This document shows, piece after piece, positions 1 to 64,000 of a stretch of 64,000 bases of DNA. Origin of the DNA: Methanorbis furvi (lineage in GTDB: Archaea > Halobacteriota > Methanomicrobia > Methanomicrobiales > Methanocorpusculaceae). The stretch covers positions 23,546-87,545 of the forward strand of contig NZ_JAWDKA010000009.1 in the NCBI RefSeq assembly GCF_032714615.1, written 5' to 3'. The translations under genes and the position numbers were made by a program. The notes beneath the pieces were generated by a model. That model made no database searches. It was not told the origin of the DNA and was given only the letters and a program-made list of their open reading frames with translations. Position 1 is the first letter of the stretch, and every line of letters starts with the position of its first letter.

Positions 1-115
1 CTCCTCCGCCCGGGATGATCAGTGCGGGCGTTTTTGCTTCTGCAAGTTCATGCAGAACGTCCCCTGCGACGTCCATGAGACTGCCGCCGATTTTTATCAC
101 AACTCCGCCGGTCAT
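1..115 (-). CDS. Amino-acid kinase family protein, N-terminal part (MfnE-like)
   Basis: The reading frame opens at an ATG on the minus strand (113-115) and stays open to the window edge, giving 38 residues. It shows the N-terminal signature of amino-acid kinases: a VVIKIGGSL strand-loop followed about 20 residues later by LIIPGGG, both used to bind ATP phosphates and substrate. Archaeal members include the methanofuran enzyme MfnE, whose start has the same KIGGSL and IIPGGG spacing; MfnB of that pathway is encoded elsewhere in this window. Assignment to MfnE is inference, since isopentenyl phosphate kinase, UMP kinase and aspartokinase share the fold. It is divergent from the phospholipase D gene, 42 nt away, so the two may share a promoter region. 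Confidence 0.6.
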   Translation of the reverse strand, partial: MTGGVVIKIGGSLMDVAGDVLHELAEAKTPALIIPGGG

Positions 116-157
116 ATCTGCAATACTATTAATCTGTCTCATGACACAAAAACCAGT

Positions 158-1837
158 ATGGGATCATGGCCGGCGGCAGCAGTTCTTGTTCTTTTGTGTC
201 TCGTCATCCCTTCCGTCTCCGCAGGGTTTCTCATCACCGAAATATGTCCTGACGGATATGCGAAAGGTGATGGTGATGAGTATTTTGTTCTGTCTGGGAC
301 CGGAGGCCTTGACGGATGGGTGGTAACTGATGGTGAAGGGTCGGTTCGGTTTCCTGCCGGAACGTCATCATCCGATCCGCTGATTGTGGCACGCGAGGCT
401 GCCGCATACTACGAGACTCATGGCGCTTATCCTGACTATGAGGTCTTGTCCACGTTTGATTTTGTTCCTGACGCTGTTTCCACCGGCCGTTTTCAGATGG
501 CAAACACCAAGGATGATGTTACTCTGCTCTTTTTGGATAAACCTGTTCAGTCTGTTGCGTGGCCAGGGGATTTCTCTTCCAAAAACGGAATGATTCATGT
601 TTTTTCCAATGGCATCTGGGATGAACGCGTGATGCGTATCGGTCAAAGCAGTGTTCTTCCGAGGACTTTTGTTGCCGACTCGGTCACGCTGTTTGTGTCT
701 CCTGACTCTTCGTTTGAGGTGGTGAACGGGGTCATAACAGACACGCAGTCTGAGATGTTCATCTCCATGTACGAGTTTACGCATCCTGAACTTGCCGAGT
801 CTGTTGCTGACGCTGCTTTTCGCGGGGTGAATGTGACCCTGCTTGTCGAAGGAGGGCCTGTTGGAGGGATGAGTTCCGAGGAAAAAGGAGTGCTGAATTA
901 TCTGGTGAACTCCGGGGTGTCGGTCTACACGATTGAGAGCACTGATGCAAAACCTGCCAGATACCGGTATCTGCACACAAAATATTTTGTTTCAGATGAT
1001 TTTGTTACGATTGTTCTCTCTGAAAACTTCAAACCGACCGGCATCCCTTTGCCCGGAACCCGCGGCAACCGGGGGTGGGGCGCTGCTGTCTACAGTGCGG
1101 ATGTGGCGAAATATTTTGGCAGTGTGTTTTCTGCGGATCTTGGCGGATATGATATCTATCCGTATGTTCCAACCTCTGATCCGTTCCCTGCTTCATGGTC
1201 TGATGAGGAGATTGTGGTTCATTTTCCTGCGCGCACCATTGAAAACGTTCTGGTGACACCGGTCATTTCTCCTGATACCAGCCATCTTATTCCTGATCTT
1301 ATCCATGATTCCCGGGAAAAAATTGTTCTTCAGCAGGCCTATATCTCTCCGTACCCAAATGGCGCGCGCAATATTTGGCTTGATTTGGTGCTTGATGCGG
1401 GGGGTCGCGGCATTGTGGTGCAGGTGATGCTTGACGGCATGTACTATAATACGGACGCAGAGTCCGACAATGATGAGATTGTTGCACAAATCAATCGTCT
1501 TTCCCAAAACGATGCGATTTCTGCGGAGGCACGTCTGATGTTTCCCGGGAAGTCCATCACCAAGCTTCACAATAAGGGGATGATAGTTGATATGAAATAC
1601 GTATTGGTGAGTTCTGTTAACTGGAACTATAACTCACCAAATAATAACAGGGAATCTGGAATTATCATCGAAAATGAAGATGCAGCCAGATATTTTTCAG
1701 ATGTTTTTGAGTTTGACTGGGGTGGTGTTTCCGGTGAATTCCAGATCAACGCTCCCGGGGGTGTTGATTTACGTTACGCCGTAGTTGTCCTTATCATTGT
1801 GTTACTGTTTGTTATTTGGCGACTGAAACGAAAGTGA
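158..1837 (+). CDS. Exported, membrane-anchored phospholipase D-like protein
   Basis: A 559-residue protein with a signal peptide (about residues 1-22, hydrophobic core then SVSA), an N-terminal segment resembling a lamin-tail domain (ITEICPDG...DEYFVLSG, then GW.V.DGEG), and two HKD phospholipase D motifs: HTKYFVSD near residue 273 and HNKGMIVD near residue 471. The second is followed by the usual SSVNW. A single C-terminal membrane helix (about residues 537-555) ends in RLKRK, so the catalytic part should face outside. The ATG at 158 is preferred over an upstream ATG at 50 because it begins the signal peptide and the extra residues would lie over the divergent kinase gene. Two HKD motifs in one chain suggest an intact pseudodimeric active site. 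The substrate (phospholipid or nucleic acid) cannot be told. Confidence 0.85.
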   Translation: MGSWPAAAVLVLLCLVIPSVSAGFLITEICPDGYAKGDGDEYFVLSGTGGLDGWVVTDGEGSVRFPAGTSSSDPLIVAREAAAYYETHGAYPDYEVLSTFDFVPDAVSTGRFQMANTKDDVTLLFLDKPVQSVAWPGDFSSKNGMIHVFSNGIWDERVMRIGQSSVLPRTFVADSVTLFVSPDSSFEVVNGVITDTQSEMFISMYEFTHPELAESVADAAFRGVNVTLLVEGGPVGGMSSEEKGVLNYLVNSGVSVYTIESTDAKPARYRYLHTKYFVSDDFVTIVLSENFKPTGIPLPGTRGNRGWGAAVYSADVAKYFGSVFSADLGGYDIYPYVPTSDPFPASWSDEEIVVHFPARTIENVLVTPVISPDTSHLIPDLIHDSREKIVLQQAYISPYPNGARNIWLDLVLDAGGRGIVVQVMLDGMYYNTDAESDNDEIVAQINRLSQNDAISAEARLMFPGKSITKLHNKGMIVDMKYVLVSSVNWNYNSPNNNRESGIIIENEDAARYFSDVFEFDWGGVSGEFQINAPGGVDLRYAVVVLIIVLLFVIWRLKRK

Positions 1838-1881
1838 AAAAAAAAGTTGATTTTGTATTCTGTGATCTTTTCACAGGCAAC

Positions 1882-2121
1882 TTATGCTGATGCCGGCATG
1901 GTGCCGGTGGCAAGCTTTGGCTGATAAATTGCCTGTCTGGCATCACGGAAGTTGAACTTCTCGATGATAAGGCCTTGTTCCTTCAGGCGCTTTAAAGCAT
2001 ATCGAACGGTACGCGGAGCAAGTCCGGTGCCCGCAACGATATCCTTGTGGGTCTGGGATCCAGTCCTTTCCAGGAGATGGTAAATCGTGATACACGATTG
2101 GGGCAAATTTGTTCTTTGCAT
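1882..2121 (-). CDS. Small winged-helix transcriptional regulator, paralogue A
   Basis: A 79-residue winged-helix DNA-binding protein: helix-turn-helix (THKDIVAGTGLAPRTVRYAL) then KRLKEQGLIIEKFNFRDARQ, the wing. It is closely similar over its whole length to the next minus-strand gene (2337-2576), which fixes the start: the ATG at 2121 gives the same length and aligns MQRTNLPQS with MTKTELPKS. A longer version starting at 2199 is unlikely. A TATA-like element at 2143-2152 lies about 25 nt upstream, so the mRNA is probably nearly leaderless. An 18-nt GTTC...GAAC inverted repeat covers the start codon and another lies upstream of the TATA box, suggesting autoregulation or cross-regulation with the paralogue. 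The target genes are unknown. Confidence 0.8.
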   Translation of the reverse strand: MQRTNLPQSCITIYHLLERTGSQTHKDIVAGTGLAPRTVRYALKRLKEQGLIIEKFNFRDARQAIYQPKLATGTMPASA

Positions 2122-2128
2122 ACAGAAC
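2111..2128. promoter_or_regulatory. Operator-like inverted repeat over the start of paralogue A
   Basis: GTTC-N10-GAAC with CA at the centre, followed by AAT. It overlaps the ATG of the winged-helix gene. The same spacing, central CA and trailing AAT recur at 2164-2181 and 2566-2583. Binding by the paralogues is inference. Confidence 0.5.
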
Positions 2129-2142
2129 AATTGTCTTCTAAG

Positions 2143-2152
2143 TATAAATAAA
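2143..2152 (-). promoter_or_regulatory. TATA box of winged-helix paralogue A
   Basis: Read on the minus strand this is TATTTATACT, an archaeal box A about 22-31 nt upstream of the ATG at 2121. It sits between two operator-like palindromes. Confidence 0.55.
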
Positions 2153-2163
2153 TTTCCTATTTC

Positions 2164-2181
2164 GTTCGTATCAATACGAAC
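2164..2181. promoter_or_regulatory. Perfect 18-nt palindrome upstream of paralogue A
   Basis: GTTCGTAT-CA-ATACGAAC, with 8-bp perfect arms, directly followed by AAT. It lies upstream of the TATA box of the winged-helix gene that starts at 2121. It is the best copy of a motif found three times around the two regulator genes. Confidence 0.6.
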
Positions 2182-2336
2182 AATGAAAAATTGTGCCAAA
2201 ATTTCAGCGCTGATTGTTCTTTTATGATACTAAGGGCGGTGAATGATGAATCTGAGTGGAATGCGCAGGTTAATTTTTATATTTTGGAATTTTTGAAAAA
2301 AAGAAAATTTCTGGTGTTTTTCTCTCAATCCGCTGA

Positions 2337-2576
2337 TTATACCGTTGCCTGCGTGGGAGCAGCCGGAATCTTGGTTGAGTAGAGAATCTGCCGTGCATCA
2401 CGGAAGTTGAACTTCTCGACGAGCATGTCGTGATCCTTCAGCTTTTTCAGTGCGTAGCGGATTGTTCTCGGAGATAATCCCGTTAATTGGGCTATTTCCT
2501 TGTGTGTCAGAGAGTTGTACGGATCAAGCACTGTGAGTACTTTGATCGATGACTTGGGGAGTTCTGTTTTAGTCAT
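2337..2576 (-). CDS. Small winged-helix transcriptional regulator, paralogue B
   Basis: A 79-residue winged-helix protein with HTH residues LTHKEIAQLTGLSPRTIRYA followed by LKKLKDHDMLVEKFNFRDARQ. The recognition helix and the EKFNFRDARQ wing are shared with the neighbouring paralogue at 1882-2121. The start is the ATG at 2576; an upstream TTG (2585) would add only three residues. A TATA-like element (about 2593-2602) lies upstream on the minus strand, giving a very short leader. The start codon sits inside an 18-nt GTTT...GAAC element like those near the paralogue. Both genes read the same way and are separated by 215 nt without another supported gene, consistent with a local duplication. The effector and targets are unknown. 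Confidence 0.8.
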   Translation of the reverse strand: MTKTELPKSSIKVLTVLDPYNSLTHKEIAQLTGLSPRTIRYALKKLKDHDMLVEKFNFRDARQILYSTKIPAAPTQATV

Positions 2577-2583
2577 AACGAAC
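2566..2583. promoter_or_regulatory. Operator-like inverted repeat over the start of paralogue B
   Basis: GTTT-N10-GAAC with central CA (2574-2575, part of the start codon) followed by AAT. Apart from one mismatch in the left half it has the layout of the elements at 2111-2128 and 2164-2181. Confidence 0.5.
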
Positions 2584-2669
2584 AATCGACTTCTGCAGAT
2601 ATATAGTTATCCATGGTGTCAAGTGCAGCAACATACAAGTATGTCAGCATCCATATATTGAAAATAGAC

Positions 2670-3029
2670 ATGCTGACTCAGCCGGAACGTCAGGCAATTT
2701 TTCTTCTTACCGTAGTGGCACTTCTTCTTTCGGCGTTTCATTTTGGAACAGTTCTTCTTGTACCGGACGGCGGGGCAGTAGCGTACTCAGCTGACATGCC
2801 GGACGGCATGCTGGTAACGCACACTGGTGTTGTTCTGGATATCACTTTTACGAAGACCGGCGGTCATATGATTCTCAATGTATCAGGAACTGATGTGTTT
2901 GTTCCCGGCGGCGGATCAAAGCTCACCCTGCTTGTCGGTGACAATATAACACTGCGCGGCATTACCGAAACGTATTCAGGAAAAAAAGAAATTATTGTGG
3001 ATAATCCTTCAGATATTGCGATAATTTAG
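2670..3029 (+). CDS. Membrane-anchored OB-fold-like protein
   Basis: A 119-residue protein with one N-terminal membrane helix (about residues 10-32, IFLLTVVALLLSAFHFGTVLL) and a small beta-rich domain. The pattern GVVLDITFTKTGGHMILNVSG...TLLVGDNITLRGITETYSGKKEIIV resembles the OB folds of the tRNA_anti/exonuclease VII large-subunit type. The ATG at 2670 is chosen because it precedes the hydrophobic helix directly; an upstream in-frame start at 2613 would overlap the promoter. A TATA-like CATATATTG at about 2651 fits this choice. The 3' end overlaps the convergent small gene by 4 nt. The function is unknown; nucleic-acid or oligosaccharide binding outside the membrane is possible. Confidence 0.6.
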   Translation: MLTQPERQAIFLLTVVALLLSAFHFGTVLLVPDGGAVAYSADMPDGMLVTHTGVVLDITFTKTGGHMILNVSGTDVFVPGGGSKLTLLVGDNITLRGITETYSGKKEIIVDNPSDIAII

Positions 3030-3208
3030 TTCCGGTTAGCTTTGCCCGGAATGCCTTCACCCTCAATCACTTTGATCTGGCCACCGAGGGTTTTTTTCTT
3101 CGACTCTTCTGTCTCGCCCACCTTCGCGGACTTGATTTTGGATTTACGGCCTTCGACACCGGCTCCGGTATCGCTGCCCTCGTGAATATCTGTAAATTTG
3201 ATTCGCAT
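3026..3208 (-). CDS. Small basic protein of unknown function
   Basis: A 60-residue, Lys/Gly-rich, soluble protein starting MRIKFTDIHEG, with no membrane segment and no cysteine. I do not recognise the family. It is kept because it is divergent from the 3264 gene with a 55-nt spacer, ends exactly against the convergent OB-fold gene (4-nt overlap), and fills the gap between them. The clustered Lys/Glu/Thr/Gly composition after residue 15 suggests a disordered or RNA-associated protein, which is only a guess. A competing frame (3067-3270) overlaps it and has no supporting feature. Confidence 0.5.
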   Translation of the reverse strand: MRIKFTDIHEGSDTGAGVEGRKSKIKSAKVGETEESKKKTLGGQIKVIEGEGIPGKANRN

Positions 3209-3263
3209 AGTGATTCATTGACCCGCAACAATAAAGTCATTTGCCTCAATACTAATACAGCAG

Positions 3264-3668
3264 ATGACACAGCTTCCCAATGTCGGAGAACGCATTGATG
3301 TCCTTGTGCTTCGTGATCTGCGGCAGACAGAACACATCAACGTCTATCTCTATATGGATGAAGAGATTGCCAAAACTTCAGACCTTGCCGCTGACCTGCA
3401 GAAGTACCGGCTGGTTGATCCTGATTTCCGGCCGGTAATGGAGATTGAAGAATGGTTCAAAGTCATGCAGAAACAGATGCGTCAGATCGCAGGACCCAAT
3501 GCAAAAATAGAAGAGATGTTTGCTGAAGAACCGCTGCATGCAGAAATACTCGGCACCGGTTCCATTCAGACCGCTGTCGGCCCGAGGACGTACCTCAAAG
3601 CCCTGCTTCCCTATCTTGACGAGATGGAGGACATGCACTATTCAGATGCGAGCCTTCCAAGCAAATAA
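3264..3668 (+). CDS. Conserved-looking methanogen protein of unknown function
   Basis: A 134-residue soluble, acidic protein, mixed alpha/beta at the start (RIDVLVLRDLRQTEHINVYLYMDEEI) and helical later (EIEEWFKVMQKQMRQIAG). No cysteine or recognisable catalytic motif is visible. A TATA-like ACTAATAC lies about 15 nt upstream of the ATG. Its 3' end overlaps the convergent methylthiotransferase gene by 31 nt. I do not recognise the family and no function is proposed. Confidence 0.65.
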   Translation: MTQLPNVGERIDVLVLRDLRQTEHINVYLYMDEEIAKTSDLAADLQKYRLVDPDFRPVMEIEEWFKVMQKQMRQIAGPNAKIEEMFAEEPLHAEILGTGSIQTAVGPRTYLKALLPYLDEMEDMHYSDASLPSK

Positions 3669-4894
3669 TGCCGGCGATGTCCGGTGATCTCCACCCGTAT
3701 TTTTGTTCCAATCGGAATTTCCTGCATCACCACAATATTCTGATACGTCCTGTCGCGGGCCGTAACACTTCCCGCCCGCACAACTTCAGTTACTACCGCC
3801 TCGACCGTTCTACCAATCCAGGCCTCGTTGTTTGCATCATACACCTGATTTGCCGCGTTCGTCAGTGCCCGTGACCGCTCCTTTTTTATCGGCTCAGGCA
3901 GTTTTTTCATCTTTGCCGCCGGCGTTCCGGGTCTCACCGAGAACCGCGTAATGTTCACCTTGCCGGGTTTTGTGCTGAGAATCTGATCCACCGACGCCTT
4001 GCCGTCCGCATCAGTCTCTCCGGAAAATCCTGCAATGTAATCAGTTGAGATGCGTATGTCGGGGAACCGCTCCCGTGCCCTTCTGCAGATCTCCTCATAC
4101 GCAGCTGACGTGTAGCGGCGCCCCATCGTTTTCAAAATCGCGTCAGACCCTGACTGCACCGGTACATGCAGAAACAAAAAGATCTTTGGGTCAGTTAATG
4201 CATCCAGAAAATCATCCAGAATTAGCAGAAGCGTATCAGGATTTGCCATACCTACTCTGATATGAAAATCTCCCGGGATGTTGCAGAGCGACCGCAGCAG
4301 ATCAGGCAGCCGTCGTCCTGAGGTCATATCCATTCCCCAGGAGCTCACATCCTGAGCGGTCAGCTGAATCTCTGCAACCCCTGCTTCCACAAACCGCTCA
4401 GCCTGAGCCACAATATCTTCTTCAGAAAAACTTACCAGTTTCCCTCGTGCAAGTCTCGTGATACAGTAGGTGCAGTGGCCGTTACAGCCTCTGGCAATCT
4501 GAAGAACTGCATGATCGCCCGAGCTCACGGTTCCAACTTCACGGTAACAGGAATGAATCAGATCTGGATCAATAATTCCTGCATCAGGACATGCTGCAAG
4601 CACCCGTTCAATGGAAATTCCCGGCAGACATCCGGTAACAATCAGAATTTTTCCGGCAAACAGACTCATGCGTTCATACATATGCTTCTCTGTTTTATCC
4701 ACCACAATGCAGGTGTTGATCAAAACTGCGTCCGCGTCCTCCGCAGTATCCACAACCGTGCAGCCCTGAGCCTTGGCTATCTCAATGATCTTTTCCGTAT
4801 CGCCGGCATTGTAAGTACAGCCGTAGGTCTCGGCATACAGCCGGACATTTCTCAGCCGGTCAAGCGCTGCAGCTGTCAGAGCCGTTGAATCCAT
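3638..4894 (-). CDS. tRNA-t6A37 methylthiotransferase (archaeal MtaB/CDKAL1 type)
   Basis: A 418-residue radical SAM enzyme expected to convert t6A37 to ms2t6A37 in ANN-decoding tRNAs. The N-terminal UPF0004 domain carries three cluster cysteines (ETYGCTYN, INTCIV, VTGCLPG). The radical SAM core has CNGHCTYC (Cys-x3-Cys-x2-Cys), and the C-terminal TRAM segment (about residues 355-418, VEAVVTEV...GHRRHYLLGRL) would bind tRNA. Length and domain order match the archaeal/eukaryotic CDKAL1 subgroup better than MiaB. The ATG at 4894 is divergent from the polyphosphate kinase gene, 80 nt away. It overlaps the convergent 3264-3668 gene by 31 nt at its 3' end. Confidence 0.9.
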   Translation of the reverse strand: MDSTALTAAALDRLRNVRLYAETYGCTYNAGDTEKIIEIAKAQGCTVVDTAEDADAVLINTCIVVDKTEKHMYERMSLFAGKILIVTGCLPGISIERVLAACPDAGIIDPDLIHSCYREVGTVSSGDHAVLQIARGCNGHCTYCITRLARGKLVSFSEEDIVAQAERFVEAGVAEIQLTAQDVSSWGMDMTSGRRLPDLLRSLCNIPGDFHIRVGMANPDTLLLILDDFLDALTDPKIFLFLHVPVQSGSDAILKTMGRRYTSAAYEEICRRARERFPDIRISTDYIAGFSGETDADGKASVDQILSTKPGKVNITRFSVRPGTPAAKMKKLPEPIKKERSRALTNAANQVYDANNEAWIGRTVEAVVTEVVRAGSVTARDRTYQNIVVMQEIPIGTKIRVEITGHRRHYLLGRLASE

Positions 4895-4974
4895 TCTGCA
4901 TACTAATCTGTAGCGAACTAAATAACTAAGTATCTCAGAATACCATAGTTTCTTTATTCAGGCCGGAAACCACC

Positions 4975-7074
4975 ATGGGCAAGAAACACAAGAAAAAACA
5001 GAAGGAAGAAAAAAATTCCAAGTCCCTCGTTGAAAAAACGGCTCTCTGCGATGACTGCGGCAGATACTTTAACCGCGAGCTGTCCTGGCTGAAGTTCAAC
5101 GAGCGCATCCTTGAAGAAGCCCGCAGTATCCGTAACCCTCTGCTCGAACGGGTGGGATTCCTCGGTATCGTTGCAGGCAACCTTGACGAGTTCTTCATGG
5201 TGCGTGTTCCTGCATACCAGCGCGGCGCAACCCGGCAGAGTGATGAGTACGAAGAGGTGGTCGGCAGCCGCACCCAGCTTGAGATGATCTATGACCGAAC
5301 CATCTTCATGATGAGAATCGCCTCCTGGGTCTGGGCAAAGGAGCTGAAGCCTGAGCTGGAAAAAGAGGGAATTGTCTTTCAAAAATATGCCAAGTGCAGC
5401 GAGTCAGAAAAGCATCAGCTCAGAAAAGAACTCTCTGCAATCCTTGCCGAAACGCCGGTTAATATTATTCGTGGCGACCGGTTTCAGGACATTGAGCAGA
5501 ACGATTACCTCAAAGGCATGGGACTTCTCGCAAAGTCTGACAAAGGTCTTGCAGTAATTCCGGTTCAGGATATTTTAGACAAACACGGGCGGTTTGCAAC
5601 CGTTGGAAAACGAAAAGTCTCCTATCTCTTCCGCGAGGATGTTCTGCGCAAAAACTCTGATCTCTTCCTGCCCGGAGAGTCGACGAGTGCTGTTGTTCCC
5701 ATCCGCATTACCCGCGACTCTGATCTGAACCTGAAAGGCGATGACGCAGATGATCTGATCTCAGCAATCAAATCTGCTCCCGAAACTCTTGCGAAAAAAC
5801 TGCCGTCGCGTCTTGAAACCGAACAGTGGCTGCCTTTCGGATACACCACCCATCTCGTGGACGCTCTGTCACTCATTCCTGAACTGGTGTATGATGTTCC
5901 GTCTCCCATCGGTCTTGCAGACCTGAAAGCGTTCCCGGTCACGCGACCTGAACTGAAGTTTCCGGTATACGAACCCTCGCTGCCGGCCGGTCTGGCTGAC
6001 ACAAAGAAGATCTTTTCCCAGCTTGCGGACCGCGACATCATGCTGTTCACTCCGTACGACAGCTTTGAAGGGCTGACAAACTTCCTGAATGCTGCGGCAA
6101 ATGATTCCACGGTTCAGAAAATTCAGATGACTCTTTACCGGCTCGGCTCTGAGTCTCCGGTTGTTGATGCTCTGATAGCTGCTGCGAGGAACGGCAAGGA
6201 TGTGACCGCTGTTATTGAACTCAAAGCAAGTTTTGATGAAGAGGAAAATTTCCAGTGGGCAACCACGCTTACAGACAACGGAGTCTCGGTGATTCACGGA
6301 CTCCCTGATCTGAAGGTTCATGCCAAGTGCTGCCTGGTTACCCGTCTTGAAGATGACAAACCGGTTCGGTATGCTACTGTTTCGACCGGCAACTACAATG
6401 CAAAGACCGCAAAGATCTACTCTGACATCTCGCTCTTCACTGCTGATTCGAGAATCTGCCGGGATCTGTCTACGCTTTTCTCCTACCTTGCAGGTGATGA
6501 GAAGAAGCCTGAGTACAAGCAGCTGATCGTCAGCCCCGACTTTATGGAGGATGAACTGCTCTCCCTCATCAGGCAGGAGACCGCTCATCACAAATCCGGC
6601 AGTCGCGGATACATTGTGCTGAAGACCAACTCGCTGACACACCGTCCTATCATCAATGCTTTGTATGAGGCGTCGGATGCCGGCGTGAAAATTGATCTGA
6701 TTGTTCGCGGTATCTGTATGCTCAGGCCCGGCGTTCCGGGTCTTTCGGAAAATATCAGGGTGACTTCGGTTGTCGGCAGGTTCCTTGAACACAGCAGAAT
6801 ATTTTACTTCAGAAATGACGGCGATGAACTGGTGTTCATCGGAAGCCCTGACATGATGTCAAGAAACTTAAAGCGCCGCGTTGAGATCATCTGTCCGGTT
6901 CACGACCGGCGAATCAAGAATGCCCTGATCAACAAAGTTCTGCCGACCTTCATCCGTGATACAGTGCAGGGGTATGTGCTTGAGCCGAACGGCGTGTACC
7001 TGCCTCCCAAACATTCTGTTTCACATATCGGGTCGCAGCAGCAGTTCATTGAAATGAGAAACATCTGGTGGTAG
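4975..7074 (+). CDS. ppk1: Polyphosphate kinase 1
   Basis: A 699-residue PPK1, which reversibly moves the gamma phosphate of ATP onto polyphosphate. After a Lys-rich N-terminus (residues 1-20) comes the conserved FNRELSWLKFNERILEEA block of the N domain, with the head domain next. The C1 and C2 domains have the PLD-like fold. The two catalytic histidines are visible: H449 in LKVHAKC (the phosphohistidine) and H606 in FLEHSRIFYF. STGNYNAKTAKIYSD and FIGSPDMMSRNL are further family blocks. Polyphosphate in methanogens acts as a phosphate and energy store. The HD-domain gene follows after 20 nt and is probably co-transcribed, suggesting a synthesis/degradation pair. Confidence 0.97.
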   Translation: MGKKHKKKQKEEKNSKSLVEKTALCDDCGRYFNRELSWLKFNERILEEARSIRNPLLERVGFLGIVAGNLDEFFMVRVPAYQRGATRQSDEYEEVVGSRTQLEMIYDRTIFMMRIASWVWAKELKPELEKEGIVFQKYAKCSESEKHQLRKELSAILAETPVNIIRGDRFQDIEQNDYLKGMGLLAKSDKGLAVIPVQDILDKHGRFATVGKRKVSYLFREDVLRKNSDLFLPGESTSAVVPIRITRDSDLNLKGDDADDLISAIKSAPETLAKKLPSRLETEQWLPFGYTTHLVDALSLIPELVYDVPSPIGLADLKAFPVTRPELKFPVYEPSLPAGLADTKKIFSQLADRDIMLFTPYDSFEGLTNFLNAAANDSTVQKIQMTLYRLGSESPVVDALIAAARNGKDVTAVIELKASFDEEENFQWATTLTDNGVSVIHGLPDLKVHAKCCLVTRLEDDKPVRYATVSTGNYNAKTAKIYSDISLFTADSRICRDLSTLFSYLAGDEKKPEYKQLIVSPDFMEDELLSLIRQETAHHKSGSRGYIVLKTNSLTHRPIINALYEASDAGVKIDLIVRGICMLRPGVPGLSENIRVTSVVGRFLEHSRIFYFRNDGDELVFIGSPDMMSRNLKRRVEIICPVHDRRIKNALINKVLPTFIRDTVQGYVLEPNGVYLPPKHSVSHIGSQQQFIEMRNIWW

Positions 7075-7093
7075 TCTGAAGAAAAAAGATCTC

Positions 7094-7666
7094 ATGCTGG
7101 TGGGTGACTCGGCAAAAATTCTGAACGAGGATTTTTGCCATGCGGATCAGGTGACCCGTCTGGCTCTTGCTCTCTACGATGATCTCGTTTCTGCGAAACG
7201 GTACGGCAAACAGACCCGGCGGCTTCTTACCGCCGCAGCACTTCTGCATGATGTGGGCTGGGGAATTACCGGTGATACTCATAATAAAACTGGCATGATG
7301 TTTGTTCTGCATGATCAGACCATGCCGTTCACTCCCCGCGAACGAATTCTGGTTGCTCTTGCTGTCAGGTATCATCGCGGGGCTCTTCCGAAGAAACGCC
7401 ACTTTCTCTATGGTGATCTCAGTCGCCGCGATAAAAAAATCGTTGATCTTCTCTCAGGTATTCTTCGTGTTGCAGACGGTCTTGACCGGTCGCATGGTAG
7501 TGTTGTCCGATCTGTTTCTGCACAGATTTTGCAAAATACTGTTGTTATTTCCTGCGAGGGCTTGGGGAGAGGATCTCCTGAGCAGAGGACTGCCCTGAAA
7601 AAAGCAGATCTGCTGATGAAGGTGTTTTCCTCCGGTATCAGGATACGCTGGAAGACGGTTAAATAA
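7094..7666 (+). CDS. HD-domain phosphohydrolase (exopolyphosphatase C-domain-like)
   Basis: A 190-residue HD-superfamily protein. It shows a metal-binding pattern: H in FCHADQVTRLA, HD in LLHDVGWGITGDTHNK, a later H in RYHRG, and D in VADGLDRSHGS. This arrangement matches the C-terminal HD domain of Ppx/GppA-type phosphatases, here without the N-terminal actin-like domain. It lies 20 nt behind ppk1 in the same direction, so a role in polyphosphate or (p)ppGpp-like turnover is likely but inferred. It ends 2 nt from the end of the convergent MerR-like gene. Confidence 0.8.
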   Translation: MLVGDSAKILNEDFCHADQVTRLALALYDDLVSAKRYGKQTRRLLTAAALLHDVGWGITGDTHNKTGMMFVLHDQTMPFTPRERILVALAVRYHRGALPKKRHFLYGDLSRRDKKIVDLLSGILRVADGLDRSHGSVVRSVSAQILQNTVVISCEGLGRGSPEQRTALKKADLLMKVFSSGIRIRWKTVK

Positions 7667-7668
7667 TT

Positions 7669-8247
7669 TTACCGTTTCCAGAATCCTGACTTTTTTTGTG
7701 CGTCCTGTTCGCGGAAGTACTGTTCGAGTGATGCAATTTGGTCCCAGAGTGTGCGGACCTCGTTTCTGAGTGCTGCGACTTCTTCAGAGACTTTGGCAAC
7801 TGCGTCAAGTACTGCGGTGTTGTCCTCAGCCATTTTTTCCCGAACTGCTGCCATCCGGTGATCCATGGTCTGAACGGCAGTCTGTGCTGATCTGACGGCA
7901 AGGATAAGTTCCTCTTCAGTTTCGGTACGCGGGACCGGTTTTGGCATCTCCTTTGGTGTTGCGGGCACGGACTCTATTCCCATCCGCTTCATGTCCTCGC
8001 GTGCCCGTTCTTCTAAGGATTTTCCTCCTTTGATGGCAGCAATGATCACTGGTTCAGGGAGTCCCTGACTCTGGAGGTCTGCGACTTTTCTGAATCTGTC
8101 GACCATGTTCTCATCATACACCCGTACTCTGCCGATTTTTTTGCAGGGGAGGATCTGTTCATATCGATCGGCAATGAGTCTGCACTCTTCTTCAGGAATT
8201 CCCAGTACTTCTGCAATGTCGGCAATTTTTCGTGTACTCTCGGTCAT
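7669..8247 (-). CDS. MerR-like HTH protein with C-terminal coiled coil
   Basis: A 192-residue protein. Residues 1-55 form a winged HTH of MerR type (IADIAEVLGIPEEECRLIA...GRVRVYDENMVDRFRKVADLQ), where the first helix-turn-helix is followed by the conserved arginine-rich wing. A Pro-rich linker (about 88-105) leads to a long helical region (TAVQTMDHRMAAVREKM...VSEEVAALRNEVRTLWDQI) predicted to form a dimeric coiled coil. There is no effector-binding domain or cysteine cluster, so it is unlike metal-sensing MerR proteins and could instead be structural or chromosome-associated. It is convergent with the HD gene, only 2 nt apart, and its upstream side faces repeat element R1-A. Confidence 0.7.
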   Translation of the reverse strand: MTESTRKIADIAEVLGIPEEECRLIADRYEQILPCKKIGRVRVYDENMVDRFRKVADLQSQGLPEPVIIAAIKGGKSLEERAREDMKRMGIESVPATPKEMPKPVPRTETEEELILAVRSAQTAVQTMDHRMAAVREKMAEDNTAVLDAVAKVSEEVAALRNEVRTLWDQIASLEQYFREQDAQKKSGFWKR

Positions 8248-8312
8248 AGCAGTATCTACTTTTCTCTTGGGAGGGTGAGTGATAAAAGGTTTGGGATGTT
8301 GGTTGTTAGATC

Positions 8313-8494
8313 ATGAGCCACCCACGGAAAAACGGAACACACAGATATTTCACGGAAAAACATCACGGAGCAGACGTGAACATCACGGAAATGTCTATTT
8401 GAATGCAATAAATTCTGTGATGTTCACGTCTGCTCCGTGATGTTTTTTTTCTGTTATATTTCCGTGTGTTCCGTTTTTCCGTGGGCGGCTCATC
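8313..8494. repeat. Long inverted repeat, family R1, copy A
   Basis: About 180 bp, fills the gene-free stretch 8248-8569. The outer arm (GAGCCACCCACGGAAAAACG and its complement near 8475-8494) and inner arm (CATCACGGAGCAGACGTGAA and its complement near 8420-8440) enclose a spacer of about 25 nt. Arms are imperfect but pair over roughly 80 nt. The same element occurs at 29090, 31931, 38460 and 42183. Confidence 0.85.
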
Positions 8495-8569
8495 GCTTAA
8501 TGTGTAAAACTCCGTAGGGAGCAGGCATAACATCCTGCATCTCAAAAAAAAGAAAAAATGAATTTTTGG

Positions 8570-9139
8570 TTATGCAGTCAGTTCTGCATACTCCTTCTTG
8601 TAGAGGTATGCCTGAACAAACGAGACAATACCTGCAATAACAAGAAGAATTCCTAAGACCAGTGCAAGGACAGGAGCCCCCTCGGTCGGGAACAGCAGGA
8701 AGAACAGACCGATGATGATACCAATAATACCAAGGATCAGCATCAGAATTCTCTGTCCCCAGGAAAGTCCGCGGCTGAATGCAAAGATCACATCCGTAAC
8801 TCCGGAGATCAACGCAATAATTCCAATGAATACCGTTGCAATCCAGATCATCGTGTCAGGCGAGACAAAGGATATCAGTGCAATCACAATACCAATGATA
8901 CCGAGAAGAATCATCCACCATGTGGCTTTTGGCTCACCGAATGCAGAAAATCCTGAGAACAGGGCTGCAATTGAGATAAAGAGCAGGAGAATTGCGATAA
9001 TATATGCACTCACATTCAATGCCGCGAACGGGAATACAAGACAGAATATTCCAAGAACCAGAAGAACAATGCCTTTCAGGAGCAGCGTCTTCCAGGCTCC
9101 CGGAAGAAGTGTCTCCTCAATCACTACAATGTTTGTCAT
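8570..9139 (-). CDS. HdeD/DUF308 family membrane protein, copy 1
   Basis: A 189-residue polytopic membrane protein with six predicted helices arranged as a repeated two-to-three-helix unit, rich in Ile, Leu and Gly. The motif LLLKGIVLLVLGIFCLVFP near the start is typical of the HdeD/DUF308 family, named for acid-resistance protein HdeD; the molecular function is not established. The ATG at 9139 is preferred over a TTG at 9160, because a TATA box (9163-9170) lies about 25 nt upstream of the ATG. The next gene upstream (9195-9749) is a tandem homologue with its own promoter. Confidence 0.85.
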   Translation of the reverse strand: MTNIVVIEETLLPGAWKTLLLKGIVLLVLGIFCLVFPFAALNVSAYIIAILLLFISIAALFSGFSAFGEPKATWWMILLGIIGIVIALISFVSPDTMIWIATVFIGIIALISGVTDVIFAFSRGLSWGQRILMLILGIIGIIIGLFFLLFPTEGAPVLALVLGILLVIAGIVSFVQAYLYKKEYAELTA

Positions 9140-9162
9140 ACTCAAATCTTGTCGTTCCAACC

Positions 9163-9170
9163 TATATAAG
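9163..9170 (-). promoter_or_regulatory. TATA box of HdeD copy 1
   Basis: CTTATATA on the minus strand, 24-31 nt upstream of the ATG at 9139. This spacing implies a nearly leaderless transcript and decides the start codon. Confidence 0.6.
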
Positions 9171-9194
9171 GTTCAGGTAGAGACAAAAAAAAGA

Positions 9195-9749
9195 TTAGGT
9201 GGTTTTTGCTGGTTTCTTTGCCATGAATCCCTCGACAATTGCGAGAATTCCAAAGACCAGCAGGAAGATAGCAGTTACCTGTACAAGAACAATTGCGCCC
9301 GTGAACGGCATAAATATGAACAGGATACCAAGAATCACTCCAAGAACACCGGAGATTGCGACAAGAATACGGTTTGCCTCACCGGTCTTGTTAGCAATTG
9401 CAATTGCAATATCTGTAAATCCGCTGATAAGAACAGTAATTGCAATCAGGTACACGATATAGAGAGTCATCATTGCCGGGAAGACGAATGCAAGAATTCC
9501 TGCGATGATTGCGAGAATTCCTAAGAGAATTACCCACCATGTACGTTTATACTCTCCAAGGAATGTGGATCCTGAGGTCAGAAGCTGAATTCCAAGAATG
9601 ATGAGCACAATGCCAAACAACAGTTCAATAGCAAGGATCGAACCGAAGGTAAAGATCAGCATGATAATACCAAGTATTATCATCAGGATACCCTTCAGGA
9701 GAAGAGACTTGAAGATGTCTCCCCCAATTGGGGCTGAGGTTTCAGTCAT
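9195..9749 (-). CDS. HdeD/DUF308 family membrane protein, copy 2
   Basis: A 184-residue polytopic membrane protein homologous to the downstream gene at 8570-9139, sharing the LLLKGILMIILGIIML start and the KRTWWVILLGILAIIAGI block (compare KATWWMILLGIIGIVIAL). Six helices are predicted. The ATG at 9749 is chosen because a TATA-like element (about 9772-9781, ATTTAATAG on the minus strand) lies about 25 nt upstream; a further in-frame codon at 9770 would overlap it. It is divergent from the PH-like/zinc-ribbon gene, about 100 nt away. A stress or envelope role is plausible from the family name only. Confidence 0.85.
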   Translation of the reverse strand: MTETSAPIGGDIFKSLLLKGILMIILGIIMLIFTFGSILAIELLFGIVLIILGIQLLTSGSTFLGEYKRTWWVILLGILAIIAGILAFVFPAMMTLYIVYLIAITVLISGFTDIAIAIANKTGEANRILVAISGVLGVILGILFIFMPFTGAIVLVQVTAIFLLVFGILAIVEGFMAKKPAKTT

Positions 9750-9852
9750 ACACATGAAAGTAGAGTGCAAATGCTATTAAATCCTTGTATCAAGGGAAAA
9801 AGTCATGTTTGACAAATATTTATAAAAGGAAATCAAGAGTAATAAAGATACT

Positions 9853-11907
9853 ATGTCGCCTGTAGAGATGCATGCCGGTGAAGTGCGATACTACTCCTCC
9901 CCGGTCATGGTGAAAAATCAGCAGTACACTGGAACGTTAACCAGCGAACGGTTGATTATCGATGGTGGATCGGCCCCCCGCGAGTTTAAAATCACGAATA
10001 TTTCCGCTGCGGATCCGATCACTCTTCCCAGTGGCGAGCCTGGTCTGAAACTTGTTTTATCCACCCCGACCGGCCAGAAAGAAATGGTCTGGTCGTTTCC
10101 GGTAGGTGATATCTTCAAGGCGGGCGAGCAGCAGGCATGGGTGAATCAGATCCGTAAAGCGGTCGGTGAAAAGCCGTTTGCTGTTCCGGGAGCCCAACCC
10201 GCGGTTGCGCGCGCAGCCCCTGTCGCAGCACCCGCAGGTGCGATGCCTCCTTCACCGGTATATGCTGCCGGCGAGATGGAGATCCTGAAAACCGCAGGAG
10301 TCAGGATCAAGCGGACATACTACACGCTGTATATGACGAACCTTCGCCTGATTCTTCAGAACATCTCGGGTCAAATCGGTCGTGAGTTTTCCATTGCGGA
10401 GTTGATGGACGCGTCCCGGATGGAGGGCGAGTCCGGCGAACCGTCGATTGCTCTGACCATTGGTTCACAGACCGGTGTCAAGCAGATGATTCTGACGTTT
10501 CCGTCGCCTGGTTCCCGCGAGGCATGGATGGTGCAACTTTCCGCAAAACTGCCGGTTCATGCGATGCCTCATGTTCCTCAGATGGCAGCTCCCGCGATGG
10601 GCGGCGCTATGGGAGGAATGGGGTATGCTGCTCCCCAAAGCGTTCCGCAGATGCTTACCTTACAACCCGGAGAAAAAACCTACATGTCTTCTCCCGGCAT
10701 CCGGGTAAAGCGTGATGTGTTTACTGCGTATCTGACGAACACGCGATTTGTGCTGATGGGTAACTCAAACGGTATGCTTGCGATCGCCGGAGAGTTTTCA
10801 GTGAACACGCTGAAAAAAGCGATCCGCATTGCCGGCGAGATGGGTGAGCCCGGGATCGGGTTAACCATTGCGTCCCGCGATGGTGTGAAGGATATGCATC
10901 TGCTTTTCCCGTCAATGGATCTGCGGGAGATGTGGATCTCGAAGTTCGAGGAGGTTATTCCGCCAGAGATGCCGCCAATGTACGGCGGTGCTGCGGCATC
11001 TGCTGCGCAGTACTCGGTTACGACGGTTGCACCCCCTGCACGCGGTAATGCACCGGTCAAGTACTGTACGGTCTGCGGAGCACGCAATCATCCTGATGAC
11101 CGGTTCTGTGCGATGTGCGGTAAGCCTCTGGCCGAGACCGGAGCTGCTGCTGCGGCAGCCGTGTCAATGAGCGAGCCGTCGGTTCCGGACATGTTTGACG
11201 GCAGCGGCAGAAATGAGCCGTCCAGAAAACGTAAAGAAAAACCATCCAAGCGCGAGAAAAAATCCAGACGTGATGAGGGCGAGTATGATGAGCCGCGCAC
11301 CAGACGCGAGCGCCCGCCAAAACGTGCGCGTGCACCCAAAGAGCCGAAGGTCAAAAAGCCGTACGAGGGAAGCATTGTTGGTTTCCTGACACGACCTGCT
11401 GATGCGTTTGAGTATTACGGACGCGAGGGTCCAAAGGATGCAATCGGTCTGTTCCTGATTTCAGGTATCGTCTGGGCGGTCATCTCAGTTGTGATGCTCG
11501 CATTTGTGCTGCCGAAATTCTTGCCGGTCACTGCATCAGAGTTCCCGATTTTTGGGGCACTGTCGTCGAATATGATGGCGATGGTGATGCTGATTCTGGT
11601 GATGTTTGTTCTCTGGATGGTCTTTGTGATGATTCAGGGAGTGCTGTCCGGCGTGTTTGCAAAAGTGTTCGGCGAGGATGCAAGCATTGGCGAGACCATT
11701 GCTGTTGTGATGCGAAGCTCGCTTCCTTATGCTGTTGTTGGATGGATTCCCGGATTTGGTATTATCATTGCCGCAGTGTGGTCACTGATTGCAACGATGA
11801 AAGGATTTGGTGCAGCACTTGACATGCGCGGAGGAGCAGCTGCAGGATGCGCGATTCTCGGTCTTGTTGTGGTTGCGGCGATTCTTGTTGCGATTGGGAT
11901 GATCTGA
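9853..11907 (+). CDS. Triple PH-like, zinc-ribbon and Yip1 membrane protein
   Basis: A 684-residue multidomain protein. Residues 1-110, about 135-235 and about 268-375 are three similar beta-rich units, each with a GE start, a T-x-x-R-hydrophobic strand (LTSERLIID, MTNLRLILQ, LTNTRFVLM), a SGEP/GEPG turn and a final helix with W (AWVNQI, AWMVQL, MWISKF). They resemble bacterial PH/GRAM-like domains. A zinc ribbon (CTVC...CAMC, about residues 398-418) follows, then a very basic Lys/Arg linker (about 452-495), then a C-terminal Yip1-type domain with about five membrane helices. The architecture suggests a membrane-bound scaffold binding lipid or protein. A PKD surface-protein gene starts 10 nt after it and is probably co-transcribed. 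Confidence 0.75.
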   Translation: MSPVEMHAGEVRYYSSPVMVKNQQYTGTLTSERLIIDGGSAPREFKITNISAADPITLPSGEPGLKLVLSTPTGQKEMVWSFPVGDIFKAGEQQAWVNQIRKAVGEKPFAVPGAQPAVARAAPVAAPAGAMPPSPVYAAGEMEILKTAGVRIKRTYYTLYMTNLRLILQNISGQIGREFSIAELMDASRMEGESGEPSIALTIGSQTGVKQMILTFPSPGSREAWMVQLSAKLPVHAMPHVPQMAAPAMGGAMGGMGYAAPQSVPQMLTLQPGEKTYMSSPGIRVKRDVFTAYLTNTRFVLMGNSNGMLAIAGEFSVNTLKKAIRIAGEMGEPGIGLTIASRDGVKDMHLLFPSMDLREMWISKFEEVIPPEMPPMYGGAAASAAQYSVTTVAPPARGNAPVKYCTVCGARNHPDDRFCAMCGKPLAETGAAAAAAVSMSEPSVPDMFDGSGRNEPSRKRKEKPSKREKKSRRDEGEYDEPRTRRERPPKRARAPKEPKVKKPYEGSIVGFLTRPADAFEYYGREGPKDAIGLFLISGIVWAVISVVMLAFVLPKFLPVTASEFPIFGALSSNMMAMVMLILVMFVLWMVFVMIQGVLSGVFAKVFGEDASIGETIAVVMRSSLPYAVVGWIPGFGIIIAAVWSLIATMKGFGAALDMRGGAAAGCAILGLVVVAAILVAIGMI

Positions 11908-11917
11908 GGTGAGCGGG

Positions 11918-13444
11918 ATGAGAAAAATTCTCATGCTGCTTCTGGTCCTGGGGCTGGTGGCTGTGGGGGTGGTGAGTGCAGCGGAATTGACAATTACCGG
12001 TCCCACCACGGCAAAAGTCGGAGAAAAAGTGATCTTCTCTGTTACGCAAGGTGATAACGTCACTTATTCCTGGACAATTGATGGTGCTAATGGTAAAAAT
12101 GGTGCCTCTTTCGAAAAAACGTTTGATTCTGCCGGGAAATATACCGTTAAGGTGACTGCATCGGGAACGAATGTATCATCTGAGGGTTCTAAAGAAATTA
12201 CCATCAAACCTGTTGCATCATTTACAGCCTCTAAAGAGTCCGGTGAAACTCCACTTAATGTTACTTTTACGGGTAGTCCTGCGAGTGATGTGACTTATTT
12301 GTGGACATTCGAAAGCGGTAAAACCAGTGATAAAGCAAATCCAACATATAGTTTTACGACTGCCAAAAAATATTATGTATCACTTGTTGTGACTCAAAAT
12401 GGAATTACATCTGATGCTTATACGAAGGAGATTACTGCAACTGAAAAAACAAAAATTGTTCCGGAAACCAAAATCAATGAAGTTAGTCCAAAAACAGGAA
12501 CTGCTCCGTTAAAAGTAACTTTCAAAGCAACAGCTACCAACTCAGACTCTGTCAGATGGGAATTTGGAGACGAAAAATCTGCCACAACTGCAGAAACAAC
12601 GCATACTTATGAGAAACCAGGAACATATACTGCAAACTTCACCGCAACCAACACGAATGGAACTTCTGTAAAGAAATCAGAGACCATCACGGTAAAGGGA
12701 AATACATCCACATATAAGGTTGCCATTGATGCAACGCCGGTTAAAGGTGCCGTGCCTCTTACGGTCAAGTTCAAACTGAATACTACTATCCCTGAGACGG
12801 ATATCTCAGATGTGAATTGGGAATTTGGTGTGGATTCTAATTCGTGGATTTCAAAAAATAATGCGACCTACAAAGCCCCCTCTTGGACGTATACTGAGGA
12901 TGGGACATATACAGTAACGCTTGTGGTCACAGCCAATAATGAGCATTATAATGCGGAAACTAAGATTACTGTTTCTGATCTCGTTGCTTCCTTTGATGCC
13001 TCTAAAACATCCGGTGCAGCTCCCCTTGAGGTGAAATTTACCGACAAATCCAGTGGTCCCACCTCTTGGAGATGGACTATCTACAAGACTGATGATGGTT
13101 CCAGGACCGTTCAAAAGGAACTGATAAGCCAAAATATCACGTACACATTTGATCGAGAAGGAAAATATGAGGTTGAACTTGCGGCCATTAAAGGTTCAAA
13201 ATCAGTAACCACCTACAAAACGATTACTGTCAGTGCCAAAGCAACAACTGCTCCGACCACTGTTCGAACAACCGCAGCAACAACTGCCCCGACAACAACC
13301 GTAGCGACAACATCCCCGGCAGTACTGGCGGCTTCTCTTTCCGCTGATGATGAACTCATCCCCAACCCCATGGATGTCATAGACGAATTTATCCGCCTTC
13401 TTCTGGCAATGATGAATCCGGAGAAGTATAACTTAGAGATATGA
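11918..13444 (+). CDS. Secreted PKD-repeat surface protein with conserved C-terminal motif
   Basis: A 508-residue exported protein. The signal peptide MRKILMLLLVLGLVAVGVVS is followed by five PKD-type beta domains (each ending in a Y-T-F/Y...G-x-Y-x-V pattern; about residues 22-100, 101-178, 184-265, 267-352 and 353-440), a Thr/Ala-rich linker and a C-terminal segment IPNPMDVIDEFIRLLLAMM...NLEI. That segment recurs in the next gene. The start is the ATG at 11918, 5 nt after a GAGGTGA Shine-Dalgarno sequence; the GTG at 11909 lies inside that site. PKD domains mediate adhesion or cell-wall contacts in archaeal S-layer-associated proteins. The coding region between about 12,050 and 12,700 looks more A+T-rich than its neighbours. 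Confidence 0.85.
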   Translation: MRKILMLLLVLGLVAVGVVSAAELTITGPTTAKVGEKVIFSVTQGDNVTYSWTIDGANGKNGASFEKTFDSAGKYTVKVTASGTNVSSEGSKEITIKPVASFTASKESGETPLNVTFTGSPASDVTYLWTFESGKTSDKANPTYSFTTAKKYYVSLVVTQNGITSDAYTKEITATEKTKIVPETKINEVSPKTGTAPLKVTFKATATNSDSVRWEFGDEKSATTAETTHTYEKPGTYTANFTATNTNGTSVKKSETITVKGNTSTYKVAIDATPVKGAVPLTVKFKLNTTIPETDISDVNWEFGVDSNSWISKNNATYKAPSWTYTEDGTYTVTLVVTANNEHYNAETKITVSDLVASFDASKTSGAAPLEVKFTDKSSGPTSWRWTIYKTDDGSRTVQKELISQNITYTFDREGKYEVELAAIKGSKSVTTYKTITVSAKATTAPTTVRTTAATTAPTTTVATTSPAVLAASLSADDELIPNPMDVIDEFIRLLLAMMNPEKYNLEI

Positions 13445-13455
13445 GGTGATATAAC

Positions 13456-13959
13456 ATGAAAAAATATGTAATTCTTTGTGCAATCCTGCTTACGACAGCA
13501 GTGTTTGTAATCCCTGCGTCTGCTGCCATAACCGCTCACTTTGAGTTCAGCGTTGACTCGTCCAACCCGATGACCATCCACTTTACCGACAAATCAACCG
13601 GCAATCCGGGCAACTGGTTCTGGACGTTCAACGATGGCGGTGCTATCTCCAATGAACGAAATCCGACCCACACCTTCAGTGGTGAAGGTGATTTCCGGGT
13701 GGCTCTTGTCGCATCTGATGCAAACTACGGCAATGAGAACACAGCGATGAAATTTATCAAGGTCACCCGTAGCGGGGTAACCGAGGATAACAGCGGCTCC
13801 TCCTCTTCCAGCGGAAGTTCCTCGGGCGGTTCATCAGGTGGTTTCAGCATGCCTGCGCTCTCCTTCGGCGGCATCACCATTCCAAACCCGCTGGATCTGA
13901 TTGACGAGTACATCAAACTCATCCGCGTGATGATCATCCCGGCAAACTATAAGATATAA
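13456..13959 (+). CDS. Secreted single-PKD protein with the same C-terminal motif
   Basis: A 167-residue exported protein: signal peptide (MKKYVILCAILLTTAVFVIP, cut after SAA), one PKD domain (about residues 25-105; FTDKSTGNPGNWFWTFNDGG, then THTFSGEGDF), a Ser/Gly linker (about 113-132) and a C-terminal segment ITIPNPLDLIDEYIKLIRVM ending PANYKI. The last 25 residues align with the C-terminus of the preceding PKD protein. GAGGTGAT overlaps the previous stop codon and sits 5 nt before the ATG, so the two genes form an operon with coupled translation. A role at the cell surface is likely; the ligand is unknown. Confidence 0.85.
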   Translation: MKKYVILCAILLTTAVFVIPASAAITAHFEFSVDSSNPMTIHFTDKSTGNPGNWFWTFNDGGAISNERNPTHTFSGEGDFRVALVASDANYGNENTAMKFIKVTRSGVTEDNSGSSSSSGSSSGGSSGGFSMPALSFGGITIPNPLDLIDEYIKLIRVMIIPANYKI

Positions 13960-14024
13960 TCTTACTTTTTTCAAATCGATCTTCGGTAGTTTGTTTGGTA
14001 AAAATAATTGAAAAAAAGAAAAAA

Positions 14025-15494
14025 TCAGAGTCCCGCACGGTAGTTCGGGGCCTCGTCCGTAATTAAAATATCATGTGGGTGGCTCTCTTTGAGACCAGCC
14101 GCAGTGATGCGCACGAAACGTGCATTTTTTCTCATCGTCTCAATATCCTTGCAGCCCGTGTATCCCATCGCAGATTTCAGGCCTCCGATCGTCTGGTAAA
14201 TCACATCATTCACCGAGCCGACGTACGGAGTCGCTCCCTCCACTCCTTCGGGCACATACTTTGTTGCGCCAATGCCTTTCTTCTGGAAGTACCGGTCGCT
14301 CGACTGGCCGGAGGTCATCACGCCAAGAGAGCCCATACCGCGGTACTGCTTGTAGCGGCGTCCCTTCACCACAATGATCTTACCGGGCGCCTCATCGGTT
14401 CCTGCAAACATGCTGCCCATCATGACAGACGAGGCTCCTGCAACAATTGCCTTTGCCACATCACCGCTGTACTTCACGCCGCCGTCCGCAATGACCGGCA
14501 CACCTGCCGGGTCTGCAATATCACAGACGTTTGCAATTGCCGTCACCTGCGGAACACCAACGCCTGCAACAATACGGGTTGTGCAGATGGAGCCAGGACC
14601 AATACCGACTTTGATACCGTCCACAAAGTCAATAAGTTCCTTTGCCGCCTCGGCAGTTGCAATGTTTCCTGCAACCACATCACAGGAGACAGATCCTTTG
14701 ATGTCTTTTACGCCTTTGACCACATGCATATTGTGGCCGTGGGCACAGTCCACAACAATTGCGTCAGCTCCAGCTTCAGCAAGCATCAAAGCGCGGTTCA
14801 TATCAAACGGCCCGACCGCTGCTGCAACACGGAGGTTGCCTGACTTGTCGCGGTTTGCATTTGGGTACTGTTGTTTTTCCAGCAGGTCCTGCATGGTGAT
14901 GATACCGGTCAGCTTTCCTTTGTCATCCACGACCGGCAGCCGCTCGACCTTTTTTGCATACATCATGTTGATGGCTTCGTCTGCAGTGATGTTGTCCTTC
15001 ACCGTGATCGGCCGCTTGGTCATGATCGTCTGCACGGTCTCAGAACCCATTTTGTGGATAACTCCGCGCACGTCGCGGCGGGAGACAATACCAACCAGTT
15101 TTCCTTTCAGACCGACAACCGGAACACCGCCGATGCCGTGCATGTCCATCAGGTTTGCAACAAAGGCGATTGTTGTTTCCGGCGTGACGTAGCGGACATC
15201 ACGTTCAATGACCTTCTCCGCATTTTTCACGCGGGTGAGAGAGGCAACCTCATGATCCGGCGTACAGTTTCTGTGCAAAACTCCGATACCGCCGGCGCGT
15301 GCCATGGCGATTGCCATCGCCGACTCTGTGACCGTGTCCATTGCAGAACTCACGAGCGGGATTGAGAGCGGAATGTTTTTGGAGAATCGTGACTGCACAT
15401 TCACGTCGTTCGGCTCGGTCCATGACTCAGCCGGTTCAATCAGCACGTCGTCGAATGTTAATGCCGTTGGGATATTGAGTTTTTCACTGTACAT
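14025..15494 (-). CDS. guaB: Inosine-5'-monophosphate dehydrogenase
   Basis: A 489-residue IMP dehydrogenase, oxidising IMP to XMP with NAD+ in GMP synthesis. The TIM barrel starts LTFDDVLIEPAESW. Two CBS domains (about residues 95-210; VKDNITADEAINMMYAKKVERLPVVDD is the second) are inserted in the usual place. The catalytic loop GPGSICTTRIVAGVGVPQ contains the nucleophilic Cys, and GMGSLGVM plus the C-terminal flap are present. The start is the ATG at 15494, preceded by GGTAAAC. An upstream frame to 15569 would overlap mfnB, which ends 5 nt before this start, so mfnB-guaB looks like a two-gene operon. Confidence 0.97.
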   Translation of the reverse strand: MYSEKLNIPTALTFDDVLIEPAESWTEPNDVNVQSRFSKNIPLSIPLVSSAMDTVTESAMAIAMARAGGIGVLHRNCTPDHEVASLTRVKNAEKVIERDVRYVTPETTIAFVANLMDMHGIGGVPVVGLKGKLVGIVSRRDVRGVIHKMGSETVQTIMTKRPITVKDNITADEAINMMYAKKVERLPVVDDKGKLTGIITMQDLLEKQQYPNANRDKSGNLRVAAAVGPFDMNRALMLAEAGADAIVVDCAHGHNMHVVKGVKDIKGSVSCDVVAGNIATAEAAKELIDFVDGIKVGIGPGSICTTRIVAGVGVPQVTAIANVCDIADPAGVPVIADGGVKYSGDVAKAIVAGASSVMMGSMFAGTDEAPGKIIVVKGRRYKQYRGMGSLGVMTSGQSSDRYFQKKGIGATKYVPEGVEGATPYVGSVNDVIYQTIGGLKSAMGYTGCKDIETMRKNARFVRITAAGLKESHPHDILITDEAPNYRAGL

Positions 15495-15499
15495 GTTGT

Positions 15500-16189
15500 T
15501 TACCTGACCATCTGAATTGCTTTTGTCACCAACTCTGCTTTGACCATTGTTGTCCGGTCTCCGCCGCAAACCATGCCGCGGACACCGATGATCTCAGGAT
15601 TGATCTCTTTGAGGACTGGAATGTCTTCAAACTTGAGGGAGCCTGCAAGTGCTGTTCCAAGGCCCAGAGATCTGTTCTGTTCGGTGAATGCTTTGAGGGC
15701 TTCCTTGTTCATAAATTCAAACGTGCTTTTTCCGTCTTTTGCACCGGTGTCAATCATGGCAAAGTCTGCACCGCATTTTGCTGCGATGGGGGACATGATG
15801 TGCGGGGCAATGCTGCCGAGTCTGACGTAGTCAGAGTATGCAGCAATCACCACGGTTTTTTCCGGGAACGGTTCTTTGACTGCGCGAACGACGCTTTCGA
15901 TCACTTCATGTGCAGCGGTTTTGTCGTTGAACATGAGTCCGATTTTTACAAAGTCTGCGCCGGCACATGCAGCACCGTATGCGGCAAGAGCTGCATTGCC
16001 CGGGGTCGGACCATAGTCTCCGATTGCGGCAGAGACCGGTTTGTTTCCGGCAAGTTTCTTAATTTCGCGGATGACCCACGGAAAATTAGCACCAAGCGAC
16101 CCTTCAGCGGGACGCTTTACATCGATAATGTCAGCATCGAGGCAGAACTTTGCCTCTTCTATTGAACTTGGGCTGACTAAGAGTTTCAT
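15500..16189 (-). CDS. mfnB: (5-formylfuran-3-yl)methyl phosphate synthase
   Basis: A 229-residue TIM-barrel protein that makes the furan precursor of methanofuran from two glyceraldehyde-3-phosphate molecules. Family hallmarks are visible: MKLLVSPSSIEEA at the N-terminus, DIIDVKRPAEGSLGANFPWV with the Schiff-base lysine, SAAIGDYGPTPGNAALAAYG, DFVKIGL and the phosphate-binding GVRGMVCGGDR. The start is the ATG at 16189, giving full family length. It is followed after 5 nt by guaB, and a HisA-like gene starts divergently 75 nt away. The truncated kinase at the window start may belong to the same pathway. Confidence 0.93.
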   Translation of the reverse strand: MKLLVSPSSIEEAKFCLDADIIDVKRPAEGSLGANFPWVIREIKKLAGNKPVSAAIGDYGPTPGNAALAAYGAACAGADFVKIGLMFNDKTAAHEVIESVVRAVKEPFPEKTVVIAAYSDYVRLGSIAPHIMSPIAAKCGADFAMIDTGAKDGKSTFEFMNKEALKAFTEQNRSLGLGTALAGSLKFEDIPVLKEINPEIIGVRGMVCGGDRTTMVKAELVTKAIQMVR

Positions 16190-16264
16190 GGATATTATAT
16201 GGTCTTTACCCCTAATAAGGGCATTCAATTTATCGATTCCTATGGCATATATGTGGTGAGAAGA

Positions 16265-16981
16265 ATGGATGTTGTACTCGCAGTAGATCTGAAAGGGGGT
16301 TATGTGGTGCACGGCAGCTGCGGCGACCGCGCAAATTATCTGCCGCTGAACTGGGGTCTGTCGCCGTCGGCTGAGCCGTCTGCATATATTTCGGTGATGA
16401 GACCGAGATATCTGTATGCGGCAGACCTTGATCGGATCGGATTTTCCGGGGATCATACGAAGATGATTCTTCGTCTTGCGGATTTTGTTGATGGTCTGTG
16501 GGTGGATCGCGGGTGCAGTATTCCTGAGGAGTATCTTCACGGGTGCAACATTCACAATATTGTGGGTACGGAAACGATTGATGCGCCTATGGATGAGTTT
16601 ATGGGGGGTTTTCTGAGCGTGGATGTAAAAGACGGAAGCGTTGTTGCGAGGCAGAATTTTTCCCAGCTTCTTCCTTCAGAGATTTCTGATCCGTCAGGTT
16701 TTTGTCCGGAGGATGTTCTTCGTCTGGCAAATGATACGAACTTTGCGGGGTGTATTCTGTTGAATATTTCATCGGTCGGGACGTCTTCAGGTATTGATCC
16801 AGCCGTTGCTGAGAATCTTCGCAGCTGTTGTGAGAAGACGCTGTTTTATGGCGGGGGTGTGCGGTCTACTGAGGATCTGGCAACTCTTGCGGACGCCGGA
16901 TTTGACGGGGCGATTGTTTCGACTGCTGTTCATAAGGGAACGGTGCCGCTGAAAATTATTCAGGAGGGTTCGTTTTGTTAA
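16265..16981 (+). CDS. HisA/HisF-family TIM-barrel protein of unsettled function
   Basis: A 238-residue HisA-like barrel. The two positions used as acid/base catalysts in HisA look conserved: Asp in VVLAVDLKGG and Asp in LSVDVKDGSVV. The phosphate-binding turn that is usually R-D-G-T-x-x-G reads SVGTSSG, and the last phosphate loop is FYGGGVRSTEDL. This points to a paralogue rather than the histidine enzyme itself. It is divergent from mfnB and overlaps the thymidylate kinase start. Methanogens often keep such HisA-related genes beside cofactor genes, so a link to methanofuran synthesis is possible but unproven. The ATG at 16265 begins the conserved first strand. Confidence 0.75.
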   Translation: MDVVLAVDLKGGYVVHGSCGDRANYLPLNWGLSPSAEPSAYISVMRPRYLYAADLDRIGFSGDHTKMILRLADFVDGLWVDRGCSIPEEYLHGCNIHNIVGTETIDAPMDEFMGGFLSVDVKDGSVVARQNFSQLLPSEISDPSGFCPEDVLRLANDTNFAGCILLNISSVGTSSGIDPAVAENLRSCCEKTLFYGGGVRSTEDLATLADAGFDGAIVSTAVHKGTVPLKIIQEGSFC

Positions 16982-17574
16982 TTACGCTTGAGGGTATTGA
17001 CGGTGCCGGAAAGTCAACGCTGTATGCCGGACTGAAGAGCAGACTTCTTGATCTGGATCCGCTGTTTACCAGGGAGCCGGGAAGTCCGTATCTGGGTGAT
17101 GCAGTGCGGCGTGCGATTGCGAAAAATGATGATCCGCTTGTTGAGGCTGCGCTGTTTGTGGCTGATCATGCGGTGCATCTTGCTGATGTTGTCCGTCCGG
17201 CACTCTCGAGCGGCAGGGTTGTTATCTCGGACCGGTACTCTGACAGCAGGTTTGCATATCAGGAGGTTTCGCTTCAGAACGTTCATCCCAATCCAAGGCA
17301 ATGGCTAACTGCAGTGCATGAGGGATGGTCGGTCCGGCCTGATATGACGATTCTTCTTGTGGTGCCTGTTTCTGTTGCGATGTCGCGACTTGCCGGCAGG
17401 CCTGAGCAGGAGCATTTCGAGCGGCAGGAGTTTTTGGAGGCTGTACAGAAAAATTATCTGGCGCGTGCTGCTGAGGATCCTTCGCGATTTTTGCTGGTGG
17501 ATGCAGCTCAGAGTCCGGAGACGATTCTCGATTTTGTGGAGAAGAGCATTCGTGCGAAATTGAAACGCGAATAA
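16975..17574 (+). CDS. tmk: Thymidylate kinase
   Basis: A 199-residue dTMP kinase (dTMP + ATP to dTDP). The P-loop is GIDGAGKST, with the DR(Y/H) motif in ISDRYSDSRFAYQ and a LID segment RPEQEHFERQEF. The start appears to be TTG (16975): GGAGGG lies about 6 nt upstream and the second strand LITLEGIDG follows at once. It overlaps the stop of the HisA-like gene by 7 nt. The last codons and the stop (17572-17574) lie inside the left arm of inverted repeat R3-A, so the C-terminal KRE is encoded by repeat sequence. Confidence 0.92.
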   Translation: MLITLEGIDGAGKSTLYAGLKSRLLDLDPLFTREPGSPYLGDAVRRAIAKNDDPLVEAALFVADHAVHLADVVRPALSSGRVVISDRYSDSRFAYQEVSLQNVHPNPRQWLTAVHEGWSVRPDMTILLVVPVSVAMSRLAGRPEQEHFERQEFLEAVQKNYLARAAEDPSRFLLVDAAQSPETILDFVEKSIRAKLKRE

Positions 17575-17624
17575 CGCGAATCGCATGCCTTCGGCCTGCT
17601 CACCGCTTCGCGTTATTCGCGTTT
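17563..17624. repeat. Inverted repeat, family R3, copy A (possible terminator of tmk)
   Basis: Two perfect 18-nt arms (17563-17580 and 17607-17624, AAACGCGAATAACGCGAA and its complement) enclose the 26-nt module GCATGCCTTCGGCCTGC...ACCGC. It covers the tmk stop codon. A longer relative lies at 47752-48046. The hairpin could end transcription before pyrD. Confidence 0.85.
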
Positions 17625-17700
17625 TAAAATCTCATCCCCCTATTCACCAACATCTTCGAAGACAAGATAATCCCCGGCGTCCAATACATACCTCATAGAT

Positions 17701-18591
17701 ATGATCAAACTGCAGACACCGGCAGCAAAGATCGGAGGCGTTTCCCTCACAAATCATATGCTCCTCGCCGCAGGAGTTCTCGGGACCACCGCCGCATCGC
17801 TGTCACGAATGCTTCGCCTCGGAGCAGGCGGAGTTGTTACCAAGTCCATCGGGCCTGAACCAAAGGATGGTCATCACGGCCCTTCCTTAATTCCGGTCGC
17901 CGGCGGCATCCTCAACGCCATGGGTCTCCCCAACCCGTCAAAAGAGTTCGCAGAAGAGATCTCCCCCCTGCTTGCCGCACAAAAACCGGTCGTTGTCAGC
18001 ATCTTCGGCGGAACTCCTGCAGAGTTCGCCAAAGTTGCCGAGTGGCTCCCGACCGCTCAGGCATTTGAACTCAACCTCTCCTGCCCGCACGCCGAAGGAT
18101 ACGGCGCTGCGATTGGCGCAAACCCGCGTGTCGTGCGCGAGTGCACCGAAGCCGTGAAGGCATTCGGCAGACCGGTCTGGGTCAAACTCACGCCGAACGT
18201 TGCAGACATCGGTGTCATCGGCCGTGCCGCTGAAGAAGGAGGTGCTGACGCAATTGTTGCCATCAACACCGTCAAAGCAATGCGCATCTCAACAGGCATG
18301 CGCCGTCCGGTTCTCGGCAACAAGTTCGGCGGCCTTTCCGGGACTGCGGTCTTTCCGATCGCGGTCAGGTGCGTCTACGATCTCTACGAAGCATGCGACA
18401 TTCCCATCATCGGCTGCGGCGGCATCTCCACCGCAGACAATGTGCTTGAGATGATGATGGCAGGAGCGTCCGCAGTTGAGATCGGCAGCGCGGTTTACGA
18501 CAACGTCAATGTCTTCTCTGACATTGCCGAGGATCTTTACGCGGCAGACGGAATACCTGCCGAGGAAATTGTGGGGTGCGCTCATGACTGA
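17701..18591 (+). CDS. pyrD: Dihydroorotate dehydrogenase, catalytic subunit (class 1B)
   Basis: A 296-residue FMN enzyme oxidising dihydroorotate to orotate in UMP synthesis. The active-site loop reads NLSCPHAEGYG, with the catalytic Cys typical of class 1B enzymes. KLTPNVADIG and the FMN phosphate sites GCGGISTADN and AGASAVEIGSAVY are present. The electron-transfer subunit gene pyrK overlaps its end by 8 nt, which supports the heterotetrameric NAD-linked type. The ATG at 17701 opens the conserved MIKLQTPAAKIGGVSL start, and the gene follows the R3-A repeat after 76 nt. Confidence 0.95.
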   Translation: MIKLQTPAAKIGGVSLTNHMLLAAGVLGTTAASLSRMLRLGAGGVVTKSIGPEPKDGHHGPSLIPVAGGILNAMGLPNPSKEFAEEISPLLAAQKPVVVSIFGGTPAEFAKVAEWLPTAQAFELNLSCPHAEGYGAAIGANPRVVRECTEAVKAFGRPVWVKLTPNVADIGVIGRAAEEGGADAIVAINTVKAMRISTGMRRPVLGNKFGGLSGTAVFPIAVRCVYDLYEACDIPIIGCGGISTADNVLEMMMAGASAVEIGSAVYDNVNVFSDIAEDLYAADGIPAEEIVGCAHD

Positions 18592-19345
18592 AGAACACAT
18601 GCCGACAGTAACCACCATCACCGCGATAATCGATGAAACACCGACGGTGAAGACTTTCGTCTTCGATGAACTCTTCAACTTCAGACCTGGCCAGTTCTGC
18701 ATGGTCTGGATACCGGGCGTTGATGAAATACCGATGGCGTTCTCTGCGGCAAACGCAATCACCGTGATGAAAGTGGGCGACGCAACGTCTGCCCTCTTCA
18801 ACTGCAAAGCAGGCGACAAGATTGGTATCCGGGGACCGTTCGGCAACGGATTTTATCCGACCGGCCGCGTGCTCGCTATTGGCGGAGGCATCGGGGTCAC
18901 ACCGCTCTTCACCCTTGCCGCGACCGGCGAGGTTGACACCTTTATCCTTGGTGCACGAACTGCTGCCGAGCTTGTTTTCCCTGACGAACTTGCAGGCGTT
19001 ACCGACCTGAAGATTGCGACTGATGATGGAACCCGCGGCTATCATGGTTTTGTCACCGGCATTCTCGACCAGCTTGACGTCACCGGGTATGACACTATCT
19101 GCGTCTGCGGTCCTGAGATGATGATGAAAGGAATTCTCGACCGGCTTGTTGCCAAAGGAATCGAATCACGCGGTCAGTTCTCCATGCACCGGTACATGAA
19201 ATGCGGAGTTGGTGTCTGCGGCTCCTGCTGCATGGACCATGAAGGCCTTCGCGTCTGCCGCGACGGCCCGGTTTTTACCGGTGACGTCATCAAAGACAGT
19301 GAGTTTGCCCACCATCACAGAGGACCGAGCGGAAGAAAGGAGTAA
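18584..19345 (+). CDS. pyrK: Dihydroorotate dehydrogenase electron-transfer subunit
   Basis: A 253-residue FAD and [2Fe-2S] subunit passing electrons from PyrD to NAD+. The FAD domain has FRPGQFCMVWIPG, the NAD domain GGGIGVTPL and CVCGPEMMM, and the C-terminal iron-sulfur motif is CGVGVCGSCC followed by LRVCRDGPVF. The start is the ATG at 18584, eight nucleotides inside pyrD, preceded by a G-rich stretch (GTGGGG). Translation is probably coupled. The downstream CpXC gene follows after only 4 nt, so the operon continues. Confidence 0.93.
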   Translation: MTEEHMPTVTTITAIIDETPTVKTFVFDELFNFRPGQFCMVWIPGVDEIPMAFSAANAITVMKVGDATSALFNCKAGDKIGIRGPFGNGFYPTGRVLAIGGGIGVTPLFTLAATGEVDTFILGARTAAELVFPDELAGVTDLKIATDDGTRGYHGFVTGILDQLDVTGYDTICVCGPEMMMKGILDRLVAKGIESRGQFSMHRYMKCGVGVCGSCCMDHEGLRVCRDGPVFTGDVIKDSEFAHHHRGPSGRKE

Positions 19346-19349
19346 AGTC

Positions 19350-20000
19350 ATGAAACCAGTAGTAAAAACCATTACCTGCCCAAAATGCGGATCAAAGCAG
19401 GACTTCACGATGTATCCAAGCATCAACGCCTCCTCTGATCCCGGTCTTGCAGAAAAATATACCGAAGGCAGCCTCACTATGCTCTCCTGCAATGAGTGCG
19501 GCTTTTCCGGCAAAGTTGAGTATCCTATGCTCTACCATGATCTTGACCGGAAGTACTCGGTGTTCTTTGCTCCGGATACTGAGGACCGCGAGGTAAAACT
19601 CCCGAATGTTCTGCCTGCCCATCTGCTGCCTGAGATGCAGCTGCGGCTGACCCACAGCTCAGACGATCTGCGTGAAAAAACATTCATCTTCCGCGATCAT
19701 CTTGACGACCGGATTGTTGAAACCATGAAGGACTCCATCCTTCGCGAGATGGCTGCGCGGCATGAGGAGATGCTGCCGGACAAGCTCTACTATGCAGAGG
19801 ATCTGTTTGAGTGCGCCGGCAGGTCGCTGATTTTTGTTCCGCGAAAGGGCGATGAGTTTCTTGAACCGATCAAGGTCCCGTTCGATACCTATGAAAAGAT
19901 CAAGATGCTGATGCACGGCATCTGGGACCGTCCGGTCTTGGGCTACTCGGTAGTTGACAGCATCTGGGTGCAGTCCGCAGCACCGAAGGAGCGATCATGA
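19350..20000 (+). CDS. CpXC-domain protein 1
   Basis: A 216-residue protein with an N-terminal zinc-ribbon-like CpXC domain: CPKC (about residue 11) and a second pair CNEC (about residue 49), joined by PSINASSDPGLAEKYTEGSL. The remainder is mixed alpha/beta with a C-terminal block GIWDRPVLGYSVVDSIWVQ. The ATG at 19350 follows AAAGGAG by 7 nt. CpXC proteins have no known biochemical role. It overlaps the next gene, a homologue, by 4 nt and sits inside a pyrimidine/arginine operon, so a role in nucleotide metabolism or as an RNA/protein-binding factor would be a guess. Confidence 0.8.
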   Translation: MKPVVKTITCPKCGSKQDFTMYPSINASSDPGLAEKYTEGSLTMLSCNECGFSGKVEYPMLYHDLDRKYSVFFAPDTEDREVKLPNVLPAHLLPEMQLRLTHSSDDLREKTFIFRDHLDDRIVETMKDSILREMAARHEEMLPDKLYYAEDLFECAGRSLIFVPRKGDEFLEPIKVPFDTYEKIKMLMHGIWDRPVLGYSVVDSIWVQSAAPKERS

Positions 20001-20716
20001 TCACCGAAGAAGATTCCATCATCTGTCCTGACTGCGGTCATGAGCAGCAGATCACCATCTGTCCTTCGGTGAATGTGACTACCGATCCGGAACTGCGGGA
20101 GAAGGTTCTCTCCGGCGAGATTTTTCTTTTCACGTGTGATGAGTGCGGCTGCACCGGTTTTGCCGGACATCCGTTTGTCTACGAGGACAAAGAAACAGCA
20201 GGCGGGTTTCTGATTTATCTTGAACCAGACTGCCCAGACCGTGTTGTCGGCATTGACGGCGATATTGCTGATCAGGTGATTTACCGCGAAAAACCGATGC
20301 GGCTGGTTGCAGATCTGAATGCACTGAAGGAGAAGATCTTCATCTTCGAAGCAGATCTCGATGACCGCGTGATGGAGCTTTTCAAGATGCTGACCTTAAC
20401 CAAACTGAGCTCCGATAACCCTGATCAGGTGCCTGACCATCTGCTTTTCACGAAAATTCAGGAGAATGAGGAGGGCAGGCAGATTGTTCTTGCGGCGTTT
20501 AAGGAAAACAAATATCTTGGCGTTCTCGAACTGCCGTACTCGCTGTATCAGACTTGCGTTGTGACCGGCGGTCCTATCTGGGATGTGCCGACCGTTGACT
20601 GCATGGCTGTGGATCAGGAGTGGATAGCCGAGCGGCTGAAGTGCTGCGAAGAGGAAGAGATCGAGGAAGAGGAAAAAGAAGAGGGATGCGGGGAGAGCGG
20701 TCATGCAGAGCAGTGA
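19997..20716 (+). CDS. CpXC-domain protein 2
   Basis: A 239-residue paralogue of the preceding protein: CPDC at about residue 10 and CDEC at about residue 48 with the same linker pattern (PSVNVTTDPELREKVLSGEI), a matching DLNALKEKIFIFEADLDDRVMEL block, and GPIWDVPTVDCMAVDQEWI near the end. The C-terminus (about 215-239) is very acidic, rich in Glu and Cys, and unlike copy 1. Its ATG overlaps the stop of copy 1, and its end overlaps argH by 14 nt, so all are translated from one mRNA. Function unknown. Confidence 0.8.
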   Translation: MITEEDSIICPDCGHEQQITICPSVNVTTDPELREKVLSGEIFLFTCDECGCTGFAGHPFVYEDKETAGGFLIYLEPDCPDRVVGIDGDIADQVIYREKPMRLVADLNALKEKIFIFEADLDDRVMELFKMLTLTKLSSDNPDQVPDHLLFTKIQENEEGRQIVLAAFKENKYLGVLELPYSLYQTCVVTGGPIWDVPTVDCMAVDQEWIAERLKCCEEEEIEEEEKEEGCGESGHAEQ

Positions 20717-22184
20717 TCAGATCCGTAAAGGCCGTCTCGGCGGCGACCGGAGTTCTGCTGTTGCAGAGTTTCTTGCATCGATGGATGCTGACCGACGGAT
20801 GGCGTACTGCGACATCCGTGTGGACATGGCACACATTCTGATGCTTCTCCGAGAAAATCTCATCGACAAAAAATCTGCGCAGCTGCTTTTATCACATCTT
20901 CACCGGTACCGGACTGAGGGTCTTCCTGAGTCGGTGTTTGATCCAAACCATGAGGATATTCATGCAGGAATCGAAGCGCAGCTGATCGCTGATGCCGGCG
21001 CTGATGCCGGCGGAAGAATGCATCTTGGCCGCAGCAGAAACGATGAGGTTGCGACCTGCCTTCGCATGCAGACCCGCGAGGACATTCTGGAGATTCTTGC
21101 GGGCCTTGCAGCCCTTCGCCGCGCTCTGATTGATCAGGCTGCGCATCATGCAACAAGCATCATGCCCGGCTTCACGCACTTCCAGCATGCGCAGCCGACA
21201 ACGCTTGCGCATTATCTGCTTGCGTATGAAGCGGTGTTTGCGCGGGATTTTAGCCGGCTGACCGATGCATACCGCCGCCTCAACGAGTCGCCGCTCGGCT
21301 CGGCAGCGTTTGCGGGAACCGGTTTTGCAATTGATCGTGCGCTGACCGCAGCGTATCTTGGATTCTCTGCTCCCATGACAAACTCCATGGACGGTGTTGC
21401 GTCCCGGGACTTTATTCTTGAAGTCCTCTCTGCTCTCTCGATTCTGATGACAAATGTCAGCCGCCTGTGTGAGGAGCTGGTGCTCTGGAGCAGTGCGTTC
21501 ATCAGGTTTGTGGACCTGGATGATGCCTACTGCTCGACGAGCTCGATCATGCCGCAGAAGAAAAATCCTGACACCGCGGAGATTATGCGCGGCAAATCGG
21601 GTGTTGCGTCAGGAGAACTGATGGCAGGCATCACGCTGATGAAGGGTCTGCCGATGAGCTACAACCGCGACATGCAGGATTTAACGCCGCATCTGTGGCG
21701 GAGTCTTGATGCGGCAGAGTCCTCACTGCCGATTCTTGCGGATATGATTCAGACCGCGTCGTTCAATACTGCGCGGATGGCAGAAGAGTCTGACCGCGGC
21801 AACTCAACTGCGACTGAACTTGCTGATCTTATGGTCCGGGAGTTTGGCATGCCGTTTAGAACTGCTCACAACATCGTCGGCCGTGCGGTCAAGCTCGGCG
21901 GTCTGTCGCTTGAGATTGTTGAGACTGCCGGAAAAGAGATATGCGGCTGGTCACTGATAGAGAAAGGACTGACCAAGGAGCACATCGACCGTGCACTCTC
22001 TCCACTTGAAATGGTTGAAGCAAAACAGAGTGCCGGCGCTCCAAGTCCTGCGATGATGAGAACTGCTGTTGCACACGCGGCTGCGGCTCTCGACCGCGAC
22101 GAGTCGGCTGCTGCCGCTCTTCGTGCCGCGCTGTCTGCGGCCGATGACAAAATAGAATCTGATTACATGAGGTTAACTGCATGA
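20703..22184 (+). CDS. argH: Argininosuccinate lyase
   Basis: A 493-residue lyase of the fumarase/aspartase superfamily, splitting argininosuccinate to arginine and fumarate. Visible family blocks are HLGRSRNDEVATCLRMQTR, PGFTHFQHAQPTTLAHYLL (general acid/base His) and the signature SSIMPQKKNPDTAEIMRGK with its flexible catalytic loop. The ATG at 20703 lies inside the end of the CpXC gene. The C-terminal stop overlaps the gatD start by 4 nt. Confidence 0.97.
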   Translation: MQSSDQIRKGRLGGDRSSAVAEFLASMDADRRMAYCDIRVDMAHILMLLRENLIDKKSAQLLLSHLHRYRTEGLPESVFDPNHEDIHAGIEAQLIADAGADAGGRMHLGRSRNDEVATCLRMQTREDILEILAGLAALRRALIDQAAHHATSIMPGFTHFQHAQPTTLAHYLLAYEAVFARDFSRLTDAYRRLNESPLGSAAFAGTGFAIDRALTAAYLGFSAPMTNSMDGVASRDFILEVLSALSILMTNVSRLCEELVLWSSAFIRFVDLDDAYCSTSSIMPQKKNPDTAEIMRGKSGVASGELMAGITLMKGLPMSYNRDMQDLTPHLWRSLDAAESSLPILADMIQTASFNTARMAEESDRGNSTATELADLMVREFGMPFRTAHNIVGRAVKLGGLSLEIVETAGKEICGWSLIEKGLTKEHIDRALSPLEMVEAKQSAGAPSPAMMRTAVAHAAAALDRDESAAAALRAALSAADDKIESDYMRLTA

Positions 22185-23422
22185 CATTTTCCAATAGCGA
22201 TCCTGTGAACGTGGCGTTTGCAGGTCTTGAACTCCACGGGATGTACATCTCCGGCGCAAACGGCAACGCTGTCGTGAAACTTTCGAGCGGCTACAACATC
22301 TGTGTGCCTGAGTCCGTCTGCACACCCGCCCCGGAACGTTCGGCCGCCGCTCCCGCAAAAGCTGCGGTTGAGCCATTGAAACAGGATGCAAAACTGCCGC
22401 TGCTTGCAATTGTCTCCACCGGTGGAACGATTGCGAGCACGGTTGACTACCGGACGGGCGCTGTCTCTTCCAAGTTCACCGCTGAAGATATCGTCCGCTC
22501 AATCCCGGAGCTCGCAGACATTGCCCGCTACCACACACTCCAGCCGTTCAATGTTCTTTCGGAGAACATGAATCCTGCGATGTGGCAGGAGCTTGCCCGT
22601 GCGGTCCATGATGAGATTGCAGCAGGTGCAAAGGGTGTCATCGTAACCCATGGAACCGACACGATGCTGTACAGCGCTGCGGCGCTGTCCTTCATGCTTG
22701 AGACGCCGGTGCCGGTAATTTTTGTCGGAGCCCAGCGGTCTGCCGACCGACCGAGCAGTGACAATGCGATGAATGCCATCTGTTCGGTGAAGGCAGGCAT
22801 CTCTGATCTCGGCGAGGTTGTTGTCTGCATGCATGCAACGTCAGATGATGTTGCGTGCGCCCTTCACCGCGGAACACGCGTCCGGAAAAATCACACCTCC
22901 CGCCGCGATGCGTTCCAGAGCGTTGGCAGAGGGCCGGTCGGTGTGGTTTCCTATCCAGACGGAAATGTCAATCTGAATGGTGATGCAGTGCTTCGCGGCA
23001 CGCACGAGCTGCGGCTGTTTGACCGACTTGAGCCGAACTGCGGCCTTCTCCAGTACTATCCGGGAATGAATCCAAATCTCTTTGATGCATTTTCCGGCTG
23101 CCGCGGGCTTGTGATCTCAGGAACCGGTCTTGGCCATGTGGGTACCGACTGCATCGAAAAGATAGCTGCGTTGAGCGCTTCCGGGACCTTTGTTGTGATG
23201 ACGTCCCAGTGTCAGGCAGGCGAGGTATGCGACCGCGTGTATGAGACCGGCCGCGACCTTCTTGCGGCAGGTGTTGTCGAGGGCGGTAGTATGCTGCCTG
23301 AGGTTGCGCTCGTGAAGCTGATGTGGGTCCTTGGTAACACTTCGCGCCCTGAGGATGCGGTTCGGATGATGCAGACGAACCTGAAAGGGGAGCTTGATTA
23401 TGATCTGTGGAGGGAGATGTAA
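22181..23422 (+). CDS. gatD: Glutamyl-tRNA(Gln) amidotransferase subunit D
   Basis: A 413-residue asparaginase-like subunit of archaeal GatDE, supplying ammonia from glutamine to convert Glu-tRNA(Gln) to Gln-tRNA(Gln). A short N-terminal domain (about residues 1-70) is followed by the asparaginase core: first catalytic Thr in VSTGGTIAS, second in THGTDTM, and QRSADRPSSDNAMN. It starts 4 nt inside argH and is followed with no gap by gatE, an obligate partner. Confidence 0.96.
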   Translation: MTFSNSDPVNVAFAGLELHGMYISGANGNAVVKLSSGYNICVPESVCTPAPERSAAAPAKAAVEPLKQDAKLPLLAIVSTGGTIASTVDYRTGAVSSKFTAEDIVRSIPELADIARYHTLQPFNVLSENMNPAMWQELARAVHDEIAAGAKGVIVTHGTDTMLYSAAALSFMLETPVPVIFVGAQRSADRPSSDNAMNAICSVKAGISDLGEVVVCMHATSDDVACALHRGTRVRKNHTSRRDAFQSVGRGPVGVVSYPDGNVNLNGDAVLRGTHELRLFDRLEPNCGLLQYYPGMNPNLFDAFSGCRGLVISGTGLGHVGTDCIEKIAALSASGTFVVMTSQCQAGEVCDRVYETGRDLLAAGVVEGGSMLPEVALVKLMWVLGNTSRPEDAVRMMQTNLKGELDYDLWREM

Positions 23423-25261
23423 ATGACCGACTTCGATTACGCGTCCCTTGGCCTGAAGGCGGGAATTGAGATTCACCAGCAGCTGAACACCAAAGAGAAG
23501 CTGTTTTCGCACACGCCGACACTCATCCGCGACTCAGCGGATCACACCGGCGAAGTTCGCCGGTATCTGCGCGTCGCAACATCAGAGATGGGCGATGTGG
23601 ACCGTGCGGCAAAGGAGGAGATGATGCAGGCGCGGTTGTTTACGTATTACACGTACGACACGACCGGCCTTGTAGAGATCGACGAGCAGCCGCCTGCTCC
23701 GATGAATCCTGATGCGCTGGATCTTGTGCTGACGATTGCCAAGATGTTTGGCATGACGCCTCTGCCGCAGATTCACACGATGCGCAAGATGATTGTGGAC
23801 GGCTCTGCCACAAGCGGTTTTCAGCGGACTGCGCTTGTTGCGCTGAACGGTGCGATTGACAACACCTGCCGGATTGAGACCGTCGCTGTTGAAGAGGATG
23901 CCTGTCAGCGCGTGACCGACGAAGTGTTTTCGGTTGACCGTCTTGGCATTCCCTTAATTGAGATCACAACCGCCCCGTGCATGAAAACACCTGAGCAGGT
24001 GCATGATGTTGCCCAGTACATCGGTATGACGCTTCGTTCGACCGGTCGCGTGAAGCGCGGTCTCGGCACGATTCGTCAGGATGTGAATGTGTCCATCCGT
24101 GACGGCGCACGTGTTGAGATCAAGGGCGTGCAGGAACTTGATCTGATTGCCGAGGTCGTCCGTCGCGAGGTACAGCGCCAGCTGTCGCTTCTTGCAATCA
24201 AAGACGAGCTTGCGGCACGCAATGCTCTGGTGAACGGCGAGGTGTATGATGTGACCTCTGTCTTTGCCGGCACGCAGTCGCAGGTGCTGAAGAAGGCGAA
24301 GGTGATTTTGGGAACGGTGCTTCACGGCTTTGCGGGTCTTGTCGGTATGGAGATTCAGCCGAACCGTCGGCTTGGGTCTGAGATGTCGGATTATGCAAAG
24401 AAGTGCGGGGTCGGCGGACTGTTTCATACCGACGAGCTTCCGGCGTACGGTGTGACGAAGGAGGAGGTTTCTGTCCTGAAGGAGACTCTTGGCGCAGGCG
24501 AGTCTGATGCTGTGGTCATTGTTGCGGCAACGGAACAGAAGTGCAGATGCGCGATTCAGATGGTTATCCGCCGTGCGAAGATGGCGATGGAGGGTGTTCC
24601 TGAGGAGACGCGCAAGATGCTTGAAGGCGGGTCCACTGCCTACATGCGTCCCCTTCCGGGCGCGGCACGAATGTATCCTGAGACCGATATCCTTCCAGTA
24701 CCGGTGTCTTCCTCATACTGGGAGAGCATTGCGATACCTGAGCTTCTGACCGACAAGGCGGAACGGTTTGTTGCCGAGTATGGTCTTGACGCCGGTATGG
24801 CGCGCCAGATGGCGTTCTCTGAGAAGCTGCCGCTGTTTGAGCGTGCGGTTGCTGAGGGTATTCGTCCGGTGTTTGCCGCGCGTACAATTCTTGCGTCTCT
24901 TAAGGAGCTCTCCCGCGCAGGTGTGACTGCTGACGCAGTGCCTGATGATTCGGTGATTGCGGTGATGAAGGCTGTTGAGGCGGGTCATGCAGCAAAGGAG
25001 GCGGTTTCAGATATTTTGTCTGCATGCGCCCGCGGCATGACGCTTGATGAGGCAGTTTCAACGGTTGCCCCGGCGTTTTCCCGCGAGGAGCTGCAGACGC
25101 TTGTCCGCGGTATTGTGACTGAGCGTGCTGAGTTCATCAAGTCACGCGGGAAGGCGGCTCTTGGCCCGGTGATGGGTGTTGTGATGAAGGAAGTACGTGG
25201 AAGGATCGATGGAAAGGTGGTTTCCGAGGTGCTGGATGAGGAGCTCGGGCGGATTGTCTGA
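23423..25261 (+). CDS. gatE: Glutamyl-tRNA(Gln) amidotransferase subunit E
   Basis: A 612-residue kinase/transamidase subunit of GatDE, related to bacterial GatB but with an inserted AspRS-like domain. It shows GLKAGIEIHQQLNTKEKLF, the DGSATSGFQRT block, LGIPLIEITTAP and GLGTIRQDVNVSIRDGARVEIKG (GatB/E signature). The C-terminal YqeY-like tail (about 500-612) binds tRNA. The ATG follows the gatD stop directly. It ends the long pyrD-pyrK-CpXC-argH-gatDE run; no strong terminator is seen before the promoter at 25298. Confidence 0.97.
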   Translation: MTDFDYASLGLKAGIEIHQQLNTKEKLFSHTPTLIRDSADHTGEVRRYLRVATSEMGDVDRAAKEEMMQARLFTYYTYDTTGLVEIDEQPPAPMNPDALDLVLTIAKMFGMTPLPQIHTMRKMIVDGSATSGFQRTALVALNGAIDNTCRIETVAVEEDACQRVTDEVFSVDRLGIPLIEITTAPCMKTPEQVHDVAQYIGMTLRSTGRVKRGLGTIRQDVNVSIRDGARVEIKGVQELDLIAEVVRREVQRQLSLLAIKDELAARNALVNGEVYDVTSVFAGTQSQVLKKAKVILGTVLHGFAGLVGMEIQPNRRLGSEMSDYAKKCGVGGLFHTDELPAYGVTKEEVSVLKETLGAGESDAVVIVAATEQKCRCAIQMVIRRAKMAMEGVPEETRKMLEGGSTAYMRPLPGAARMYPETDILPVPVSSSYWESIAIPELLTDKAERFVAEYGLDAGMARQMAFSEKLPLFERAVAEGIRPVFAARTILASLKELSRAGVTADAVPDDSVIAVMKAVEAGHAAKEAVSDILSACARGMTLDEAVSTVAPAFSREELQTLVRGIVTERAEFIKSRGKAALGPVMGVVMKEVRGRIDGKVVSEVLDEELGRIV

Positions 25262-25297
25262 TGTTTCTGGGTTTGGCGAATCGGGAATGTCATTGAG

Positions 25298-25307
25298 ATA
25301 TATTTAA
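25298..25307 (+). promoter_or_regulatory. TATA box of the DUF5350-like gene
   Basis: ATATATTTAA, a near-ideal archaeal box A. AAGGAG follows at 25331-25336, 6 nt before the ATG at 25342, so this transcript has a short leader with a Shine-Dalgarno site. Confidence 0.65.
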
Positions 25308-25341
25308 GTGAATTAGGCACGAACAAGATAAGGAGTTCAAT

Positions 25342-25611
25342 ATGGGAAAGACAGGCAGCGTTAACTGGCACCAGATAAAAGGTGTTAACGGTCAGATCAG
25401 ACTCGTTCCCCAGAAAGAGGGAGAGGTTAAGAAACCGGGACCGAATCAGAGATTTAAGAGATCAAGCATTGTTACTAAGATCGAAAGCCGCATGGCAAAC
25501 ACCCAGCAACAGGGACGCCGCGGCCCGAAGATCGCCGACCAGCGCATTCGCCGCCGGATCCGCAGATCCAAGAAGTCCATGATGGGCGCAAAGGCAAAGG
25601 CAAAGCGCTGA
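25342..25611 (+). CDS. Small basic protein (DUF5350-like)
   Basis: An 89-residue, highly basic protein (GKTGSVNWHQIKGVNGQIRL at the start; RRIRRSKKSMMGAKAKAKR at the end). The composition and Arg/Lys-rich tail suggest a ribosome- or nucleic-acid-binding protein. I believe it belongs to the small family DUF5350 found in methanogens, which has no known function; this is from memory of the family and should be treated as tentative. It stands alone with its own strong TATA box and a good Shine-Dalgarno site, suggesting high expression. Confidence 0.75.
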   Translation: MGKTGSVNWHQIKGVNGQIRLVPQKEGEVKKPGPNQRFKRSSIVTKIESRMANTQQQGRRGPKIADQRIRRRIRRSKKSMMGAKAKAKR

Positions 25612-25755
25612 TATTGTCTTAACAATAATCTCATCATTAATAATGGCGGGTATTATTCCCCCATTCCAATTTTTTTGGTTTGTTTTTGTTTTTGTGACTT
25701 TTTTGACATCTCAACCCTTCATAACCCTGCAGCGCCAAATACATGAGTAACAAAT

Positions 25756-26994
25756 ATGGTGCATCTCACAGTTGACATTGGCGGGCGTCCCGGAGCTGAC
25801 TGCCGGGGATTTTGTGCCTACTGTTATTTCAAGCACGCAAAGGATGTACCTGCATTCGGCTGCCGGTACTGTCTCCCGTTTCTGAAAGGCTGTGACTACT
25901 GCACCCGCGGCGTAAAAGAAGAGTATGCCGGATTCATCCCTCTTCAGGATGTCGCCGCTGCATTCCTTGCAGACCTCCAGTCAGTAACCGGTGACGTCAC
26001 CCGCATCACCATTTCCGGCGGCGGCGACCCAAGCTGTTACCCTGAGTTCACCGATCTCATCGAACTGCTTGGAACACTCGAAGTACCGCTGCATATCGGA
26101 TACACCAGCGGCAAAGGATTTGACGACCCGGGTATTGCAGAGTTTCTGATCGCACACAACCTCCGGGAAGTGTCATTCACCGTGTTTGCCGCAGATCCTG
26201 CTCTCCGCCGCGAATGGATGCATGATCCAACACCCGAATCCTCGCTTGAGATCATCCGCCGCCTTGCAGCAAAAATCGAAGTCTATGCAGCGGTTGTAAT
26301 TCTGCCTGGCATAAACGACGGCGACGTTCTCACCCAGACACTCACATGGCTGCGTGAGATCGGGGTTAAGGGCGTTATTCTCATGCGGTTTGCAAACACT
26401 CCCGAACAGGGTCTGATTCTTGAGAACGCACCAATTCTTCCCGGACAGCGGACGCACACCGTTGAAGAGTTCAGAGAAATCGTCTGCAAAAGCGCGGCTG
26501 CATATCCTTCTCTGCGGATATCAGGAACCCCGTTGTATGACCCTGCGTTTGACTCCCCGTTTGCGCTGCGGAATATGCCGGATCTTTTGGAACATCTCCC
26601 AAAAATTCATAAAAAGGCAACACTTATAACCGGAGCGGTTGCAACTCCTTATATCAAGTCAGTCGTATCAGCATGCGGCGGCGATCCTTCTTCGGTTGTC
26701 GGCGTAGCAAAAGAAATCGCATGCCTGATAACCATTGATGATCTCAAACAGCTTGACTTGTCTGCCGTTGAGAGTACGGTAATCATTCCCGGCCGCGCAT
26801 TTCTGCATGATGCGGAGGCTGAGAAGATCCTTTCAAGCGACGGTGTTTACCGGACCGTCGTCCGGGGACCTGAGATGCTCTCTGCCGACGGGGAGACAAG
26901 TATGGGTATGAGCGAAACCGACGTCCTTACCATGGAGATGGAAGGATTTTCCGCTCTTATCCGGCTGATAAATCAGTATGGGAACTCTACATGA
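25756..26994 (+). CDS. mmp10: Methanogenesis marker radical SAM protein 10 (McrA Arg methyltransferase)
   Basis: A 412-residue radical SAM enzyme. The cluster motif CRGFCAYCYF (Cys-x3-Cys-x2-Cys) lies near residue 20, followed by a second Cys-rich stretch FGCRYCLPFLKGCDYCTRG near residues 33-52, both characteristic of Mmp10. Known members C-methylate an active-site arginine of McrA (5-methylarginine) using SAM and a cobalamin. TISGGGDPSCYPE is the SAM-binding strand. The RNase III-like gene overlaps its end by 4 nt. With ycaO-tfuA, this is a second McrA-modifying locus in the window. The gene symbol is descriptive of the family. Confidence 0.9.
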   Translation: MVHLTVDIGGRPGADCRGFCAYCYFKHAKDVPAFGCRYCLPFLKGCDYCTRGVKEEYAGFIPLQDVAAAFLADLQSVTGDVTRITISGGGDPSCYPEFTDLIELLGTLEVPLHIGYTSGKGFDDPGIAEFLIAHNLREVSFTVFAADPALRREWMHDPTPESSLEIIRRLAAKIEVYAAVVILPGINDGDVLTQTLTWLREIGVKGVILMRFANTPEQGLILENAPILPGQRTHTVEEFREIVCKSAAAYPSLRISGTPLYDPAFDSPFALRNMPDLLEHLPKIHKKATLITGAVATPYIKSVVSACGGDPSSVVGVAKEIACLITIDDLKQLDLSAVESTVIIPGRAFLHDAEAEKILSSDGVYRTVVRGPEMLSADGETSMGMSETDVLTMEMEGFSALIRLINQYGNST

Positions 26995-27434
26995 CGTATA
27001 CAAAATTATATGATAAAATAGGATACACGTTCAAAAATGAAGAGTATCTCAATCATGCAATGACACGGACAGCGTATGCCCGCGAGCATGAGATTCCAAT
27101 GAGTGAAACGATGGACTCGTTTGCGGTACTTGGGGATGCAGTGCTGGATCTTGTGGTGATTAGAGAAATTATTGCTGACGGTGAGTATGACAAAGGCGAG
27201 ATCACCCGTAAAAAAATCGACTCGGTCAACATGACTGTTGTCCGAAAAATCGCCGAAGAACTGGACCTCCCCTCCTACATGCGGTGGGGCAAGGGTGAGA
27301 TCCGCATGCAGATCTGGACGAGCGGTCGTGTTTCTGCGGAATGCTTCGAGGCACTTGTCGGTGCGGCATATATGGACGGCGGTATCGACGCTGCCGCAAA
27401 AATTATCGGAACCGTTCGTCACACCCGCGCCTGA
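26991..27434 (+). CDS. RNase III-like protein without a dsRNA-binding domain
   Basis: A 147-residue single RNase III domain. The signature region reads MDSFAVLGDAVLDLVV where bacterial enzymes have ERLEFLGDAVL: Asp replaces the first Glu, Ala replaces the second acidic residue and the final Asp is kept. The second metal site reads SAECFEALVGAAYMDGG, with Glu for the usual Asp and the last Glu kept. There is no C-terminal dsRNA-binding domain. Cleavage activity is therefore uncertain; mini-RNase III-like or structural roles are possible. The start ATG overlaps the mmp10 stop (ATGA), so the two are translationally coupled. Confidence 0.8.
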   Translation: MTYTKLYDKIGYTFKNEEYLNHAMTRTAYAREHEIPMSETMDSFAVLGDAVLDLVVIREIIADGEYDKGEITRKKIDSVNMTVVRKIAEELDLPSYMRWGKGEIRMQIWTSGRVSAECFEALVGAAYMDGGIDAAAKIIGTVRHTRA

Positions 27435-27603
27435 CGGCCGGTCCTGCCTTTTGCACTGGCAGGTGGTGATGGTCTTATTATTTCAACTGACCACGACATT
27501 CTTTTTTCAAATATTTCGCCGCATGTGTTTCATCTGACTTGCCACTGTCAAACAGTCATCATATCATAATTTATTTCTTCGGAATGCGATACACTATTGT
27601 ACT

Positions 27604-27885
27604 ATGGTGAGGGTGAAAGCATCGCATATTCTGGTGAAGACCGAGTCTGAAGCCAAACAGTTAATGAAACAGATCTCTGACGGAGATGATTTTGCAAAAC
27701 TCGCAAAGCTTCACTCGCAGTGCCCTTCCGGAAAGTCCGGCGGCGACCTTGGATACTTTGGTAAAGGACAGATGGTAAAACCGTTCGAGGATGCAGCGTT
27801 TAAGGCAAAGGCCGGCGAGGTTGTGGGTCCGGTAAAGACACAGTTCGGCTGGCATCTGATCAAGGTTACCGATGTGAAAAACTAA
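27604..27885 (+). CDS. Parvulin-type peptidyl-prolyl cis-trans isomerase
   Basis: A 93-residue stand-alone rotamase: VRVKASHILVKTESEAKQL, DDFAKLAKLHSQCPSGKSGGDLGYFGKGQMVKPFEDAAF, and QFGWHLIKV. These are the classic parvulin blocks, with the two histidines and the Cys/Asp position of the active site. It has no signal peptide, so it acts in the cytoplasm. A TATA-like AATTTATTT lies about 35 nt upstream. The HEAT-repeat gene follows after 20 nt and is probably co-transcribed. Confidence 0.95.
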   Translation: MVRVKASHILVKTESEAKQLMKQISDGDDFAKLAKLHSQCPSGKSGGDLGYFGKGQMVKPFEDAAFKAKAGEVVGPVKTQFGWHLIKVTDVKN

Positions 27886-27905
27886 AAGATCTTCTGGTGT
27901 TGTGA

Positions 27906-29000
27906 ATGGATCCTGCTACCTTTTTGTGCTGCGTTGAGGCGATAAAGAGCAGTGATGCTGCTGGTCAGGAGGATGCGGCAAATCAGATTGCGGGTCTGAG
28001 TGACCCGTCCATGCTGCCGCAGATTTGGCATCATGTATCTGATGACAGTCCGCTGGTCCGTCGGGTGATGCTCTGGACGCTCAGGAATTATTCTTCGCAG
28101 ATTGAGTACTCACCCCTGCTTTCCTGTCTGCGTGATCCTGACATGGCAGTGCGCGAGGCTGCCCTTCTGCTGTTCATGGAAGGCGGCAGTTCGTCAACCG
28201 GTGCGCTTGTTGATGCCGTGTCTTCAACAGATGATGCGCTGCGGTTTTCCGCTGTCGAGGCACTTGGTCAGTTCCGGACACCGGAGGCGGTTAATCCTCT
28301 GATGAATGCGGCAATTTCGGATAATCCTGATATCCGCGAGGTTGCGATTCTGTCTCTTGGCGTGTATGCGGATGCATGCGTTGTTCCAACGCTTGTCGCA
28401 GCACTTGACGATGAGCCTCAGATTCGTCTTGCAGCGCTTGAGGGACTCAAGACCCGCCCGCTTTCTCCTGCCGATGCAGAGAAGGTGTCAGTCTGTGTAT
28501 CTGATGCTGATCCTGCGATCCGGACAGCTGCGGTCGCAGTCCTTGGCAAGCATGTTCCAAAATCCTGTGCTGATGATGAGAGTTCGTCTGTTCGGCGGAC
28601 GACTGCGGCGGTTATTGCGTCTCCCGAGATCCTTGGAAAGCTGTGCTGCGATGCTGATCCTTCGGTCAGGATGGCAGCAGCTGAGGCTGTCGGCAAACGA
28701 AAGTATGCAATGGAGGATGTTCTGCTGCCTCTGCTTTCTGATGAGGTGCCGGGCGTCCGCCGCGCTGCGGTGACCGGGCTTGCTTTTTCCAAAAGGCCGG
28801 ATGTTGTTCCCGCGCTGATTCGATGTCTGTCTGATCCAAAGCCCGGCGTGCAGGCAGCTGCTGCGACGGCGTTAGGCGAGATCGGCGGCGATGAGGTAAT
28901 TGCGGCGTTGTCTGCTTCATCCCAGAGCGGTAATGCGATTCTTCGCGGAATTATAAAGAACGCGCTGTCTGCGGCGATGAAGAAGTCGTCGCCTGAATGA
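27906..29000 (+). CDS. HEAT/PBS-lyase repeat protein
   Basis: A 364-residue all-helical protein built of about ten HEAT repeats of roughly 31 residues, with recurring DPxxxVRxAAxxALG-type helices (DPDMAVREAALLLFME, DNPDIREVAILSLG, DPAIRTAAVAVLG, DPSVRMAAAEAVG, EVPGVRRAAVTGLA, PKPGVQAAAATALGEIG). Such proteins act as scaffolds or as phycocyanobilin-lyase-like partners; no enzymatic motif is seen. The protein follows the parvulin by 20 nt. After its stop comes repeat R1-B. A smaller HEAT protein is encoded at 48052-48441. Confidence 0.88.
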   Translation: MDPATFLCCVEAIKSSDAAGQEDAANQIAGLSDPSMLPQIWHHVSDDSPLVRRVMLWTLRNYSSQIEYSPLLSCLRDPDMAVREAALLLFMEGGSSSTGALVDAVSSTDDALRFSAVEALGQFRTPEAVNPLMNAAISDNPDIREVAILSLGVYADACVVPTLVAALDDEPQIRLAALEGLKTRPLSPADAEKVSVCVSDADPAIRTAAVAVLGKHVPKSCADDESSSVRRTTAAVIASPEILGKLCCDADPSVRMAAAEAVGKRKYAMEDVLLPLLSDEVPGVRRAAVTGLAFSKRPDVVPALIRCLSDPKPGVQAAAATALGEIGGDEVIAALSASSQSGNAILRGIIKNALSAAMKKSSPE

Positions 29001-29089
29001 TCTGTCGGCTCTGTGCCGCGAAAAAATTTCATCGGGTATTTTTTTCTGACAAAATTTATGCGATGACTCCTATTGAAAAATCGGGTTTG

Positions 29090-29363
29090 ATCATAAATTC
29101 GTTTATTGGTAACTAATGTAATCGCTGTAGCTCCGCCCACGGAAAAACGGAACACACGGAAATTTCACTGAAAAAAACATCACGGAGCAGACATGAACAA
29201 CACGGAAATGAATCGTTTTTGAAATTATTATTCGCCTTCAGTGTTGTTCACGTCTGCTCCGTGATGTTTTTTTCAGTGAAATTTCCGTGTGTTCCGTTTT
29301 TCCGTGGGCGGAGCCGATCAATCCCAAACTGTGTTTGCAATAAACGATTTTATGGGCAAAGCC
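29090..29363. repeat. Long inverted repeat, family R1, copy B
   Basis: The most complete R1 copy. It fills the gap between two convergent genes (29001-29397). The outer ends (ATAAATTCGTTTATTGG at left, CAATAAACGATTTTATGGGC at right) flank two different linkers, then paired arms CTCCGCCCACGGAAAAACGG and ATCACGGAGCAGAC(A/G)TGAAC around a spacer of about 30 nt. It may serve as a two-way terminator. Confidence 0.85.
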
Positions 29364-29397
29364 TGAAAAAATAAAAAAAAAGTTTTGAACTCTGCTC

Positions 29398-30594
29398 TCA
29401 GATCTTCTGCCCGCACTCAGAACAGAATTTTGTTCCTGCCGGGAGTTCGGCACCGCAGGCAGGACACTTTGGTGACCCGGTCGGTGTTCCGCACTCCGGG
29501 CAGAACTTTGCACCTGCGGTGAGTGCTGCACCGCACTTTGCGCATTTGCCTGCTGCTGCGGGTGGTGCCATAGCTGTTCCGCACTCAGGACAGAACTTTG
29601 TACCTGCCGGAGCCGCAGTCCCGCATTTCGGACACTGAATCTGCGATGCGCCCGGCTGACCACCGAACGGAGCAGGCTGACCTGCCGCCATTCCTGCCAT
29701 CCCCTGAGCCATCATATTACCCATACCAACACCGGCCCCCATACCTGCGCCCATCATCGCAAAACCTGCGCCTTCGCCGCCGCCCTGCGCAGCACCTGCA
29801 CCAATCCCCTCAATCGCCTTACCGGACTGGTACTGGATATAGTTCACGCCAAGAGCCGACATTGCGCCGCGCTTGTTGATCGCCTCCTGAACCTCCTCAG
29901 GCATATTGATGTTCAGACCGGCAAACTTCATGATCTTTACACCGTAAATCTCGGTCTCGCGACCAAGCTTTGCGAGGCAGAGCTGCTCAATCTCCTGCAG
30001 GTATGCAGGCATATCAAGAACGCCCATCTGCTTCTTTGCCTTCAGTTCGCCCAGCGTATCATTGAGGACGACCACAATCTGCGCCTTTAACCAGTCCACA
30101 ATCTCCTCAGACTTTGTCAGACCCTTTGTTCCGACAAACTCGGTGATCAGCAGGAGCGGTGCGACAATTTTGTACGAAAACTGACCAAAAATTCTCAGCT
30201 GCACAACACCGAAGTCCACGTCACGGAATGCCAGCGGCTGACTCGTCCCGAACTTGTCCCGGAACTCCCGCTTCTGCACCCAGAAGAACTCGCCGATCTG
30301 CACATTACCAAGAACCGTTCCTGCGATATCCTTCAGCACCGGAATGTTCTGGGTCGTCAGCGCATACCGGTCAGGCCGGTCAAAGACTGCAAGAGCCTTT
30401 CCGTCGCGGAAGAAGATACCGTACTCATCCTCACGGACAAGAACGTTGTCGTTCCACATCACGTTTCTGGGGAGGCGCCACATTACATTGTCGCCTTTCT
30501 GGTCCTCAACCCAGTAGAAACCTTTCCGGGAGTCGGCACCCTCGATATCGGAGCCGGACCCGATTTTTTTGTTAACTTTCGAAAATAATGCCAT
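29398..30594 (-). CDS. SPFH-domain protein with three zinc ribbons
   Basis: A 398-residue protein. Residues about 30-290 form an SPFH/band-7-like domain of the virion-core (YdjI) type (GKALAVFDRPDRYALTTQNIP, FGVVQLRIFGQFSYKIV, AYLQEIEQLCLAKLGRETEIYGV). A Gly/Met-rich linker (about 295-345) leads to three tandem zinc ribbons with paired CxxC motifs (CPKC/CPEC, CAKC/CPEC, CPAC/CSEC). No membrane helix is seen, so it probably sits on the inner membrane surface as an oligomeric scaffold. Its ATG overlaps the stop of the coiled-coil gene upstream, in a four-gene operon TPR - membrane - coiled coil - SPFH. The precise function is unknown. Confidence 0.85.
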   Translation of the reverse strand: MALFSKVNKKIGSGSDIEGADSRKGFYWVEDQKGDNVMWRLPRNVMWNDNVLVREDEYGIFFRDGKALAVFDRPDRYALTTQNIPVLKDIAGTVLGNVQIGEFFWVQKREFRDKFGTSQPLAFRDVDFGVVQLRIFGQFSYKIVAPLLLITEFVGTKGLTKSEEIVDWLKAQIVVVLNDTLGELKAKKQMGVLDMPAYLQEIEQLCLAKLGRETEIYGVKIMKFAGLNINMPEEVQEAINKRGAMSALGVNYIQYQSGKAIEGIGAGAAQGGGEGAGFAMMGAGMGAGVGMGNMMAQGMAGMAAGQPAPFGGQPGASQIQCPKCGTAAPAGTKFCPECGTAMAPPAAAGKCAKCGAALTAGAKFCPECGTPTGSPKCPACGAELPAGTKFCSECGQKI

Positions 30595-31130
30595 TACAAT
30601 GCACCAAGCCCTGCCATTGTCGTAATCCGTTTCTCAAACACTGACGATAACTCAGAAAGCCCTGAGCGGATATCGCGGAGATCTGCTTTCACCAGACCGA
30701 AGTCTCCGGCATCACTTGACGCAAGAGCAGTTTTGCAAAGCTCGCCGAGACCGTTGATCCCTTCAACGAGAGCCAGATCAAACTCGTAGAGCGTATTCAG
30801 CTCAACGTCTGTGACCCGGTATGCAGGAGAGATTCCTGAGTAGCCCTGCTCTGCATGGCGGACCCTGCTCTCCGCGGTCTTTGCCGCAGAAATGACGGTT
30901 GCAATGTCATTCATCATATCCAGTTCAAGTGCATTGCCTGCCCGCTCGCGAATCAGTTCAAGCGGTTGCAGGACATCAGACTTCAGAAGATCTGCAATCT
31001 GCACCCGAAGCAGGGAATCTGCAATGCGCAGATCCTCTTTCTGCCGGTATCCGCGAAATCCCGGAATGCCCAGCTGAATCTTTTTTAAGAGTCCGCGGTC
31101 ATCCTCAACTTTGTTTCGTAAATCTGTCAT
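30594..31130 (-). CDS. Helical coiled-coil partner of the SPFH protein
   Basis: A 178-residue mostly helical protein without cysteine cluster or membrane segment. It begins MTDLRNKVEDDRGLLKKIQ and has a basic patch (GFRGYRQKEDLR, about residues 24-36). The ATG at 31130 is preferred over an upstream frame, since the extra residues would overlap the next gene upstream. Its stop overlaps the SPFH start codon by 1 nt, strong evidence for a functional pair. Bacterial SPFH/virion-core genes often have a helical partner, but I cannot name this family. Confidence 0.7.
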   Translation of the reverse strand: MTDLRNKVEDDRGLLKKIQLGIPGFRGYRQKEDLRIADSLLRVQIADLLKSDVLQPLELIRERAGNALELDMMNDIATVISAAKTAESRVRHAEQGYSGISPAYRVTDVELNTLYEFDLALVEGINGLGELCKTALASSDAGDFGLVKADLRDIRSGLSELSSVFEKRITTMAGLGAL

Positions 31131-31158
31131 ATTTTCAAACTCGTCTGATATACATTTG

Positions 31159-31485
31159 TTATTTCTTTGCCGCCACATATACTATTGCCGCAAGGGCGAT
31201 ACCAATCAGTGCTCCGCCGAGGACCAGCAGCATGTCCGCTCCTGAGTAGAGCAGAATGAATATTGCGCCAATGACTGCGAACAGTGCTCCTCCTCCTGTG
31301 ATTACCGGCTCTCTTTTACCGACTGCAAAGGATAATGCAATCATTATGAGGCCGGTGCCAAGAAGGAACACGCCTGCCGCAGCCAGAAGGCCGGTACCTA
31401 AGTATCCGACCAGAACTGCGATGCCAAGCATCAGGATAACACTCAGCCAGGCGATCTGAAATCGTTTGTCTTCTGTTTTTCCCAT
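31159..31485 (-). CDS. Four-helix membrane protein of the SPFH operon
   Basis: A 108-residue protein with four predicted membrane helices arranged in two hairpins (IAWLSVILMLGIAVLVGYLG; GLLAAAGVFLLGTGLIMIAL; GALFAVIGAIFILLY; ADMLLVLGGALIGIALAAI). The start is taken as the ATG at 31485; an in-frame TTG at 31515 would add ten charged residues and cannot be excluded. It lies between the TPR gene (66 nt upstream) and the coiled-coil gene (28 nt downstream) on the same strand. It may anchor the SPFH assembly; this is inference from position. Confidence 0.7.
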   Translation of the reverse strand: MGKTEDKRFQIAWLSVILMLGIAVLVGYLGTGLLAAAGVFLLGTGLIMIALSFAVGKREPVITGGGALFAVIGAIFILLYSGADMLLVLGGALIGIALAAIVYVAAKK

Positions 31486-31551
31486 GACTTTTTTCCGCTG
31501 GATATCTGTTTTCAAAATTGGATACTGCGAGGCAAAGAACTTTCCTCGAAT

Positions 31552-31881
31552 TCAGTTCTGTGAGAGTTCGCCAAGCCTGATGCGGCAGGCGGCCACCTTC
31601 TCAAACTCACCGCGTGCTTCATAGCATCCTGCAAGTCCTTCAAGAGCGTCCTGCGCGTCGGGCCGCAGAACGAGTGACCGTTCAAACGAGGCAACTGCGT
31701 CCCCGTACCGCTCAAGGCCCGCGAGTGCCTGCCCAAGTCCGCACCATGCATCCGCATCGTTTGGCGTTAAATCACACAGCTGCTGAAATGCGGCGGCTGC
31801 TTTTTCAAATCGCTTTGCCGCAAGAAGTTCGTCAGCAGTCTGCTTCCAGAACACCGGATTGTTGGTTGGGTGAAACGTCAT
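31552..31881 (-). CDS. Small TPR protein
   Basis: A 109-residue protein with about two and a half tetratricopeptide repeats (AAAAFQQLCDLTPNDADAWCGLGQALAGLERYGDAVASFERSLVLRPDAQDALEGLAGCYEARGEFEKVAACRIRLGEL region): the W-x-x-L-G, Y-G-D-A and P positions are clear. The start is the ATG at 31881; a longer frame to 31902 would add seven residues. It is probably the first gene of the SPFH operon, acting as a protein-interaction adaptor. Confidence 0.75.
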   Translation of the reverse strand: MTFHPTNNPVFWKQTADELLAAKRFEKAAAAFQQLCDLTPNDADAWCGLGQALAGLERYGDAVASFERSLVLRPDAQDALEGLAGCYEARGEFEKVAACRIRLGELSQN

Positions 31882-31930
31882 GCCAGATACATCAACCCGC
31901 ACGGCAAAAAAACAAACTGATTGCAGAGGT

Positions 31931-32174
31931 TTTGCACCTAAATTCGTTTATTGGCAAACACAGTTTGGGATTGATTGGCTCCGCCCACGGAAAAACGAGA
32001 CGCATGCCTTCGGCCTGCTTACCGCTTCGCGGGACCACACGGAAATCTCACAGAAAAACATCACGGAGCAGACGTGAACATCACGGAACTCATATTTAAT
32101 ACGATATTTCTGTGATGTTCACGTCTGCTCCGTGATATTTTTCCGTGTACTCCGATTTTCCGTGGGCGGTCCAT
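31931..32174. repeat. Long inverted repeat, family R1, copy C, with one-arm module
   Basis: R1 arms (CTCCGCCCACGGAAAAACGA left, TTTCCGTGGGCGG right; inner ATCACGGAGCAGACGTGAAC pair) with the left outer linker CAAACACAGTTTGGGATTGA. Only the left arm carries an extra module of about 35 nt (about 32002-32037, GACGCATGCCTTCGGCCTGC...GCGGGACCA). The same module sits in the right arm of copy E. It lies between the TPR gene start and tRNA-Glu. Confidence 0.85.
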
Positions 32175-32220
32175 GGATTAAGGATGTAAAACAGGTTAAA
32201 GAATCAAACAAAAGGAAAAG

Positions 32221-32293
32221 TGCTGATATCGGGATTCGAACCCGAGTCGCTGGCGTGAAAGGCCAGCATGATTGGCCACTACACTATATCAGC
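32221..32293 (-). tRNA. tRNA-Glu(UUC)
   Basis: 73 nt read on the minus strand. The acceptor stem GCTGATA pairs with TATCAGC, with A as discriminator. The anticodon stem CTGGC/GCCAG encloses loop CTTTCAC, giving anticodon UUC. The T arm is TCGGG-TTCGAAT-CCCGA. CCA is not encoded. It is nearly identical to tRNA-Glu(CUC) at 43676 except in the anticodon arm and neighbouring positions. It follows repeat R1-C. Confidence 0.97.
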
Positions 32294-32361
32294 AGGGCAG
32301 TCTTGCCTATAGAGGTTGACGTTGGCAAATAAAAAGATTATGATTAGCCTCTGAGATAAAC

Positions 32362-33225
32362 TCAGTAAGCGTCGCCTTCGTTTTTCGTGACTTCCTGGAA
32401 TGCAGGAATCAGTTTGCGGTAGACCGCTCCCGGCTTCCCGTTACCGATAACGCGACCGTCAATCTTGGTGATTGCACAGATCTCTGCAGCGGTTCCTGTC
32501 ACCATCACCTCATCTGCGGTGTAGAGATCAAAGAGACCAAGTTCGCAGACCTCGTAAGGCACACCGATCTTATCCAGAAGCTCAAGAAGCACCTGACGGG
32601 TGATTCCTTTGAGGTTGTTGATGGTTGGCGGCGTGTAGAGTTTGCCGTTCTTCACCAGATAGATGTTGTCGCCTGAGCCTTCGGCAAGCTTTCCGGTGCG
32701 GTCGAGGAAAATTGCCTCGTCGCCGCCCTTGTAGTTGGCCTCAATTTTCCCAAGAATATTGTTGAGATAGTTCAGTGACTTGATGTTTGGCGGAAGCGAG
32801 TCCGGCGTGTTTCTGCGGACGCACACGGTCACTGCCGTCAGACCTGTCTCATAGAGATCGCCGTACATTGCGCCCCACTCGGTTGCTGCACAGATTACAC
32901 TCGGCTTTGCACATCGGTGCGGGTCAAGACCCATCGAACCTACCCCGCGGCTGATGATCGGGCGGATGTAGGCATTCTTCAGATTGTTTTTGCGCAGCGT
33001 CTCTTTAATGATCTCTGCCATCTCTTCCTTTGTCACCGGCGGCACAAGATCAATCGCCTTTGCTGAGTCAAACAGACGGTCCACGTGCTCGGCAAGCCGG
33101 AACACACGTCCGTTGTAGGCACGGATTCCCTCGAACACACCATCGCCGTAGAGGAAACCGTGATCAAAAATGGACACCTTCGCCTCGTTTTCGGGGAAGA
33201 ATTTTCCATCGATATATACGAACAT
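32362..33225 (-). CDS. ilvE: Branched-chain amino-acid aminotransferase
   Basis: A 287-residue fold-type IV PLP enzyme transferring amino groups between glutamate and Ile, Leu or Val. Visible: [26 protein letters not shown] near the N-terminus, the PLP lysine in [40 protein letters not shown] (family signature) and [21 protein letters not shown]-amino-acid transaminase and ADC lyase share the fold, but [10 protein letters not shown] and overall length fit IlvE. It stands alone, 420 nt downstream of moaE, with tRNA-Glu after its 3' end. Confidence 0.93.
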
Positions 33226-33362
33226 GAAAGTATTATTGTTGGTTCTTCGTTATAATTCCTATCCTCTTATTTTTTCTGTGTTTGTGGTTATTCCAAATGA
33301 AACCAAGATGGAAAAATTCCCGACACTACAACTCACCACCACGTAACCCTGTTTGAGGAGAG

Positions 33363-33390
33363 TTTTGTTGCCGGGAGTGCGGCAACAAAA
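33363..33390. repeat. TTGTTGCCG hairpin 1
   Basis: Perfect 11-nt arms TTTTGTTGCCG (33363-33373) and CGGCAACAAAA (33380-33390) with a 6-nt loop. It is one of three inverted-repeat structures built from the same TTTTGTTGCCG word in the gene-free stretch 33226-33645. Confidence 0.7.
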
Positions 33391-33446
33391 TTATGCCTGT
33401 AAAATCATTAAAAGGGGATAATATCCTCATATAATAGGAATTCATA

Positions 33447-33537
33447 TTTTTGTTGCCGATGTTGCCGCTAAAACCGTATTCTGTATATGAATAATTTTTT
33501 ACTTACAAACACAATGTCAAAACATCGGCAACAAAAA
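33447..33537. repeat. Inverted repeat 2 with 17-nt arms (TTGTTGCCG family)
   Basis: Arms 33447-33463 (TTTTTGTTGCCGATGTT) and 33521-33537 are exact complements, separated by 57 nt of A+T-rich sequence. No convincing open reading frame lies between. Confidence 0.7.
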
Positions 33538-33595
33538 ATAAAAATCCACAGTATTCGGTTTGAATCAAAAATAACTCATGAATATGGGTCAGTTT

Positions 33596-33618
33596 TGTTG
33601 CCGCATGATGCGGCAACA
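33596..33618. repeat. TTGTTGCCG palindrome 3
   Basis: TGTTGCCGCAT-G-ATGCGGCAACA, 11-nt perfect arms around one base, preceded by TTT. It lies 28 nt past the end of moaE and may act as its terminator or as a binding site. Confidence 0.7.
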
Positions 33619-33645
33619 TATCATGGAAACTGATCTCAAAGAGAT

Positions 33646-34047
33646 CTATGCGCCGTGAACCCAATCGCCTTTGCGGTCGCCGGTGATCTCCTGCTTCCAG
33701 ATAGGAACTCTCTCCTTCAGCCGCTCGATGATGTAGCGCGAGCCTTCGTATGCCTCAGGACGGTGGCCGGCACCGACAATAATCACCACAATGGTCTCGC
33801 CAAGACTGAGTCTGCCGTAACGGTGGATGATGTCCACCGAGTTCAACTGAAACTTCTCTTTTGCTTCAGCAGCAATCTCTGCAAGATCCTTTTTTGCGAC
33901 CGGAACAAACGCCTCAATCTCGAGAGCATCCATGCCGTCATCACGAACGCAGCCGATAAACACAATCTGTGCACCATCCGCATGCGTCCGCGATGCGGAG
34001 ATCAGTGCACCGATATCAATATCCTCTTGTTGTACTGCAAGTACCAT
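33646..34047 (-). CDS. moaE: Molybdopterin synthase catalytic subunit
   Basis: A 133-residue MoaE, which uses the MoaD thiocarboxylate to put two sulfurs into precursor Z (cPMP), forming molybdopterin. The core motifs GAQIVFIGCVRDDG, HRYGRLSLGETIVVIIVGAGHRPEAYEGSRYIIERLKERVPIWKQE region and the terminal basic loop (WKQEITGDRKGDWVHG) with the catalytic lysine are all visible. The ATG at 34047 is preceded by GAGGATAAAG. It is the last gene of the run ycaO-tfuA-thiF/moeB-moaD-moaE, 7 nt behind moaD. Confidence 0.95.
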   Translation of the reverse strand: MVLAVQQEDIDIGALISASRTHADGAQIVFIGCVRDDGMDALEIEAFVPVAKKDLAEIAAEAKEKFQLNSVDIIHRYGRLSLGETIVVIIVGAGHRPEAYEGSRYIIERLKERVPIWKQEITGDRKGDWVHGA

Positions 34048-34054
34048 TTTTTCT

Positions 34055-34333
34055 TTATCCTCCCGAGACCGGCGGGTAAAGCACGATCTCATCACCGTCA
34101 CGTACGATGATCTCTCCTGCCTCTTCTGCATCGATGCGTTCGCGGTTGTGCATAATAATCACATGACCGCGAAGTCTGTTCTCTTCAAAAAGTTCGCCGC
34201 ATGCTGCGGGAACAGTTTGTGCGAACCTCTCAAGCGCTGCGAGAATTGTTGCGTTGGAATCTGTCGTGACGATATTTTTTTCGCCGAACAGTTCGCGAAA
34301 CTTTGCAAACGCCAGTATTGTTACTTCAGTCAT
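34055..34333 (-). CDS. moaD: MoaD/ThiS-family sulfur carrier
   Basis: A 92-residue ubiquitin-like protein ending in the required Gly-Gly (YPPVSGG), whose C-terminus is adenylated and thiocarboxylated. TEVTILAFAKFRELFGEKN and DGDEIVLYPPVSGG are the two conserved strands. The ATG at 34333 is inside the end of the E1-like gene (8-nt overlap). MoaE follows directly, so molybdopterin synthesis is the safest role, but the cluster also suggests use by the YcaO-TfuA system. Confidence 0.93.
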   Translation of the reverse strand: MTEVTILAFAKFRELFGEKNIVTTDSNATILAALERFAQTVPAACGELFEENRLRGHVIIMHNRERIDAEEAGEIIVRDGDEIVLYPPVSGG

Positions 34334-35060
34334 GGTTTTCCTCAATAGTAATTTTTTCTGAACAGACAGAACATCTCGGACTTTTCTTCACCGAGAAAAC
34401 ATCCATGCGATTCACTGCCCCGTCCCAGAGCAGGAGTTTTCCTGCGAGCGTGTCCTGGGCGCCGGTCAGGTACTTTATGGTCTCCTGCGCTTCAATGGAC
34501 CCGATAACTCCCGCGGTTGATCCAAGAATCGGTGTGCCCTTCGTGGTCTGGGCATTTGGAAATATGCAGGACAAACACGGAGTAATGCCTGGGATTATCA
34601 GTGTTGCCTGACCTGAGAGGCCTGCGACTCCTCCGTGCACAAGAGGGATTTTCGACTTTTGCGAAAACTCATTGAGCACATACCGCGCTGCAAAGTTGTC
34701 CATCGCATCAACGATGATGTCGGCATCGCCGATTAATTGCGGTGCGGTTTTCTCATCGATAAACGAGGAGAACGCGGTCACTTCAATGTCAGGGTTGAAT
34801 GCTTCAAGCGTCAGCTTTGCAGACGCTGCTTTTGGCATGCCGATCCGGTCCTGCCGGTGCAGAATCTGGCGGTTCAGATTGGTGATTTCCACCACATCGC
34901 AGTCAGCAACTCTGATGTGGCCGACGCCTGCTGCTGCAAGATAGAGTGCGACCGGTGAGCCGAGTCCTCCTGCTCCTGCGAGAAACACGGTTGCCTCGTC
35001 AAGTTTTTTCTGGCCGGCCTCACCGATGACCGGAATTTGTCGGATGTATCGCTCGTTCAT
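34326..35060 (-). CDS. ThiF/MoeB/HesA-family E1-like adenylyltransferase
   Basis: A 244-residue E1-like enzyme expected to adenylate the C-terminal glycine of the MoaD protein encoded next to it. Visible: the ATP-binding GAGGLGSPVALYLAAAGVG, VVEITNLNRQILH with the Arg finger, DNFAARYVLNEFS, and two zinc-binding pairs (CLSC near residue 165, CSVC near residue 232). It lacks a rhodanese domain, so the sulfur donor must be separate. The ATG at 35060 overlaps the tfuA stop by 4 nt, and its end overlaps moaD. MoeB and ThiF cannot be told apart by sequence alone. Confidence 0.9.
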   Translation of the reverse strand: MNERYIRQIPVIGEAGQKKLDEATVFLAGAGGLGSPVALYLAAAGVGHIRVADCDVVEITNLNRQILHRQDRIGMPKAASAKLTLEAFNPDIEVTAFSSFIDEKTAPQLIGDADIIVDAMDNFAARYVLNEFSQKSKIPLVHGGVAGLSGQATLIIPGITPCLSCIFPNAQTTKGTPILGSTAGVIGSIEAQETIKYLTGAQDTLAGKLLLWDGAVNRMDVFSVKKSPRCSVCSEKITIEENHD

Positions 35061-35695
35061 AACATATCCCTCACTGTTTTCAGGCATTCGATTGCGTCAT
35101 GGCGCTTCTGATCCACGGCGTTTGTTTTCAGCCACTGGGAAAGTGCGGACTTTGTCTCCTCTGCAACCTCTGCTTCACGGAGAATCCGCCGGTAGGTGCG
35201 GTCAGGATAGTAGAGCGCCTTGCAGGCACGAAGAAGCTCTGTCTCCTCTTCATCAGTGATAATTTTGGCCGCTTTTGCTGCGGCACAACTTGCGCGGATG
35301 TTGACCATCGGTTCAGAAAGGGCGGTCTGGGTCTCTGGGTCATAGACGAGACCAACTTCATCATCGGCATTGATTTTTCCGTCTTTATACCAGCGGTAAA
35401 TCTCGCCGACCCCGATCATTCCAAGCGTGTCCATCTCCGACGCCCGCAGTGCTCCCATCGATGACGAGCCGACCACTTTGATGCCGGACCGAAGCGCTGC
35501 AAGAATTTCGCGGTGACCTACTGCGCGATCCTGAAAGAACACGCCGTCGATTAAGACGATTGTCTTCGCCCCTGCGGCTGCCGCTGCGGTCAGGTCTCCG
35601 CGCTTTGCCGGAGGCAGATACTCTGCGTCCGGCAGAATTTTCTTCGCCTCTTCAGGCGGCAGACTTGGGCCGATGAATATGACGGCGCTCGGCAT
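35057..35695 (-). CDS. tfuA: TfuA-like protein, thioamidation partner of YcaO
   Basis: A 212-residue TfuA-like protein: AVIFIGPSLPPEEAKKILP at the start, KTIVLIDGVFF, GSSSMGALRASEMDTLGMIGVGEIYRWYKDG and DDEVGLVYD are the family blocks. In methanogens TfuA works with YcaO to convert the McrA active-site glycine amide to thioglycine, probably delivering sulfur. The start is taken as the ATG at 35695, 8 nt after AGAGGTG; an ATG at 35722 would also be in frame. The gene begins 44 nt inside the end of ycaO, so expression is tightly coupled. Confidence 0.92.
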   Translation of the reverse strand: MPSAVIFIGPSLPPEEAKKILPDAEYLPPAKRGDLTAAAAAGAKTIVLIDGVFFQDRAVGHREILAALRSGIKVVGSSSMGALRASEMDTLGMIGVGEIYRWYKDGKINADDEVGLVYDPETQTALSEPMVNIRASCAAAKAAKIITDEEETELLRACKALYYPDRTYRRILREAEVAEETKSALSQWLKTNAVDQKRHDAIECLKTVRDML

Positions 35696-36878
35696 CAGTG
35701 CACCTCTTACCTCTGCGTTCATTGTCAATCGTAAAGCACTCAAGCCCCGGCACAATCACGCGGACCACCGGAACTCCAAGGTCAGGATCGGTGAGATCAT
35801 ACACAATCACTCTCGCAAGGCCTGCGGCCTTCAGCCGTTCGATGATCGCGAGAATGTCGGTCGTAAAGTCCGGTGTTGCGCAGCCCGCAATCTCAGAGAA
35901 TTGTTTTGTAGACTCGGTCTTGAACCAGTAGGCATTCATCCGCTTCACGCGATCATAGCCCATCATTTCGCGGAACGATGCGATGGTTGCATCCTCGCGT
36001 GCTCCGTGAATCTGCGTTGCCCGGCTCTGTGCAACCTCGGAGAGTGCACGAATCACGGCAATCTCAGGATTTGTGTGGGTCCCCATTCCAATCGTCAGAA
36101 GCCGCGGATCTTTGAGGGTGACATCGTCGGAGACCGCTGCGATCGTCGGGATGCCGAGGTCTGAAGTGATGTCCTTCAGTGTGACTTCAACTCCTGCCGC
36201 CGTAAACTTTGCCAGCATCTCGGATGCATGACCGGTGAGTCCGGTTATGGCAGGTCCCGTGTCCCGCGTTGTTTCGACAAGCGACCATGAGTCGCGTTCA
36301 ATCACCTCAGTCAGGGCGTAAAAGATCGCCTCCTCGATCGTGTTGCCGGATGCAATCCCATTGGAGCTGGACCGGAAGAGTCCCGGAAGGTAGTGGGGGT
36401 TTGGATGAATCACTGCGCAGAGCGGAACTTTTACGGAACAGTTGTTTGCAATGTCCCATGCGTCCACCCAGGGCAGCTCCATGTCGGCGTCGTTCGTCCG
36501 CGGAAGAATGAGGTCTCTTGGATTGATGCAGTCCTCGGTGAGCGAGAGCATCTTGTACGAAGTTGCAGCAAGGTCGCGCGGCATGGCTTCTGCTGAGTAG
36601 CGTTCTATTCCTTCCATGATTCCTGCAACGCGTGCTTCTGCTTCGGTTCCTCCTTTTCCGTTATACACGGAGATTGCACCGTCAGCTGCCGTTGGCCGGA
36701 TACAGGAGTAGACCGGAACTCCGATCCGGTCAAGGTCGGTAATGTCTGCAACCCGCGTGATACCCGCAATCTGTACCAGCGGTTCGATGGATGCAAGCGT
36801 CTCTTCAGGAGTTTTGCTGCGTTCGGTCTGGCCGCAGTAGACTTTTGGAGACGGCTGGAGCTCTATCATTGTATTCAT
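35652..36878 (-). CDS. ycaO: YcaO-family ATP-dependent cyclodehydratase/thioamidase
   Basis: A 408-residue YcaO that activates a backbone amide with ATP, in methanogens to form the McrA thioglycine. The ATP/Mg motifs are present: ARVAGIMEGIERYSAE (about residues 80-95), EAIFYALTEVIERDSW, and ALSEVAQSRATQIHGARED (about 285-303). The substrate-specificity region IRPTAADGAISVYNGKG also fits. It starts at 36878 (or at 36869). The C-terminal tail after VRVIVPGLE is basic and overlaps tfuA by 44 nt. It is the first gene of the sulfur-transfer operon and is divergent from fdhD. Confidence 0.92.
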   Translation of the reverse strand: MNTMIELQPSPKVYCGQTERSKTPEETLASIEPLVQIAGITRVADITDLDRIGVPVYSCIRPTAADGAISVYNGKGGTEAEARVAGIMEGIERYSAEAMPRDLAATSYKMLSLTEDCINPRDLILPRTNDADMELPWVDAWDIANNCSVKVPLCAVIHPNPHYLPGLFRSSSNGIASGNTIEEAIFYALTEVIERDSWSLVETTRDTGPAITGLTGHASEMLAKFTAAGVEVTLKDITSDLGIPTIAAVSDDVTLKDPRLLTIGMGTHTNPEIAVIRALSEVAQSRATQIHGAREDATIASFREMMGYDRVKRMNAYWFKTESTKQFSEIAGCATPDFTTDILAIIERLKAAGLARVIVYDLTDPDLGVPVVRVIVPGLECFTIDNERRGKRCTDAERRHIHRPKSAA

Positions 36879-36990
36879 AATCGTTCGGGAACGCTATTGA
36901 GGATTTCGTTCAGAGCGTTCGCATGATTTTATATGTTGGCCCCGCAAACATATGAACATTCACACTGTGAAATATAATCGGGGATACTAT

Positions 36991-38493
36991 ATGCATACAA
37001 ACCTCCTTACGTCCTGCAAAGGTTACCGGTATGAGAACGGGGATGTTGCTGAGATCGATGATGCTGTGGTCAGTGAAGAGGTTATCACACTTTATCTCAA
37101 CGGGGCAGAGCATCTGAAAATTGTTGCAAGCAATGAACATCTCACCGAGTTTGGTGCAGGTTTTTTCATCGCATCAGGAGTTGCAGAAAAAATTCTCTCG
37201 GTCAGCGTCCAAGGGACGAACATTTTCGTGGACGCGGTAGTTTTGGATGCGTCTGCCGAAAAAACTGAGAGATGTGTCAGTAATGGCGGAACAATTACTC
37301 CTGATGAGATCTTTTCTCTCCGTGAAGCTTTGAATGCTGAAGCATGGCGCAAGACCGGTGGTCTGCACTGCGCGGCGTTGTGGTACAATCACTCCTGTGC
37401 GTTTGTGGCGTCCGACATCGGCAGACACAATGCGGTCGACAAGGTGATCGGATGGATGGTGCTTCAGGGGCTGTCCTCTACTCACTGTGCGATCGGCTGC
37501 ACCGGCAGACAGCCGGCAGGAATGGTTGCAAAAGCGGTGAATGCAAACATTCCAACAATCGTATCCCGTGCTGCGGTAACACTGAAAGGAGCAGAGCTCG
37601 CAAAGTCGTCAGGTGTTACGCTGATCGGTTTTGTGCGTGAAGGCAGGTTCACCGTCTACTCGCATCCCGAACGAGTTGCCGGTCTGAATCCAAAAGATGG
37701 TGAACCAAAACCTGCCAAAAGCTGTGGTACTCTTGCCTCCCCGCTTCGCGGTCTCCGCTACCGCGACGATGCGGCAGTGCCGGTTGAGGATGCAGCAGTT
37801 GCCGAGGATATCGTGACGCTGTATCTGAACGGCAGTGAGTTTATCAAAACCGTTGCAAGTCTTGAGCACCTCCCTGAGTTTGCAGTAGGATTTTTTGTGG
37901 ACGCAGGCCTTGTCTGTTCTGCTTCAGATATCAGATCAGTGATAGTAAAAGGATCATCTGTGTATGTGGACGCGGTCTGCACTGTTTGTGTTGCAGGAGA
38001 GATGGAGTCTTCTGGAGGATTTGCCCCGCACAAACCCCGCGGTCATGCCGAGGCCGGCGGCAGCATCACGGATGAAGAGATCTTCATTATTCGCGAAGCC
38101 ATCAATGCTGAGGTGTGGGATGCGACCGGCGGTCTGCACTGTGCGGTGCTGTTCCATGATCACCGCGTGGTGTTTCTTGCGTCAGATATCGGCAGACACA
38201 ACGCGGTTGACAAGGTTATCGGGTATATGATTCTGCATAACATTCCCCCAACCGAGTGTGCGATCGGCAGCACCGGCAGACAACCGGCAGGAATGGTAAC
38301 AAAAGCTGCGAACGCCGGCGTTCCGATCATTGTGTCCCGTGCCGCTGCAACGGAGAAGGGGATTAGGACCGCGCAAACCTTTGGCGTGACACTCATCTGT
38401 TTTGTCCGCCCGCCGCGGTTTACGATCTATACGCATCCGGAACGTGTTGTAGTGAAATCGGCTTTACCCATAAATTCGTTTACTGGCAACTAA
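36991..38493 (+). CDS. fdhD: Tandem-fused FdhD sulfurtransferase (two FdhD domains in one chain)
   Basis: A 500-residue protein made of two complete FdhD-like domains (about residues 1-245 and 250-490). FdhD, normally 230-280 residues, hands sulfur from a cysteine desulfurase to the Mo/W cofactor of formate dehydrogenase. Paired blocks are GLHCAALWYNH / GLHCAVLFHDH, ASDIGRHNAVDKVIG in both, GCTGRQPAGMV / GSTGRQPAGMV and FTVYSHPERV / FTIYTHPERV. The cysteine loops differ: RCVSNGG in the first domain, VCTVC then AEAGG in the second, so the two halves may have different roles. The ATG at 36991 is favoured over 36952 because a TATA box near 36929-36936 would place transcription start after the first. 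The last ten residues and stop are encoded by repeat R1-D. Confidence 0.85.
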   Translation: MHTNLLTSCKGYRYENGDVAEIDDAVVSEEVITLYLNGAEHLKIVASNEHLTEFGAGFFIASGVAEKILSVSVQGTNIFVDAVVLDASAEKTERCVSNGGTITPDEIFSLREALNAEAWRKTGGLHCAALWYNHSCAFVASDIGRHNAVDKVIGWMVLQGLSSTHCAIGCTGRQPAGMVAKAVNANIPTIVSRAAVTLKGAELAKSSGVTLIGFVREGRFTVYSHPERVAGLNPKDGEPKPAKSCGTLASPLRGLRYRDDAAVPVEDAAVAEDIVTLYLNGSEFIKTVASLEHLPEFAVGFFVDAGLVCSASDIRSVIVKGSSVYVDAVCTVCVAGEMESSGGFAPHKPRGHAEAGGSITDEEIFIIREAINAEVWDATGGLHCAVLFHDHRVVFLASDIGRHNAVDKVIGYMILHNIPPTECAIGSTGRQPAGMVTKAANAGVPIIVSRAAATEKGIRTAQTFGVTLICFVRPPRFTIYTHPERVVVKSALPINSFTGN

Positions 38494-38641
38494 TGTTCGC
38501 CGTAGCTCCGCCCACGGAAATTTCACAGAAAAACATCACGGAGCAGACGTGAACAGCACGGAATTCTAAAATTCTATTTCTGTGATGTTCACGTCTGCTC
38601 CGTGATATTTTTCCGTGTGCTCCGCTTTTCCGTGGGTGGCA
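38460..38641. repeat. Long inverted repeat, family R1, copy D, entering fdhD
   Basis: R1 element: GCTTTACCCATAAATTCGTT at the left end, then CTCCGCCCACGG, inner arms ATCACGGAGCAGACGTGAAC and its complement, and CCGTGGGTGG at right. It begins inside fdhD, supplies its stop codon at 38491-38493, and fills the gap to the convergent gene at 38685. Confidence 0.85.
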
Positions 38642-38684
38642 GGACTTAATAGGCAACACCAGTGAAATGAATAAAAAAAGATAT

Positions 38685-39029
38685 TTAGTCTTCAGCGTCA
38701 GCGGCCTTCTTCGCCCGCTTTACCCTCTCTTTTGTGGTAAAGCCGGTGATGAGGTCAAGATACTGACGGAATCTTTTGTTGGTGTCGAGAATTATTTTGT
38801 CTGCCTCTGCGTCCGGCATTGCGAGAACTTCTTTGTTGGTCTCGGTGTCAACGATGACAGTTTTGTTTTTCTCTCCGGCCCAGACCTCAAGACGCGACAT
38901 GCTCCCGTACGAGACCATGTAGTGCCCGTCCTTTTCTGTTGGTTTTACTTCAAAGATGTCGGAAAATCCTGCGGCAATGCGGTCAGGCAGATCCTTGGTC
39001 ATTCCACGCTTAACTTCATATTCCTGCAT
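38685..39029 (-). CDS. Small methanogen protein (DUF5611-like)
   Basis: A 114-residue soluble protein: MQEYEVKRGMTKDLPDRIAA, then a beta-rich centre (YMVSYGSMSRLEVWAGEKNKTVIVDTETN region) and a C-terminal helix ending KRAKKAADAED. I believe it fits family DUF5611, seen in methanogens and without known function; this is tentative. A TATA-like element (39056-39067) lies about 27-38 nt upstream of the ATG. It is convergent with fdhD across repeat R1-D, and element R2-1 lies upstream. Confidence 0.72.
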   Translation of the reverse strand: MQEYEVKRGMTKDLPDRIAAGFSDIFEVKPTEKDGHYMVSYGSMSRLEVWAGEKNKTVIVDTETNKEVLAMPDAEADKIILDTNKRFRQYLDLITGFTTKERVKRAKKAADAED

Positions 39030-39201
39030 TGTACTGTAACTCTATTTGACGCGGGAATTTAAGTATTTGTCAATTGGGGCTTTGTAATTTTATTGATTGG
39101 GCACCTGTGAAACGCATCCTTGCGGCCTTGGGTTTTCCGGGTGGCTTAGAATAGGAGTTACGCGGTGTGATATTATGAGGTGGTAAGACTGCTGTGTTGT
39201 A

Positions 39202-39653
39202 TTATGAAAAATGTTGATCGGGAAAGTGGCAAGCGTGGCCTCGTGGAAAAAAGAACCGCAAATCCACGCAAATCTCGCTCGCTTCGCTCGCTCCGCAAAT
39301 CGCGTTTGCGAACCGCTGCTCTCCGTCTGCCGGAGCCGGCAGTAACGGAGTCGCTATCGCGACCGCAGCTGCAAACACTGGACGGCGCCAGTCGGGCGCC
39401 GTCTGAGGTAACTGGATAATCTCAATGCATTTTGGATCAACATCTTCAACAATGGCGGCGCCCGAATGGCGCCGTCCAGCGTTTGCCGGAGCGGTTGCGA
39501 TAGCAACGAGCCCGCCGGAATCCGGCGGGATGAGAGCGACGATAAGCAAACGCGATTTGCGGAGCGAGCGAAGCGAGCGAGATTTGCGTGGATTTGCGGT
39601 TTCTTTTCCCCATAATTCCCAATTGCCACTTTCCCGATCAACATTTTTCATAA
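39202..39653. repeat. Long palindromic element, family R2, copy 1
   Basis: About 450 bp with perfect 31-nt terminal inverted repeats (39202-39232 and 39623-39653, TTATGAAAAATGTTGATCGG and onward). Inside lie further pairs: CCGCAAATCCACGCAAAT, GCTCGCTTCGCTCGCT, and GGACGGCGCC with GGCGCCGTCC around a unique centre at about 39407-39450. Short frames within it are mirror products of the palindrome and are not called. It occupies most of the gene-free stretch 39030-39768 between divergent genes. Confidence 0.88.
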
Positions 39654-39768
39654 ATACAAAATATTCACCACCGCATAACTTCCATTAGAAATAAAAAAAC
39701 ACGGTGTTGTTCATCGAAATAATTTGCACGATGAGAACCTTTATTCAAATTCAGGAGTATGTATCCTT

Positions 39769-40506
39769 ATGGATGTAACCGAAGCCGTCCGCGTGGAGTC
39801 TCCTGCGCCGACAGCAAAAGAGATTGTGCTTCTAACCGGTTTTCCCGGCTCCGGTCTTGTAGGGAGTATTGCCTTACAGTACCTTGTGGAAACCGCAGGT
39901 TTTACTCATTTCGGCAATGTCACAAGCAGATTTCTGCCGCAGATATCTCTTGCCACCAACGGCATCGCCCAGGCACCGGTCCGGCTGTATGAAAAGGACA
40001 ACTTTGTTGCAGTCCTTGCCGACGTGCCGGTTCCCCCGCAGATATCCTATGAGTTCGCCGCAGCTCTGATTGCATGGTTTTCGAAAAAAACCACCATAAC
40101 TGATCTCGTGGTTGTCGGCGGGGTCGTCTCCGGCGGTGAAGGCGAGCGGGTGTTTGGCGTTGCAACAACCCCTGACGCGCTGGAAAAGATCAAGGATACA
40201 GCGATCGTTCTCCCCGCACTCAGCATCACCGGCGTGTCCGGCAGTCTCATCATCGAAGCCCAGCTCCGCGGAATTCCCGCGACCGGATTTTTAGTGGAGA
40301 CGAACTTCAATGTTGATCCGCGTGCGGCAATTGAAGCGCTGAAAGCTCTCAACAGCAGGTACGGATTTGATGTCGATACTGCTCCGTTAATGGAGCAGGC
40401 CGATCAGGTGGAAGCCATGATGCACCAATTGGCAAATGATGTACAGGAGCAGGAACAGAGCGAAGAAAAACCGATTTCTGCCGGTGAGCAGATGATGTAC
40501 GGGTGA
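39769..40506 (+). CDS. Proteasome assembly chaperone (PAC2) family protein
   Basis: A 245-residue PAC2-type protein. The conserved N-terminal block EIVLLTGFPGSGLVGSIALQYLVE, TDLVVVGGVVSG, and SGSLIIEAQLRGIPATGFLVET with the acidic C-terminus are typical of archaeal PbaA/PbaB-like proteins, which act on 20S proteasome assembly or bind related subunits. The ATG at 39769 begins the conserved region; GGAG lies 13 nt upstream. The next gene (DUF473-like) starts 2 nt after its stop and is probably co-transcribed. The R2-1 element lies upstream. Confidence 0.85.
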   Translation: MDVTEAVRVESPAPTAKEIVLLTGFPGSGLVGSIALQYLVETAGFTHFGNVTSRFLPQISLATNGIAQAPVRLYEKDNFVAVLADVPVPPQISYEFAAALIAWFSKKTTITDLVVVGGVVSGGEGERVFGVATTPDALEKIKDTAIVLPALSITGVSGSLIIEAQLRGIPATGFLVETNFNVDPRAAIEALKALNSRYGFDVDTAPLMEQADQVEAMMHQLANDVQEQEQSEEKPISAGEQMMYG

Positions 40507-40508
40507 GT

Positions 40509-40904
40509 ATGATGCAGCTGATAGGTCTTGCCGGAATCTCTCCCGAAGTTATTGCTGAACTGAAGAAGGGCCGCCCGAGAACGGTGGAGTTTGTCAGTGC
40601 CCAGAATGTGGTGTCTGCCTCTGCGGTAAAAGTTGGCGATCCGGTGTTTCTCTCTTCTGTTCCGCAGGATGACCTGACCGCAGGAGATCCTGGAATCATC
40701 GCAACGGTTACCGCTTCTGCAACCACGATGCAGCGGATCTCCAGTACTGTTCCCGGTGTTTACTATGAGGAGCGGGAGCGTCTGTCTGTTCGTCTGCAGC
40801 TGAAGATCGCCTGCACATCCCATGTCAAACGGGTTTTGGATCGCGGATGCTGCAAAATCCTTCTTGTGGATGTGGTGGAGTGCAGCTGTCCGCGGGCAAA
40901 ATAA
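40509..40904 (+). CDS. DUF473-like methanogen protein
   Basis: A 131-residue protein: MQLIGLAGISPEVIAELKKG, RTVEFVSAQNVVSAS, GDPVFLSSVPQDDLTAGDPGIIA, with a cysteine-containing C-terminus (KIACTSHVKRVLDRGCCKILLVDVVECSCPR). It resembles family DUF473 of methanogens as I remember it; function unknown. The ATG at 40509 is 2 nt past the PAC2 stop; GTG at 40503 is an alternative. tRNA-Arg follows 80 nt after the stop. Confidence 0.75.
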   Translation: MMQLIGLAGISPEVIAELKKGRPRTVEFVSAQNVVSASAVKVGDPVFLSSVPQDDLTAGDPGIIATVTASATTMQRISSTVPGVYYEERERLSVRLQLKIACTSHVKRVLDRGCCKILLVDVVECSCPRAK

Positions 40905-40984
40905 CTCTCATATCCTATTTTTACGATTTTATTTGAGGAGAATTTATTATCTGGAACCTCCTATAGAATAGAGCATTAATCCTT

Positions 40985-41059
40985 GGGCTTGTGGCTTAGC
41001 CAGGATATAGCGTCGGGCTTCTAACCCGAATGTCGGGGGTTCGAATCCCTCCAGGCCCG
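40985..41059 (+). tRNA. tRNA-Arg(UCU)
   Basis: 75 nt. The acceptor stem GGGCTTG pairs with CAGGCCC (one G-U), with G as discriminator. The anticodon stem TCGGG/CCCGA holds loop CTTCTAA, giving anticodon UCU. The T arm contains GGGGGTTCGAATCCCTC. CCA is not encoded. T-rich sequence follows directly. Confidence 0.95.
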
Positions 41060-41096
41060 TTTTTTCGTAATTTTTCGCATAGAATCATCGACACAC

Positions 41097-41105
41097 TTAT
41101 ATACT
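41097..41105 (+). promoter_or_regulatory. TATA box ahead of a gene-free leader or ncRNA
   Basis: CTTATATAC, a strong archaeal box A about 180 nt before the next coding start (41287). A transcript would begin near 41125, implying either a small RNA or a long leader. Confidence 0.55.
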
Positions 41106-41124
41106 CTCGAGTAGATTTATGTTT

Positions 41125-41245
41125 GTAAGCAGTTTACGGAGGTGAACTGCGAAAATATGTGATTAAGCTGCAAGGGTTGTACAGAGTTCGTCACTTGGAT
41201 GATGAAGTCGGAAATGTCTGCTGAATAAAATGTGTTTTCTTGTGT
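41125..41245 (+). ncRNA. Putative small RNA or long structured leader
   Basis: Starts about 25 nt after a TATA box and ends near T-rich sequence (41233-41252). GCAGTT (41129-41134) pairs with AACTGC (41145-41150), and the loop shows a Shine-Dalgarno-like GGAGGTG (41138-41144). An ATG immediately followed by TGA sits at 41157-41162. Further on, ATGATGA (41199-41205) and CTGA (41221-41224) resemble C and D boxes. No protein frame is supported. Identity is open: stand-alone RNA, C/D-box RNA, or leader of the 41287 gene. Confidence 0.35.
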
Positions 41246-41286
41246 CTCTTTTATCTGATTGCCAAATCAATACTGTATAGTATCCA

Positions 41287-42174
41287 ATGCCAGATGACAC
41301 CTCTGTTGATATTCTGATCTCTTCTGCTGAGTCTGCACTCAATGATGCCGCTGATCATATTTCCGAAGATCCGGAGAGGGCTGCTGAACTTCTGGAAAAA
41401 GCAGTAGCTGATCTGATTACTGCCGGCTCCTGTATGGTTTCCGGTATCTCGTCCGCAGATATTGCTGCGCTTGAAAGCAGTCTCTCCCGCATTCTTCGTG
41501 CTCTCGCGGAAAGATTCGGTATTCTTCCTGAAGATCATCAACCGGTCTTTGCCCTGCTTCCTGATGCCGAAACTGTTCTGGATGAAGAAATAATCCTGGC
41601 TGCCCAGACGCACCAACCGGTTTCCGGCGTCCGCGATGTGGTGTTGGCAGTGTATGAGTCAGGCGACGGAGACGCAATTCGTTCTGATGAAGAGGCTGAC
41701 CGCTATCTTTCCATCGGGCAAATGCTTCTTGAACTGCTTGAAGGGCAGCGGACACTTCAGGATACCGTGTTTGCCGAGGACGGGGCATATGATGCCTTCT
41801 CCGGTGTCGCCGCACCATATCTGATAGCAGGCGCCGCATACCTTGGCGGAGAGGATGCGTCAGAAACCTATGACGAAAAAATTCCCAAGATGCTGGATGG
41901 TCCGGTGAAGCGGCTGCTCAGATTACTTGTGTCCCTCTTAACATCCGCATTCATGTCAGGGCTGTTGCTGCTGGTAATCCGCAGACTGCTTGCCGCACGA
42001 AAAATTCGTCCGGGCATCATGGACAACGTGATCTTTGCAGGATCGGTTGCATCCCTTGTTGCTGCGAACCTGCCGATGCTTATTGACGGTGCACTCCAGG
42101 CCGCAGCAGAGCTTCGCGAACTGCATCACATCATTATTGGATCCGGTGACGGATTTGATATCCCGGTTGAGTAA
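41287..42174 (+). CDS. Helical membrane-associated protein of unknown function
   Basis: A 295-residue protein. Residues about 1-200 are soluble, helical and acidic (EDPERAAELLEKAVADLI, ESSLSRILRALAERFG), with TPR-like spacing near the start. Two hydrophobic segments follow (about residues 215-237, LLRLLVSLLTSAFMSGLLLLVI; and about 250-275, MDNVIFAGSVASLVAANLPML). I do not recognise a family. The ATG at 41287 has an imperfect inverted repeat ATACT-GTAT-AGTAT just upstream (about 41270-41283). After its stop comes repeat R1-E. A possible long leader starts near 41125. Confidence 0.65.
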   Translation: MPDDTSVDILISSAESALNDAADHISEDPERAAELLEKAVADLITAGSCMVSGISSADIAALESSLSRILRALAERFGILPEDHQPVFALLPDAETVLDEEIILAAQTHQPVSGVRDVVLAVYESGDGDAIRSDEEADRYLSIGQMLLELLEGQRTLQDTVFAEDGAYDAFSGVAAPYLIAGAAYLGGEDASETYDEKIPKMLDGPVKRLLRLLVSLLTSAFMSGLLLLVIRRLLAARKIRPGIMDNVIFAGSVASLVAANLPMLIDGALQAAAELRELHHIIIGSGDGFDIPVE

Positions 42175-42182
42175 CAACCGGT

Positions 42183-42431
42183 TTCATCCATTAATTCCTG
42201 CCTTCCACGGAAAACGCAGAACTAAAAACATCACTGAGAGGCGTGAACATCACGGAATCCGAAAACAATTCATTTCTGTGGTGTTCACGTCTGCCCCGTG
42301 ATGTTTTTCTGTGAGATTTTCGTGTGGTCCCGCGAAGCGGTAAGCAGGCCGAAGGCATGCGTCTCGTTTTTCCGTGGGCGGAGCTACAACGATTACATTA
42401 GTTACCAATAAACGATTTTATGGGCAAAGTC
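42183..42431. repeat. Long inverted repeat, family R1, copy E, with one-arm module
   Basis: The right half is well kept (GTGATGTTTTTCTGTGAGAT, then CCGTGGGCGGAGC and the outer linker TACCAATAAACGATTTTATGG); the left half is eroded (CCACGGAAAACGC, ATCACTGAGAGGCGTGAACA). The GCATGCC module is in the right arm only (about 42330-42365), the mirror image of copy C. It lies between convergent genes at 42174 and 42454. Confidence 0.82.
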
Positions 42432-42453
42432 GTAACAACCAAAAAAAGTATTT

Positions 42454-43566
42454 TTAGAGTTTTGTTACGATCGTAACAACATCGCCGTCGGCAACTTTGT
42501 GCTGAAGGCCGACCTTTGCCGCATCATGTTTGACTGAGGTTCCCCAGATCTTTGCATATCTGAACTGGTCCACGAAGTCGCGGTGAAGTCTGCGGCAGAC
42601 ATCTTCAATGGTACTGCCTTTTCGCATGATCATCGGCTCTTCCATATCAGCCTCTTCGCCGTACGGCTTCATGTAGATGCGGATGAATCCAAGATAATCA
42701 TAGATGGCATCCTGCAGTTTGTCGAGATTGTAGCCTGAGTGCGCAGAGATCATAATCGGGTCAACACCGTACTTTTCCCGCATTCCATTCTCCACCTCTT
42801 TTCGTTCGTTCTCAGAGACCAGGTCCACTTTGTTGATGGCGATGAATGCAGGGATATACATACGATTGCCCATCATCGCATCAATTACATCATCCTGCGT
42901 CACATTGTTGCCGCGGATGAGGACATCTGCGTTCATGACCTTGCTTTCTGCAAGGATTGCACGGACCTCTTCAACGTCAATGCTAACTGCACCGACAGTA
43001 TTCAGGCGGATACCGCCAAACCCGGTCCTTTTGATGGTGATGTCAGGTTTTGGTTTATTGATCCTGATACCTGCGTCGTAAAGTTCGTGCATCAGCACAT
43101 CCACATGAACGCCGTTGAAGACATCTCCGAGAATGACAATCAGATCTGCTGTTCTGACGACCGCGATTACTTCCTTTCCGCGGCCTTTGCCCATTGCTGC
43201 TCCTGCAATGAGTCCCGGAATATCCAGAATCTGAATCTTTGCACCCTTATACTCCATGAGTCCCGGGACTACTGTCAGGGTTGTGAACGCATATGCACCG
43301 GTCTCGCTTTCTGCTCCGGTCAGCTTATTCAGGAGTGTGGACTTACCAACCGACGGGAAACCTACCAGTACGATCGTTCCGTCGCCGGATTTTTTCACCG
43401 AGTATCCTTCGCCACCTCCGGCAGACTTCATTGCGCGGCTGACGGCATCATCCTTAATCTTGGCGAGTTTGGCTTTGAGCCGACCGATATGCTGCGAAGT
43501 TGCCTTGTTATATTTGGTATTTCTGATCTCATCCTCCAAGGATTTGATCTCTTCATCAAGGCCCAT
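42454..43566 (-). CDS. DRG-family GTP-binding protein
   Basis: A 370-residue Obg/DRG GTPase: G1 GFPSVGKST, G2 region YAFTTLTVVPG, G3 LDIPGLI, G4 NKVD, an inserted S5D2L-like segment (GFGGIRLNTVGA...), and a C-terminal TGS domain (about residues 300-370; IYMKPYGEE, KIWGTSVKHDAAKVG, VADGDVVTI). An N-terminal helical part (about 1-60) matches DRG proteins, which associate with translating ribosomes. The ATG at 43566 has a TATA-like TTTAATAAC about 26 nt upstream on the minus strand. It is divergent from tRNA-Glu(CUC). Confidence 0.93.
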   Translation of the reverse strand: MGLDEEIKSLEDEIRNTKYNKATSQHIGRLKAKLAKIKDDAVSRAMKSAGGGEGYSVKKSGDGTIVLVGFPSVGKSTLLNKLTGAESETGAYAFTTLTVVPGLMEYKGAKIQILDIPGLIAGAAMGKGRGKEVIAVVRTADLIVILGDVFNGVHVDVLMHELYDAGIRINKPKPDITIKRTGFGGIRLNTVGAVSIDVEEVRAILAESKVMNADVLIRGNNVTQDDVIDAMMGNRMYIPAFIAINKVDLVSENERKEVENGMREKYGVDPIMISAHSGYNLDKLQDAIYDYLGFIRIYMKPYGEEADMEEPMIMRKGSTIEDVCRRLHRDFVDQFRYAKIWGTSVKHDAAKVGLQHKVADGDVVTIVTKL

Positions 43567-43675
43567 TGTCTAAACATATTCGTGCTGTTATTAAATGAAC
43601 ATATGGAATCACTTCTGCAATACATCGGCACCTATAAATATCGCTTACGATAACATTAGTTACGCAAGTTATCTT

Positions 43676-43748
43676 GCTGATATAGTGTAGTGGCCAATCA
43701 TGTCGGCCTCTCACGCCGACGACTGGGGTTCGAATCCCCATATCAGCA
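43676..43748 (+). tRNA. tRNA-Glu(CUC)
   Basis: 73 nt. The acceptor stem GCTGATA pairs with TATCAGC, discriminator A. The anticodon stem TCGGC/GCCGA encloses loop CTCTCAC, giving anticodon CUC. The T arm is TGGGG-TTCGAAT-CCCCA. It is almost the same outside the anticodon and T stems as tRNA-Glu(UUC) at 32221. CCA is not encoded. The next gene starts 50 nt downstream. Confidence 0.97.
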
Positions 43749-43798
43749 CTTTTCCTTTTCTTTATCATCTCTTACAGACAACATTGTGTTACTTCTCC

Positions 43799-44953
43799 AT
43801 GTATGATGTCATCGTGGTCGGTGCAGGACCGACCGGCTCCACCGCTGCCCGCCTTTGTGCTGATGCCGGACTTTCGACGCTTGTTATTGAAGAGCATGCG
43901 GCAGTCGGCTATCCGGTGCAGTGTGCCGGGCTTTTGTCCAACTCAGCATTTGCCGAGTGTGAGGTTTCCGGTGCGAGTGTTTTCAATACAGTCAGCGGCG
44001 CAAAAATCTGCGGCTCGCCCGGGCATGAGCTTTCCTTTGATGCAAAAGTGTCAAAGGCATATGTCGTGGACCGCGGACGGCTGGATCATGAGATGGCAGA
44101 ACGCGCAGCAGATAGTGGTGCGGAATTTTTTCTGAAAACATATGTCACAAGCATCAATCCGGAAAAACGGGTGATCACCACGACCGGTGTCCGGGGAAAA
44201 GAAGAGATGCCATATAAAATTCTCATCGCAGCCGACGGACCGCGCAGTGTTGTTGCCAGAGGTCTTGGTATTGCCCCGTCGCGTTTCGTTTACTCAGGCA
44301 TTCAGGCTGAAGTACGGTGGGACGGCAGTCCCCATCTTGTAGAGCTTCATCCAAACGCTTCGCCGGATTTTTTTGCCTGGGTGATTCCGTTGTCTGCATC
44401 CCGCGCACGAATAGGACTCTGTGGTTTGAAGGATGTTCCCGCACGGTTTGCTGCGTTCGCCGCGAAATTTTCTCCATCCAACATACATGAGGTTACAGGC
44501 ACCATTCCCTTAGGCATCAGAAGCCGCACCTACGGCTCAGGCTGTATGATTGCTGGCGACGCTGCCGGTTTTCCAAAACCCACTTCAGGCGGAGGGGTCT
44601 ACACCGGTGCCCGTTCGGCACGCCATGCGGCCTCCGTCGCCATTGATGCCTGCGAGCTCGGGGACTTTTCTGACAAAATGCTTTCAGGGTATGAAAAACT
44701 CTGGCACGCAGACTTCGGCAGGGAGCTGGAGCTTGGCATGAAAGCGATGAACCTTCGCCGCACGCTTTCCCCTGATGAGATAGACAGAGCGATTGATGCT
44801 CTCAATACGCCCGAAACGCTTGATATCATCCTAAACTCCGGCGACATGGATAAGCCCTCGGCACTCTTGAGAAAACTGATGTTTCGACCCGAACTCATCC
44901 GCACCTTTGGCGTTCTCGGTATAAAATCCATGATACGAAGTATGATGGATTGA
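43799..44953 (+). CDS. Geranylgeranyl reductase family protein
   Basis: A 384-residue FAD-dependent reductase of the GGR/digeranylgeranylglycerophospholipid reductase family, which saturates the isoprenoid chains of archaeal lipids. The FAD-binding N-terminus is DVIVVGAGPTGSTAARLCAD, with EEHAAVGYPVQCAGLLS, the GDAAGFPKPTSGGGVYTG motif of the second FAD contact, and a helical C-terminus. The start is the ATG at 43799 directly before the Rossmann strand; frames reaching back to 43700 would run over the tRNA. A TATA-like TTTATCA lies about 30 nt upstream. Substrate (menaquinone-like or phospholipid) cannot be settled by sequence. Confidence 0.9.
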   Translation: MYDVIVVGAGPTGSTAARLCADAGLSTLVIEEHAAVGYPVQCAGLLSNSAFAECEVSGASVFNTVSGAKICGSPGHELSFDAKVSKAYVVDRGRLDHEMAERAADSGAEFFLKTYVTSINPEKRVITTTGVRGKEEMPYKILIAADGPRSVVARGLGIAPSRFVYSGIQAEVRWDGSPHLVELHPNASPDFFAWVIPLSASRARIGLCGLKDVPARFAAFAAKFSPSNIHEVTGTIPLGIRSRTYGSGCMIAGDAAGFPKPTSGGGVYTGARSARHAASVAIDACELGDFSDKMLSGYEKLWHADFGRELELGMKAMNLRRTLSPDEIDRAIDALNTPETLDIILNSGDMDKPSALLRKLMFRPELIRTFGVLGIKSMIRSMMD

Positions 44954-44970
44954 AAAACCGAAACCTGTTC

Positions 44971-44998
44971 GTAACACTTATTAGTAAATACGTGTTAT
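44971..44998. promoter_or_regulatory. Operator-like inverted repeat before the Ni/Co transporter
   Basis: GTAACAC-N14-GTGTTAT (arms 44971-44977 and 44992-44998, one mismatch), ending 10 nt before the cbiM start and covering the TATA region. The layout fits a dimeric metal regulator such as NikR, which is inference. Confidence 0.5.
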
Positions 44999-45008
44999 TG
45001 TAACTGAG

Positions 45009-45983
45009 ATGCATATACCTGATTTTCTGTTCGGTTACAGCAGTGTGGGTGTTCCGGTTGGTATTATCTTCTGGATCATCGCCCTGGTGTTTATCGTGCT
45101 TTCCATCAAATGGGCACGAAACAATCTTGACGAGTCCAAAATCCCCATTCTTGCAGTAATCGCCGCAGGAATTTTTGCACTGCAGGCATTCAACCTCCCA
45201 ACCGGCTTTGGGGTGAGCGGCCATCTTGTCGGCGGGGCGCTTGCAGCAATTGTGCTCGGCTCTCCGTTTGCAGCCGTTTTTATCCTTACAATCGTTCTCG
45301 TGATTCAGGCTCTGGTGTTTGGAGACGGCGGCGTTCTCGCACTTGGCGCAAACATCATCAACATGGGTGTCATCGCAGGATTTGTGGGATTCTACTCCTT
45401 CAAAGCCCTGAGGGAGAGAGTCGGTGTTCCTGCATCCGCAGCAGTCGCCGGCTGGCTTGCCTGCGTGATTGCGGCATGTGCCTGTGCAGTTGAAATTGCG
45501 ATTCTCGGCGCTGTGCCTCTTGCGGTCGGCCTTCCAACCATGTTTATTTACCACGCAATCATCGGTGTCATTGAAGCTGCAATCACCGCAATTGTGGTTG
45601 TTCTCATCTTCAATGTCAGGCCGGAGCTTGCAGGAAACACCGAGAAGAAAGCAATGCCGATCAATAAGTTCCTCGCTATCGGTCTTGTGATAGCACTGGT
45701 CATCGGCGGAGCCGCAGTATTCCTTGCATCGAGCGATCCTGACGGACTTGACAGCACGCTTCTCGTGGGCGGCGGTGCAAAAGATATCTTCGCTCCGGCG
45801 CACGGAGAGATTGAAGAAGCTGATGATCCTATCGGCTGGGTGTCTCCGATGCCGGATTATGTTCTCGGCGGTGAGGACTCAGGGGCTCTCGGCGGTCTGA
45901 TAGCGCTCGTGATCGGAATTTTTGCAGCTCTGATAATTATTCTCGTTGCGGCGAGAGTCGTCTATAAAAAATCTGAAACATAA
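45009..45983 (+). CDS. cbiM: Ni/Co ECF transporter substrate-binding protein, CbiM-CbiN fusion
   Basis: A 324-residue membrane protein: CbiM/NikM part (about residues 1-220) with the metal-binding N-terminus MHIPDF, whose second residue His is essential in the family, then NLPTGFGVSGHLVGGALAAIVLG. A C-terminal CbiN-like part (about 220-324) has two helices around an extracellular SSDPDGLDSTL...PMPDYVLGG (PDGLE-type) segment. It imports Ni2+ or Co2+; both are needed by methanogens (F430, hydrogenases, corrinoids). The ATPase and T-component genes follow after about 100 nt. An inverted repeat just upstream may be the metal-regulator operator. Confidence 0.9.
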   Translation: MHIPDFLFGYSSVGVPVGIIFWIIALVFIVLSIKWARNNLDESKIPILAVIAAGIFALQAFNLPTGFGVSGHLVGGALAAIVLGSPFAAVFILTIVLVIQALVFGDGGVLALGANIINMGVIAGFVGFYSFKALRERVGVPASAAVAGWLACVIAACACAVEIAILGAVPLAVGLPTMFIYHAIIGVIEAAITAIVVVLIFNVRPELAGNTEKKAMPINKFLAIGLVIALVIGGAAVFLASSDPDGLDSTLLVGGGAKDIFAPAHGEIEEADDPIGWVSPMPDYVLGGEDSGALGGLIALVIGIFAALIIILVAARVVYKKSET

Positions 45984-46086
45984 CGCCGGTCAGGCGGTAA
46001 AGATATCCTCTCTTTTCTTTTTCCTCATATTTTGGTGTGACGAATCAGCATGTCTTTATGCTTTTTTAACATAGATTAGATTAACA

Positions 46087-46920
46087 ATGCACCTCATTGA
46101 AACCCGGGACCTCTGCCATGCTTACAGTACGTCTGTTCGCGACGTGCTGCATAATGTCAACTTTATCGCAGACGAGCGACAGCGCATTGCAGTCCTTGGT
46201 CCGAACGGCGCAGGAAAAAGTACACTGTTCCGGCATTTCAACGGAATTATCCAGCCGAAATCAGGTTCAATTCTGGTTCGCGGGGAACCAATCACCAAAG
46301 CAAATCTCCATGAGGTGCGGAAGTTTGTGGGTCTGGTGTTTCAAAACCCTGACGATCAGGTGTTTTCAACGACGGTGGAGCAGGATATCGCATTCGGCCC
46401 ATACAATCTTGGTCTGGATGCGGACACGGTTGCTTCCCGCGTGGACCATGTGGTTTCCATGCTGGGACTGGAGGAACTCCGGAGCCGCGCCCCGCATCAT
46501 CTGTCCGGCGGCGAGAAAAAACGGGTCGCGATTGCCGGTGTGCTTGCCATGGAGCCGCAGGTGATGGTGCTGGATGAGCCGACCGCAGGCCTTGATCCTC
46601 AGGGAGTAAAGGAGCTGTTTGGTTTTTTAAATGATCTGCCGACACGCTGCGGTGTCACGGTTATTTACTCGACGCATCAGGTGGAGCTGGTGCCGGAGAT
46701 GGCGGATGTGGTGTATGTGATGGAGAAAGGCGAGATCACCGGTGTTGGAACGCCGGAAGAGATCTTTTTGCAGGAGGATCTTTTGTCCCGGGCGCACCTT
46801 GAGCTGCCTGCCCTTCCCCGCCTGATCAAGTCGATGCAGGATCATGGCATTGCCATTGAGTCGGCGTACACCTACCGCGATGCTGAGGCTGCATTTCTCA
46901 AGGCGTTTGGCAAAACATGA
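46087..46920 (+). CDS. cbiO: ECF transporter ATPase (CbiO type)
   Basis: A 277-residue ABC ATPase: Walker A GPNGAGKST, Q-loop FQNPDDQVF, signature LSGGEKKRVAIAG, Walker B VMVLDEPTAGLD, switch His in YSTHQVELV. It energises the CbiM-CbiQ metal importer. A single ATPase gene suggests a homodimer. The end overlaps the cbiQ start by 4 nt. A TATA-like element is not obvious in the 103-nt gap after cbiM, so all three genes may share a promoter. Confidence 0.95.
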   Translation: MHLIETRDLCHAYSTSVRDVLHNVNFIADERQRIAVLGPNGAGKSTLFRHFNGIIQPKSGSILVRGEPITKANLHEVRKFVGLVFQNPDDQVFSTTVEQDIAFGPYNLGLDADTVASRVDHVVSMLGLEELRSRAPHHLSGGEKKRVAIAGVLAMEPQVMVLDEPTAGLDPQGVKELFGFLNDLPTRCGVTVIYSTHQVELVPEMADVVYVMEKGEITGVGTPEEIFLQEDLLSRAHLELPALPRLIKSMQDHGIAIESAYTYRDAEAAFLKAFGKT

Positions 46921-47738
46921 GTCTGATTGACGAGCTGTTTGATATTGAGCGGGAGGCGTACCGCAAGAGTCCGATTCATTCGCTTGATGCGAGGATCAAG
47001 CTGATTTTATGTCTGCTTGGTCTGCTGGTGACCGTTCTGCTCCCGTACGGAACCGCGGAGCTGTTTGCATTTGTTGTTGTTTATATGCTGTTTTGGGGTC
47101 TCTATATTCTGTCAGGGTCGTCATTCCGGTATTATCTGATTCGTCTGATGCTGATTATGCCGTTTGGGCTGTTTTTTATTATTTTGCAGCCGTTTTTCCC
47201 GAATCCGTACTATGATGTCTATCATGTTGCAGTCTCGCTGCCGTTCGGGATTAATATGTACTGGGAGTCGATTGTTTTCGGGCTGTCGTTGTTTGCGAAG
47301 TTTGTGATCTCACTTTCGTTTATTATTCTGCTTTCGGCAACAACAACGATGCAGGCGATGCTCGAAGGAGCCGCACGGCTGCATGTGCCACGACTGTTTG
47401 TGGTGGTGATGGGGCTTACCATCCGGTACCTCTACGTGTTCGGACTGGTGTATCAGAAAATCCAGAGCGCGTTTGCGGCCCGATGCTTCCATGGGTTTGA
47501 CCGCAAACTGCCGCTGAAGTACCGGCTGACGGTTATCGGCAATGCGGCAGGCTCGCTGTTTGTCCGTGCGCTGGAACAGGGCGAGCGGACGTATGTTTCT
47601 ATGTGCTGCCGCGGATACTCTGCCGCGTCCTCGGTGTTTTATGCAAAAAAACCGCTGCATGCAGCTGAGTGGGTGTTTCTTGTGTTTGGAATCGGGTATC
47701 TGATTGTGTTTCCGGTACTGGTCTACTGGATGCTGTGA
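46917..47738 (+). CDS. cbiQ: ECF transporter T component (CbiQ type)
   Basis: A 273-residue transmembrane coupling protein with about five to six helices. The N-terminus REAYRKSPIHSLDARIKL and the cytosolic coupling-helix region (ERTYVSMCCRGYS, about residues 223-235), related to the Ala-Arg-Gly motif of T components, are visible. Together with CbiM and CbiO it completes a group-I nickel/cobalt ECF importer. After its stop comes repeat R3-B, which may be a terminator shared with the convergent HEAT gene. Confidence 0.92.
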   Translation: MSLIDELFDIEREAYRKSPIHSLDARIKLILCLLGLLVTVLLPYGTAELFAFVVVYMLFWGLYILSGSSFRYYLIRLMLIMPFGLFFIILQPFFPNPYYDVYHVAVSLPFGINMYWESIVFGLSLFAKFVISLSFIILLSATTTMQAMLEGAARLHVPRLFVVVMGLTIRYLYVFGLVYQKIQSAFAARCFHGFDRKLPLKYRLTVIGNAAGSLFVRALEQGERTYVSMCCRGYSAASSVFYAKKPLHAAEWVFLVFGIGYLIVFPVLVYWML

Positions 47739-47751
47739 TCATGATGAGATT

Positions 47752-48046
47752 TTGAAACGCGAATAGCACGAATCGCATGCCTTCGGTCTGCTCACCGCTT
47801 CGCGGAATAGCGCGAATAAAAAAATCGCCAATGGCGATTTTTCAAAAAAAAAAAGAACATTCACTATTTTTCTGAATGGATAGTTCTGCCTAAAGATAAG
47901 TAACTATACTAAACTCTCAAAAATCGCCATTGGCGATTTTTATTCGCGCTATTCCGCGAAGCGGTGAGCAGGCCGAAACGACTCCTGAAAGGAGGAGTTA
48001 AACACGACGGAACGACGTGTGGAAGGCATGCGATTCGCGTTTCAAA
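47752..48046. repeat. Long inverted repeat, family R3, copy B, with an inserted double hairpin
   Basis: Outer arms TTGAAACGCGAATAGC... (from 47752) and their complement (to 48046) carry the GCATGCCTTCGG module and a second pair AAAATCGCCAATGGCGATTT / AAAATCGCCATTGGCGATTT, around a spacer of about 75 nt. The right arm alone has a 47-nt insertion (about 47978-48024) containing two small hairpins: ACTCCT/AGGAGT and ACACG/CGTGT. It fills the gap between convergent genes 47739-48051. Confidence 0.85.
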
Positions 48047-48051
48047 AATAT

Positions 48052-48441
48052 TTAGGCAGAGCCGGAGAGTTCCCCGGCAATTTTTCCCGCAATCCTTCGC
48101 ACGAACGGATTTTCATCCTGCTGCATCCGGACAACCTCAGGCAATGCCCGTACATCGCCAAGGAGGCCGAGGCCTTTGACCGCCATGTACCGGACATGAT
48201 CGCGGGGATCGTGCAGTGTCTGAAGAAGCACCGGATATGCTTCCGGCACCTTCGTCATCCCGATTATCTCGCAGGCGCGGTAACGGACAACCCATGACTC
48301 ATCCTCAAGCAAGGGAAGCGCTGCCAAAAACCCGTCATGTCCGCGGCTTCCAAGTTCGATCGCAGCAGCATTCCGCACATTCTTATCAGGATTATGCAGC
48401 ATTGCCACAAGCTCCGGAATCGTCTTCGCTGAATCACTCAT
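48052..48441 (-). CDS. Small HEAT-repeat protein
   Basis: A 129-residue protein with about four HEAT/PBS-lyase repeats (NPDKNVRNAAAIELGSRG, DESWVVRYRACEIIGMT, DPRDHVRYMAVKGLGLLG, DENPFVRRIAGKIAGEL). The ATG at 48441 lies about 20 nt from the TATA box TATATATTT (48461-48469 read on the other strand). It is divergent from the precorrin-2 dehydrogenase gene, so it may be linked to the tetrapyrrole operon only by position. Its stop lies 6-8 nt from the edge of R3-B. Confidence 0.85.
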   Translation of the reverse strand: MSDSAKTIPELVAMLHNPDKNVRNAAAIELGSRGHDGFLAALPLLEDESWVVRYRACEIIGMTKVPEAYPVLLQTLHDPRDHVRYMAVKGLGLLGDVRALPEVVRMQQDENPFVRRIAGKIAGELSGSA

Positions 48442-48460
48442 AATAGAACATACGAATCCA

Positions 48461-48469
48461 TATATATTT
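48461..48469 (-). promoter_or_regulatory. TATA box of the small HEAT gene
   Basis: AAATATATA on the minus strand, 20-28 nt from the ATG at 48441. It implies a leaderless or nearly leaderless mRNA. Confidence 0.55.
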
Positions 48470-48544
48470 CACACTATGGATTTGCCGCAGAGGTCGAGTA
48501 TGAAAAACATCACCTTAAAGTAACACGCAAACCCAATTTATATC

Positions 48545-49159
48545 ATGATTCCGCTGATGCTTGATCTCTCCGCAAAGCGTGTGCTTCTCTTTGGTGCGGG
48601 AGCAGTCGGCGTCCGGAAAGCCCGTCATTTTTCCGGCTGCAAAATGACGATCGTCTCCCGCGACATCTCTCCAGAGATCTTTTCCCTGCCGCAGGTCTCC
48701 ATCAAACAGATGGATATTTCAGAGATCGAGGATGAGGATCTTCAAAAACTGATCGAGCGTCATGACTTTGTAATTGCCGCACTCTCCGATGCCGGACAAA
48801 ACGAACGCATCACAAAACTCGCAACAACCTCCGGCAGATGGTGCAACTCAGCCACCGGCGATGGCTCAACATTTCTCATCCCCTCAACCATCGCAGGCGA
48901 TGAGTATACTATTGCCGTATCCACGTCCGGCCTTGCGCCCGCAGTCCCGCGTTTTATCCGCGAAGACCTTGAAGAGCGGTACCAAGGCCTTGACAATATG
49001 ATCCATCTGATGCATGGTTTGCGCGAACAGCTCAAAGCAACAACAGAGAGTCAGGAAGCACGCGCCGAAGTTCTCCGCGCCATTCTCCGCGACGAACGTA
49101 TCTGGCAGGCATGCCGCGAAAACACAGACTGTGCGGATCTTGTTTTGGAATATTTATGA
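48545..49159 (+). CDS. Precorrin-2 dehydrogenase / sirohydrochlorin-forming protein
   Basis: A 204-residue Met8p/CysG-N-like protein oxidising precorrin-2 to sirohydrochlorin with NAD+, the branch point for siroheme, F430 and corrinoids. It shows MIPLMLDLSAKRVLLFGAGAV region with Rossmann GAGAVGVRKARHF, FVIAALSDAGQNERI and the conserved dimer segment STSGLAPAVPRFIREDLE. It is the first gene of a six-gene run with overlaps throughout; its stop overlaps the hemA start. TATA-like AATTTATATC lies right at its start, so the promoter position is uncertain. Confidence 0.9.
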   Translation: MIPLMLDLSAKRVLLFGAGAVGVRKARHFSGCKMTIVSRDISPEIFSLPQVSIKQMDISEIEDEDLQKLIERHDFVIAALSDAGQNERITKLATTSGRWCNSATGDGSTFLIPSTIAGDEYTIAVSTSGLAPAVPRFIREDLEERYQGLDNMIHLMHGLREQLKATTESQEARAEVLRAILRDERIWQACRENTDCADLVLEYL

Positions 49160-50436
49160 TGCAGGATACTGAACTTCTCACTCAGGTTGCCGTTGCCGGC
49201 ATCGACTACACCACGCTCGATCAGACCCAGCTTGCCGGGTACCGGTTTTCCGACGAATCCGCATTTCTTACCTCAGCCCGCGAACATTTCAAAGGTGTTG
49301 TGCTCTTACAGACCTGCAACCGCGTTGAAATCCTCGTACACGGCACGGGTGCTGCACTGACAGACTACCTGCACAGCATCGGAAGAACAGGATTTACCTT
49401 GTATGAAGGAAAATCTGCACTTCTCCATCTTCTCGCGCTTGCATCCGGCGTAAAATCCATGATCATCGGCGAGGATCAGATACTTGGCCAGCTTAAGCGT
49501 GCCCTTCTCCTTTCCGCAGAATGTGAAACCGCTGATCCCATCACCGACATCTGCATCAACACCGCAATTCATGCAGGAGTTGACATACGTTTTGCAACCC
49601 ACATCAACCGGGGCGCAGTCTCGATCGGCTCTGCCGCCGTGCAGCTTGCAGAGGAACTTCTCGGAAGCCTTGATGACCGGAACATTCTCGTGGTCGGCGG
49701 CGGTGAGATGGGCAAACTCGTCACCCAGGCACTCGCGGAAAAAAATCTGCGGGCAATCTATGTCACCAACCGCACGTATGATCATGCCGTCGAGCTCGCG
49801 CAGGAGATCGGTGGCCGGGCGATGCGCATGGATCAGCTCTACCCCTGCATCGCACTTTCTGATGTCGTCATCTCCTGCACCGCGGCCCCGCATGCCATCA
49901 TCAATGCCGAACCGCTTGCCGCTACCATGAACGAACGATTCTGGCCGCTTGATCCCGAACCGCGAAAATTAATTCTGATTGATATTGCCCAGCCCCGCGA
50001 CACCGATGACTCGTGCCGCAGAATTCCGGGCGTCCACCTCTTCACCATCGACGACCTCAGATCGGTCTCGGAAAAAAACATGGAGCACCGAAAAGATGAG
50101 GCAACCCATGCCAACGAACTGATAGATGCCTACCTGCCCGAGTTCGTCAGACTCTACAACCGGACCGCCGCAGGCGACCTGATAGCAGGACTTTATACTT
50201 GGGCAGAGTCAATCCGTGTACGCGAACGTGACAAAGCGATCGGCAAGCTGGGGCCTGCTGATCCTCGAACGATCGCGGTCATGGATGACCTGACCAGAGT
50301 CCTCACAAAAAAACTTCTTGCCGACGCGACTTTGTCGATACGTGCAAGCGCAGAGTGTACCGATATCACAACAGCCCGGAAACTGGTTGATGCAATTACC
50401 CGTGGAGAACAAGTATGTTTCCTCAAACACGATTAA
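49156..50436 (+). CDS. hemA: Glutamyl-tRNA reductase
   Basis: A 426-residue enzyme reducing Glu-tRNA(Glu) with NADPH to glutamate-1-semialdehyde. The nucleophilic Cys is in LLQTCNRVEIL; GEDQILGQLKRAL, GAVSIGSAAVQLAEELLG, and NADPH-site VVGGGEMGKLVTQAL follow, and a C-terminal helical dimerisation domain is present. The ATG at 49156 (or 49159) overlaps the previous stop; upstream in-frame codons to 49111 are inside the previous gene. The substrate tRNA-Glu genes lie at 32221 and 43676. Confidence 0.96.
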   Translation: MMQDTELLTQVAVAGIDYTTLDQTQLAGYRFSDESAFLTSAREHFKGVVLLQTCNRVEILVHGTGAALTDYLHSIGRTGFTLYEGKSALLHLLALASGVKSMIIGEDQILGQLKRALLLSAECETADPITDICINTAIHAGVDIRFATHINRGAVSIGSAAVQLAEELLGSLDDRNILVVGGGEMGKLVTQALAEKNLRAIYVTNRTYDHAVELAQEIGGRAMRMDQLYPCIALSDVVISCTAAPHAIINAEPLAATMNERFWPLDPEPRKLILIDIAQPRDTDDSCRRIPGVHLFTIDDLRSVSEKNMEHRKDEATHANELIDAYLPEFVRLYNRTAAGDLIAGLYTWAESIRVRERDKAIGKLGPADPRTIAVMDDLTRVLTKKLLADATLSIRASAECTDITTARKLVDAITRGEQVCFLKHD

Positions 50437-51398
50437 GAAGACTGAGAAGACCAATTCTTCGTCCGCTCTTTACCGAAAATACCGTAACGACCAATGACCT
50501 CATCATGCCGCTTTTCTTTGTAGAGGGCGCAACAGAAAAAGTTCAGATTGCATCAATGCCGGGCCAGTACCGCTGGCCGCTTGCAGATGCTGCGGCTGTT
50601 GCCAAAGATCTTGCAAGTGATGGTATCAAGGCAGTGCTTCTCTTTGGCATTCCAAAAACCAAAGACGCTGTCGGCTCCTCGGCGTTTGCTGAGGATGGCG
50701 TGATCCAGCAGGCGGTCCGTGCGATCAAAACGGCTGTTCCTTCGATGGTGGTCATCACCGATCTCTGCGCATGCGAGTACACCAACCACGGCCACTGCGG
50801 TATCATTCACGAATCCTGCGACGGCCCTGACCTTGACAACGATGCATCCCTTGAACTGATGCAGAAGATTGCCGTCAGTCAGGCCGCTGCCGGTGCAGAC
50901 ATTGTAGCGCCGTCCTGTATGCTGGACGGCATGGTCATGGCAATCCGCGACGCACTGGATGCAGAAGGATTTGCATCAGTTCCGATCATGTCCTACTCAA
51001 CAAAGTTTGCCTCTGCCCTTTACGGTCCGTTCCGCGAGGCGGCTGATTCGGGTTTCTCGTTTGGCGACCGGTCAACGTACCAGATGAACCCTGCAAACGG
51101 TCGAGAGGCAGTGAGGGAGTCGGTCCTTGACGCGGACGAATGCGCAGACATTCTGATGGTAAAACCCGCAGGATTTTATCTGGATATTTTGTGGCAGGTC
51201 AAAGAGCTTGGTCTGCCGACCGCGGCATATCAGGTGTCAGGTGAGTACTCAATGATCAAAGCAGCTGCACAGAACGGATGGATTGATGAAAAACGAATTG
51301 TGATGGAGTCGCTCGTGGGCATAAAACGCGCGGGAGCTGATCTCATCATCACCTACTATGCGCAGGATGTTGCGAGGTGGATACATGGTCAACAGTAA
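50415..51398 (+). CDS. hemB: 5-aminolevulinate dehydratase (porphobilinogen synthase)
   Basis: A 327-residue enzyme joining two 5-aminolevulinates into porphobilinogen. The Schiff-base lysines are in [15 protein letters not shown] and [13 protein letters not shown]. The metal-binding loop [16 protein letters not shown] has the three cysteines expected for zinc. [19 protein letters not shown] also fits. The start at 50415 lies 22 nt inside hemA, and hemL starts before its stop. Confidence 0.97.
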
Positions 51399-52623
51399 GG
51401 AACTTTTTGCAGAAGCACAGACACTTCTGCCGGGCGGTGTTTCAAGTCCGGTCAGAGCAATCAAACCGTATCCGTTTTACGTGAAGTCAGCGAAAGGCGC
51501 TTTCATTACAACGGTTGAAGGAACACAGCTTATCGACTGCTGTCTTGGTTACGGCCCGCTGATTCTCGGTCATGCCCATCCGGTGATAAAAGCTGCAATC
51601 ACCTCCCAGCTGGAAAACGGCTGGCTGTTCGGCACCCCGACCGAGCTTGAGATTGATCTTGCAAAAAGAGTTACGGCCGATCACCCGTCGATTGATATGC
51701 TCAGATTTGTCTCGACCGGTGCCGAGGCAACCATGGCAGCCATTCGTCTTGCCCGCGGGTTTACCGGCAAGTCTGATATTGTGAAGGTGGAAGGCGGATT
51801 CCATGGGGCACACGATGCGGTATTGATTGCAGCGGGCTCTGGTGCGACGACGCACGGAACCCCTGACTCAGCCGGAGTTCTGCCGGATTTTGCAGCGCAC
51901 ACCCGTCAGGTAGCGTTCAATGATCCTGAAGGTCTTGAGGAACTGCTTTCGAAAAACGACAACATTGCAGCGTTCATCATCGAGCCGGTGATGGGAAACA
52001 TCGGCCCGATTCTGCCGGACGACGGATACCTTGCGGCTGTCCGCGAGATTACTGCGGCGCATGATGTCCTGCTGATCTTTGACGAGGTCATCACCGGCTA
52101 CCGGCTCGGCATTGGCGGAGCACAGGTAAAGTACGGTATCAAACCTGACTTAACAACACTTGGAAAAATCACCGGCGGCGGTCTTCCGATCGGTTTGTTC
52201 GGTGGAAGGCGTGAGATTATGGAGATGATCTCCCCTGCAGGTCCGGTGTACAATGCCGGGACCTTCAACGGCAATCCTCTGACGATGGCAGCAGGCATTG
52301 CGATGAACAAGTATCTGCACCAGCATCCGGAGATTTATCCAAAATTCGATGAAAGGACCAGGATCATTGAGGAGAGCATTCCCTCATCGAGTCCCGGAAC
52401 ATTCGTGCGGCTCGGCTCAATGTTCAAGTACTTCTGTCGTCCTGAAGCTCCGAGAAACTATACCGAGGCAAAAGAATGCGACACGGTGTTATATCGAAAA
52501 TTGTGGGAGAAGGCTCTTTCCGGAGGCCTGTTCATGCCTCCGTCGCAGTTTGAGACCAACTTTCTGTCGAGTGCGCACGGCGACGGCGAGATGGTGAAAC
52601 TCTCCGAGGTATATGCACAATGA
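51385..52623 (+). CDS. hemL: Glutamate-1-semialdehyde 2,1-aminomutase
   Basis: A 412-residue class-III PLP enzyme converting glutamate-1-semialdehyde to 5-aminolevulinate. [19 protein letters not shown] is the typical start, the PLP lysine is in [13 protein letters not shown], and [13 protein letters not shown] closes the site. The ATG at 51385 follows GAGGTGG by 5 nt and is 14 nt inside hemB. The end overlaps hemC. Confidence 0.97.
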
Positions 52624-53516
52624 TGTCGGTGAAAATCGGCACCCGCGGAAGCAAGCTTGCCCTTGCCCAGACGAACAATGTGCTCGGTCTTCTAAGTAAA
52701 AACGATGTTGCAGCTGAGTCTGAGATTATTACAACAGTTGGCGACGCCGTGCTTGACCGCGGTCTACATCAGATCGGTGGTCAGGGTGTGTTTGTCCGCG
52801 AACTTGACAACGCAATTCTGCGTGGCGAGATCGATGCCGCAGTCCACAGCATGAAAGATATTCCGGCGGAGAGGCCGGATGGTCTTATCACCGCGGCAAT
52901 TCTTCCCCGCGACCCTCCATGGGATTTTTTTGTGTTTAACCGGCCGGTGGATGAGATCTACTCGGTGGGAACGTCAAGTACCCGCAGACGTGCGCAGCTT
53001 CTGCGGTATTATCAGTGTATGCCGCAGGTGCGGGTTGAGCCGCTGCGGGGCAATGTGGATACCAGACTTTCCAAACTGAACGATGGTCTCTATGATGCGA
53101 TTGTGCTTGCTGAGGCAGGTCTTGTGCGGCTGGGCTACCATGTGAACGGGGTTAGGCTGCCGCTTGATATGTTTGTGCCTTCCCCGAATCAGGGAACGGT
53201 CGCGGTTGTCTGCCGTGACACTCCTGAGCTTTTGGAAGCGTTTGCTCCGCTGAACGATTACAGGACCACTCTTGATACGGGCATTGAGCGCGCGGTGATG
53301 GAGCAGGTTGGCGGCGGCTGTTTTACGCCGCAGGGTATTTTCTGCCAGAACGGGCATCTTATTGCCGAGGTGCTGTCGCTTGATGGTACGCGCGGTGAGC
53401 GGATTACCGGGACTGTCGGAAGTATTGAGGAGGCACGAGAGATCGGTGTGCAGTTCAAAGAAATTGCATCTGATCTGATTGAGGAGGCGAGGGCTGCCCT
53501 CGGACTAAAGGTATGA
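52620..53516 (+). CDS. hemC: Porphobilinogen deaminase (hydroxymethylbilane synthase)
   Basis: A 298-residue enzyme polymerising four porphobilinogens. [35 protein letters not shown], and the dipyrromethane cofactor cysteine in [14 protein letters not shown] are visible. The start ATG (52620) overlaps the hemL stop; the end overlaps the methyltransferase gene. Uroporphyrinogen-III synthase (hemD), the expected next enzyme, is not encoded in this window. Confidence 0.96.
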
Positions 53517-54268
53517 CTGGAAAAGTGTTTTTAGTGGGGTCCGGACCCGGAGGTCTCGGGCTTCTTACGGCAAAGGCGCGTGAGGTTATCGATTCTGCGG
53601 ATGTTGTTCTGTATGATCAGCTGCCCGGAGAAGAGGTTCTTGCGACGCTTCCTGCACATGCAGAAAAGATTGATGTCGGCAAGTACGGCGGGCATCATAC
53701 GATGAAGCAGGCGGAAATTGAGGAGCTGCTTGTGCAGAAGGCAAAGGCCGGAGGCAATGTTGTCAGACTGAAAGGCGGAGATCCGTTTATGTTCGGCCGC
53801 GGCGGCGAGGAGATGGAGACGCTGCGCGAGCATGGTATTGCAGTCGAAATTGTGCCGGGCGTAACGAGCGGCATTGCGGTGCCTGAGTGCGTGGGTATTC
53901 CGGTGACGCACCGGTCCTGGGCAAGTCAGGTGACGTTTGTAACCGGTCATGAGGATCCTGACAAGGAGGTATCTTCGATCGACTGGAAGTGGCTTGCCGG
54001 CAGTCCCGGAACGATTGTTATCTTTATGGGCGTGAAAAATCTGCCGCTGATTTCAGAGCTTCTGATTGAGAACGGCAAGTCTCCTGAGACGAAGATTGCA
54101 GTGATTGAAAACGGGTTCCGCAAAAACCAGCGGGTGACGTGTGCAACACTTGCCGACATCGGCGAGGTTGCGGCTAAGGTAGGGGTGAAACCTCCGGCGA
54201 TTATTGTGATCGGCGAGGTTGTGAGCCTGTACCGCGACGGCTCCGAAGGTGCCTGGGCACAGCAATAA
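53513..54268 (+). CDS. cobA: Uroporphyrinogen-III C-methyltransferase
   Basis: A 251-residue SUMT adding two methyl groups from SAM to uroporphyrinogen III, giving precorrin-2. The motifs GKVFLVGSGPGGLGLLTAKA, DVVLYDQL, VVRLKGGDPFMFGRGGEE, EIVPGVTSGIAVPECVGIPVTHR and YRDGSEGAWAQ region fit the stand-alone family; there is no fused HemD domain. It closes the tetrapyrrole operon. A T-rich stretch (about 54268-54277) after the stop may be the terminator before the convergent gene. Confidence 0.95.
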   Translation: MTGKVFLVGSGPGGLGLLTAKAREVIDSADVVLYDQLPGEEVLATLPAHAEKIDVGKYGGHHTMKQAEIEELLVQKAKAGGNVVRLKGGDPFMFGRGGEEMETLREHGIAVEIVPGVTSGIAVPECVGIPVTHRSWASQVTFVTGHEDPDKEVSSIDWKWLAGSPGTIVIFMGVKNLPLISELLIENGKSPETKIAVIENGFRKNQRVTCATLADIGEVAAKVGVKPPAIIVIGEVVSLYRDGSEGAWAQQ

Positions 54269-54303
54269 TTTTTTTTTGATTTAAAAAACAGATTGCGGAG
54301 TGG

Positions 54304-54951
54304 TTACTCCTGTTTGTAGCTGCCGTAACGGCGTGCGAGGTAAATAATTCTCTGAAGGGCCGAGAGGTTCGTGCAGACCGCAATCAGAATTACTGCAATC
54401 CATATCTGACTGATGAGACCGAACACGATCAGGCAGAGAATGGTTTCCGGTCTTCCGAAAAATCCTACTCCTTCCAGGGGGTCGCTGATTTTTCCGTCCT
54501 CTTTTTTCGTGTATCCGATCTCTGCATAGGTCACCGGTTTGATGAAGGTGTTCATCAGAGAGCCGATGATGGCGAGGCCTACGATCGCAATGTCCGTATA
54601 TGCAGGAACAGCTACAAACTGGGAGATGATTGCTGTTCCGGAAAGTCCGATTCCAAGCAGCACCAGTCCGTCCACATATTTGTCGATGATCCAGTCAAGC
54701 ACCGCGCCGAAGTCGCTTTTGCGGTTGGTTTTTCGTGCAACGTTTCCATCGACCAAGTCCAGCACTGCGGAAATCAGGAGAAGGATACTGCCAGCCAGAA
54801 ACTGCTGATTCATGTAGCAAACTGCGCAGGCAATGCCGAATACGAGTGAGAGGACTGTTATTTGATTCGGTTTCATCCCAATCCGGACGAATAAATTTCC
54901 AATTGGATCAATGCAGCCAATCAGTCGTGGACGAAGAGCGGTGATATTCAT
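54304..54951 (-). CDS. CDP-alcohol phosphatidyltransferase (archaetidyl type)
   Basis: A 215-residue membrane enzyme with six predicted helices. The catalytic motif is complete: DLVDGNVARKTNRKSDFG then AVLDWIID (D-G-x2-A-R-x8-G-x3-D-x3-D). In methanogens such proteins make archaetidylinositol phosphate or related polar lipids; which alcohol is used cannot be seen. The start is the ATG at 54951 rather than the codon at 54975. It is convergent with the tetrapyrrole operon, 35 nt apart. Confidence 0.88.
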   Translation of the reverse strand: MNITALRPRLIGCIDPIGNLFVRIGMKPNQITVLSLVFGIACAVCYMNQQFLAGSILLLISAVLDLVDGNVARKTNRKSDFGAVLDWIIDKYVDGLVLLGIGLSGTAIISQFVAVPAYTDIAIVGLAIIGSLMNTFIKPVTYAEIGYTKKEDGKISDPLEGVGFFGRPETILCLIVFGLISQIWIAVILIAVCTNLSALQRIIYLARRYGSYKQE

Positions 54952-55119
54952 GATGAGCCTGACTGCATTATGCATGACAGGTTACTGCTGCATGATGCAT
55001 TTTTGGACGGGATTTCCATACCAAATATTCTTTAGCTCTTACTTATATTAGAATCCGCCGACTGATAGACACCCGCCTGTCACATGGGTATGTGCACGTA
55101 CGTGTTTTGTATTTTGGTT

Positions 55120-55413
55120 TTACACGTGGAAGTTCTGTTTTCGCAGGATTGTTCGATACTGAGCTTCGGAAATGCTGCAATCTATATATTTGTCCAGTTC
55201 AGCCTTTTTCCCCAGCTTCATCTGTTTTGCCATGAACACAAGCAGACGGTCAGAAATGTCGTTCCCTGTCCCATGGCTCATCTTCGTCTGAATTTTTGCA
55301 TTCGGTTTTCCCGCTGCATCGGTGAACACAAATATCACATGATCCCGATTTCGCACCTCAAGAAACCCCTTCTTCTGTACAACCGCTGCAAATTTTCTCT
55401 TGCTCACAGGCAC
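55120..55413 (-). CDS. Possible HicA-like toxin
   Basis: A 97-residue basic protein. The N-terminus VSKRKFAAVVQKKGFLEVRNRDHVIFVF matches the pattern of HicA-like mRNA interferases: a short helix, G-F, then the active-site His in R-D-H-x-x-F on a strand. The C-terminal half (KMSHGTGNDISDRLLVFMAKQM) adds helices not found in minimal HicA (about 60 residues). The start is a GTG at 55413, 10 nt inside the upstream gene, which encodes a ribbon-helix-helix protein. This antitoxin-first, overlapping order supports a toxin-antitoxin pair. Recognition is by pattern only, and a plain nucleic-acid-binding protein is an alternative. Confidence 0.45.
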   Translation of the reverse strand: MPVSKRKFAAVVQKKGFLEVRNRDHVIFVFTDAAGKPNAKIQTKMSHGTGNDISDRLLVFMAKQMKLGKKAELDKYIDCSISEAQYRTILRKQNFHV

Positions 55414-55898
55414 AGATCATCATCTCCGTATTTTTCCAGATACAGCTTATATGATGAGTCAAAATCCAGATACTCTTCGAGGTTTTTCTTTACCTCAAGA
55501 GAATCAGCAGAATGCTCCTCATCGGAAAATCGTGTAAAGAGAAGCAGGTGTCCATCGATACAATCCTCCAGCGATGAAATAATCTCAGAGTATGTCACAC
55601 CCATCCCAAGCAGTGCGAGCTCCTTATTCTCCACGCACCAGAACTGGGACTCTTCATCAAACCACATCTGAAACTCTACGGATTTTTGCAACGGATAGCG
55701 TCCAACGGCATGCAGATTCTCAAACATTGTTGGAGAAACAGCACTCCTCAATGTTTGTGAAATAGACTCCGCAACCACATCACCATAGGTCTGGTTTCCT
55801 TTTCGGAGCTGCACTATTGCGTCCCGGACGCTTGGAGTAACATAAATGGGAACGCGTTTTGTTTTGGACTGGTCCCTTTCCTTCTCCACCGCATGCAT
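55404..55898 (-). CDS. Possible antitoxin: ribbon-helix-helix plus HicB-like region
   Basis: A 164-residue protein. Residues about 15-50 (KRVPIYVTPSVRDAIVQLRKGNQTYGDVVAESI) look like a ribbon-helix-helix DNA-binding segment. Residues about 75-130 (SVEFQMWFDEESQFWCVENKELALLGMGVTYSEIISSLEDCIDGHL) have the strand-helix pattern of HicB's partial RNase H fold. The acidic C-terminus may wrap the toxin. The ATG at 55898 is preferred because two direct repeats AGATAATAGG lie just upstream, over a TATA-like sequence. It overlaps the downstream gene by 10 nt. Confidence 0.5.
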   Translation of the reverse strand: MHAVEKERDQSKTKRVPIYVTPSVRDAIVQLRKGNQTYGDVVAESISQTLRSAVSPTMFENLHAVGRYPLQKSVEFQMWFDEESQFWCVENKELALLGMGVTYSEIISSLEDCIDGHLLLFTRFSDEEHSADSLEVKKNLEEYLDFDSSYKLYLEKYGDDDLCL

Positions 55899-55904
55899 GA
55901 TATC

Positions 55905-55931
55905 AGATAATAGGAGGAGTGAGATAATAGG
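55905..55931. promoter_or_regulatory. Direct-repeat operator candidate of the HicBA-like pair
   Basis: AGATAATAGG at 55905-55914 and again at 55922-55931, 17 nt apart, immediately upstream of the ATG at 55898. The second copy overlaps a TATA-like CTATTATC read on the minus strand. This fits self-repression by the ribbon-helix-helix protein. Confidence 0.5.
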
Positions 55932-56202
55932 TTTTTTGCATGAGGGATCTATGTCCCTGAAAATTTCTGACATTCTGAATAATGTCCGCATAAGATACGT
56001 ACAATTTTCCTTCGGATATATGATATTTTTCAGTATCTGAACAGAAAAAGGAATTTCGTGTTTGGGTGAATGTCGTTATGTGCAGATCATAGAAAAGGTA
56101 AATCATGACGAAAACTACTATTGCTTTTGGGCACAACAAATGTGATAGGATTCAGGTACCGGAAAATATTCCTGCTACCGTTGAATCAAGAGGAAATACT
56201 TC

Positions 56203-56892
56203 ATGGACACAGTACTGCAAAAACCCCATGTCCTTATGATCTCTGAGATTACCACGGACGGCAAACTCACCCTGCGGCGCGGGGCCTCCAGCAAAATCCT
56301 GATGAAGCACATGTCGCATGAGGCAGAAATTCTTCTGCACGAGACCCGTGCGTCCTATGATGCCATTATGGTCGGGTCGTCCACAATAAAAATAGATAAT
56401 TCCTTCCTTACTGTTCGCATGGTTCCGGGAGAGAGTCCTCTCCGGGTGATACCATCAAGCATGGCTGATATCCCGCTCACGGCAAATGTTCTGGATACCT
56501 CTGCCGTGCAAACAGTTGTTGCCGTCTCCAAAGCCGCCCCTGCGGACCGTGTAGAAACACTGAAGGCAAAAGGCGTGCATGTGGTTGTTGCAGGCGATGA
56601 CAAAGTGGACCTGCCGCTGTTGATGGATATCTTATCCAGAGAGTTTGCGGTGCGCAAGCTGATCATCGAAGGAGGGCCAACCCTCAACTGGCATATGCTG
56701 CATTACCGGCTGGTGGATGAGATCCGGTTGATTCATCTGCCGTTCATCGTCGGCGGTGATGACACACCGTCCCTTGTCGGCGGCATGCACATCGATTCAG
56801 AGGATCAGATGATCCGGCTTGAGCTGAAGGAAGCGAAAATGGTCGGGACGAATCTGGTTACCGAGTACGATGTCCGGTATCCGGTCGCCTGA
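56203..56892 (+). CDS. arfC: 2,5-diamino-6-ribosylamino-pyrimidinone 5'-phosphate reductase
   Basis: A 229-residue RibD-C/RIB7-type reductase acting early in archaeal riboflavin and F420 synthesis, reducing the ribosyl group to ribityl with NADPH. The family blocks are PHVLMISEITTDGKLTL, YDAIMVGSSTIKIDNSFLTVR, LIIEGGPTLNWHML, and DEIRLIHLPFIVGGDDTPSLV. It stands alone; the ATG at 56203 begins the family region. Its 3' side is followed by the composite repeat at 56977. Confidence 0.93.
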   Translation: MDTVLQKPHVLMISEITTDGKLTLRRGASSKILMKHMSHEAEILLHETRASYDAIMVGSSTIKIDNSFLTVRMVPGESPLRVIPSSMADIPLTANVLDTSAVQTVVAVSKAAPADRVETLKAKGVHVVVAGDDKVDLPLLMDILSREFAVRKLIIEGGPTLNWHMLHYRLVDEIRLIHLPFIVGGDDTPSLVGGMHIDSEDQMIRLELKEAKMVGTNLVTEYDVRYPVA

Positions 56893-56976
56893 CTCTGATA
56901 TTTTTTTAATATAGCGACTTACACGCTATGAAATAGCATAAGGAAAAGGGATTCTCTGTCCTTGGTTTTATTTGGG

Positions 56977-57957
56977 GCAACCACGGAACACACTGAACAC
57001 ACGGAATTCCACGGAAAAATGTGATACCACGAAAAGATTTAGTCGATTTTTTCTGGGAAAAGTAAGAGGGTAAGTGGTGAGCGTGGTTTCGCTTGAAAAA
57101 GAAACCGCAAATCCACGCAAATGCGGCACGGCGAAGCCGTGCTTAGCTAAGCAAGCCCTTCGGGCTTGCCGCTCTCGCTCGCTGTTGCTCGCTCCGCAAA
57201 TCGCGTTTGCTATTTCGTCGCTCTCATCCCGCCGGATTCCGGCGGGCTCGTTGCTATCGCAACCGCGACGGCAAACGCTGGACGGCGCCAGTCGGGCGCC
57301 GCCTATTGTTTATCGATAATATTCATGGTGTGTCACTGCGTAAAATGTCGTGGGGTCGAAAACTTTCAGATTGTCCTACACATCGGATGCGATCCATTCA
57401 ACCCATGGCGGCGCCCGACTGGCGACGCCCAGCATTTGCAGTCGCGGTTGCGATAGCAACGAGCCCGCCGGAATCCGACGGGATGAGAGCGACGGTTCGC
57501 AAATGCGATTTGTGGAGGGAGCGAAGTGACCGAGAGCGGCAAGCCCGAAGGGCTTGCTTAGCTAAGCACGGCTTCGCCGTGCCGCATTTGCGTGGATTTG
57601 CGGTTTTTTTTCTCATCATGCCCATTCTCCACTTATCCGATTACTTTTTCCAGAAAAAAAACGACTAAATCTTTTTGTGAGAGTACAAATTCCACGGAAA
57701 AAACACGGAGAACGCCTGCGGCGCCGGAAAACACGGAACGCATGCCTTCGGCCTGCTTACCGCTTCGCGGGAAAGCCTAAGGAAGTTGGCATCTCAAAAC
57801 GGTGACATATACCAATACCCGTACACTTAGGCTTTCCCGCGATGCGGTAAGCAGGCCGAAGGCATGCGTTCCGTGTTTTCCGTAAGCGAAGCGGTATTCT
57901 GTGTTTTTTTTTCCGTGGAATTCTGTGTGTTCAGTGTGTTCCGTGGTTATTCCAAGC
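56977..57957. repeat. Composite nested palindrome enclosing R2 copy 2
   Basis: Outer arms AACCACGGAACACACTGAAC... (56979-57019) pair with their complement near 57905-57947 (one mismatch in 41). They enclose R2 copy 2 (57028-57679) and a third palindrome (57731-57780 with 57826-57876, about 50-nt arms, containing the GCATGCC module). The stretch holds no gene and lies between the convergent genes arfC and leuS. Confidence 0.85.
57028..57679. repeat. Long palindromic element, family R2, copy 2
   Basis: About 650 bp; the ends CACGAAAAGATTTAGTCG and CGACTAAATCTTTTTGTG pair. Inside come CCGCAAATCCACGCAAAT, GGCACGGCGAAGCCGTGCTT, TAGCTAAGCAAGCCCTTCGG, CATCCCGCCGGATTCCGGCG and CGGCGCC...GGCGCC pairs around a unique centre (about 57300-57405). 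The centre is nearly identical to that of copy 3 at 63417. Confidence 0.88.
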
Positions 57958-58051
57958 GAGACCACCTGCAGAAAAATCTCAAACGATGAAACTCATCATC
58001 GCGGCTCTTATTCAAAAAAAGATGAAGCGGTTTTTTTTTGCAAAACCAACT

Positions 58052-60832
58052 TCACTCGACAACAATTGCCGGCTTAAACGGCAGTGCCATCTTGCCCTTC
58101 GGATGCGTAGTGGCGTCCGCAGCGACAATCTCAACCTCGAGGCCTGACTCCTTCTCAAGGAACGCCTTTGCCGCAGTAAAGATCGCCGTCTCATCAACAC
58201 CGGCCGCAATGGATGACACCAGCTCAGGCGGCAGACTGTGAATCAGCTTCACCGTCTGAACAGCTGCATCGGTTGCATCCTTACCCTTCGTTCGAAGTTC
58301 GGCATCAGCCATCACCGTCTTCACCACATTGCGCTTGTCCTCGGCGGATGCTACAACGCTGAACACGGTATGCTTCCAGGCAGGTGCCGTAAACAGGGTG
58401 ACTTTCTTTGCCTCGATCTGGACCAGCTTTAAGATCGACTGAATATCCTCAATCGTTCTCTGGAGCAGCTCCTCAGACACCTCAACCGACTCATTGATCT
58501 TTGCAGGGTCAGCAACCGGCCAGGCCGCAAACGACACAAGACCCTCGTGCCCGGTCTCCTGCCACATCTTTTCAGCGGTATAAGGAATAACCGGAGCCAT
58601 CAGGCGGATCCAGACCGACATGACCTCAGCGAGGACTGCCGTTCCGTTCGACCCTTCCGGAAGCCGGCGGCGGTACCAGGCAAGGTCCGACACAATACCG
58701 TTGTATGCCTCCTGAAGAGCCTGACGGGTCTGGAACGCTGCAAGAGCTTTGGTTGCCGCCTCGATTCTGTGCTGCAGACGCGACAGCAGCCATGCATCAA
58801 TCGCCGCAGTACCGGTCGCACTGCTTGCGTCCAAGACCATCTGCCACATCCGCTCAATCTGCCTCTTCACCGACAGCACCAGCTCGTTTCTCCAGTCAAA
58901 GTCCTGCCACGGCTCGGCACTGCCCACGAGGAACATACGCACCGTATCAGCACCGAACTCGTTTGCCGCATCCTCCAACAGGAACACATTGCCCTTCGAA
59001 GACGACATCTTCATGCCGTTCAAGAGGCCCATGCCGAACACTACCATGCCTTTGGGCTGGAGCTCGTCAGGGAAGATTGCCCGGTGATGGAACAGCTGGA
59101 AGGTCAGGTGATTGGAGATGAGGTCCTTTGCACTGAACCGGTAATCGTACGGATACCAGTACAGGAACTCGGACCGCAGCTCTGCAAGCGTTGCTGCATC
59201 AACCGGCAGTCCGTGTCCGTCGCCTTTGCCAAGGAAGATGTAGTCAAACACCGCAGGCGTCAGATTTTCTGCCGGGATTTGTGTAATCTTGTGTGCGATC
59301 GTGTAGTAGGACATGTAGACCGTTGAGTCAGACAGCGGCTCAAACAGCCACTTCGGATCCCACGGCACACGGGTTCCAAGACCAACACGGCGGGTGCAGG
59401 GCCACTCCTTCAGCCAGTCAACAGTCCGCTCAAACTCGGCACGAACCTCCGGCGGCACAAGCTCAATCTTTGGCATCTGCTTGTGAACCTCGGCCTTCCA
59501 CTCAGGATCTGCATAGTTTAAGAACCACTGATCATCGAGAATTTTTACATAGACGCGGTTGCCGCACCGGCAGATAACGCGTTTCTCGCTCATCTCATGG
59601 AAGAGGATGCTGCCGCGGGTGTCCACAAACTCGTTTGTTACATCCTCGCGTGCCTGACGAACGGATTTGCCGGCATGCACTCCGCAGTTCTCATTGAGTT
59701 TTCCTTTTGAGAACTCTGCATTGTAGAGCTCCTGCGTCAGCTCGTCCATTCTGGGATCGTCCTGATTTGGAATCCGGTTCTTTTCGACGATCTCCTGTGC
59801 AGGAACTTTACCGTAGTCAGGAACGGTCACGAGCGTGATCGGCGCAATCGTCTGGTACTTGCCCTGCTGCTGAAGGTCGCGCAGTGCAATGTAGTCAAAG
59901 GGTGCGTGGGCTGGAACACTCATCACAAGACCTGAACCCATGTCAGGGTCCACGAATGATGCCGGAAGAATCGGCACCGGTGCGTTTGTCAGGGGATGCT
60001 GTGCCGCCTTGTCAATGAGGTCAGCACCCGGGATTGTGCCAAGTTCAGTTACCGTGTGCTTCTGCATCCGCAGTTTTTCTGCGGCTTCGGTACTGATAAT
60101 CCACTTCTCGCCGTCAACGTCTGCCTTCAGATAGGTTACCTCAGGGTTTGCCCAGAGGTTTGTTACACCGAAGATGGTCTCCGGTCTGAGGGTCGCGGTC
60201 GGGATGAAGAACTCGCCGAACTGGTACTTTACAAACACGAAGTGCTTGACCTCTGCTGAGTCGCCCTCAAGCAGGTCATGGTCGCCGACCGGCTGGTCAC
60301 ATGCCGGACAGTACCGGACCGGATACTCGCCTTTCTGGACCTTGCCCTGACCGTAAATATGGGTGTACTGCCACTCGATGAACTTGCTGTACTGAGGAAT
60401 GATCGTAGTGAATCGTCTGCGCCAGTCGATCGAAAGACCGAGCTGTTTCATCACGCGCTCGTACTCGTCAGCGAAGTAGTTGACGATGACGATCGGGTCG
60501 GTGAAGGAGTCAAGCGTCTGCTGCGGAACCCGGTAGAGACCGCCGTAGAGCTGCATCGTTTTTTCGTCCTTCTTTGCAATACGTTTTGCAATGCCGAGCA
60601 CCGGTGCTCCGGTGACGTGGAACGCCATCGGGAACAGCACCTGCTTCCCCCGCATTCTCCAGAACCGTGCTACGATATCAGGCACAATGTAGGTCCTGCC
60701 GTGACCGACATGCATTGCACCGCTCGGGTAGGGGAATGCTACATTGATGTAGAATTTTTCTTTGTCCTCAGACGGGTTTGACTCAAAGGCAGGAATCCAA
60801 GTGGAACGGATCTCCTGCTCAATGTCATTCAT
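58052..60832 (-). CDS. leuS: Leucyl-tRNA synthetase (archaeal type)
   Basis: A 926-residue class-I synthetase. The HIGH-type motif reads MHVGHGRTY (about residue 43), zinc-binding [12 protein letters not shown] and a second [11 protein letters not shown], a large CP1 editing domain (about 150-420), the KMSKS-type loop KMSSSKG, and an anticodon-binding helical domain plus archaeal C-terminal part. The ATG at 60832 is favoured; a GTG at 60859 is also in frame, but a TATA-like AATACTATAC at about 60874-60884 would put the transcript start near it. It is 44 nt downstream of the PIN-KH gene on the same strand. Confidence 0.96.
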
Positions 60833-60876
60833 AACCAACTCTTTTGCCAAATTAATCACCTGTGTTGTATAGTATT

Positions 60877-62928
60877 TTAGTCCACCGGACGAATTTTCAG
60901 CTCTTCACCTGCTCCATAACGCCGGATCATTTCCATGGCGATGCTGCTGTTTCTTGCGAGGTGGATCTCACCGCGGGCATCAACCGTTGCGGTGAACAGG
61001 TACTCTTTGCCTGAGAAGAGGTCGACAATTTTGCCGCTGTACTCGGGGCATATGAGAGCGAGCTGCTTTTTCTCACTGCGAATCTTAAACGCACCCGTCT
61101 GGTTTACGGAGGATGCGGCCGGGGTAGAGACCTCCCGTCCCGGCAGGTCGCTTAGTGGGCGAACATCAATACCGACACCGACTTTACTGACAACAGCTGC
61201 GATGTTTTTGCCTGCTTTGCCGATTGCTGCGGGAACGTCGGTGTCTTCGATGTAGACTGCGGCTTTGGTGTCGTTGATCATCCGAACCACGATCTCGCCT
61301 TCGGTGAAGCGTGAGATCTCTTTTTGGATCTCTTTTTCGAGGACGAGCCATGCAGGGTTGTCTTCGGTTACTTCGTAGGTCGGCATTGAGTGAACCGCCG
61401 GTGGTGTGCGAAGGCTGTTTTCATCTCCTTCGTCACTGTCGCCGTCATAGTCGTCGTCAGCGATTTCCTTTGCAGGAGCTGCTGCACTCGCTGCAACTGC
61501 CGGGGCATTGACCACTTTTGTCTGCGGTTTTGCAGACTGCGCAGGTGCGGACACTGTCTCTGCCGGGTGGACTCCTCCGCCCGAGGTGACGGTTACTTCG
61601 CCTTCGTAGCGGAATGCTTCTGCGGCAATGACGCCGGTGATGATGTTGGTGAACCGGACAATCGGTCTGACCTGCGGGTCGCCGATTCTTTCAAGGGCTG
61701 CCGGGACGCCGAAGACGGTACTGACGCTGTAGAGGTCGGTGATGTCGCCTTCTTTGACGAAGACGACTGTTGCGACGATCTGCGGGATAAGGTTGAGGTC
61801 AACGAGGCTTGCAAGCCTGATGAGTGCGTCGGGTGCGCTTCGTGCGTGCAGTCCGCCGATTACGCGGATGCCGGAGAGTCTGAGGTCGGCAAAGACTGCG
61901 AGCTCTTCGGATCTGCGCATTTCGTCAAAGATGACGTAGTCGGGTCGAAGGAGGGTGAGCACCTCGCCGGTTGCGGCGATGCTTCCGTCAAGGGCGGTGT
62001 ACTGCGTGATCTTGTCGGGCACCATGAGGTCGCGGGGCGACTCGATGGTTTTGACGATGTAGTTTTCGCCGGAGAGGTAGGTTGCGATGTTCTGCTCGAG
62101 TGTGGATTTTCCTGATCCCGGTGTTCCGACGATGAGCATTCCGCCGTTGCCGATATTCAGCCGTTCTTTGAGTGCTGCGGCAAAGTTGTAGGAGTCAAAG
62201 GAGACTTCGCGGGTTGGTCGGACGATGGTTATTTCGATACCGTCGGAGAACGGCGGGCGGGTGGTGGTGATCCGCATGGAGCCGATCTGGGACACGGTAA
62301 CGCCCGGCATTTCAACTTCGACGAATCCGTCAGGGTGACGTTTGGCGCGTTCGAGACACTCCTGTGCGATTGCCCGCAGTTCGTGTTCGGTTGACGGGGT
62401 TTCGCGAATGGTGGCGAGTCTTGATTCACGGATGTTGCCTTTGCGTGCGTAGGGTGCGACGCGTTCCTTGAGGTATACGGCAAAGGTGTTTTCATCAAAA
62501 AATTCGTCGATTAAGAGCGGTGAGAAGTTGTCAGTGACTTCCGGCCGCAGGAAGATGACGTTGATTCCTTTTGCACGTGCGACCTCTGCCTGAACGTAGT
62601 CGCTGGTGATGAAGGTTGCTTTGTGCGTGATTGCAACATCGCGGATCATGCTGTCAATCTCTCCCCCACCGGCGAGTTTGACCTGATCGAGTCTTGGGCG
62701 CTGCCCGACATATTCCAGATTGATGAGTCCTTCGTCTTTGAGTCTGCAGAGTTTTTGTAGTTCTGCAAGACCGGAGAACCCTATTTCTCTTCCCTGATTG
62801 GCCTGTGCTTCGAGTTCGGCGAAGACGGCTTCGGGTATAATTATCGTTGCGCCACGATATTCGCCCTGTTCTATCAGGGCGGTGACGCGTCCGTCGATGA
62901 CGACGCTGGTATCCGGTACGAGTATCAT
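60877..62928 (-). CDS. PIN domain - ATPase - KH protein (archaeal PINc/VapC family ATPase)
   Basis: A 683-residue protein: N-terminal PIN nuclease domain (about 1-140; [11 protein letters not shown], with acidic residues in [28 protein letters not shown] and TSDYVQ), a type II/IV secretion-like ATPase core (Walker [10 protein letters not shown], Walker [13 protein letters not shown]), a variable linker rich in Ala, Pro and Asp (about 470-510) and a KH domain (about 535-600; [15 protein letters not shown]). This is a widespread archaeal protein thought to act in RNA processing or ribosome quality control. A TATA-like CATAAATAAT (62941-62950) lies upstream, and hisI precedes it by 47 nt. Confidence 0.92.
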
Positions 62929-62975
62929 AAAAAATCTACCATTATTTATGGGTATCCAATAGAATATTAGGTCTA

Positions 62976-63350
62976 CTATCTCTGGCTGTAGATTTGTTCA
63001 GGGTTTTTGAGTTGCGGAAGGAGTACGCTGCCGTCGAGATTGCGGAAAAAACAGCTGAAGTATCCTTCGTGACACGCGCAGCCGGTCTGTTCGACGAGAT
63101 AGAGGAGGCAGTCTGCATCGCAGTCCACGCGGATTTCGATGATCTTTTGCAGGTGGCCGGACTCTTCGCCTTTTTTCCAGAGTCTGTTTCTGGACCGGCT
63201 GTAGTAGTGGGCAAAGCCGGTGTTTCTGGTGAGTCTGACTGCTTCTTCGTTTGCATAGGCAAACATGAGGACGGTTTTGGTTGCTGCGTCCTGGACGATT
63301 ACCGGTATGAGGCCGTCGGTGTAGGTGAGGGTGGGCAGAGGTTCTGGCAT
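62976..63350 (-). CDS. hisI: Phosphoribosyl-AMP cyclohydrolase
   Basis: A 124-residue HisI opening the adenine ring of PR-AMP in histidine synthesis. Motifs are TKTVLMFAYANEEAVRLTRNTGFAHYYSRSRNRLWKKGEESGH region, VDCDADCLLYLVEQTG and the zinc/magnesium ligands in CDADC and ACHEGYFSCF. There is no HisE fusion. It is separated from the PIN-KH gene by 47 nt and preceded by element R2-3. Confidence 0.96.
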   Translation of the reverse strand: MPEPLPTLTYTDGLIPVIVQDAATKTVLMFAYANEEAVRLTRNTGFAHYYSRSRNRLWKKGEESGHLQKIIEIRVDCDADCLLYLVEQTGCACHEGYFSCFFRNLDGSVLLPQLKNPEQIYSQR

Positions 63351-63416
63351 GTTCTGTTGATTACTTATTGGGGGTGAAGGGGATTAAGGGATTTCCTGAG
63401 ATTTTGGATGTGGGTA

Positions 63417-63978
63417 TTGTGATACCGCGAAATAATTTAGTCGATTTTTTTTCTGGAAAAAGTAATCGGATAAGTGGTGAGTATGGTTTCGTTTGAAAAA
63501 AGAACCGCAAATCCACGCAAATGCGGCACGGCGAAGCCGTGCTTAGCTAAGCAAGCCCTTCGGGCTTGCCGCTCTCGCTCGCTGATGCTCGCTCCGCAAA
63601 TCGCGTTTGCTACTTCGTCGCTCTCATCCCGCCGGATTCCGGCGGGCTCGTTGCTATCGCAAACGCGACGGCAAACGCTGGACGGCGCCAGTCGGGCGCC
63701 GCCTATTGTTTATCGATGATATTCATGGTGTGTCACTGCGTAAAATGTCGTGGCGTCGAAAACTTTCCGATTGTCCTACACGTCGGATGCAATCCATTCA
63801 ACCCATGGCGGCGCCCGACTGGCGCCGCCCAGCATTTGCCGTCGCGGTTGCGATAGCAACGAGCCCGCCGGAATCCGGCGGGATGAGAGCGACGGTTCGC
63901 AAATGCGATTTGTGGAGCCCGAAGGGCGAGATTTGCGTGGATTTGCGGTTCTTTTTTCAAGCGAGACCACATACAAAG
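63417..63978. repeat. Long palindromic element, family R2, copy 3
   Basis: About 560 bp, nearly identical to copy 2 over the left arm and unique centre (63490-63900), including GGCACGGCGAAGCCGTGCTT and TATTGTTTATCGATGATATT. The right arm is shorter: the GCTAAGC-containing part is missing and it ends GGTTCTTTTTTCAAGCGAG, which mirrors TTTCGTTTGAAAAAAGAACC at left. It fills the gene-free stretch 63351-64000. Confidence 0.86.
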
Positions 63979-64000
63979 ACGCCCCCAACATCAGAGTGTT

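Follow-up and report, generated by a model that had tools for sequence, protein, structure and literature searches.

FdhD of the Escherichia coli type is a homodimer of 230-280-residue subunits, whereas a gene of the archaeon Methanorbis furvi encodes two FdhD domains in one chain of 500 residues, and the question that this locus raises is what such a fused protein does and which of its residues do it. The gene lies in a 64,000-nt stretch of contig NZ_JAWDKA010000009.1 (assembly GCF_032714615.1), which as a whole is here called the window. The original prediction was of a fixed pseudodimer with unlike cysteine loops and split roles, in which one half might bind the cofactor while its partner relays sulfur. 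The matter bears on a dispute, as the need for the FdhD loop cysteines in equipping the cofactor of formate dehydrogenase with its sulfido ligand is judged differently in the relevant passages of two papers; in that of PMC6239281 the CXXC of FdhD is neither conserved nor essential, whereas that of PMC10609526 has Cys121 as essential in E. coli, and also remarks on an FdhD of Methanococcus maripaludis without a loop cysteine.

In translation the forward-strand frame at 36952-38493 is open, with no stop, and gives 513 aa from an upstream ATG at 36952 or a 500-aa tandem FdhD from a start at 36991. The second start is preferred, as it is the methionine at which the nearest orthologue (P0002 of Methanorbis rubei, 87% identical to the window tandem) begins, and the tandem fdhD gene is therefore placed at 36991..38493 (+); residues are numbered throughout by the 513-aa frame. 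The window protein scores 366.4 bits in three stretches against Pfam FdhD-NarQ PF02634 (cut-off 27.2) and 311.8 against NCBIfam TIGR00129 (cut-off 140.9), and over 240 residues its N half and C half share 53% identity (E 1.4e-88). The frame, the profiles and the identity between the halves bear out that FdhD was duplicated and fused within a single 500-residue frame: the window tandem is a member of the FdhD/NarQ family with two complete FdhD domains in one chain. The N-terminal half comprises residues 14-245 (36991..37686, +) and is followed by a linker, residues 246-259 (37687..37728, +), delimited by the alignment of tandems and the secondary structure of a model, and by the C-terminal half, residues 260-501 (37729..38454, +), placed by Pfam, by the sequence match of residues 304-501 to structure 2pw9 and by the alignments. 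On the 3' side of the gene the window holds a palindrome (38500-38640) with 40-nt arms that are 90% complementary; it is a dispersed repeat with at least 80 matches in the genome on both strands (40 of 200 candidates scored), many of which are the two strands of one place.

A stop or frame break between the halves near residue 245, which had been named as the sign that would tell against a fusion, is absent, and a search of 5.8 billion proteins yielded at least 33 full-length tandems of 485-538 aa, that is the window protein and 32 others, which align along their whole length. Many come from separate assemblies, some on contigs of 1.6-1.8 Mb, that of M. labreanum being on a contig of 1.80 Mb. 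The ratio dN/dS (NG86) is 0.08-0.16 in each half across five genome pairs, which indicates purifying selection on both; given this, the number of tandems from separate assemblies and the absence of stops, an assembly artefact or a decaying gene is scarcely credible. One Methanocorpusculum-type tandem, P0024, is labelled as a Bacteroidales bacterium and is probably from a mis-binned contig.

All FdhD matches found in the 25 genomes of the window's genus (g1) were fetched and read. An intact tandem is present in 13 of them, a contig-edge piece matching the N half of the tandem in one (G035) and a single-domain FdhD of the tandem's class in nine, and the remaining two (G021 and G041), both incomplete genomes, have no FdhD of the tandem's class. 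The search for tandems in other Methanomicrobiales that had been proposed thus succeeded within the genus; among the order's frames of at least 394 aa in the matches listed outside the genus six were read (G011, G046, G048, G210, G213 and G215; G007, of 400 aa, and G066, of 423 aa, were left out) and each has one FdhD domain.

The origin of the tandem was sought in a tree of 123 rows that omits 21 of the 26 class-A rows bearing the label 'ord'. In it all 13 N halves fall into a single clade (100/98), as do all 13 C halves (98/89); these clades are sisters with a support of 91/79, and together with the nine single-domain proteins of the genus they make up a group with 100/100. As the halves each form one clade, and are grouped with the single-domain FdhDs of the genus, the tree fits one internal duplication; one duplication and fusion inside the genus explains it, although the low support of 91/79 allows some scope for a different sequence of events. 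A fusion of two different FdhD classes was rejected, as the tree puts both halves in the single-domain class of Methanomicrobiales for which we coin the label class B. Recent gene conversion between the halves was likewise rejected because each set of halves has a clade to itself, though the branch that joins them is the weak one. Class B is widespread in the Methanomicrobiales, with named records that include Methanoculleus, Methanolinea and Methanoregula, and by the best E-values among the matches listed it occurs in about 161 of the 232 genomes of the order at E <= 1e-75, a threshold chosen at a gap in the E-values. With most of its relatives single-domain, the fusion is not needed for function.

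The unlike loops from which split roles had been deduced were read correctly in the window tandem: the first half has RCVSNGG, with C108 (37273..37275, +), and the second has CTVC, with C343 and C346 (37978..37989, +), and lacks a cysteine before its glycine pair, reading SSGG there. In the alignment with E. coli FdhD the C-half position of the catalytic Cys121 falls on S354 of this SSGG (38011..38013, +), and C343 and C346 sit 11 and 8 residues before it. The loop of class A of the order reads GCGG, with Cys121 matched by a cysteine in 38/38 proteins aligned with E. coli FdhD, and that of class B reads SSGG, SAGG or similar, with a cysteine at that position in 0/20 aligned. None of the 13 N halves and none of the 13 C halves has one there, nor do any of them have a cysteine at either position of the E. 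coli type of loop CXXC. As a defining feature of the tandem the unlike loop cysteines could not be upheld, since they are not conserved; C108 is found in 10/33 tandems and the complete C343/C346 pair in 8/33. A conserved relay through the loop cysteines was rejected on the ground that 19/33 tandems lack every one of the three. The best 120 of 1,514 matches to single-domain class B are of the same kind, with GCGG in none, a cysteine in the Cys121 column in one, and at least one cysteine anywhere in the 45-column loop stretch in 34.

It is a different cysteine that is conserved, located in a core strand five residues before TGR and present as C179 in 33/33 and as C436 in 33/33 tandems. In the window protein C179 belongs to a CX3C in the N half (C179, C183; 37486..37500, +) and C436 to a CX3S in the C half (C436, S440; 38257..38271, +). 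The second position is variable, with C183 in 23/33 tandems and a cysteine at 440 in 17/33, so that residues 183/440 are C/C in 17, C/S in 6 and S/S in 10 of the 33; the cysteine asymmetry of the window tandem, C183 against S440, is of the C/S type and is therefore found in six tandems only. From this alignment the tandem appears to have begun to lose its second core cysteine, and as this has gone from both halves in 10/33, a CX3C redox pair is dispensable. The single-domain class-B proteins have CX3C-[TS]GR in 120/120 (the same best 120 of 1,514 matches), and 11 class-B genes from genomes of other families have the first core cysteine in 11/11 and the second in 10/11. On their conservation C179 and C436 would be the best candidates for an internal sulfur relay.

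The residues of the pocket are likewise found in both halves. Equivalents of E. coli D188, R191, H192, D196 and R219 are present in 13/13 N and 13/13 C halves, an equivalent of R262 in 92% of N halves and 100% of C halves, and the R191-equivalent also in 20/20 single-domain class-B proteins aligned; this scoring left unclassed G011_L135 (loop GCGG, degenerate pocket signature), the class-B-like G017_L096 and G019_L097, E. coli FdhD and four P rows. The presumed nucleotide-pocket signature (DxGRHN..DK, [ST]GR, FxR) is kept in both tandem halves, in the window protein with DIGRHNAVDK at residues 155-164 (37414..37443, +) of the N half and again at residues 412-421 (38185..38214, +) of the C half, and the loose DxGRHN pattern is found in 119/120 of the best class-B matches (120 of 1,514).

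An AlphaFold2 model of the tandem (pLDDT 87.7, pTM 0.88) predicts one compact protein of two packed domains. As to the comparison of both halves with solved FdhD that had been suggested, the N half of the model matches 2pw9 and 4pde in fold by structure search and the C half matches 2pw9 by sequence; below these two FdhD chains the VIA-align structure list consists of deaminase-like folds. Structure 4pde is reportedly the subject of the 2015 paper by Arnoux et al. According to PMC6239281 both subunits contribute to every nucleotide site of solved FdhD, and if the halves of the tandem pack alike both composite sites would be complete, with cross-half pockets as in solved FdhD.

Division of labour, in which one half would bind the cofactor and the other would relay sulfur through its loop cysteines, must be weighed against these observations. 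The loops of the window tandem do differ (RCVSNGG against CTVC/SSGG), and in P0035, a distantly related tandem from a metagenome, SGCAHG occurs in the N half and not in the C half; however, the three cysteines concerned are absent together from most tandems, none of them is at the Cys121 position, and the pocket signature is in both halves. Moreover, as each known site uses both subunits (PMC6239281), an arrangement in which one half binds and the other relays misfits the geometry. We regard split roles as very unlikely. What is upheld of the original prediction is the conserved tandem, predicted to be one compact protein of two domains and likely to be a fixed pseudodimer; the loop-cysteine division of labour is not supported.

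The reading that we prefer, to which we would give a probability of roughly 0.6, is that the tandem is an FdhD dimer made permanent by a covalent link, lacks a cysteine at the Cys121 position in either half, and acts as a cofactor chaperone for formate dehydrogenase. Its two pockets would be equivalent, each half doing the same job, and would carry the Mo/W bis-pterin guanine dinucleotide cofactor, which the tandem would pass to formate dehydrogenase, its presumed target. Sulfuration would then not go by a loop relay, and would most likely take place via C179/C436 beside TGR, or through a separate partner.

That an FdhD without a loop cysteine can serve formate dehydrogenase is suggested by genomes in which there is no other. 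Class B is the sole FdhD match, among the matches listed, in eight genomes of 1-2 contigs that have FdhA at E <= 1e-255 (G088, G090, G095, G105, G108, G111, G119 and G123), the class-B genes of which were read. In G038 an fdhA-like gene (381 aa) and fdhB come after a class-B gene, and in G017 and G019, of the sister genus g2, class-B-like genes lie inside fdhA-fdhB strings. Taken together, FdhA accompanied by class B alone and class-B genes beside fdhA and fdhB make it appear, from gene content and order, that FdhD without a loop cysteine is enough for formate dehydrogenase, which fits both the pertinent passage of PMC6239281 and the remark on M. maripaludis in PMC10609526. The genes inside the two fdhA-fdhB strings (L096:1261-2079 and L097:1432-2259) encode FdhD without a loop cysteine and form a separate class-B-like branch. 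It tells against this reading that G128 of the same order, which is 96% complete, has an FdhA match (E 8.2e-262) and no FdhD match among the matches listed. When the 23 of 31 class-B or class-B-like loci that could be centred are compared (L158, L161, L162, L166, L167, L169, L173 and L140 being left out), the next gene clusters with DUF1890 in 13 (e.g. L154:10835-11628) and the gene at +2 with DUF1894 in nine, one member of each cluster having been scanned against Pfam.

A target other than formate dehydrogenase, such as formylmethanofuran dehydrogenase or another molybdopterin enzyme, has in its favour three further molybdopterin-oxidoreductase frames in the genome, which at 440, 459 and 586 aa are shorter than its FdhA genes. 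By their size we take some of these frames to be FmdB/FwdB-type subunits. Such a target is nevertheless unlikely, given that class-B or class-B-like genes adjoin fdhA-like or fdhB genes in three genomes and that some genomes of the order are without class B at E <= 1e-75 among the matches listed. The neighbours of the tandem itself differ from locus to locus and indicate no single target.

In the window the tandem is indeed divergent from such an operon, as had been pointed out, its divergent neighbour (35652..36878, -) being identified by profiles as a YcaO-related McrA-glycine thioamidation protein; this arrangement does not hold throughout, YcaO being the divergent neighbour in only 7/13 tandem loci. 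A functional link between the tandem and the YcaO-TfuA-ThiF-MoaD-MoaE cluster was rejected, as the adjacency to YcaO is limited to those seven loci and is seen at 0 single-domain loci examined. The string itself (33646-36878, -) consists of MoaE, MoaD/SAMP1-like, MoeB/ThiF-like, TfuA and YcaO genes, so that an E1-like enzyme and a ubiquitin-like sulfur carrier are encoded next to the genes for the thioamidation of McrA; it is possible that this enzyme and this carrier supply the sulfur for it.

The genus contains further FdhD-like proteins, small ones which we call A' (A prime), and these allow of another explanation. There are 38 in g1, some of them contig-edge fragments, of which 37 keep the GCGG loop, and their pocket is lost: the R191-equivalent is found in 0/26 aligned and DxGRHN in 0/12 others read. 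Among the FdhD matches found in the genus there is none in which a loop cysteine and an intact pocket signature occur together. Seven more A' proteins, in g2, are also without the R191-equivalent arginine, and true class-A proteins are found in g2 in G013, G017 and G018. The genome of the window (G000) has two A' proteins, L122:1976-3849 (+) and L123:9441-10109 (-), which keep GCGG and have no DxGRHN; both are above the Pfam cut-off, and their TIGR00129 scores of 73.5 and 105 are below the cut-off of 140.9.

These A' proteins differ in their neighbours. A SufS-type cysteine desulfurase accompanies the L122 type in 12/13 loci, the contig ending at the gene in the other (L195), and no desulfurase is nearby in the 25 loci of the L123 type; in g2 the SufS type occurs at 7/7 A' loci and 3/3 class-A loci. 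In G000 the L122 gene directly follows the gene for a SufS-type desulfurase and is one gene from an fdhA fragment that is truncated where the contig ends. In the stretches fetched, neither a NifS-type nor a SufS-type desulfurase was found near the 13 tandem loci, the nine single class-B loci of g1 or the nine loci of the class-B-only genomes, and the NifS of the present genome lies away from the tandem, at G000:C8:70932-72068. A general statement that class-B loci are without a cysteine desulfurase was rejected, as it came from a SufS query only; a NifS type is found near class B in 6/8 loci of g2 and in 8/29 loci listed from the order (three of these NifS calls were scanned, all above the TIGR03402 cut-off, and the others were made by tblastn). 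Examples of a NifS type near a single-domain class-B fdhD are L085:5656-7134, L165:6514-7713 and L177:8002-9207, and there are 11 more such loci. This proximity would suit direct delivery of sulfur to class B in those genomes.

From these observations one could propose that FdhD is split in the genus, with the A' protein, which has the loop cysteine and no pocket, relaying sulfur to a cofactor held on the tandem. The near-universal GCGG of A' and its missing pocket residues agree with this, as does the presence of SufS-type desulfurases at 12/13 L122-type loci as against 0/13 tandem and 0/9 single class-B loci for either type, and the A'-desulfurase pair of G000 is but one gene from the fdhA fragment. 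The L123-type A' proteins, however, are without a nearby desulfurase in 25/25 loci, and outside the genus class B often has a NifS nearby, at the g2 and order loci counted above. Furthermore, in the eight genomes of 1-2 contigs that have FdhA, and class B as the sole FdhD match among the matches listed, class B needs no FdhD with a loop cysteine, and with the NifS neighbours of class B this means that a split between relay and holder is not generally needed. We therefore consider such a split unlikely, though less so than the other alternatives. The corresponding picture of Methanocorpusculum-type archaea, in which the relay cysteine would reside in A' and cofactor holding in the fused pseudodimer, with sulfur passing between them, is put forward with the same reserve, and the fixed dimer that serves formate dehydrogenase without a loop cysteine remains our preferred reading.

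That cysteine and pocket have been lost reciprocally in the genus is a more testable point than the tandem itself, and this loss in separate proteins would help to tell sulfuration and cofactor delivery apart. The clade as a whole is a natural experiment on the disputed cysteines, having genomes of 1-2 contigs with FdhA and, among the matches listed, only FdhD free of loop cysteines. The tandem for its part lets each pocket or core cysteine be altered singly within one chain, which a homodimer cannot. No printed description of a tandem or duplicated FdhD was found in the titles and abstract openings among the open-licence matches listed, and a text search of the open-licence literature found no paper that brings together Methanorbis, Methanocorpusculum and formate dehydrogenase.

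How the tandem relates to known FdhD systems can be set out as follows. From the solved FdhD of E. coli (4pde) and of Desulfotalea (2pw9) it differs in carrying two subunits in one chain, in having no cysteine at Cys121 or Cys124, and in the extra cysteine of its core strand, five residues ahead of TGR. Nearer to it are the group III FdhD-like chaperones of Schwanhold et al. 2018 (PMC6239281), in which, in the part of the paper devoted to them, the loop CXXC is altered or absent, as it is in the tandem; the group has archaeal members, and one of its subgroups is tied to FdhAB-type enzymes. The same part of that paper, which draws on a set of 41 sequences, describes them as FdhD and mentions no tandem. 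FdhD is also found in a longer chain in fusions with MobA-like (PF12804) or TusA (PF01206) domains, but there it is joined to another domain. Two metagenomic proteins are also FdhD tandems but do not resemble those of the archaea, P0035 with 27-30% identity to the archaeal tandems and a loop cysteine confined to its N half, and P0121, which is absent from the best 120 matches of the window protein; both are likely to be of independent origin from the archaeal tandems, and they show that FdhD can fuse elsewhere too. The closest likeness is with the parent class: class B shares with the tandem SSGG in place of the loop cysteine, DxGRHN and CX3C-TGR, and differs from it in being of one domain, of about 245 aa, and in keeping both core cysteines in all of its best 120 of 1,514 matches, where in the tandem only the first is invariant.
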